From an uncultured Saprospirales bacterium (GTDB taxonomy: Bacteria; Bacteroidota; Bacteroidia; Chitinophagales; Saprospiraceae), in the NCBI GenBank assembly GCA_913061325.1, contig CAJXUU010000016.1, positions 1 through 35,588 of the forward strand: DNA of 35,588 nt. Reading direction: 5' to 3'. The position numbers and the translations under genes were made by a program. A model generated the notes under the pieces. That model did not search any database and was not told the origin of the DNA. It saw only the letters and a list, made by a program, of their open reading frames with translations. How positions within the stretch are numbered: position 1 is the stretch's first letter; the number at the start of each line of letters is the position of its first letter. This document shows positions 1-35,588 of the stretch, piece by piece.

Positions 1-927
1 GATATATACACAAAAAAGAACTAGTATATGGGGTGGGATATTTAGTTCTTAGTGCGCTAGTCGTTCAATTGAGACCATAAAAGCAAACAGAAAGAAGATA
101 AAATATTACGGTAAGCATCAGCCGAAGATTAATTGGAAATTAGGGTATGCTTCAACTTGGGTTTGCAATTATGAAGAGATATAGTTGACTTCTTCTAATG
201 TAATAGTAGGACATAGATTAAAAGTAAAGAAAACGAACGTTTTTTATACACCTGATATCCGCATCGTGAGAAAATCGTTACCATGTCAAATGACTGATTA
301 GCAGAATAACAATACAAAAGCACCTAAATAAAATGGGTGTTTTTCACATATTCATTTTTTAATATGATACATATTGAAATTAAATAAATATGTGATTTAA
401 CATTATATATGTCGTTGAGGATTACTTACTGGATTAAGAAACGGGAGGTAAGAAAGTTGATTTTGCGTCTTTAATAGACACACAATCAGGCTATTATAAA
501 GCATGCAGTGATTTATTTTTTACACTTTAATCTTTTGATTGTTGTACAATAATATATACATTAGCCATCGTTAAGAAGCAACAAGGCTATTAAACACACG
601 AACCAATATCAAAAATTAATGGAAATAGATCATTGAATTTTTGATAAGTATGTATTCGTAAAAAATGAAAGAACTTAATAAATAGTATCCCCCGCTATTT
701 TATAGAATTACGATTTTAATCTTAAAAAGAGATAAATAATTGCACACTAAAACCACAAATTCATGACTCATAAACACCTTTAATTAATAATTACAAAAAA
801 CAATCGGTTTCAGTAATCTGTATCAATTACAAATTTGCCAGATTACAGTTCATTTTAAGTATAATGGATATACCAATTAATAAACAATGGATCCTCCATG
901 TAAGGGTTCGCTAATACATTCATTTCT

Positions 928-2109
928 ATGAAAAAATTATACAAGTTGCTTCTAGCAACAATGGTACTCCTATGCCATTTTCAAAACTCATTTGCTTTTC
1001 AAACACCAAGCATTACCTATGATCTATTTTTTGTAGGTATAGATTCGGACATTGATAATACAGAATCTGATGAATTGATACTCATCACAGCAAAGGATAT
1101 TCCTACTAACTTCTCTTTTGGTATCACCAATGGAATATCGGATAATAGAGATTGGATTACTTACGCTAATACTTTTGACTATATAAACATTACTTACATA
1201 GGTGCAGTACCAATTCTGAGAGGCTCCGCACTTCAGTTACAATTGTACGATTATGGCATAGATATATTATTAGATGATAAATCAATAATTGATGAGTTTT
1301 CTATAAGTCTAAGTAAGGACTATGTGGGGAATTTTATCAATACAACTAAATGGGGTTTGACCGTCTATAGCGGCAAGATGACTTCTGGAGATGGCAAAAA
1401 TGTACTTCTCGGCTCATCCCTTGATATACTAGCATATGGATTAACCGAGTTAGAAAGTGCAGCTATAGTTCTACCTTCTGATCTAAAAGAAAAAGATTAT
1501 GTGTTGACAGGGAATAGTCAAACAATTTCTAGAGGATTAGACTATGAGAATTGTGATCTCTGTGACATTCTAGCGTACATTCTATTTTCTGAAAACTGGT
1601 TAAACCTCCCCAATACCTATGGAATTGACCTTGATGCATTGGAGTTGGATATTAGAGACTGTATAACTTCTCCATGTCAAGGGCCTCTAGTAATTGACAA
1701 GCTCGACTGTAAGACAATAACAGTTACAGAATTACCTTCATCTTGTGATAGTGTCAAACGATGGACATGGTCAAAGGTGATCGATGGACAATTATTTCAT
1801 TTGGAATCTGGGGATGGCCCTCAAATAGATGATTACATTGTTACATCAAAAGGTTTATATCAGCTGACCATAGAATGTGAAAATGGTTGTGAATTTGGTT
1901 CAAACTTGTATTACCCAGATTGTTTTGTATACCCTTGTGATTTTGATGTTCAAATATCTTCAGAAGGTTGTATTGCCTCTGTAACTTTGACTGGTTGCCC
2001 AAATGCACAATTTCAGTGGTATGTGCAAACCGATGATGGAAAGTTTGAAATTAGTGGTGCAACATCGTCTTCCGTTGAAGCGGATCAAAATGGATTATAT
2101 TATCATTAA
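928..2109 (+). CDS. N-terminal part of secreted Cys-rich repeat protein (reading frame continues in 2003..4192 after an apparent frameshift)
   Basis: ORF with Sec-like signal peptide (MKKLYKLLLATMVLLCHFQNSFAF). Ends abruptly in ...SSSVEADQNGLYYH*, while the homologous continuation (IINGCAECEED...) is in another frame. Confidence 0.75.
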   Translation: MKKLYKLLLATMVLLCHFQNSFAFQTPSITYDLFFVGIDSDIDNTESDELILITAKDIPTNFSFGITNGISDNRDWITYANTFDYINITYIGAVPILRGSALQLQLYDYGIDILLDDKSIIDEFSISLSKDYVGNFINTTKWGLTVYSGKMTSGDGKNVLLGSSLDILAYGLTELESAAIVLPSDLKEKDYVLTGNSQTISRGLDYENCDLCDILAYILFSENWLNLPNTYGIDLDALELDIRDCITSPCQGPLVIDKLDCKTITVTELPSSCDSVKRWTWSKVIDGQLFHLESGDGPQIDDYIVTSKGLYQLTIECENGCEFGSNLYYPDCFVYPCDFDVQISSEGCIASVTLTGCPNAQFQWYVQTDDGKFEISGATSSSVEADQNGLYYH

Positions 2110-4192
2110 TGGATGTGCTGAATGTGAGGAAGATATAAGCTCATCTTCAATTCAAATGTATTGTGGGGAAGAGTGCGGATGTGATGTGGATTTAACTCAA
2201 AACGAATGCATCATTTCCTTGGATGAAAACGGTTGTGAAGGCTATGAACAAATATTTGAATACTACCTAAAGGATTTTGAAACATGGGTAATTGTAAGTA
2301 ATCCTGTGTTCCCATATGACCCTGTCGAACACGGCAATGGATCATATCGAATTACCTACACTTCAGTTGATTGTGATGAAACTTCTGATGGTATTTATAT
2401 AGAGTGTAAGCCAATGTGTTCAGATTGCGACGACCCTTGTGAGATAGACCTATATATAGCTTTGGATGGTTGTACATTAGAGGCCATAGTCGATAGCTGT
2501 GATGCTCCCATATTACAATGGCAAGTCCACACAAATGGGGTATGGGTAGATATTACAGGAGCAATTGGAAATACTTTTGAAGTTGAAGAAGATGGAACAT
2601 TTAGGTTCGTAGTTGATAGTTGTGGATGTACCACTGAAACGTACTATTCAGAACCATACACTACCAATTGTACGATAGATTGTTGTGAAATACAAATGGA
2701 TATTAGTGAAGATTGCAATATAGAATCTACAAATGATGGCTGTGGATTAATATTAGACATCAAATGGTATATCCAAGAAGAGGATGGGTCATGGACTTAT
2801 CAACCTCAATATACAGGAAATAACATCTCACCAAATCTTAATGGAACGTATAAGAAAGTTGTAGAATCAAAGGATTATGAAATAGAAGAAGCAACGATAA
2901 GTATAGAATGTGTAGAATGTAATCTTGTGGTCTGGTTTACACCTTCTGATGATTGTACAATCATAGTAAACTGGGCAGGATGCTTTGAAATGCAAGAATT
3001 TGCATGGTCATATGCAGCGGCAAGTGGAGGTTTAACAGATTGTTCAAACTCTAGTTTTTCTATTATAAACGATATTGAAATTCTTAATCAATCAAGTAAT
3101 CCTATTCTAGGGACAGGATCTATGGAGATTCAGCCAGAGGGAGAAGGATGTTACCAATTTTCAATTACATGTAACGACGAATGTGACCCAGTAAGTGCAA
3201 CTGAGATGTATGAAGCATGTTGTAGTCCGCATGCAACAATTGAATATACAGAAGAAGACATAGAAATTTGTGATTATTGCTTTGTGAATGAATGTACCGA
3301 TTCATTATTTAATATCTACGTAGAGATCAATGGATCAACTTTTGATTTAGCTTCATATGTCGACTATTTTGATTTTCCATATTGTGATGGAGAGGGCTGC
3401 CAACCCGATGGGACAGATGTAGATTGTGGAGACATGCCTCCCTTTTCAAATCTAGTTAGTGATATAAACGATTGGTTAGATGCATTTGGTTACGAAGGAA
3501 CGGCCCAGGAAAATAATGGATCTGGAACATGTAAAGGATTTAATGCTCCATTTTGGATAGAACAAACCGATGTTGTTTTCAACACTGCCTACTTTTATGA
3601 AACCCTAGATTGGGGTTCAACTTCTAGCAACGGTTATGATATTATTCCTTTTCTAGAAGATAACTGCAGTGACACAAATGGAGAGCCTTCTATCTACGTG
3701 GCCAATGCTTGTACTGGAGCTTCTTTTTTATGGTCTACACAGTCTACAGCGGCAATGATTCCAGTTCAAGAAGGTCAATCCTATTCCGTCACAATTACCT
3801 GTCCAGATGGATGTACATCTATTTTAACTTATGAAAATGGCTTGGGCTCAAGTGCATTGATTATTAATGACCAAGACCAGTCATTAAATTCAAAAGAAAG
3901 TACAACATCAATACTAGTAGAAGCAAATTCAAGAAACACAAAAGATTTGAAATTATATCCGAATCCAACAAGAGGGTTTTTAACTGTTGAAATCTTGTCT
4001 TCAACTAATAATACTGGACATATAAACCTGTATCAAATTAATGGGGTAATAGTTAAATCTCTCAATATTGAAATGATAAAAGGCAGCAATAGAAGTAGCC
4101 TTGATCTTACGGAACTATTGGGAGGAATTTACTTTATCGAACTCACAACTGGAAGTGAACAATACTATAGTAAAATAGTATTGATCGATTAA
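2003..4192 (+). CDS. C-terminal part of secreted Cys-rich repeat protein with T9SS type A-like sorting domain
   Basis: Cys-rich repeats (CEIDLYIALDGCTLEAIVDSC..., CCEIQMDISEDC...). C-terminus LKLYPNPTRGFLTVEI...GGIYFIELTTGSEQYYSKIVLID is typical of a T9SS C-terminal domain. The ATG at 2003 is probably not a real start. Confidence 0.8.
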   Translation: MHNFSGMCKPMMESLKLVVQHRLPLKRIKMDYIIINGCAECEEDISSSSIQMYCGEECGCDVDLTQNECIISLDENGCEGYEQIFEYYLKDFETWVIVSNPVFPYDPVEHGNGSYRITYTSVDCDETSDGIYIECKPMCSDCDDPCEIDLYIALDGCTLEAIVDSCDAPILQWQVHTNGVWVDITGAIGNTFEVEEDGTFRFVVDSCGCTTETYYSEPYTTNCTIDCCEIQMDISEDCNIESTNDGCGLILDIKWYIQEEDGSWTYQPQYTGNNISPNLNGTYKKVVESKDYEIEEATISIECVECNLVVWFTPSDDCTIIVNWAGCFEMQEFAWSYAAASGGLTDCSNSSFSIINDIEILNQSSNPILGTGSMEIQPEGEGCYQFSITCNDECDPVSATEMYEACCSPHATIEYTEEDIEICDYCFVNECTDSLFNIYVEINGSTFDLASYVDYFDFPYCDGEGCQPDGTDVDCGDMPPFSNLVSDINDWLDAFGYEGTAQENNGSGTCKGFNAPFWIEQTDVVFNTAYFYETLDWGSTSSNGYDIIPFLEDNCSDTNGEPSIYVANACTGASFLWSTQSTAAMIPVQEGQSYSVTITCPDGCTSILTYENGLGSSALIINDQDQSLNSKESTTSILVEANSRNTKDLKLYPNPTRGFLTVEILSSTNNTGHINLYQINGVIVKSLNIEMIKGSNRSSLDLTELLGGIYFIELTTGSEQYYSKIVLID

Positions 4193-4224
4193 TCATTTTA
4201 AACCAAAACAAAATACATAAGATT

Positions 4225-7200
4225 ATGAATAATAATAATCAAATAAAATTAAAAGGCGTCTTTGCTGTTATTCTTGGGACATTTCTAATGTTAATTAGTT
4301 TGGATGTTTTGGCACAAGAGGCATATAAAAACCACTCTGTCCCCAGCCCAACAGCAAGTAATATAGTAGCATCGGACTATTTTCCTTTGGACTACTATAC
4401 AGGAAGAGCACAAATTAATATTCCTTTGTATAATATTTCTTCGAAAGGCATGAATATGCCTATTAGTCTTTCATATAATTCTGGTGGAGTAAGAGTAAAT
4501 GATCCAAATGGCTGGGTAGGTCAAAATTGGAATTTAAATGTAGGAGGAGTAATTACAAGAGAAGTTAAAGGTTCTCCAGATGATCATGCACCATTGATTC
4601 CTGATGCTGGAATATCAATTCCTGGGGTTTATAGTTATTTTAATTTAGTCACGGGAATAGGAATAGACGCAAATTCACCTGAGTTTATAGAAGAAAACGT
4701 TAATACATTTGATAAATTATCTGAATTTATCTATCCAAAGACAATTACGGGGCAATTTGAAACAGAACCAGATATTTTTAGTTTTAATTTCATGGGCTAT
4801 AGCGGTAAATTTTTCATGGGGATTGATGGTGAATGGAAAGTAATAAGTGAGAATAATGTGAAAATAGAATTAAATATCCTTGATCCAGAAAATTGGACAA
4901 CATCCCTATTTGATGCTACATTTCTTGGCAATAAATTATTTAAATCATTATTTGGTTTTAAAATTATTGATGAATATGGGAATAAATATACTTTTGGGTT
5001 TAATGAAGAAGCGATAGAATTTTCAATCCCCTATTTTAGCCAGAATGCTCCAAATACACATTGGACAGCCAATTCATGGTATTTGACAAAAGTAGAAAAT
5101 GTAAATGATGAAGTCTTATTCGACCTCCACTATAAGAGAGGATATTATATTGCAAATATAAGTATTAATGATTTCAGTAAGGAAGATTTTTGTAAAACGT
5201 CCTCAGGATGGGAAAGTAGTGGTACATCCACCAATAAACATGAAGCCAGAGGATTTCTTATTTCTCCCTCTTATTTAGATCAAATTACTACTTTTTACAA
5301 TGAGACAGTAGACTTCATCAGCGAAGATTCAGATCAATTAAATTACAAAAGTGATTCTTATTATTACGATTTTGCACTTAATGGTAATTATTTACCCTAT
5401 TTGCAACTTCCTCCTTATACAGCCTATACATACCCTAGCACAGATGATGATGTGCTATATAAATTAAAATGGAAAAAACTGTCAGAAATTGATGTAAAAA
5501 TAAATGGGGTTGACAATAGAAATGTTTCCTTTTCTTACAACGACAACGTTAATGAAAGGCTTTTTTTAGAAGATGTAACAATAAAGGAAAATAGTCAATC
5601 AGCAGCATCTGCGGCGAACAGTTTAAAATATAAATTTGATTATACTAATAAATCGGATATCCCTGATTTTCTAAGTGCAAAAATTGATCATTTTGGTTAC
5701 CAAATAGGAAGTAATTATTTTCTTTCAAGTGATGCTTACGATTTCAATTTACTTAAACTGAACCATTTCAATTCCAGAGAACCCAATTTAAATAGAACAA
5801 AAAATGGTAGTTTAGAAAAGATAACATTTCCAACTGGGGGCTATACAAAATTTCATTATGAGCTAAATAATTATTCTTCTCTTGTCTCTGATAACAGGCA
5901 ATCAATATTAAATGAGACGGGTTCTACTTGTGGACTTAGAGTTAGTAAAGTTGAAATGTTTGACACCCCAGATTCAACCACTCCAACAAGCACAAGAGAA
6001 ATATTTTATACAAAAGATTATGCTCCGAATAGTCAAAATAGTATTAGTTCTGGTGTGTTAGCATTAAAACCAAAATATGTTTGGATAGATTATCTAGAAC
6101 CATCAATAAATAATCCAAATGGTGGATACAAATCTTCTGTTTTTTCTAATAATATAATGACTCCATTAGGCAATATGTTTGAAAGTCATATTGGATATGA
6201 GGAGGTAACTGAAGTGTACGATAACAAAAGTTATATAACGTACAAGTATGATTCTCATAAAACGGTAAAAGATGAATTGCCAATATCAACTTTCGAACTA
6301 AATGAATTTAGTCCATATTCCAAATTTACCGATAAGAGTTTTTTGCGAGGCAAACAAACATGTAAATCAATTTACGATAGCGATGAAACAATTTTAGAGA
6401 AAGTATCATCGAGTTATAGAGAAGATATTAGATTAAATAATCAATCTGATAAGTATGACATTACTTCTAATGCGTTTATTCGATCCAAATGCTTTAATCC
6501 GAGTGATTATATCCCTAATGGAAATGTTTTAAAGATTTATTATTTCAAAGATTATATAAGAGAAATAAAACATGAAAATTTTAGAAACGGCAGTTTAGAA
6601 AAGTTAGAAACATATAATTATGATATTTTAACTCTTAATACAAACGAGTATAAATTTTTAAATAATAAAATTATTTCAGATGGTGAAAAATCTAAAGTTT
6701 ATACATACACTTATCCAAAAGACAATACAGAAACAAGCGTATTAGCTGATAAGCATATGGTAAACTTACCTATTTCGACTAGTGTAAATGGAGGTGCAGG
6801 AGGAGGTTCGAAAATTGAATTTAGTAGTGAGACACATATTCTTCCTAGGTATTTCTCTAGTCAAAATGACGACGGTTCTTGGAAATTAATTCAAGAGTTG
6901 AAATACGATAATTTTGACGATACTTATCCAGATAAAATAAAAGAAATTGGAAAAGCTGGAGATATCGAGATGACTTGGTCTTCAGGAGGAAAAATAGGTT
7001 TGTTAGATAAGCTTTCTTATTTTGGAAGAGAATGGGATTACGGTTATAATGATTTGCGTCAATTGACAAGTTCACAGGATTATAATGAAATCGAATCTAC
7101 ATTTCTATATGATGGACTTGGAAGATTAACATATTCATCCTCAAATAATGGTCGACTTTCAAATACATATTCATATGAATATGGCCTTATTGACGGAGGA

Positions 7201-10200
7201 ATAAATTTGAAAACAGATAATTTTCAAGGCTCTGATGGTACTGGTTATTTAACAGAAATGATTTTTGATGGATTGGGTCGAGAAATAACCAGCACCAAAG
7301 TTGGTTATTTAGATGGTGGAGGTGACTATGTTACAACTAAAACTTATGATGCTCTAGGTAGACTTAAGGAAGTAACAGATCCTGGAACAGGAGGGACGAC
7401 GGTTAACACGTACGAATCATCTCCTCTAAACGTATTAGAATCTGTAATGCCAGCTGGATCACCTTCCCCTATTGAGTTTGATAACTTAATAGAAGAAAAT
7501 AATTTTGTAATAAAAACTACAGATGAGGATGGAATAGAAACTAAATCTTTTACAGATATATTTGGAAGGAATACTAAAAATGTAGACGGAATGGGATTTG
7601 AAACCGTCATGGAATACAATGATAGAGATCAAGTGCTTACTATAGATCCCCCTGGAGATAGTGGATCTAATTATGTATATACATATTTTCCAGATGGTAA
7701 ATTAGAGGTTAAAACAATTCCAGATAAAGGAGATTATGTTTATACATATAATGAATATGATCAAATAGAAACAGAAACACTTCCAAATGAGAAAATTATT
7801 ACGAACAATTATCATGGGACGTATAATGATTTTCTTACGAGCCGCGAAATGGATGGTCACCTATTAGAAGAATATATTCCAATAGATTTATCCTATGTGA
7901 AAGATTTTATCGGAGAAGAAAGTTATTCTATTCATTGGGGAAGTGAAAGCGAAAATATTCTAGGGCAAAGACATGTAATTTCTCATACTTCGATAGATCA
8001 AGATTTTGGGCGATCGTTAGCTCAAAACATATCTACTTTGGATGGAGAAATCATCATGGAAATGGGATATGATGATTTAGGGAATATGAAATCCCAAGCT
8101 GCAACTGTTACCGCTTTTAATAATAGTAAATTGGCAAGTGAATCTTGGACCTTTCAAAAAGGTATAAGAGAAAAAAACTATGGTTTTTTAGCGGGCCAGT
8201 TATCCGGTGGAACTAAAAAGGAATATAACGGTAATGATTGGCTAGTAAATAAAAAATTAGGTAGCATACTTCAGGAAATCAAATATGAGTATAATCCTAG
8301 AGGATGGTTAAATAAAATAAACTCTGTTGGGGATGTATCAAGTGGAGGAAATATAAAATGTAAAGAATTAGAGCCTCCTGAAATACCTGACTTCGATTGT
8401 GAAAATCTATTGGATTTGATCAATACGTTTATCATACATTATGATTGTGAAGAATTAGCCAATGGGAATCCTACTGGAATTGAAATAGAAGTATCAAGTC
8501 AATCTTTTGAAAATGGATTGTTAGATGGGATTACAATAGAATCGATTGAGATACCTATTAATGGAGGCGCTTCTTCAGAATCGATTTTGCCAGATGAGTT
8601 TGCCTTTAATCTTAATGATATCACAACATTAGATGATGTCTCCTTGGGTATTTATAATCTATTGTTAGATTGTATTTTACAAAATCCAGATTTACTTCCT
8701 ACACTTGAAGATCTTATTAATCAAGGATTGATTGATAATTTAACTCCAATTATAGAAGGGTATCAAGAACTTTCTGAGCCAGAAGAACCACCAACGAGTA
8801 CTCCAGCAAGCCCTCCAGTGTTTGGAATGGAGATATCTTATTATGGCGCAAACGAAAAGTTAGAGGCAATCTCACGGTATAATGGTAATATTTCTTGGAT
8901 GAAGTGGAAAACAATAGGAGACCATGTACATACTTATGGATTCACTTATGATGATAACAATAGATTGACCAAGGCTTTATATGGAGAAATTAGTCTTGAA
9001 ACTGAGTGCGAGCTTATAAAAACGGATAAGTATAGTGTGCCAGATATAAGTTATGATGAATTGGGTAATATTCAATCTGTAATGAGAAAAGGATTACTTG
9101 GTTCAACAAACAATACGAGTCCTGCATATGGCCCCATTGATGCATTAACTTACATATATCCCAATGATAGTCCAAATATCGTACAATCGGTAATTGATGC
9201 CTCTGAAATAGACAAAGGATTTAAAGGAGGCTCATCGATATACACTCATGATGGCACTGGAAATATGAACTATGCATCAAATAGAAGTGTAAGTACTGTT
9301 TATAGTTTCAATGACCTACCAATAAGCATGAAAACTCCGAAAGGAAAAGTGTTAAACTTCTATACCTCATCAGGCATAAAGTTAAAGTCTATATTGTTGT
9401 CAACAGCTAATAATGGATTCATACCAAAAATTACTAATTATATTGCAAATCAAGAATACGAGAATAATGAATTAAAAGCTATATATTTCCGTGAAGGTAG
9501 AGCGACGTATGAAGTGGATAATAATGAATTTCTTGAATATTATATAAAAGATCATTTGGGAAACACAAGAGTAAGAATAGCTGATAAAAACGGGGACAAT
9601 AATGTGTTTTATGATGTGAACAACCCTGAAGAAGATGAGGTAATGGCGTCTCACCACTACTATCCTTTTGGTATGGAATGGGATCTGCCCCAATATGATC
9701 AAAGCGGGAACTCGATTGCTAGTACAGGTGTTAAATCTAAGTATACTTATAATGGAAAAGAGTATCTAGATGATTTAGATATTAATCTTCACTATTACGG
9801 ATTTAGAGTATATGACCCCGCTATAGGAAGGTTTACATCCGTTGATCCAATTGCTGAAGAATTTGCTTTTGTGAGTGGGTTTAATTATGCAGAGAATGAA
9901 CCAATCGCAAATATTGATTTGCATGGATTGCAAGCAGTTAATAGTACAGCTAATTCATTTCATTCTGGACAAGGTTCGAAGTTTCAAAAGTCTCACCCTA
10001 AAACTGCAGCTGCTCTAGCTGCAGCGCCTGCAGTTGCATTAGGAGCTGGAATTGCTATTGGTTCAGGAACAGTAGGGGTCGGGTTGATGGCCCTAAGGAC
10101 TCTTGTTTCAAGAACCGTTACTGCTGTTGGTTCGGGAATTACTTCTGCAACATCAACTTTAAGTGGGATGATGAAAGCTGCTCCTTCATCTTTACAAAGT

Positions 10201-10620
10201 GGGGCAAAATCATTGATTGCTGGGACTATGGGTGAAAGAGCTGTAGCTGTTGGAACTGACATTGTTTCTCAAACAGTTGTTAATGCTGCAACAGGAGCGG
10301 AATTTAATTTTGCATCAACTGTATCTGCGGCTATAATGCCAAATGCTTACCTTACTCAAGGTTTTATAGCTGGAGCTGTTGAGGTAACTGATGTAGGTAG
10401 AGAAGGAGGAGGACACAAGTTGGGCTTGGATTTTAATCCTTATAGAGGATTAGTAGGTGCAGCTTTTGGTAAAGCGGGAGGAACATTAGGTAACGGTATA
10501 GGAAAGACTATAAATAGTACTTCAAGAAACGGAGGAGTTTCAATGGCATCATTTTTGAAAAACATGCCAAGTTTAGTAACAACAGCATCAAGAGAAATAA
10601 TCAATGATGAAATCAAGTAA
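4225..10620 (+). CDS. Secreted RHS/YD-repeat protein with variable C-terminal tip (candidate polymorphic toxin)
   Basis: Signal peptide (MNNNNQIKLKGVFAVILGTFLMLISLDVLAQ), many YD-type repeats (YDGLGRLTYSS, YDALGRLKEVTDP), RHS core YIKDHLGNTRVRIAD...HHYYPFGMEW...YTYNGKEYLDDLDINLHYYGFRVYDPAIGRFTSVDPIAEEFAFVSGFNYAENEPIANIDLHGL, then a divergent ~230-aa tip. Confidence 0.93.
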   Translation: MNNNNQIKLKGVFAVILGTFLMLISLDVLAQEAYKNHSVPSPTASNIVASDYFPLDYYTGRAQINIPLYNISSKGMNMPISLSYNSGGVRVNDPNGWVGQNWNLNVGGVITREVKGSPDDHAPLIPDAGISIPGVYSYFNLVTGIGIDANSPEFIEENVNTFDKLSEFIYPKTITGQFETEPDIFSFNFMGYSGKFFMGIDGEWKVISENNVKIELNILDPENWTTSLFDATFLGNKLFKSLFGFKIIDEYGNKYTFGFNEEAIEFSIPYFSQNAPNTHWTANSWYLTKVENVNDEVLFDLHYKRGYYIANISINDFSKEDFCKTSSGWESSGTSTNKHEARGFLISPSYLDQITTFYNETVDFISEDSDQLNYKSDSYYYDFALNGNYLPYLQLPPYTAYTYPSTDDDVLYKLKWKKLSEIDVKINGVDNRNVSFSYNDNVNERLFLEDVTIKENSQSAASAANSLKYKFDYTNKSDIPDFLSAKIDHFGYQIGSNYFLSSDAYDFNLLKLNHFNSREPNLNRTKNGSLEKITFPTGGYTKFHYELNNYSSLVSDNRQSILNETGSTCGLRVSKVEMFDTPDSTTPTSTREIFYTKDYAPNSQNSISSGVLALKPKYVWIDYLEPSINNPNGGYKSSVFSNNIMTPLGNMFESHIGYEEVTEVYDNKSYITYKYDSHKTVKDELPISTFELNEFSPYSKFTDKSFLRGKQTCKSIYDSDETILEKVSSSYREDIRLNNQSDKYDITSNAFIRSKCFNPSDYIPNGNVLKIYYFKDYIREIKHENFRNGSLEKLETYNYDILTLNTNEYKFLNNKIISDGEKSKVYTYTYPKDNTETSVLADKHMVNLPISTSVNGGAGGGSKIEFSSETHILPRYFSSQNDDGSWKLIQELKYDNFDDTYPDKIKEIGKAGDIEMTWSSGGKIGLLDKLSYFGREWDYGYNDLRQLTSSQDYNEIESTFLYDGLGRLTYSSSNNGRLSNTYSYEYGLIDGGINLKTDNFQGSDGTGYLTEMIFDGLGREITSTKVGYLDGGGDYVTTKTYDALGRLKEVTDPGTGGTTVNTYESSPLNVLESVMPAGSPSPIEFDNLIEENNFVIKTTDEDGIETKSFTDIFGRNTKNVDGMGFETVMEYNDRDQVLTIDPPGDSGSNYVYTYFPDGKLEVKTIPDKGDYVYTYNEYDQIETETLPNEKIITNNYHGTYNDFLTSREMDGHLLEEYIPIDLSYVKDFIGEESYSIHWGSESENILGQRHVISHTSIDQDFGRSLAQNISTLDGEIIMEMGYDDLGNMKSQAATVTAFNNSKLASESWTFQKGIREKNYGFLAGQLSGGTKKEYNGNDWLVNKKLGSILQEIKYEYNPRGWLNKINSVGDVSSGGNIKCKELEPPEIPDFDCENLLDLINTFIIHYDCEELANGNPTGIEIEVSSQSFENGLLDGITIESIEIPINGGASSESILPDEFAFNLNDITTLDDVSLGIYNLLLDCILQNPDLLPTLEDLINQGLIDNLTPIIEGYQELSEPEEPPTSTPASPPVFGMEISYYGANEKLEAISRYNGNISWMKWKTIGDHVHTYGFTYDDNNRLTKALYGEISLETECELIKTDKYSVPDISYDELGNIQSVMRKGLLGSTNNTSPAYGPIDALTYIYPNDSPNIVQSVIDASEIDKGFKGGSSIYTHDGTGNMNYASNRSVSTVYSFNDLPISMKTPKGKVLNFYTSSGIKLKSILLSTANNGFIPKITNYIANQEYENNELKAIYFREGRATYEVDNNEFLEYYIKDHLGNTRVRIADKNGDNNVFYDVNNPEEDEVMASHHYYPFGMEWDLPQYDQSGNSIASTGVKSKYTYNGKEYLDDLDINLHYYGFRVYDPAIGRFTSVDPIAEEFAFVSGFNYAENEPIANIDLHGLQAVNSTANSFHSGQGSKFQKSHPKTAAALAAAPAVALGAGIAIGSGTVGVGLMALRTLVSRTVTAVGSGITSATSTLSGMMKAAPSSLQSGAKSLIAGTMGERAVAVGTDIVSQTVVNAATGAEFNFASTVSAAIMPNAYLTQGFIAGAVEVTDVGREGGGHKLGLDFNPYRGLVGAAFGKAGGTLGNGIGKTINSTSRNGGVSMASFLKNMPSLVTTASREIINDEIK

Positions 10621-11080
10621 ATTTGCTTATTACGCAAGTAGATTAATATTTGCAGGGTGTTTTTTGTATCTATGTTATTTAGGCTTTGAAATAACTTTTG
10701 CAAGTCCTAAGAGGTTTGAGAATAATTTTGCTAAATTTTCCATTGTAAATGGTCAATTTGATAAAATTCAACGCTCAGGAATTGGTCGTACTATTCGTTC
10801 AACTTTTACATATACTGTAGAAGGGAAGCGTTATTTTAAGAAGTTTGATAAGACGATTCCTTGTAGAGATAGTGACTTGGATAACGTACAAATGAGAAAT
10901 GAAATCATAAGTTTTAATTTTCCAGTAGCTATTTCTAATTTAGATCCCAACTTAGCAATTTCTCTAATTAGAGAAAACGATTTTAAAGAATTGAATCTTG
11001 AATTCCCTGACAGCCTTCGTTATACTTATGATAAGTATTTTAATTGTACTTGGTGGGAACAAATACGTAGCGATGATTAA
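10604..11080 (+). CDS. Putative membrane-anchored immunity protein for the RHS tip
   Basis: Start overlaps the RHS stop (ATGATGAAATCAAGTAA). 158 aa with an N-terminal TM segment (LIFAGCFLYLCYLGFEITF). Position directly after an RHS C-terminus. Confidence 0.6.
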   Translation: MMKSSKFAYYASRLIFAGCFLYLCYLGFEITFASPKRFENNFAKFSIVNGQFDKIQRSGIGRTIRSTFTYTVEGKRYFKKFDKTIPCRDSDLDNVQMRNEIISFNFPVAISNLDPNLAISLIRENDFKELNLEFPDSLRYTYDKYFNCTWWEQIRSDD

Positions 11081-11120
11081 ACGCTCAAGGTGTAATATAA
11101 TTATGAAATTAGAAATTATA

Positions 11121-11150
11121 GCCTCAGAGAAATCTGAGGCTTTTGTTTTT
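11121..11150 (+). terminator. Rho-independent terminator of RHS/immunity unit 1
   Basis: GCCTCAGAgaaaTCTGAGGC followed by TTTTGTTTTT. Confidence 0.8.
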
Positions 11151-11154
11151 TATA

Positions 11155-11505
11155 TTACACAGCAAGTTTCTTTTGGAGATCGGCTTTCATAATAAAAGCG
11201 TCAAGAAACTCTTTCACCAATTTCTTTTTCGGTTCGGGAAGTTGTTCTACTTTTCGGAATTGATCTAATAGTACTTTATCAGAAATACTTTGAGCTGCAT
11301 TTTCATCAATCGACCCATTCATCAAGTAATCAGCAGAAATAGTTAAAGCGTTTGCAAGTTTTGTGAGTACTTCTGATGTTGGTTTATTTTCGCCTCTTTC
11401 ATATCTGGAAATATTGGTTACATGCACACCTACTAATTTGGCTAATGCACTCTGCGATAATCCTTTATTTGCTCTTTCTAGTTTTAGTCTATCTTTAAAT
11501 TCCAT
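11155..11505 (-). CDS. XRE-family HTH transcriptional regulator
   Basis: MEFKDRLKLERANKGLSQSALAKLVGVHVTNISRYERGENKPTSEVLTKLANAL is a canonical HTH_3 domain. Confidence 0.92.
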   Translation of the reverse strand: MEFKDRLKLERANKGLSQSALAKLVGVHVTNISRYERGENKPTSEVLTKLANALTISADYLMNGSIDENAAQSISDKVLLDQFRKVEQLPEPKKKLVKEFLDAFIMKADLQKKLAV

Positions 11506-11522
11506 GCTAACTATGCTTTGTT

Positions 11523-11650
11523 TGCTTACGTAAATATAGCTCTAATGCTTAGTTAAAGCAAATTGTTGTAAGCATGAAGGCTTATTTAGAAAGAACTATG
11601 CTTGGTTATATGAAACTAAGTTTGCTATATTTGTGAGCAGACTTGCTTAC
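11523..11650. promoter_or_regulatory. Divergent promoter/operator region between XRE regulator and primase-helicase
   Basis: TGCTTAC at 11523-11529 and 11644-11650, inverted GTAAGCA at 11568-11574, palindrome TGCTTagttaAAGCA at 11546-11560. TATATTTG at 11626-11633 fits the Bacteroidota TAnnTTTG -7 element. Confidence 0.5.
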
Positions 11651-11680
11651 AATCAATAAAAGTGTTAAAGTTTCATAATT

Positions 11681-14185
11681 ATGGAAATCGCTCAAATCAA
11701 AGCCCAACTCCCTATCCAAACAGTACTTACTCACTACAATCTTACTCCCGATCGAAACAACCGCCTGTGCTGTCCTTGGCATAGTGATAAAACTCCAAGT
11801 CTCCAGATCTATCCAAAGACAAATACTTGGACATGCTTCAGCAGTAAATGTGAGGCAGGCAGTGGCGACGCGATAGAAATGATCCAACAGATGGAGAAAT
11901 GCACTAAACATGAAGCACTGAAAAAGGCAAAGGATCTACTCGGGCATACAACGATCAAGAAGCAAGAGACGAAACCACAAGAGTGCTTAAGCGAGATCTT
12001 TACCAAACTAAAAGCGAATTACAAGAGATCGTCCAAAGCTCAAGTGTATGCAAAGAGTAGAATGATAGAAGGTGAAGAGCTTGGATATAATGGAGGAAGC
12101 TGGCAACACTTAAAACAATGTATCATCTTCCCACTCAGAAACAAAGAAGGTGAGATCGTAAGTCTATATGGAAGATCGATAATAGGCACAGATAAAAACA
12201 AGCATTACTATCTAAAGAATAGATCAGGAGTTTATCCAAATCATCCAACTGAAGAAACAGAAATCCTAACACTGACAGAATCAATAATAGATAGTGTACA
12301 TGTGCCAGAAATAAAGTTGGCCATGTATGGCACAAATGGATTAACTACCGAACACATCGTGTCAATCCAAAGTCTAGAGAAATTGCAAGAAATCATCTTG
12401 TTCTTTGATGGAGATGAAGCAGGAGATTCAGCAATACAGAAGGTAGGAAAGAAACTACACGAAATAAGACCAGGAATAAAAGTGAGCTATGTAGAAACTC
12501 CGAGAGATACAGATATCAATAGTTTAGTAGTGAATCATCCAGATACTTACAAAGAACTTATCAAAGACTTAACAGATAATAGAATTGAATTTTTTCTTTC
12601 AACTGAAAAAACAATTGAAGGAAAAAAGGAAACTGAAATAATAGAATCCAAATTAGATACAAGTAACAAGCACAATCTACGCTACAAAACTACCACAGCT
12701 ACATATAGCATCAAAGGCGGCATCACAAAGAATAGTCTGGATGCTATGAAAGTAACTTTAGTTATAGAGATAGAAGGCAGCCACAGGAAGAGCAGAAATA
12801 AGCTTGATCTATACGAAGACAAACAAGTAGAGAAGGTTAGCAGAGAAGCATCTGAAAAGCTCAATATAGAAGCCTCAGAAATAGAAAAGGATCTGAATCG
12901 ATTAACTGACTTACTGGATGAATATAGAGAGCAAGACAAGAAAGAAAAAATGCCTGTAGTGCAACTACTGAATTTAAAAGAAAGAGAGCAATGCTTAACC
13001 TTCTTGAAGAAACCCGACCTAATAAAGAGCATCGATAAATTAATAGAGAAATCTGGTGTAATTGGAGAAGAAAGCAACAGGATAAACTTGTTTTGTATAG
13101 CTGCATCACACAAGATGCCTCAGACATTACATGCACTCGTACAGGGAAGCTCAGGAAGTGGAAAGACACATCTACTTAAACAAATCACTAATCTGATGCC
13201 TGTAGAAAATGTAATCAGATTAACCAGAGTTACAGAATCAAGTTTTTACAATTATGGAGAAACAGAACTGAGAGGAAAGCTGATTGTAATAGAAGATTAT
13301 GATGGACTAAAAGAAGAAGCAGAATATGCATTTAGAGAGCTGCAAAGTAATGAGGAGATCATAAGTAGTACAAGTGTAAAGGATGAAAGAAGCGGAGAAA
13401 TAAAAGCCATGATCAGAAAGGTAAAAGGTCCTATTGGTAGTCTATCCGCAACTACAAGAAGTGAAATCTATGAAGACAATCTAAGTAGGTGTTTTGTGAT
13501 AGCAGTAGACGAAAGCAGCCAGCAAACCCACAGAATTATCAAATACCAAAACCAAGTATCAGCAGGAATAATCGACAAAGCCAAACAAGAGAAAGTAGTA
13601 AGATTCTTAGGTAACTGCATGAGGTTATTAAAGCCAATAGACGTTGTGAATCCATATGCTGCAAAGTTGAATCTACCACCAGAAGCTTTTAAAATCAGAA
13701 GACTCAACAGCAACTTCCAAGCCTTCATAAGACAGATCACATTAATCAATCAATACCAAAGGAAGACGGATGCGAAAGGTCGATTAATCACAGAATTAGA
13801 AGATATAAAGACAGCTGTAAATATCATGTTTGACAGTATCATACTGAAGATAGACGAGCTTGATGGAGGCTTACGATTGTTCTATGAAAGATTGAAAACC
13901 TACATCATAGAAAAAGCAGAACAGAACGAAGAGAAACCAAGTTTACAAGACTTTATCCAGCGAGAAATAAGGCACAATCTAAGAATCAGTAAAACGAGTT
14001 TGCAACGATATATAAGTGACTTGGTGACTCTAGAATACATCCAACAATCAGGAGGTCATCACAATAGAGGCTACAAATACAAGATTACGTATTGGGATGA
14101 TATCGGAAAGATTAGAGCAGAAATCAAGAACTATCTATATCAACAAATAGAGAAAATGAGTGAGCCTGTATTGTCGAAAGTATAA
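11681..14185 (+). CDS. CHC2 zinc-finger/TOPRIM primase fused to a P-loop helicase-like domain
   Basis: CHC2-type motif (CCPWHSDKTPSLQIYPKTNTWTCFSSKC), TOPRIM-like LFFDGDEAGDSA, Walker A GSSGSGKTHLL, Walker B-like KLIVIEDYDGL. 834 aa. Confidence 0.85.
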   Translation: MEIAQIKAQLPIQTVLTHYNLTPDRNNRLCCPWHSDKTPSLQIYPKTNTWTCFSSKCEAGSGDAIEMIQQMEKCTKHEALKKAKDLLGHTTIKKQETKPQECLSEIFTKLKANYKRSSKAQVYAKSRMIEGEELGYNGGSWQHLKQCIIFPLRNKEGEIVSLYGRSIIGTDKNKHYYLKNRSGVYPNHPTEETEILTLTESIIDSVHVPEIKLAMYGTNGLTTEHIVSIQSLEKLQEIILFFDGDEAGDSAIQKVGKKLHEIRPGIKVSYVETPRDTDINSLVVNHPDTYKELIKDLTDNRIEFFLSTEKTIEGKKETEIIESKLDTSNKHNLRYKTTTATYSIKGGITKNSLDAMKVTLVIEIEGSHRKSRNKLDLYEDKQVEKVSREASEKLNIEASEIEKDLNRLTDLLDEYREQDKKEKMPVVQLLNLKEREQCLTFLKKPDLIKSIDKLIEKSGVIGEESNRINLFCIAASHKMPQTLHALVQGSSGSGKTHLLKQITNLMPVENVIRLTRVTESSFYNYGETELRGKLIVIEDYDGLKEEAEYAFRELQSNEEIISSTSVKDERSGEIKAMIRKVKGPIGSLSATTRSEIYEDNLSRCFVIAVDESSQQTHRIIKYQNQVSAGIIDKAKQEKVVRFLGNCMRLLKPIDVVNPYAAKLNLPPEAFKIRRLNSNFQAFIRQITLINQYQRKTDAKGRLITELEDIKTAVNIMFDSIILKIDELDGGLRLFYERLKTYIIEKAEQNEEKPSLQDFIQREIRHNLRISKTSLQRYISDLVTLEYIQQSGGHHNRGYKYKITYWDDIGKIRAEIKNYLYQQIEKMSEPVLSKV

Positions 14186-14187
14186 GT

Positions 14188-14271
14188 TGGCGACCCATAT
14201 GCTTGGGTCACCAGATGGGTCACTCTATCAACTCAATATCAATGCTTTAGGCGCTGGCGACCCACGACCCA
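14188..14271. repeat. Cluster of direct and inverted TGGCGACCCA / TGGGTCACCA repeats between primase-helicase and recombinases
   Basis: TGGCGACCCA at 14188-14197 and 14255-14264; inverted TGGGTCACCA at 14204-14213; TGGGTCAC at 14216-14223; CGACCCA at 14265-14271. Confidence 0.8.
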
Positions 14272-14304
14272 AGAAAGTACTAAGGGGGAAATAAAAAATA
14301 AGGC

Positions 14305-15174
14305 ATGAGAAAACTAGAAATTATCCATCAATTAGAGACTTATTTAAATCGATTAGGCTACGGAGAAAAGACCATCATTATTATCAAAAGATGTTGTCTA
14401 GAATTTATGACTAGATTAGAAATAGAACAAGTTGAAGCTATCCAAGACATCACATCTGCAGACATTATCGATCACTACAATTACCTCAACGAAAGACCCA
14501 ACAAAATCACTCAGGGAGGACTATCAGGCAAATACATCGATCATCACATCTATAGCATGAAGATCTTCTTTGAGTGGCAACAAACCATCCAATCGATAGA
14601 AGGAAATCCAATGAGTCCGCTGACGTTCCCAAAAGGAGAAAGCAGACCGATGCAGATCCTAACACAATCAGAAATCCACCAGCTCTACGAAGTAACAGAA
14701 ACATGGAAAGAAAAGACTCTACTAAGTCTGTATTATGGTTGTGGTTTACGAAAATCAGAAGGTGAATCATTGGATATTAAAGACGTACATTTTAGAAGTG
14801 GAATCTTGTATGTGAGAAAGGGGAAAGGAAGTAAAAGACGAGCTGTACCCATGAGTAAGAAAGTAGCGGAACCAATCTATCAATACATCCATGAAGAACG
14901 ACAGAATCCCAATCAACTGAAAGCTTTAGTAATTAATAAAAAGGATGGAAGAATGAGAGGACAAACCTATGGACTACTACTTAAAAAGATGATGCTCAAA
15001 ACAGAAATCAATAAGGATATTACTCTTCATTGTCTTCGTCACTCGATTGCTACACACTTACTAGAATCTGGAATGAGAATAGAAAAGATACAAGACTTCT
15101 TAGGTCATAAACATCTAGAATCAACCATGAGATATACAAGAGTAAGCAAACAATTATTACATGGAACTAGCTGA
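14305..15174 (+). CDS. Tyrosine recombinase/integrase (first of tandem pair)
   Basis: Phage-integrase catalytic motifs: YYGCGLRKSEGESLDIKDV, HCLRHSIATHLLESGMRIEKIQDFLGHKHLESTMRYTRV. Confidence 0.92.
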   Translation: MRKLEIIHQLETYLNRLGYGEKTIIIIKRCCLEFMTRLEIEQVEAIQDITSADIIDHYNYLNERPNKITQGGLSGKYIDHHIYSMKIFFEWQQTIQSIEGNPMSPLTFPKGESRPMQILTQSEIHQLYEVTETWKEKTLLSLYYGCGLRKSEGESLDIKDVHFRSGILYVRKGKGSKRRAVPMSKKVAEPIYQYIHEERQNPNQLKALVINKKDGRMRGQTYGLLLKKMMLKTEINKDITLHCLRHSIATHLLESGMRIEKIQDFLGHKHLESTMRYTRVSKQLLHGTS

Positions 15175-16018
15175 CTATCTAAGATCAAAACATAGTGAGA
15201 AATCTGTCAGAAGATACTTACATGACATCAAGCAATATCAAACTTACAATGCTAATCATGAGACTGCAATACACAAAGATATCATGGATTACATTGGTTC
15301 TTTGAGACGTACAGAAATCACATCACAAACGATACTAACCACACTTTACAGCATCCGGAAATATTATGATTATCTGATGAAGTCCGGGCAAAGAGAGGAT
15401 CATCCTTGTAGGTTTATTAAGCTGAGAGATGGCAGACAAAAAGACATCCAATTACAAGACTTATTTACTACTGCAGAATTGGAAAAGCTACTCGATAGAA
15501 AAGAACGATATCCCAGGAATAAACTCAAGAATCAAATCATCATAAGTCTCTTAATCTATCAAGCTCTAAGCAATGGGGGAATCACAAGAATAGAACTATC
15601 AGACGTCAACTTAGAAGCGGCAGAAATCTATATCAGACAAAGTTCAACTCTTAATGAAAGAACTTTAAAACTAAGATCTAACCAAATCATGATGCTCTAC
15701 AAATACATCCATGAAGTACGTCTAAATCTGATCAAAGAAGAAACTGATATCCTTATACTAACAATGAGAGGAACAGCGGAAAAGGGTGAAGGAATCCATT
15801 ATCTAACAGAGACTTTAAGAAAGAAATATCCATCTAGAAAACTGAATCCTACGACTATCAGACAAAGTGTAATTACCAATCTACTGAAAGAAGGAAAAGA
15901 CCTTAGAATAGTCCAAGCTTTTGCTGGCCATAAACATCCAAGTACTACTGAAAAATACAAGCAAACAGACGTTGAGGAATTAAAAATCGAGGTGTTGAAA
16001 TATCATCCTTTGGGGTAA
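15161..16018 (+). CDS. Tyrosine recombinase-like protein (second of tandem pair, divergent catalytic region)
   Basis: Overlaps the first recombinase by 14 nt. C-terminus TTIRQSVITNLLKEGKDLRIVQAFAGHKHPSTTEKYKQ resembles integrase, but the expected HxLR box reads TIRQS and the first Arg box reads LSNGGITRIELSDV. Confidence 0.8.
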   Translation: MELADYLRSKHSEKSVRRYLHDIKQYQTYNANHETAIHKDIMDYIGSLRRTEITSQTILTTLYSIRKYYDYLMKSGQREDHPCRFIKLRDGRQKDIQLQDLFTTAELEKLLDRKERYPRNKLKNQIIISLLIYQALSNGGITRIELSDVNLEAAEIYIRQSSTLNERTLKLRSNQIMMLYKYIHEVRLNLIKEETDILILTMRGTAEKGEGIHYLTETLRKKYPSRKLNPTTIRQSVITNLLKEGKDLRIVQAFAGHKHPSTTEKYKQTDVEELKIEVLKYHPLG

Positions 16019-16178
16019 TGGAGACGAAAAAAATAAGATATCTATTACTTTTTTAGATATCTAAATTAAAAATGGTTTTTTTTAAAAGGACATAGAGAAG
16101 ACCACTGCCTGAAATTAAGGCTGTAGAAATGATATCAGATACTATGTCTAAGAAGAAATCCATTGATGTAAAGATAGT

Positions 16179-16421
16179 TTAAAAATCAGATAAAACCTGG
16201 ATTAATATATGATCTTTAGCTAGTTCAGAATCACCAAATTTTAAAGTAGGAATATGATCTTCGCCTCTACGTTTTCTTGCTTTAGAAGTAGATACAGTCT
16301 CGATATCCAATAATCTAAATATATGACCATCAGGAATAAACTGTTCATCCTCTGTGTAACAAAGTACATCAGCTTCAGGATTTAGTTTTTCTAGTTCTGC
16401 GATTAACTCTTTAACCTTCAT
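16179..16421 (-). CDS. Small hypothetical protein, phage/mobile-element type
   Basis: MKVKELIAELEKLNPEADVLCYTEDEQF... resembles small phage proteins beginning MxVxELIxxLxxLxPxAxV. Confidence 0.55.
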   Translation of the reverse strand: MKVKELIAELEKLNPEADVLCYTEDEQFIPDGHIFRLLDIETVSTSKARKRRGEDHIPTLKFGDSELAKDHILIQVLSDF

Positions 16422-16576
16422 AGTTTATTGTATTTACTATTACTCATCGATAAATGTGCCATATGTATTTTGCTGACATTAAGTCATATATGCAAGCTTA
16501 GAGATGACAGTGTGACTATTGGTTGTAATAAAAAGAAGTTGCTTGCTCCTTTGTCGCAAATTTATAGTTCTTCGTA

Positions 16577-17170
16577 TCTCCGCTAAAAAGCTTCGACACT
16601 CAGGCAGTGAAGCGGCGTTCGTCGTGACTCAGTCGCACACATACAGCGCCATACTCTCCAAAGTCGAGTAACAGGAGCTTCCTACGTCAGCACCTTTGTC
16701 ACAGTATGCGTCTCCTTCGGACTCCTCACAGTCTGTTTTACTGTCTGCGACAGACTATGCTTCCACTACTCCGCCAACTGGCGGATTCTTTACAGTACGC
16801 TACGCCATAGACTGCCACATCCATCACAGCCACATATTTGGCGGACTGCGCTCCGCCCTCGGCTGCATGAATCTTTTCTATATTGGTTCCGCTAAAGCTT
16901 CACCCTGTTTTAATCATATCATTTGCTGCAAGAGCAGCAACTTCGCTTTCGAGCCTCTACGGGTCGGCTCTCCCAGCTCACACCTCGGTTGGTATCCGCA
17001 GTCGTCCGCCACTTCCATTCCTTCCAGTCTTTCCCGTTATGTAGCCTTGTTCCTTGTTAACGACAACTTGGATGTTGACCTTCCGCCCTTCGGTTGGATC
17101 CTCAATTATTAAAGATAAAGCCGCTACGCTACCACGCTCAAATGCCTCGCTTCATCTTTAATAATCGAGG
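16577..17170. other. GC-rich, hairpin-dense noncoding segment (candidate structured RNA or recombination/replication site)
   Basis: Composition shift from AT-rich flanks. Hairpins GTCTG-CGA-CAGAC (16743-16755), CCGCCAACTGGCGG (16771-16784), GGCGGA-ctgcgc-TCCGCC (16840-16857), TTGCTGC-AAGA-GCAGCAA (16923-16940), GAGCC...GGCTC (16951-16970), and long IR 17100-17116/17154-17170. Confidence 0.6.
17100..17170. repeat. Inverted repeat CCTCAATTATTAAAGAT ... ATCTTTAATAATCGAGG
   Basis: 17-nt arms with one mismatch, enclosing a 37-nt spacer. Confidence 0.85.
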
Positions 17171-17488
17171 AATAGACCTTTTTTCTTTCAATTGAAATCA
17201 GTTGAGAAAGGTCTATTGAAAAGAGGTGTGCTGCACAAATTAAAATATAAATCATCATAAATTACAGACAATTAGTCAGTACAGAAAGACGATTAAAAAA
17301 AGCAATTTGTACAGCTCAAAACAATCATTTAAACTTGCTTAGAATTAATGAAACTGCGAGATGCAAGAAATAATAGTAGTAATAATAACGGTTTGTGCTC
17401 CTTTGGTATACCAAGAATATGTTCGTCGATCTGAATTAAAACAAAAAGACTAATTTTTTCTTTTTTCAATTGAAAGAAAAAATAGGTC
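17171..17488. repeat. Pair of inverted palindrome-containing repeats (TTTCAATTGAAA core)
   Basis: AATAGACCTTTTTTCTTTCAATTGAAA (17171-17197) is the near reverse complement of TTTCAATTGAAAGAAAAAATAGGTC (17464-17488). Also a perfect 11-nt hairpin AATAGACCTTT (17171-17181)/AAAGGTCTATT (17207-17217). Confidence 0.75.
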
Positions 17489-17556
17489 ATAAAAGATTAT
17501 CTTTGAATTAGACGAAAAGTTGTCTAATGGAGTGAGGATGTTGATGGAAAAGTTGT

Positions 17557-18333
17557 GCAGGTAATAAAGAGTATACTTATAATGGTAAGGAATTTCAAGA
17601 TGAGCTAGGGATAGATTTACACTACTATGGTTACCGAATGTACGATCCTGCAATAGGACGGTTTACAGGGGTAGATCCAATTGCCGAACAGTATGCTTTT
17701 GTGAGTGGATTTAATTATGCTGAGAATGATCCTGTGGCACATATAGATCTTCATGGTCTTCAAAAGGCAGATTATGAGATGTTCCCAAAAGTGAATCTAA
17801 CAGATAAATTTAAAAGCTTATGGGGCGATTTTACTACAGCACTTGGATTTGGCGGTGATGATGCCCCAACGGCTACTGATGTTGGAAATGCCTTGACAGC
17901 AGTTGTGACTATAGATGGTAATGATATAGATAGAGCTAAAAGTAGCATATCTGAACTCGGAGGATCATTACAGCATTATGGAGATGCAATGAAAGAAACA
18001 AGCCAAGAAGGAATGGGCGTCAGTATTATGCTTGCGGGCACCCCAGCGAGTCCATTATCCCCAACTATCGCGAAAGCATCTGGAATTACAGGTCTTATTG
18101 GGTCAGGGATGGTTCTTGCCGGTGAATATATGGAGAACGGGTCTATTAAAAATGAAACATTAGGAAATTTTCTTATTGAGCAAACGACAAGAGGGGCCTC
18201 TAAAAAACTTAAAGGAGTGATTAATGAAACTAGCATACTTGGCCAGACAGGGAACACAGTTATGAACAATATTTTGAAATCAAGTGTTGACGGAGCCAAA
18301 ATTGCTCTTGACAAGGAACTTAAAGATGACTAA
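17557..18333 (+). pseudogene. Orphan, 5'-truncated RHS C-terminal tip (RHS core end plus distinct candidate toxin domain)
   Basis: In-frame from GNKEYTYNGKEFQDELGIDLHYYGYRMYDPAIGRFTGVDPIAEQYAFVSGFNYAENDPVAHIDLHGL, homologous to the end of the 4225-10620 RHS core. In-frame TGA just upstream (about 17542) and no RHS body. First in-frame ATG at 17638. Confidence 0.88.
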
Positions 18334-18529
18334 TATATTTTTAAATATAATTGCTGGAATGGGCTTGATGCTTTTAGGCTATTATGTGGGAAAAGATGAG
18401 AGCCGTGGTTCTGATCCGACAAACAAGATTGAAGGAGGATGCTATAAAATTGCTTTCTACGTCCTAGGACTATTCTTAATTTTTCAAATAGTTGACATCA
18501 GTGTCATTTGGCAAACAATAGACGATTAG
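18326..18529 (+). CDS. Small membrane protein, putative immunity protein for the orphan RHS tip
   Basis: ATG overlaps the tip stop codon (ATGACTAA, 18326-18333). Two hydrophobic segments (NIFLNIIAGMGLMLLGYYV; IAFYVLGLFLIFQIVDISVI). Confidence 0.6.
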   Translation: MTNIFLNIIAGMGLMLLGYYVGKDESRGSDPTNKIEGGCYKIAFYVLGLFLIFQIVDISVIWQTIDD

Positions 18530-18530
18530 C

Positions 18531-18890
18531 ATGGACCAGAATAATAAATACACCACCGTTTGTTTAATAATAGCTATAATTTTTCTTGTGGATGGTATTA
18601 TAGTACTTCTAACGGATAGATCAATTATTACAATCGCCAAGATTATAATTAGTAGTTCAGTAATTGCATTTCGTTTATTTAGGTCGGAACATGTTTTTAA
18701 GTCAATACTTCTTCTAGGCATTCTTGTTGTTGCTTCGTCGCTAATCTTTTTGTTAGGGGGAGTGATGATCGCAGTTGGTTCAGGATTTAAAGAATTGAAT
18801 TTCACAGGAAATCTTATAGCTATATTAAATCTACTAATAGGGTTTTACTTAATCTTTAGAAATCCTTTAGTTACTATATCTAAAGAATGA
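18531..18890 (+). CDS. Small multi-TM membrane protein, second putative immunity/accessory protein
   Basis: Starts immediately after the previous ORF. 119 aa with several hydrophobic segments. Confidence 0.6.
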   Translation: MDQNNKYTTVCLIIAIIFLVDGIIVLLTDRSIITIAKIIISSSVIAFRLFRSEHVFKSILLLGILVVASSLIFLLGGVMIAVGSGFKELNFTGNLIAILNLLIGFYLIFRNPLVTISKE

Positions 18891-18920
18891 CCAATATGAA
18901 TTTAAGAAATTGAAAGTATA

Positions 18921-18950
18921 GCCTCAGAGAGATCTGGGGCTTTTGTTATT
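18921..18950 (+). terminator. Terminator of orphan RHS tip/immunity unit, homologous to 11121-11150
   Basis: GCCTCAGAgagaTCTGGGGCTTTTGTTATT, nearly identical to the terminator after the first RHS/immunity unit. Confidence 0.75.
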
Positions 18951-19037
18951 TAGCGAAAGCAACTTTAGTTCTAAAGTTCTGAAGAACGTTATCAAGTACA
19001 AAAATTAGATGAGAACGACCTTCTTGAGAAAGCTTTT

Positions 19038-19075
19038 GGATACCAGATTAAGCAAACAATTATTATATGGGACTA
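19038..19075 (+). pseudogene. Relic of the tyrosine recombinase 3' end
   Basis: TAAGCAAACAATTATTAtATGGgACTA (from 19049) matches TAAGCAAACAATTATTAcATGGaACTA at the recombinase gene end (about 15143-15169): 17 exact nt, 25/27 overall. Confidence 0.5.
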
Positions 19076-19509
19076 TCGGATCTTGGTCTAGTGGCATGAA
19101 ATTTATACACCTTATTAAAAATGGGAAGGTAATTGGGTATTATCAGTTGGTAAAGAAGTAATTTTCTATTTTTTATCGAACTGTTTCTAGGTTTATGATT
19201 TAACTACTGCATATTTAAAACTCTTCGCACAAGCATTAGAATGTCGCATTCGGCAAATAAAGGGTCGATTTCTTTACCATTTTTATCATGTCCACAAAAC
19301 CCCTGTAAATAGGAACTTGAAATAGTAAGAAAACTCATTAAAGTTATCAAAGTCAAGTATCTGTGATTTTCTTACCTGATTTGTTCATATCTAAAAAAAG
19401 GATTCCATCCTATAGACGGACACAAAGTTTTCGTGGTTTGCTGTTGGTATGTTGAAAGTGAAATCTATAATGTTGAATGATGATATTCATTCTGAATAAA
19501 TCTAAAAAT

Positions 19510-19543
19510 AATAAAGCCTTTCGATTTATCGAAAGGCTTTATT
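19510..19543. terminator. Strong bidirectional terminator hairpin
   Basis: AATAAAGCCTTTCGAT-tt-ATCGAAAGGCTTTATT perfect inverted repeat with A/T flanks. Confidence 0.85.
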
Positions 19544-19582
19544 ATTTTTAATATTTTATGGTTCTTATTAATGTATCATTCC

Positions 19583-19798
19583 TTAATTAAGAACTACATT
19601 ATACCCTTTACGAATGTAGCTGCGAATATTCAACCAAAAAGCAACAAAAAGATATACTACAATAGGTGATCCTAAAGTACCAAAACTTAAATAAATGAAA
19701 TACAATCGAACGCGAGAAATTTGAATTCCCATTTTATTACCTAGATAGTGGCAAACACCAAATCCTTGTTTCTCTATTATGTTCTTTATACCTATCAC
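19583..19798 (-). CDS. PspC-domain-like small membrane protein
   Basis: GFGVCHYLGNKMGIQISRVRLYFIYLSFGTLGSPIVVYLFVAFWL resembles a PspC domain. Confidence 0.7.
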   Translation of the reverse strand: MIGIKNIIEKQGFGVCHYLGNKMGIQISRVRLYFIYLSFGTLGSPIVVYLFVAFWLNIRSYIRKGYNVVLN

Positions 19799-19906
19799 TT
19801 CGCTAAAGTAGGATAATTTTCTGAGAATTTCTATACTTCCATATATTTTGTTTAGTACTTAGCAAAGTAAGATTAAACAAAACAGTATTAAATAAATTGG
19901 AGGTAA

Positions 19907-20395
19907 TTATTTTATCTTTAGTTCCTTAGTTGCCACTACAGTGATCAATCCTCTATTTATTGTTTTTAATTCTAATAGATACTTACCTGGCGTGTCAAAT
20001 TTATAAGGGAATTCATTTGAAGTAATGATAACTCTCTCACCATTTCCCATATCTAACACATATCTAGACGCCTTTCTATCTTCTTTGAAAACAAAATTTA
20101 GCATTTTACCTGCTTTCTTTTTTCCACTGATTTTGAAGAAATCTTTAAATTTTGCATCTTTTGCATCTAAAGTAGCGTAGTCAGATACAGATGCTGCTGC
20201 AATGGCAAGATTTTGATAATTTGGATTGTTGTTATTGTTAGGACTTGAAGTAAATACGTACAATGATCCCATGAATCCTAAAAATGCGATTAGAAATAAA
20301 AGTATTTTTTCAACAAATTTTTGATTGAAATTCTCGTTTTGAGAAATTATAGTAGGGGTAGACAGTTCTAAACTAGAGTAATCGTTGATTCTCAT
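19907..20395 (-). CDS. Hypothetical protein with N-terminal TM anchor
   Basis: 162 aa with one TM (KILLFLIAFLGFMGSLYVFTS). Confidence 0.65.
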   Translation of the reverse strand: MRINDYSSLELSTPTIISQNENFNQKFVEKILLFLIAFLGFMGSLYVFTSSPNNNNNPNYQNLAIAAASVSDYATLDAKDAKFKDFFKISGKKKAGKMLNFVFKEDRKASRYVLDMGNGERVIITSNEFPYKFDTPGKYLLELKTINRGLITVVATKELKIK

Positions 20396-20677
20396 AATTA
20401 AATCGGATTTGAGTTATAATAAAATGTGCACACTGTATTTTGGGAATACTTTATACGCTGCAAAAGTATAGGAAAACTGGCCGATATAAAAGTAAATTGA
20501 CTAAAAATGTTAATAAAATCGAATATGTAATTGCTTGTATCTCTTTGATAAACAAATATATATATGGAACTAATTGATAATATGACAGATATATAATTGT
20601 TTTTTATATATAGTAAAAAAAATAATTTGTTACTAGTATCTTTCCGCTTTGATATAAACCTGAAAAATGATAGTGAA

Positions 20678-21490
20678 ATGAATGAAAATGATCAACTTAG
20701 AAAGTATTTTGAAGCTAATAAAGAGCTTTGGAATAATAAAACGGATGTTCATATTGAATCAGATTTTTATGATAATGAAAGTTTTTTATCCGGAAGGAAC
20801 TCTCTAAATGATATCGAACTAGAATACTTGAAAGATCTAAAAGGGAAGAAAGTACTTCACATCCAATGTCATTTTGGTCAAGATAGTATTTCTTTGGCTC
20901 GGATGGGGGCTGAAGTAACAGCGACCGATATTTCTAATAAAGCAATTAACGCAGCACGCAAATTCAATGAAGCCTGCGGTACAGACGTTACTTTTGTGGA
21001 GACGGATACTTATAATATTGGAAATTACGTCGAAGAAAAATTTGACATTGTTTTCATGTCTTATGGTGTAACATGCTGGTTGCCAGATATCAATAGGTTG
21101 TCGGAGATAGTAAATGCAAGATTAAAACCTGGCGGCAGACTGATTTGTGCAGAATTTCACCCCATGCTTTTCACTTTTGATTTTGATACGGATAAGATCA
21201 GTTATGGATATAATAATACTCATGTCTACGAAGAGGATGTAGAAGGCACCTATGCTCAAAATGAAGGTAAAGTTCTGAGAGGGAAAGAGTACTGTTGGCA
21301 ACATAGCTTGGAGGAATTATCAATGCCTTATATTAAAAGAGGTATGAATTTGTCCGCATTCAGAGAGTATTATTACTCTCCATATAATATATTTGATTCT
21401 ATGAAGGAAGTGGAAAAAGGCAAATTCGTATATGGTGATTTTCCTTATCCTATTCCACATGTTTATCTTTTCGAATTTACAAAAAAATAA
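20678..21490 (+). CDS. Class I SAM-dependent methyltransferase
   Basis: KKVLHIQCHFGQDSISLARMGAEVTATDISNKAINAAR motif I/II. Likely start at internal ATG 20678 (MNENDQLRKYFEANKELWN). Confidence 0.85.
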   Translation: MNENDQLRKYFEANKELWNNKTDVHIESDFYDNESFLSGRNSLNDIELEYLKDLKGKKVLHIQCHFGQDSISLARMGAEVTATDISNKAINAARKFNEACGTDVTFVETDTYNIGNYVEEKFDIVFMSYGVTCWLPDINRLSEIVNARLKPGGRLICAEFHPMLFTFDFDTDKISYGYNNTHVYEEDVEGTYAQNEGKVLRGKEYCWQHSLEELSMPYIKRGMNLSAFREYYYSPYNIFDSMKEVEKGKFVYGDFPYPIPHVYLFEFTKK

Positions 21491-21505
21491 ATAATGTTTT
21501 AAAAT

Positions 21506-23950
21506 ATGAGGTATAAACTAATCATACTCTTTTGTCTCTTTCTTAGTGATGTACAATCACAGGTTAGAAGTTTGGAATTCTCTATTGTAGATAAAATCAC
21601 AAATCTTCCAATACAGGATGCACATGTATTTATTGGTAATGCTACATTTGGTTCTATCACTGACGATAGTGGAAAATGTCAATTTGATATTCCTGAAGAT
21701 GTAACCAAGGAACTCGTAGTTTCTCATATGTCATATGATCTAGTTGTGCTGCAATTCAGCAAATACGATGGCTTACAGGATTATGATACGATATTTTTAA
21801 ACCCTAATGGTATTGATCTCAGTGAAATAGTGATCGAAGGAAAACGAGCAAAACAATGGAAGAAAAATTATAGGAAATTTTCAAGCGCATTTATCGGGAA
21901 AGGAAAGCGAGCGGCATTATGTGAAATAAAGAATCCTGAGGTACTTAGATTTGCTAAAGAAGATGGTGTTTTTAAAGCTACAGCAATCGATATATTAAAA
22001 ATAAAGAATCACTATTTGGGTTATGATGTTGATTTTTTGTTAAAAGAATTGACAATAGCAAAAGATGGGTCTATGAAGTATTTTGGGTATCCCAAATTTA
22101 CAGACCGAAGCCTGACAACGAATACGGTAGAAATTGAAGAAAACAGAAAAGAGGCTTATGAAAAAAGCATAAATCATTTCTTACTCAACCTTATTGCAGA
22201 TAACCTCACAGAAGCCAAATATAAAATAAAATTAAAGAGATATACTGGTATCGAATTCAAAGAAGTTAGTAGTCCTAAAAAGGCGGATTTAGTTTTCCTA
22301 GATTCACTGAGTGGGCTTCATCATATTATGTATAATGACTATCTCGAAGTTAAGCATTTAAGCATTCGAGAACCTCAAGACAAATCCATAGGAATGCCTG
22401 TTGGAGCAGCGGAGAGCAGTGTCTTTGGAATTAATTATCAAGAAAAAGGTACTAAAATCGGCAATCCTATTTCTATGTTATACAAAACTTCGCCTAGCCT
22501 GATAGTAGATAAATATGGGCAAATAATGAATCAAAAGAAAGTTCAAGAATATGGTTATTGGGCAGAGCAAAGAATTTCTAATTTATTACCATTTGACTAC
22601 GGATTTACTTTGGAATACAATAGATCTAAACAAGAAAATAAAAAGACCATCGAAAGGATTCCTGTAATAGAATTGGACACTACTTCAGTGACGATTACTC
22701 ATGCATTATTGTACGGAAATAAGGAAATTCGATCCCAAATTTTAGATTACATGGATCAAAATTGGAAAGAATCTTATCTCCCGCTTTTGTTAGATATCAA
22801 TCAGATGATCACTTCTGAAGATATAAATCCTAGAATCATTGAGTTATTAGCAAATAAGGCAAATATTTATAATTATTATGGTGGATTACAATGGATGTGG
22901 TCAGGAGATCCAGTTTATGATGAATTTTACTCTGATAATAAAGCTGAAATCTATAAACATACAGATCCACTTTTTCAATTATTTTTTCTTGGGCAACAAG
23001 AGACTGCCGAAATCAGTATGGATGAAATCGTTTGGGGCGGTGTGAAACATAATGGAATACCTCCGTTAAGAAGGCCAAAAATGATAGATGCAAGAAATGC
23101 AGACTATCTTGATGGAGATGATATAGTCTTCGGTATAGTGATCAATGGTGAAGCAAAAGCCTATCCTAAGAGAATACTTGCATGGCACGAGTTCTTTGTT
23201 GATAAAATTGGAGGAAAAAATATTGCGGGAGTGTATTGCACGCTCTGTGGTACCATGATAGCTTATGATATGAATCACCGAAATGATATTCACGATTTGA
23301 GTACGAGTGGTTTTTTATACAGATCGAATAAATTGATGTATGACAACAAGACAAAGTCGCTCTGGTCAACAATAGATGGTGAGCCAGTCCTCGGTCTCTT
23401 GGCGGGAAGGGGGATTAAACTAAATAGTTATCCTGTTGTTACTACAAAATGGAAGAATTGGAAAGCAGATCATCCAAATTCATTGGTGTTAGATCTTGAA
23501 ACAGGATTTGATAGGAATTATGATGAGGGCGAAGCTTACAAAGCATACTTCTCTCATGATGGATTGATGTTTCCTGTTCCTTTGGAAGACGATAGACTGG
23601 AAAATAAAGATGAAGTTCTCATAATAAGGTCACCACGATTTAAGACAGATCCTCTCGCAATCTCAATCAAATATTTAAAAAGGAAAAGGATTCATCATAA
23701 TAATGTGGCGGATAAAAACGTGATTGTAATTTCTGAAAAAGATGGTATGTCACGAGTCTATTATTCAAAAAATGTGAAGTTTAAGTCCTATAAGAAAGGT
23801 GTACTTACTGATAAAAAAGGAAAAGTCTGGACCGTAACTGATGAACACTTAATATCCAGCAATGGAAGGAAGTTGTTGAGAACCCCTGCTCATAATGCAT
23901 TTTGGTTTGCATGGTATAATATGTACCCTGAAACAAGATTGGTAAAGTGA
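21506..23950 (+). CDS. Carboxypeptidase-regulatory-like domain fused to DUF3179-type domain
   Basis: N-terminal FSIVDKITNLPIQDAHVFIGNATFGSITDDSGKCQF. C-terminal DDIVFGIVINGEAKAYPKRILAWHEFFVDKIGGKNIAGVYCTLCGTMIAYD... typical of DUF3179. Confidence 0.8.
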   Translation: MRYKLIILFCLFLSDVQSQVRSLEFSIVDKITNLPIQDAHVFIGNATFGSITDDSGKCQFDIPEDVTKELVVSHMSYDLVVLQFSKYDGLQDYDTIFLNPNGIDLSEIVIEGKRAKQWKKNYRKFSSAFIGKGKRAALCEIKNPEVLRFAKEDGVFKATAIDILKIKNHYLGYDVDFLLKELTIAKDGSMKYFGYPKFTDRSLTTNTVEIEENRKEAYEKSINHFLLNLIADNLTEAKYKIKLKRYTGIEFKEVSSPKKADLVFLDSLSGLHHIMYNDYLEVKHLSIREPQDKSIGMPVGAAESSVFGINYQEKGTKIGNPISMLYKTSPSLIVDKYGQIMNQKKVQEYGYWAEQRISNLLPFDYGFTLEYNRSKQENKKTIERIPVIELDTTSVTITHALLYGNKEIRSQILDYMDQNWKESYLPLLLDINQMITSEDINPRIIELLANKANIYNYYGGLQWMWSGDPVYDEFYSDNKAEIYKHTDPLFQLFFLGQQETAEISMDEIVWGGVKHNGIPPLRRPKMIDARNADYLDGDDIVFGIVINGEAKAYPKRILAWHEFFVDKIGGKNIAGVYCTLCGTMIAYDMNHRNDIHDLSTSGFLYRSNKLMYDNKTKSLWSTIDGEPVLGLLAGRGIKLNSYPVVTTKWKNWKADHPNSLVLDLETGFDRNYDEGEAYKAYFSHDGLMFPVPLEDDRLENKDEVLIIRSPRFKTDPLAISIKYLKRKRIHHNNVADKNVIVISEKDGMSRVYYSKNVKFKSYKKGVLTDKKGKVWTVTDEHLISSNGRKLLRTPAHNAFWFAWYNMYPETRLVK

Positions 23951-23960
23951 TAAGCTGAAA

Positions 23961-24515
23961 ATGAATCCCATGTGTAATTTGAAAGTCTTTTTATCTATAA
24001 TGTTAATTGCTTGCTGCATGATAAATTGCAGTACGAAAAAGGTAGTAACTGAGGATGAAGTTCAGCGAGCCCAAACAATTGATTTATTAATAAAGTATGA
24101 ACTGAATGGACTCAATGTTAATTACGATATGATCGCAATTGAGTCTGTAACAACGGGCGATATGTATTCGTATTTAGACGCATTGGATTTAGCACTTGAG
24201 AGTTTTCTGTATGATGATACCAATCCAGAATCGCCACTGCGTATTGTGCCAGGGGAAATGAAATCCTACAAAGGCAATGCCTCAAAACCACAACAACATC
24301 TGGAAAAATTAATAGAACTGATTAATAGTGGTGGTAGTTTATGCATGCCAGATGTCGATGGTGCTTCCGAGAACTGTTTGCATGCAGAAGAAGGAGAGAA
24401 TGTAGAAAATAATTGGATATTCTTACTTCAAATACCTGAGTTGTCAGATCATCATTTTTGGGCAATTGTACCTAAAGATGGGAAGGAGAAGGTTTATAAT
24501 TATGGATTTAATTGA
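23961..24515 (+). CDS. Putative lipoprotein
   Basis: Lipobox-like signal (LSIMLIACCMINCSTKK). 184 aa. Confidence 0.65.
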   Translation: MNPMCNLKVFLSIMLIACCMINCSTKKVVTEDEVQRAQTIDLLIKYELNGLNVNYDMIAIESVTTGDMYSYLDALDLALESFLYDDTNPESPLRIVPGEMKSYKGNASKPQQHLEKLIELINSGGSLCMPDVDGASENCLHAEEGENVENNWIFLLQIPELSDHHFWAIVPKDGKEKVYNYGFN

Positions 24516-24572
24516 GTAGATACCTCATCAAAAAGTTATTACCTTTATGCTTATAATCAACACAAATAAAAC

Positions 24573-25223
24573 GTGCTAAAAACAACCTCCCTCAAATACA
24601 AATACCCAAACGGGGAATCATTTGATTTTCCTGACTTTGAGTGCAAAGAAAAAGAACATCTCTTAGTTCTCGGTTCTTCAGGAGTGGGGAAGAGTACATT
24701 ATTACATTTGCTAGGTGGATTATTGACAACAAAACATGGATCCATAGAACTTGCAGGTCAAAATATGACGAAGCTGAGTAATAAAGCATTGGATCAATTT
24801 AGGGGAACTAATATTGGAATCATATTTCAAAACAATCACTTTATCTCCTCGTTAAGCGTGCTAGAAAATCTATTGATGTCACAGTATTTTTCTGGCAGCA
24901 AAGAAGATGAATCAAAATGTAAATCTCTTCTTGATAGACTCAATATAGGAGAGAAAGCATATAAGCCAATTAACACACTGAGTGAAGGTCAAAAACAAAG
25001 GGTAGCTATAGCACGAGCAGTGGTGAATAGTCCTAAATTGATACTAGCGGATGAACCTACATCAGCCCTTGATGATGATAATTGTAAAGAAGTTATTTCA
25101 CTTCTTGAAGAACAAGCTGAAATGGCTGGGGCGGCGTTGGTTATAGTGACACATGATGCAAGATTGAAGGATATTATTTCAAATCAGATTACATTATCTA
25201 ACCAAATAGCCTTAGCCAAATGA
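24573..25223 (+). CDS. ABC transporter ATP-binding protein (LolD/MacB-like)
   Basis: Walker A GSSGVGKSTLLHLLGG, signature LSEGQKQRVAIARA, Walker B LILADEPTSALD. Confidence 0.93.
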   Translation: MLKTTSLKYKYPNGESFDFPDFECKEKEHLLVLGSSGVGKSTLLHLLGGLLTTKHGSIELAGQNMTKLSNKALDQFRGTNIGIIFQNNHFISSLSVLENLLMSQYFSGSKEDESKCKSLLDRLNIGEKAYKPINTLSEGQKQRVAIARAVVNSPKLILADEPTSALDDDNCKEVISLLEEQAEMAGAALVIVTHDARLKDIISNQITLSNQIALAK

Positions 25224-26617
25224 AATTACTAAAGTTAGCTTGGAATAATATAATCCACAATCCGCTTAACCTGTTATTGAGCATTATTCTGTTTGGATTG
25301 GGTATAGGTTTGATCAATTTTTTAATACTTTTCAATACACAGTTGAAAAATAAGTTTGATAGTAATCTAGCTGGAATTGACCTCGTAATAGGATCTAAAG
25401 GATCACCACTCCAAATGATACTTTCTAGTATGTATCATGTAGATGCTCCAACTGGAAATGTAAAAGTAAGTGAAGTAAAGGCATTCTTAAATCCTAAACA
25501 CCCACTGATTAAAGCGGCTGTTCCTCTTTCACTAGGAGATAATTACAAATCATATAGAATAGTAGGTACAACAGATAGTTTGATGTCATTTTATCATGCA
25601 ACGCTACAACAAGGCAAGTTCTACGATAGAGATTTGGAAGTGGTGATAGGTAGAGCGGTAGCCGATGATACACGACTTAAATTAGGGGACAAATTCAAAA
25701 GTTCTCATGGATTCAATGATGATGACGATCTTGCTCATGATCATGCTGCATTTAAAGTCGTAGGTATTCTCAATGGAACAGGGAGTGTTATAGATCAATT
25801 GATCCTAACAAATCCATCAACTGTTTGGAAGGTCCATGATCATTCCAATGAGGAGAGTGCTCCAACTCCAAGTGAAGATGATGCTATTGACCATGATCAT
25901 GATGGGGATGGACATCCTGATCATGATCCAGAAGAGCACGTTGATCATGATCACGATGGCGACGGTATTCCTGATCATGCTGCAGGAGACCATGAAGGCC
26001 ACGATCATTCAGCTCACGACCATGGACCTGTAGCTAGAACGAATGCAGAGTTGCTTAACTACCCAGATAAAGAGATAACAACCTTACTTATAAAATTCAG
26101 AAATAGGACAAACTTCCAAGCCCTCAGCATGCCTCGATCTATTAATGATAATACAGATATGCAAGCTGCCTCGCCTGCGATAGAGATCAACAGATTGTAT
26201 GCTATGATTGGTTCTGGAAGGGTAATGCTAGAATGGTTAGCTGCTTTGATTGGGATCATATCAGCAATAAGCATCTTTATCGTGTTGCTGAAGTCTATGA
26301 GAGAACGAAAGTATGAGTTAGCACTGATAAGAGTAATGGGTGGAAGTCGATCTAGTTTATATTCCTTGATTACAATAGAGGGCATGATAATGACGGCTAT
26401 CGGATTTTTCGTTGGTTTTATTCTTAGTCATATTGGAATGGAGATACTGGCGGGTTCATTGAAGAGTTCATATAAATATTCCTTCACTGGGTGGCAATTT
26501 ATGAAAGAAGAATGGATGTTGTTAGGTCTTTCTTTACTGATTGGAGTTGTAGCATCTTTGATTCCTGCCATCAGCGCAGCTAAAATGGATATTCACGAAA
26601 CGCTGAATGATCGATAA
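25220..26617 (+). CDS. ABC transporter permease (FtsX/MacB-like) with His/Asp-rich loop
   Basis: Overlaps the ATPase stop. TM segments with C-terminal FtsX-like region (LKSMRERKYELALIRVMGGSRSSLYSLITIEG). Internal HDHDGDGHPDHD...GHDHSAHDHG insert. Confidence 0.9.
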   Translation: MKLLKLAWNNIIHNPLNLLLSIILFGLGIGLINFLILFNTQLKNKFDSNLAGIDLVIGSKGSPLQMILSSMYHVDAPTGNVKVSEVKAFLNPKHPLIKAAVPLSLGDNYKSYRIVGTTDSLMSFYHATLQQGKFYDRDLEVVIGRAVADDTRLKLGDKFKSSHGFNDDDDLAHDHAAFKVVGILNGTGSVIDQLILTNPSTVWKVHDHSNEESAPTPSEDDAIDHDHDGDGHPDHDPEEHVDHDHDGDGIPDHAAGDHEGHDHSAHDHGPVARTNAELLNYPDKEITTLLIKFRNRTNFQALSMPRSINDNTDMQAASPAIEINRLYAMIGSGRVMLEWLAALIGIISAISIFIVLLKSMRERKYELALIRVMGGSRSSLYSLITIEGMIMTAIGFFVGFILSHIGMEILAGSLKSSYKYSFTGWQFMKEEWMLLGLSLLIGVVASLIPAISAAKMDIHETLNDR

Positions 26618-26754
26618 ATTTTTACTTTAGTATACAATTCCTTCCATAACATTTCAAATTGCGGTTAATTGCTGACAAATTGGGCATGTAAAGCCTAGAG
26701 TTTGACTAGAAATCAATAGGGTTTTGTAATTTCATATTTCTAAATGTTAAGATT

Positions 26755-29700
26755 ATGAATTTGAAGAAAATTACGTTATTAACGCTTTTCTTTTGTTTTT
26801 CTATTGGTTCAAACTTAGTAGCTCAAGAGTGGATGGAAGAAAATAGAACTCCTGAAGAGAATCCGAATTTCAAAGAGATCATATCTCAGTTTAATACATA
26901 TTGGAAGGATAAAGAAGTTGGTCGAGGGAAAGGATATAAACCTGTAAAAAGATGGGAGTATCAATGGGGCCCAAGAGTTAACGAAGAAGGGTTTTTTCCT
27001 AGTGCTGGTAGTCACTATTCTGCATTTAGTAATTACTTAAAAGCCAATGATTTAGAGAGTAGATCTTCTATGACTAGTTGGGAAAGCTTAGGTCCATCTT
27101 CAAACACTAGTGGGTATGCTGGGACAGGTAGAGTAGCTTCCGTTGGTTTTCACCCTACAAATCAAAATATCGTATATGTGGGTTCTGGAGGAGGTGGAAT
27201 CTGGAAGACGACAGACGGAGGAGATTCTTGGATACCGATTTCTGACTATATAGGATCAATTGGAGTTTCAGCTATCATCGTTGATCCAGTGAATCCAGAG
27301 ACAGTATATATCGGCACAGGGGATGGAGATGCATCTGACAATTATTCTATTGGGGTATTAAAATCTACGGATGGTGGAACAACTTGGAATACTACAGGAC
27401 TAAACTGGTCTACGAATAATACGAATCTGATTAGGGCAATGGTCATGCATCCAAACGATGTGAATACTTTAATATTAGCATCAAACGATGGAATCTATCG
27501 AACTACGAATGGAGGAACATCTTGGACTAAAGAACAATCTGGCAATTTCTATGATATAGAATTGAAACCACAGAATACATCAAATACATTTTATGCATGC
27601 ACATCTAGCAGCATCTTCAGATCAACAAATAGTGGAGATACTTGGGCGTCGGAATATACTTTGTCAGGCACGAATAGAATAGCCTTAGCTACTTCTGAAG
27701 ACGAGGTCAATTATGTATATGCGCTTGCTTCCAAGTCATCGGGTAGTGGATTTAAAGGTGTGTATAGGTCAACTGATAGTGGACAAAATTATACGGAACA
27801 ATCAACTACCCCTAACATACTTGGATGGCAGCCAACAGGTTCTGATTCGAATGGACAAGGATGGTATGATTTGGTAATTGCCGTAGATCCGAATGATGCG
27901 AATAGTGTTCATGTAGGTGGCGTCAATCATTGGAGATCTACAGATGGTGGCGTGAATTGGGGAGTAAAATCTACTTGGAATGGAGCTGGAGGAGTTCAAG
28001 AAGTACATGCTGACAAACATATGCTCGAGTGGCAAGATAATAACACACTTTGGGAAGGAAATGATGGAGGAATCTATAAAACCACAAATAATGGTACGGC
28101 ATGGACTGATAGAACAACGAATCTGGTAATCAGTCAATTGTATAAGATAGGAGTATCAGAATTAGATAATAAGGTTATAGGTGGATTACAGGACAATGGA
28201 ACCAAAGTGAGGAACACCTCTGGAAACTGGAGTGATGAAATAGGTGGAGACGGAATGGATTGCGCCATAAATCCCAACAATGCAGATGTCTTATATGGGA
28301 GTCTATATTACGGCGATATTCGAAGATCAACTAACGGTGGCTCTTCATGGAGTAATATTTCAAATGCAATACCAGAAGAGTCTGGTGAAAATGCAGCTTG
28401 GGTTACTCCCTATGTACTGGACCCATCTAATCCTTCCACAATAGTAGTGGGTTATGAAAATGTATATCAATCTACAAATCAAGGAGATTCATGGACCAAG
28501 ATCGGTGATGGGCTAACCTCAAGTACATTGCAGTATGCTGAAATAGCACCTTCAGACTCGGATTATATCTATGTAGGAAGAGGTTCTCAATTATGGAGAA
28601 CCTCAGATGGTGGTACTAATTGGACAACATTGAGCGGGCCAGGTAGTAATACAGCTATGGTTAAGGCGCATCCTACTAATCCCATGACATTATATGCGGT
28701 AAGACAAAATTTTTCAAACGGTAATAAGGTATATGAATCTACAAATGGAGGAGACTCTTGGACTAATATTTCTGGTACGCTACCAAATATTCCAGCAAAT
28801 AGCATTGCTATTCATGACGATGGTGACGCAACTCTTTATGTTGGAATGGACATAGGGGTGTACTATAGAAATAGTTCTACATCAGATTGGGTACTGTACA
28901 ATACAGATCTCCCCAATGTGCAGGTTTCAGAAGTAGAGATTAAAGCACAATCAAATGAAATTTATATTGCAACCTACGGTAGAGGTGTATGGAAAAATAT
29001 TACAATAGGCTCATCTTCTATTTGTCCATATCCTTCATCAGTAGATGTTTCTGATATCATGAATAATTCAGCTGATTTATCATGGTCCGCTACCAACCCA
29101 AGCCCATCTGAAGGCTATGAGTGGGGATATAATACTTCCTCATCATTACCTGCAAGTACAACAGATACCAGTGGATTAAATGTTACAATCAATAATTTAG
29201 ATAGTGGTACCTCATATTACTTTTTTGTAAGAGCAAAATGTTCAGAGTCATCAAATTCTTCGTGGGTAACTGTTGGACCCTTTACAACCAAATATGGATG
29301 TGGAGATGATTTTTATGATTCTGGAGGATCTTCCAATGAATATGCAAATCAAGAAGATATCACCACTGTCATTTGCCCTGATGGACAAGACGAAGCTATA
29401 AAGCTCACATTCAACAATTTTAATATTGAATTCAATTGGGACGCACTTTATGTTTATAATGGGAATTCTATAAATAGTCCTCAATATTCAAGTGGTGCAG
29501 CATCAACACAGGCAGGTTTTCCAGCGGGCGGATATTATGGAACTACTATTCCTGGACCATTTACTTCAACAGATGAAACAGGATGTCTTACCATCCGATT
29601 TAGAAGTGATAATTTCGTGACCGAACTTGGTTGGGATGTGGATATATCATGTGAATTGTTGTGCTCAGATGAAGTTGTAAATACAAACGATGATGGATGG

Positions 29701-30090
29701 GGATCATTAAGAAGGACAATTCTTTGTGCTGACCCAGGAGAATCTATTGGTTTTTCTCCAGGAGTAATTTTTGAAAATTACGCTTTGTACAGCACAATCT
29801 TAATTGATAAAGATGTTTTGATAAATATTGGACAAGGCAATTATATCAATCTAATTCCTGCAGGTCTTGGACCAGCTTTTCAAATTACAAATAATGGGCA
29901 ACTTGAACTGGATTATTTAAATCTAATTTCAGGAACATTGAGCAATGGTGGAGCGATTATTAATGATGGGGTATTGATTCTTAAAAATGTTGATGTCTTT
30001 CAAAATGAAGAAACGATAGATGTAGAATCATTAATCCAAAACAATGGTCAATTATTAATCCGAGGACATAGTAATATTATTAAAGAATGA
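26755..30090 (+). CDS. Large secreted BNR/sortilin-like beta-propeller protein with Fn3, CUB-like and conserved C-terminal region
   Basis: Signal peptide. Repeats of STDGGTTW/TTNGGTSW/STNGGDSW. Fn3-like PYPSSVDVSDIMNNSADLSWSA; CUB-like CGDDFYDSGGSSNEY.... Confidence 0.85.
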   Translation: MNLKKITLLTLFFCFSIGSNLVAQEWMEENRTPEENPNFKEIISQFNTYWKDKEVGRGKGYKPVKRWEYQWGPRVNEEGFFPSAGSHYSAFSNYLKANDLESRSSMTSWESLGPSSNTSGYAGTGRVASVGFHPTNQNIVYVGSGGGGIWKTTDGGDSWIPISDYIGSIGVSAIIVDPVNPETVYIGTGDGDASDNYSIGVLKSTDGGTTWNTTGLNWSTNNTNLIRAMVMHPNDVNTLILASNDGIYRTTNGGTSWTKEQSGNFYDIELKPQNTSNTFYACTSSSIFRSTNSGDTWASEYTLSGTNRIALATSEDEVNYVYALASKSSGSGFKGVYRSTDSGQNYTEQSTTPNILGWQPTGSDSNGQGWYDLVIAVDPNDANSVHVGGVNHWRSTDGGVNWGVKSTWNGAGGVQEVHADKHMLEWQDNNTLWEGNDGGIYKTTNNGTAWTDRTTNLVISQLYKIGVSELDNKVIGGLQDNGTKVRNTSGNWSDEIGGDGMDCAINPNNADVLYGSLYYGDIRRSTNGGSSWSNISNAIPEESGENAAWVTPYVLDPSNPSTIVVGYENVYQSTNQGDSWTKIGDGLTSSTLQYAEIAPSDSDYIYVGRGSQLWRTSDGGTNWTTLSGPGSNTAMVKAHPTNPMTLYAVRQNFSNGNKVYESTNGGDSWTNISGTLPNIPANSIAIHDDGDATLYVGMDIGVYYRNSSTSDWVLYNTDLPNVQVSEVEIKAQSNEIYIATYGRGVWKNITIGSSSICPYPSSVDVSDIMNNSADLSWSATNPSPSEGYEWGYNTSSSLPASTTDTSGLNVTINNLDSGTSYYFFVRAKCSESSNSSWVTVGPFTTKYGCGDDFYDSGGSSNEYANQEDITTVICPDGQDEAIKLTFNNFNIEFNWDALYVYNGNSINSPQYSSGAASTQAGFPAGGYYGTTIPGPFTSTDETGCLTIRFRSDNFVTELGWDVDISCELLCSDEVVNTNDDGWGSLRRTILCADPGESIGFSPGVIFENYALYSTILIDKDVLINIGQGNYINLIPAGLGPAFQITNNGQLELDYLNLISGTLSNGGAIINDGVLILKNVDVFQNEETIDVESLIQNNGQLLIRGHSNIIKE

Positions 30091-30267
30091 TGGATCATAA
30101 TAAGTTCTAAAACTCTACTTTTCGGAAAATAAAAGACATTCAATCATATATTTTAAAGGGTTTCTAATTTATTAATGATTTCGGATAAAAGAAGTTTGTG
30201 TATTTTATTACTTTCACCAATACTTCATTCCCAAGAGATCAGTTTCTTTATCTTCAAATATAATTCT

Positions 30268-33200
30268 ATGTCTAAATTACTGGGTACTCTGCTCGCAACA
30301 ATTTTTATTTTAACACATGCAATTGCACAGACAGACCACAGTCAAGTTCAATTTGTCCAAAATGCATTGAAGGATAAAAATATCGTTGCCGATCAAATTT
30401 ATATTACGGATCACTATACTTCTCAAGGAATAACACATACTTATTTCAAACAGGCTATTAATGGCATCCCTGTCTTCAATTCAAGAGGTGCAATTCATTA
30501 CAAAAACAAGAATAATATAATTGTTAAACATGCATTGAAAAGAAGCTCAAAAGGAATGGATGTTTTGGAGACACCATTTCTATCTGCAAAACATGCATTA
30601 GAAAGATTAATAGAAACAAAAGGCTTGGATCAATCTGGCGATATTGAGGTAGTCGTAACTGAAAAAGGAATAATAAAAGCTCAAAAACTAAGAGCGTTAA
30701 AAATTTCACTTAGAGACATCCCCAGTAGTCTTGAGTATTATTATGTAAATGATTCGGACTTAAGATTAGTGTGGCAACTACCTGTAGAAAATGTAATTAC
30801 AGCATGGTATACCAATTATTTAGTTGATGCGAATAATGGTGAAATCTTAAAAGAAATAGATTGGACAGTGGAATGTAATCATGGAGAGCCAAATGATAAA
30901 ATCCATAATTGTGAGAAAGCTCATTCTCATTCTAAAGTGACCAATAATAATAGATCAAGTACTTCAGTTGCTCCAAATAGTTACGAAGTGTTTGCTTGGC
31001 CTGTGGAGAGTCCAAATTTTGGAGGCAGAACATCTGAAACGAGTCCATGGTTAGATAATGTCGACGCTTCTCCAAACGGATGGCATACAATAGGAGTAGA
31101 TGATTACACGACCACTCGAGGGAATAATACGGATACATATATTGATGATGATAATACCAATTCGCCAACAGGAGGAGATGCAGCAAGAGCAGATGGAGGA
31201 GCAATGTTAGATTTCTTTTTTCCACTTGATATCAATCTACCCCCTACTGATTATATTGATGCTTCCATTACAAATACATTTTATTGGACCAATCTAATGC
31301 ATGACGTTTGGTACAACTATGGATTTGATGAAGCATCTGGAAATTTCCAAGAAGAAAACTATACTGCAAATGGTGCTGGTTCTGATTACGTACGAAGTGA
31401 AGCACAAGATGGGTCTGGTACATGTAATGCAAATTTTGGGACACCTCCAGATGGATCGAATCCTAGGATGCAAATGTATTTATGTAATGGCCGAGATGGA
31501 GACTATGATAATGGAGTAATTGCTCATGAGTATGGTCATGGGATTTCAAATAGACTAACTGGAGGACCAGCAGCATCTGGATGTCTTGGGAATCAAGAAC
31601 AAATGGGTGAAGGATGGTCTGATTATTTCGGGATGGTTATGACTATAGAAGCTGGTGATTTAGGCCCGGACTCAAGAGGAATGGGGACTTGGCTTTTTGG
31701 TGAAGGACCAGATGGAGATGGAATTCGTCCATATCCATATAGTACCGATTTTGTTGTTAATCCGATGACATACAATACAATAAAAACAGTGAGTGTTCCT
31801 CATGGTGTTGGGTCAGTTTGGTGTACAATGTTATGGGATATGACATGGGCATTTATAGACGAATATGGGTTTGATGCCGATATCTATAACGGGACAGGAG
31901 GAAATAATATAGCTATGGAATTGGTCATGGAGGGAATGAAACTTCAACCCTGTAGTCCAGGATTCGTTGATGGAAGGGATGCGATATTAGAAGCTGATCT
32001 GATGTTAAACGGAGGTGAAAATGCATGTTTAATTTGGAATGCGTTTGCAACAAGAGGATTAGGGTATAGTGCCAATCAAGTTAGCTCAGGAAGCAGGAGT
32101 GATGGTATAGAAGCATTTGATTTGCCTCCAACTTGTTCGTTAAATATAAAGAAATCTACTGGAACTACAGCTGCAAGTGAAATGGATCAAATCACTTATG
32201 AAATCATAGTAGAGAATAGCCTTCCAGATATGAATTTGATGGATATTGTTGTAACAGACACGATCCCACAAGATTTATTTTTTGTTTCAGCTTCTGATGG
32301 AGGATCTGAAACAGGCGGAATTGTAAGCTGGCCATTATTCGATTTATTAGCTTCGGAAGCAGATACGTTTAATGTTGTTTTTGAGGTAAAATCGGGTCTT
32401 AATTATATTGTGTCAGATATTTATGATGATTTAGAAAATGGAATAACAAATTGGTCAACAGAATTTACTGGAAGTACAAATTGGTCTTTGCAATCTACTG
32501 TATTTAATAGCAGTACCAATGCGTGGTTTGCTCCCGATAATAGTACCACAGGTTCTGCGTATCTCGACTTGGCTTTTGAAATTGGTATAGGCGATGGATC
32601 GGAAATATCTTTTTATCACCAATACGATACAGAAAACAATTGGGACGGAGGGAGAGTTTTTATTTCCACAAATGGGGGAGCAAAATGGGTTGACTTAGGT
32701 CCTAAGATGACAAATAATGGGTACAACAATATTGTTTTTAATTCAGTCCCAGGATTTAGCGGGAATAGTAATGGATTTGTAAATACTGTTATTGATTTAG
32801 ATAGTTATTCCGGTCAAAATGTCTTGATTAGATTTCAAATGGATTGTGACCAAGCAGTTGGGGGCAATGGCTGGTGGATTGATGATATTGCAATTACAAA
32901 TTTGAAGTCCTTGACGATTAATGAAGCAATTGTTTCAAGTGATGTTTATTCAGCGAATGTAAACTCTAATGCAGTAACATTGGTGCCACCTACTGGAGTT
33001 TTTCAAGCTGCCCTTACAAAGACAAACATACTTTGTCCGGGTGAATCGAATGGAGAAATCAATACTAGCCCTCAAGGAGGGAGTGGAAGTTATACGTATC
33101 TATGGAATGATGGAGAAACTACGCAAAATAGAATAAACCTTGATGGAGGAATATATATAGTTACTATCTCGGATGGTGTAGATGATATTTTAAAAGTGGG

Positions 33201-34239
33201 AATAGTGTCTGAGCCATCTGAAATCACTCTAGGGTTTACTGTAGAGAACATAACTAATTTGGAAGGAGATAATGGTTCTATTGAAGTATTTCCATCGGGA
33301 GGAACAGGAGATTTTACTTATCTCTGGGAAACTGGAGCGACCACCGCTGCGATCAGTAATCTTGAAGAAGAAGGTTTTTATGTTGTCACTGTAACTGATG
33401 AAAACAATTGTGTTAAAATTGATAGTGCAGAGGTTAATAAATATAATTGTGGAGATGATTTTTTTGATTCAGGAGGACCTTCCTCTGATTATTCAAACAA
33501 TGAAGACAGAACAACAGTTATTTGTCCGGATAATCCGGATCAAGGTATTGTGCTTACTTTCAATTCATTAGATATAGAAGTAAATTGGGATGCATTGTAT
33601 GTTCACAATGGAAATTCAATAAATAGTCCAATATTTGATAGTGGTAATGGTGCAACGCAAGCTGGGTTTTCAGCGGGAGGTTATTATGGAACTACAGCAC
33701 CAGGGCCATTTACTGCGACTAGTGAAAGTGGATGTATTACTTTGCGATTCAGAAGTGACCAATCTGTAACTGGTGATGGATGGGATGCTGATGTGACTTG
33801 CGATGTTCTTTGTTCAGAAGCAGTATCTAAATTGACAGATGATGGCTGGGGTTCGCTAAGACGGACAATCGAATGCGCGGAAAATAATTCGACTATTCCC
33901 GTTGATGAATCACTCAATCTCGATACGATCTCTTTATTGTCTAAAGTATTAATAGATAAAGTGATTAAACTAGATATTGCGGCAAATAATGAATATAGTA
34001 TAAGTATCAATACTATGGAACCTATCTTCGAAATTGCTCCAATAGGAAGCTTGGAAATAGGTCGAGTGAATTTATTATCAGGAACATTAAGTATTGGTGG
34101 CGCAATCATTAATGATGGTACATTGATATTAAATGATGTTGAAATTCATGGAAACGTAAATGCTCCAAATCCCGAAAGTTTAATTTTAAACAATAATATT
34201 TTGCAGGTAACTGGCGAAGTGATTATTAGGAAAGATTAA
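30268..34239 (+). CDS. Secreted M36 fungalysin-like metalloprotease with DUF11-like, SprB-like, CUB-like and conserved C-terminal domains
   Basis: HEYGHGISNRLTGG zinc motif with downstream GEGWSDYFGM. Signal peptide from internal ATG MSKLLGTLLATIFILTHAIAQ. SprB-like GGSGSYTYLWNDGETTQNRINLDGGIYIVTISD. Confidence 0.88.
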   Translation: MSKLLGTLLATIFILTHAIAQTDHSQVQFVQNALKDKNIVADQIYITDHYTSQGITHTYFKQAINGIPVFNSRGAIHYKNKNNIIVKHALKRSSKGMDVLETPFLSAKHALERLIETKGLDQSGDIEVVVTEKGIIKAQKLRALKISLRDIPSSLEYYYVNDSDLRLVWQLPVENVITAWYTNYLVDANNGEILKEIDWTVECNHGEPNDKIHNCEKAHSHSKVTNNNRSSTSVAPNSYEVFAWPVESPNFGGRTSETSPWLDNVDASPNGWHTIGVDDYTTTRGNNTDTYIDDDNTNSPTGGDAARADGGAMLDFFFPLDINLPPTDYIDASITNTFYWTNLMHDVWYNYGFDEASGNFQEENYTANGAGSDYVRSEAQDGSGTCNANFGTPPDGSNPRMQMYLCNGRDGDYDNGVIAHEYGHGISNRLTGGPAASGCLGNQEQMGEGWSDYFGMVMTIEAGDLGPDSRGMGTWLFGEGPDGDGIRPYPYSTDFVVNPMTYNTIKTVSVPHGVGSVWCTMLWDMTWAFIDEYGFDADIYNGTGGNNIAMELVMEGMKLQPCSPGFVDGRDAILEADLMLNGGENACLIWNAFATRGLGYSANQVSSGSRSDGIEAFDLPPTCSLNIKKSTGTTAASEMDQITYEIIVENSLPDMNLMDIVVTDTIPQDLFFVSASDGGSETGGIVSWPLFDLLASEADTFNVVFEVKSGLNYIVSDIYDDLENGITNWSTEFTGSTNWSLQSTVFNSSTNAWFAPDNSTTGSAYLDLAFEIGIGDGSEISFYHQYDTENNWDGGRVFISTNGGAKWVDLGPKMTNNGYNNIVFNSVPGFSGNSNGFVNTVIDLDSYSGQNVLIRFQMDCDQAVGGNGWWIDDIAITNLKSLTINEAIVSSDVYSANVNSNAVTLVPPTGVFQAALTKTNILCPGESNGEINTSPQGGSGSYTYLWNDGETTQNRINLDGGIYIVTISDGVDDILKVGIVSEPSEITLGFTVENITNLEGDNGSIEVFPSGGTGDFTYLWETGATTAAISNLEEEGFYVVTVTDENNCVKIDSAEVNKYNCGDDFFDSGGPSSDYSNNEDRTTVICPDNPDQGIVLTFNSLDIEVNWDALYVHNGNSINSPIFDSGNGATQAGFSAGGYYGTTAPGPFTATSESGCITLRFRSDQSVTGDGWDADVTCDVLCSEAVSKLTDDGWGSLRRTIECAENNSTIPVDESLNLDTISLLSKVLIDKVIKLDIAANNEYSISINTMEPIFEIAPIGSLEIGRVNLLSGTLSIGGAIINDGTLILNDVEIHGNVNAPNPESLILNNNILQVTGEVIIRKD

Positions 34240-34255
34240 ATAATAAGATAGATCT

Positions 34256-34837
34256 ATGGATAGACTCAGGCAAGCACTTGAAAGCCTTGGAAAAATAACC
34301 GATCAAGATTGGGGAGCCTTTTCTAAAGTATGGGAGCCTATATCGGTTAACAGGAAAGTGAATCTGTCAGAACCCGATCAAGTAGAACAGTACACTTATT
34401 TTGTATTTGAAGGCATCCAACGATTGTATTATCTAGATAATGAAGGGAGGGAAGCTACGATAGTGTTAACCTATGAAGGTGATTTTGGAGGAGTATTAGA
34501 TTCTTTTTTACTTCAAGTTTCATCTAAATATTATTATGAAACATTATCAAAATCGGTACTGATTCGTTGTCGATATTCAGATTTCGAACGCGTATTAGCG
34601 GCTCATCCAAATTTAAAATTAGTATTTGATAAAGCGCTGTATCAGGCCTTTTCAGGCACTATGATGCGATTGGCAGAACTACAATCTCTTTCTTCGGAAG
34701 AGAAGTTTAAAAAGTTACTTGCACGAAGTCCTCATGTCTTAAATAAGATTCCTCATAAATATCTAGCAAACTACATAGGAATAGATGCTACAAACTTCAG
34801 TAAGTTGATAAATACAGTTAAAATAGATGTTCAGTAA
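34256..34837 (+). CDS. Crp/Fnr-family cyclic nucleotide-binding regulator-like protein
   Basis: cNMP-binding-like fold (EPDQVEQYTYFVFEGIQRLYYLDNEGREATIVLTYEGDFGG) and C-terminal HTH-like YLANYIGIDATNFSKLIN. Confidence 0.8.
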   Translation: MDRLRQALESLGKITDQDWGAFSKVWEPISVNRKVNLSEPDQVEQYTYFVFEGIQRLYYLDNEGREATIVLTYEGDFGGVLDSFLLQVSSKYYYETLSKSVLIRCRYSDFERVLAAHPNLKLVFDKALYQAFSGTMMRLAELQSLSSEEKFKKLLARSPHVLNKIPHKYLANYIGIDATNFSKLINTVKIDVQ

Positions 34838-34874
34838 ATTGAATTATATTTGCATTTAATTTACCTCAAATTCC

Positions 34875-35513
34875 ATGGGATTAATAGACTTCTTTGACGA
34901 TATAGGCGATGCAATATTCGGAAATAAAAGGTTCAATGAACTGAAGCACTTTGCGAAGAGTAAAGATTTTCAGATAAGGAGAAAAGTCGTTGCCGAGCAA
35001 CTGCATTTGGATGTGCAGGCTATGCATTTCTTTGAAGGCAAGAAAAATAAAAGAATCAAAGGCTACCTCTACAAAAAGGATATTAAGTTTGATGCGTTGA
35101 CTCAGATTTTTGATTACTATTATTCTAGTGATTATGGGACGACAACTACTACTATCTTTCTATATGATACCAGTGCTTTAGATCTACCTAGATTTATCGT
35201 AAAACCTAAAGGAGGACTGAGTAAGCTTGGAAATATTTTCACTTCTTCCGAATGGTCAACTGTGAGTAGAGATTTCGACAAAGACTTTGTTGTGGAATCT
35301 GGCGATATGAACTATATGAGGATGATGATTACCACTCATTTTACAGATGTTATGCTCAGATTAGGTGATTACACTATTGAAGGGAAAGGAGATTTCCTAG
35401 TCATCTATAAAAAGAGTAAGAAGGTTGATATTGTAGATATGGATAACATCTATGACGACGGATTAGAGTTACTCGACATCATAATCAATGATCACAGTAA
35501 CGAACTCGTATAA
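34875..35513 (+). CDS. Hypothetical protein
   Basis: 212-aa ORF with a plausible start shortly after the upstream gene; no family recognised. Confidence 0.65.
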   Translation: MGLIDFFDDIGDAIFGNKRFNELKHFAKSKDFQIRRKVVAEQLHLDVQAMHFFEGKKNKRIKGYLYKKDIKFDALTQIFDYYYSSDYGTTTTTIFLYDTSALDLPRFIVKPKGGLSKLGNIFTSSEWSTVSRDFDKDFVVESGDMNYMRMMITTHFTDVMLRLGDYTIEGKGDFLVIYKKSKKVDIVDMDNIYDDGLELLDIIINDHSNELV

Positions 35514-35588
35514 GGAATGAAACAATAATAAATTTACATTCTTCAGCTTGATCTTTTTCCCTTCTTCTGCGTTAAAAAGCCTCGCCTA

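What the first reader, a model, noticed from the sequence alone, without database searches (positions are those of the whole stretch)
16577..17170. GC-rich, hairpin-dense ~0.6 kb noncoding segment between the recombinases and the orphan tip
The composition differs strongly from its surroundings. It contains many short perfect hairpins (16743-16755, 16771-16784, 16840-16857, 16923-16940, 16951-16970), UUCG-type turns (CCTTCGG, CCCTTCGG) and a closing long IR. Candidates are a large structured RNA, a folded single-strand recombination substrate (integron attC-like in principle) or an origin. No known RNA family was recognised by eye.
Basis: partly seen in the sequence, partly recalled or inferred. 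Interest (0 to 1): 0.7.

Follow-up and report, generated by a model that had tools for sequence, protein, structure and literature searches.

The report
Folded DNA block of RHS-invading element
The GC-rich stretch is a conserved folding noncoding part, probably the replication origin, of an apparently undescribed mobile element that inserts into RHS toxin genes, gives them a new toxin tip and leaves the old tip stranded downstream.

Summary
In detail: 16537-17120 is 50% GC against 35% for the window, noncoding, with every listed hairpin present. It is the cis-acting noncoding block of a mobile element of about 7.8 kb (window 9740-17569): in-frame RHS tip, RstR-family repressor, DnaG-like primase, two tyrosine recombinases, GC-rich block, conserved right end. 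More than 20 related genomes and a named plasmid (Aureibacter tunicatorum pAT2) carry the same module, typically beside RHS tips and sometimes in tandem copies. Junctions show base-exact insertion into conserved RHS codons, so the old tip becomes an orphan.

In one genus, homologous blocks (33 aligned) share a 41-pair fold with strong compensatory change (0/500 shuffles). Wobble pairs are almost absent. The best-defined apical loop is GNA or GNNA closed by two G-C pairs on the bottom strand in 33/33, matching published ultra-stable DNA mini-hairpins. A model built without the window puts its best hit at 16690-16832 (E 0.012). No Rfam family matches.

Best explanation: a bottom-strand single-stranded-DNA origin or primase-loading site for the excised element. 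Element membership and the conserved fold in relatives are well supported. The origin function is inferred. A structured RNA remains the main rival.

The parts
16537..17120 (.). GC-rich folded noncoding block (the finding)
   Evidence: GC 0.50 vs 0.35; homologous copies in C269, G020, G001 and, by fold model, in other genera
16604..16624 (.). GCAGTGAAGCGGCGTTCGTCG, exactly shared with G564 and G020 blocks; GGCGTTCGTC recurs in pAT2
16690..16832 (+). 5' domain, homologous to the (Y)TGTCAC...GCAGCTCCC...GCTGCCC domain of related blocks
   Evidence: best hit of model R3 (built without the window) in the whole window, E 0.012, next best 3.4
16835..17011 (+). candidate 3' domain
   Evidence: weak: best R2 hit in 15900-17700, E 0.0055 for 1.8 kb, many pairs not kept
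17099..17171 (.). closing inverted repeat, 23-nt arms
17179..17240 (+). second, apparently decayed copy of the right-end motif (CAATTGAAA ... GGTGTGCTGCAC)
   Evidence: (repeats D1, I3) and the sequence
17457..17567 (+). right end of the element: TTTTTTCAATTGAAA, TATCTTTG (-7-like), GTTGTGCAG
   Evidence: motif recurs before orphan RHS tips in other loci
9740..9755 (+). left junction core AGTATACTTATAATGG inside the RHS gene (Y-T-Y-N-G-K-E codons)
   Evidence: left edge of homology with 17570
17570..17585 (+). right junction core, identical 16 bases, at the start of the orphan tip
4225..10620 (+). RHS gene; from 9740 on it is the tip brought in by the element
   Evidence: TIGR03696 RHS core
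10604..11080 (+). small gene after the tip, putative immunity gene (position only)
11155..11505 (-). RstR-family helix-turn-helix repressor
   Evidence: NF041951 above cut-off
11681..14185 (+). DnaG-like primase (CHC2 zinc finger, Toprim) with a Walker-type motif (GSSGSGKT)
14305..15174 (+). tyrosine recombinase T1; aligned catalytic residues (GLR, HxLRH, GH, Y) present
15161..16018 (+). tyrosine recombinase T2; lacks the first catalytic Arg and the His of HxxR in all copies aligned
16179..16421 (-). small ORF in the slot where other copies carry toxin-antitoxin cargo
17570..18333 (+). orphan RHS tip (the displaced tip)
   Evidence: TIGR03696, 76% identical to 9740-9926
18955..19080 (+). short remnants resembling the primase and the end of T1: decayed further element copy
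   Evidence: repeats D3, D7

Best explanation
The block is a cis-acting, folding noncoding part of an integrative element that uses RHS genes as its insertion site. Shown by sequence comparison: the element (RHS tip, putative immunity gene, RstR-type repressor, primase, recombinases T1 and T2, optional toxin-antitoxin or defence cargo, GC-rich block, right end) sits base-exactly inside conserved RHS codons. Its own tip reads in frame with the RHS body, and the former tip is left downstream. Shown for relatives: the block has a conserved fold with compensatory base changes. Inferred: T1, with T2 as a catalytically degenerate partner, excises the element as a circle. When the bottom strand of the block becomes single-stranded it folds into mini-hairpins, which the element's own DnaG-like primase recognises as an origin or primer-loading site, so that the circle replicates before inserting into another RHS gene.
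For: (1) Position: a GC-rich noncoding block lies between T2 and the orphan tip, or T2 and the contig end, in many independent elements, including a named plasmid. (2) Fold: 33 homologues, 41 pairs, 99.6% of cells paired, 79 doubly changed cells, covariation 0.185 vs 0.068 in shuffles, 0/500. (3) DNA rather than RNA: in the 38 pairs found from both strands, 1245 Watson-Crick cells but only 2 G-T and 5 A-C; RNase P of the same genus has 12% G-T and G-T far above A-C. (4) Bottom strand: one apical loop is GC-GNA-GC or GC-GNNA-GC in 33/33, with all four N seen, which is the published DNA mini-hairpin rule (PMC4686876). GNA/GNNA hairpins on the bottom strand number 119 against a shuffle maximum of 98; in the window block 4 against 1.3. 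(5) Window membership. (6) The element encodes a primase. The two locally examined elements without a block (L092, L094) have a truncated or undetected primase. (7) Base-exact junctions.
Against: No replication, excision or primase binding was observed, and no circular form was sought. Thermodynamic z-scores for the relatives are strongest for the bottom strand as RNA, not as DNA. The window copy matches the fold models only weakly. In genus g22 the block is inverted and, in G775, occurs twice per element; an origin can tolerate this but it was not predicted. The joint loss of block and primase rests on two decayed elements.
Confidence: 0.5

Rival explanations
1. The block encodes a large structured RNA, read from the bottom strand or the top strand, for example a regulator of replication or of the primase.
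For: Conserved covarying fold; most negative folding z-scores for bottom-strand RNA, mean -3.3 in relatives and about -4.0 for the window; orientation differs between genera, as a free gene could.
Against: Almost no G-U tolerance and no G-U/A-C strand asymmetry, unlike RNase P of the same genus; the loop follows the DNA mini-hairpin rule, and the common GCCA form is not a GNRA loop; no Rfam match.
Confidence: 0.25
2. The block is a recombination substrate or accessory site: the bottom strand folds like an integron attC site, or T1/T2 bind it to synapse the ends.
For: Adjacent to two tyrosine recombinases; bottom-strand folding as in attC; solitary copies follow toxin-antitoxin cassettes.
Against: The crossover maps at the RHS codons, separated from the block by the right-end motif. 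The block is about 0.3-0.6 kb with many hairpins, far larger than attC. Right-end motifs with a CAATTG palindrome are better arm-site candidates.
Confidence: 0.15
3. The block has no function for the element: it is a hairpin-rich repeat or degenerate cargo tolerated in the variable slot.
For: The palindrome TCCGCCAACTGGCGGA inside it is dispersed in many relatives; sequence diverges fast between genera; solitary degenerate copies exist.
Against: Compensatory change across 33 sequences and recovery of the same domain in several genera and in Aureibacter, a member of Cytophagales, show maintained constraint.
Confidence: 0.08

Closest known systems
Single-stranded DNA origins with hairpins read by a primase (phage G4-type origins, RSF1010 ssi sites; from general knowledge)
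   Same: Several conserved hairpins on one DNA strand, linked to a primase gene in the same replicon
   Different: Much larger; different sequence; DnaG-like enzyme with CHC2 and Toprim domains in an integrative element; no replication shown
SCCmec replication module (PMC7581432)
   Same: Integrative cassette with its own primase and helicase and a priming site downstream of the operon
   Different: SCCmec uses other recombinases and an A-family polymerase-based primase, and does not target toxin genes
Rhs orphan tips and tip exchange (PMC3967940, PMC3482391)
   Same: Displaced tips downstream of an RHS gene, each starting in the conserved core
   Different: Known exchange is by homologous recombination between tips; here a recombinase-encoding element is inserted between the two tips with base-exact ends
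rAID recombinase-associated immunity arrays of Bacteroidales (PMC12247911)
   Same: Tyrosine recombinase with toxin/immunity genes and conserved intergenic motifs in Bacteroidota
   Different: Arrays of orphan immunity genes; no primase or RHS insertion described in the passages read
Integron attC sites
   Same: Bottom strand folds; tyrosine recombinases next door; toxin-antitoxin cargo
   Different: Crossover lies outside the block; neither recombinase reaches the integron integrase cut-off; block far larger

Membership tests
Any Rfam RNA family | Score above the family's gathering threshold | tested here: not met
   No match in the window or in 8 related loci; permissive scans gave only sub-threshold chance matches
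Conserved folded element (new family proposed here) | Compensatory base changes supporting one fold | tested here: met
   Met in 33 homologues of one genus; not testable on the window copy itself, which has too few close relatives
Conserved folded element (new family proposed here) | Window copy belongs to it | tested here: inconclusive
   R3 best hit in the window at the expected place, E 0.012; R2 E 0.0055 over 1.8 kb with poor pairing
Single-strand DNA origin / primase site | Stable hairpins on one DNA strand | tested here: met
   Bottom-strand GNA/GNNA mini-hairpins in 33/33 relatives, 4 vs 1.3 expected in the window block
Single-strand DNA origin / primase site | Initiation of replication or priming at the site | not testable with these tools
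   Needs biochemistry or a replication assay
Integron attC / CALIN | Crossover inside the folded site | tested here: not met
   Junctions map to RHS codons
Integron attC / CALIN | IntI-type integrase | tested here: not met
   TIGR02249 scores 115 and 45 bits vs cut-off 265
Integrative element using site-specific recombination | Base-exact junctions and tandem copies at one target | tested here: met
   L135 (7652 bp), L141 (7618 bp), pAT2 (8169 bp) tandem copies with one-base edges
Integrative element using site-specific recombination | Excised circle or empty/filled site pair | not tested
   No reads; joining the RHS flanks was left out
Protein-coding gene | Reading frame kept in homologues | tested here: not met
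   Frame broken in the C269 copy

The most novel reading that the evidence does not exclude
A family of self-replicating integrative elements, found in at least two orders of Bacteroidota, has RHS toxin genes as its dedicated insertion site and acts as a tip-swapping machine. Its origin is a conserved bottom-strand DNA fold, built from GNA/GNNA mini-hairpins, that is read by the element's own DnaG-like primase.
Probability: 0.35. Interest if true: 0.85.

Novelty: new variant of a known kind. Interest (0 to 1): 0.72.

Why it matters
How RHS toxins acquire new tips and accumulate orphan tips is mostly explained by homologous recombination between loose cassettes. Here a recombinase- and primase-encoding element inserts exactly at the tip junction and brings its own tip, which gives a directly testable, enzyme-driven route to toxin diversification in Bacteroidota. 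The block itself is a strongly covarying noncoding fold absent from Rfam. Its base pairing and loops point to selection on single-stranded DNA rather than RNA, which would be a rare case in which covariation reports a DNA structure.

Tried and rejected
Known RNA family: none. Protein-coding block: frame not conserved. Copies at other RHS loci of this genome: only C269, not at an RHS locus. DNA similarity alone across genera: too diverged, replaced by fold models. A simple start-motif search found only three copies. The consensus fold predicted directly on RNase P failed, so the Rfam structure was used instead. No primase relative in the phage collection. attC-like crossover in the block: rejected because the junctions lie elsewhere. 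Literature searches found no description of this element; the library is open-access only.

Full report
What is there. The window is contig C16 of a 6.0-Mb draft genome whose gene content and best-matching relatives point to Bacteroidota. Its folding exceeds dinucleotide shuffles, more clearly on the bottom strand. No Rfam family matches. ORF 16696-17112 is not conserved as a frame in the 74%-identical copy on C269.

The surroundings explain it. Upstream lie an RstR-family repressor, a DnaG-like primase with CHC2 and Toprim domains, and two overlapping tyrosine recombinases. The same four genes in the same order were found in other genomes: 24 of 398 genomes of the order have a primase match at E <= 1e-60, and fetched loci show RHS core/tip, repressor, primase, T1, T2, noncoding stretch, orphan RHS tip, although several contigs end before one side or the other. 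G775, G700 and G564 hold tandem copies with periods of 8741, 7652 and 7618 bp. A named record, plasmid pAT2 of Aureibacter tunicatorum (Cytophagales), has two copies 8169 bp apart, identical over the 6.9 kb compared, with RHS, hypothetical protein, HTH, CHC2 protein and two recombinases annotated.

The ends are exact. In L135 the left junction reads ...GACAAGCTC|TACGAGTGTTCTAACCAC and the right junctions ...GCGTAGAACAT|TACGAG..., with different tips after the same edge. In pAT2 the left junction is ...GGCTATCGT|TATGGATTTAACGGC and the right ones ...AATTATGGG|TATGGATT.... In the window the 16 bases AGTATACTTATAATGG at 9740 and 17570 mark the left edge of homology between the main tip and the orphan tip. 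Sites fall in conserved RHS codons (Y-x-Y-N/G..., Y-E-x-S-N-H-L-G-N, or S-V-D-P-L). The window element is therefore 9740-17569, about 7.8 kb, close to the other sizes. A second homology patch at 18955-19080 suggests a decayed further copy.

The right end before the orphan tip is conserved: a T-rich CAATTG palindrome, a TATCTTTG/TATCTTAG box, often GTTCTTTGAG, then GTGCAG, then the RHS core. The box resembles the Bacteroidota -7 promoter element and GTTCTTTGA resembles an rRNA boxA (from general knowledge); an outward promoter keeping the orphaned immunity gene expressed is an idea, not a result.

The block in relatives. The block of G575 has matches in 45 of 79 genomes of its genus (some of these are short). 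Thirty-three aligned copies give a 41-pair fold, 99.6% of cells paired, 11 pairs with changes on both sides, 79 such cells; none of 500 shuffles reaches the covariation score, and sliding the partners destroys it. Cells count sequences, not independent events, and related copies inflate them, but several pairs show three pair types (for example C-G, U-A, G-C).

DNA or RNA. In the 38 pairs that both strand foldings agree on, departures from the commonest pair are 79 Watson-Crick, 2 G-T and 5 A-C. RNase P of the same genus, with the Rfam structure, has 12% G-T and 315 G-T against 73 A-C cells (it is more diverged, 63% vs 76% identity, and less GC-rich in its stems, so this is a comparison, not a matched control). 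One apical hairpin reads GC-TNC-GC or GC-TNNC-GC on top in 33/33, hence GC-GNA-GC or GC-GNNA-GC on the bottom strand, exactly the rule published for ultra-stable DNA mini-hairpins (PMC4686876). The motif is enriched in the window block too. On the other side, energy z-scores are best for bottom-strand RNA, so RNA stays open.

Is the window copy the same thing? Models were built from one genus (R1, R2) and then broadened with hits from other genera (R3), never with the window. R3's best hit in the 35.6-kb window is 16690-16832 (E 0.012; next 3.4); E-values of these models are rough. R2's best hit in the local 1.8 kb follows directly at 16835-17011 but pairs poorly. R1/R3 also find the domain in G564, G057, G156, G775, G700 and pAT2. 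In G775 and G700 the block after T2 is inverted, and G775 elements also carry one before the repressor.

Mechanism. Supported: the block belongs to the element and is under structural constraint in relatives. Inferred: it acts when the bottom strand is single, and the element's own primase is the obvious reader, so an origin or priming site is the best guess (0.5). The two elements examined without a block have a truncated (L092) or undetected (L094) primase, which fits but is two cases. T2 lacks the first catalytic Arg and the His of HxxR in all seven copies aligned, while T1 keeps them: probably one active and one regulatory recombinase.

What I could not settle: excision, replication, transcription and the empty site. 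The search of named genomes failed, so most relatives carry only handles.

Noticed in passing
window 15161-16018 and T2 of L081, L082, L091, L092, L094, L095: T2 recombinase is conserved but lacks the first catalytic Arg and the HxxR His in every copy aligned; its neighbour T1 keeps them.
   Followed up: partly
window 17457-17567; right ends: Right ends carry a CAATTG palindrome, a -7-like box and often a boxA-like GTTCTTTGAG pointing at the orphan tip: possible outward promoter for the orphaned tip and immunity gene.
   Followed up: no
L127, L138, L002, L003, L005, L006, L083: Toxin-antitoxin pairs occupy the slot just before the GC-rich block, or follow T2 or a T2 remnant; solitary block copies begin right after the antitoxin or toxin stop codon.
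   Followed up: partly
L092 9924-12425, L094 9974-12006, L095: Other-class relatives carry defence-like genes (RloA/RloB-like, restriction-like) between T2 and the RHS tip or after T2; assigned by eye from the translations.
   Followed up: no
L133 6911-7015 (+) and 13287-13393 (-): In G775 each element carries two blocks in opposite orientation flanking the operon.
   Followed up: no
window 16770-16785: TCCGCCAACTGGCGGA palindrome inside the block is a dispersed repeat in many relatives.
   Followed up: no
window 18907-18952 and 19040-19080: Repeat of the RHS-tip terminator and a T1-like remnant after the orphan tip: decayed further element copy.
   Followed up: partly
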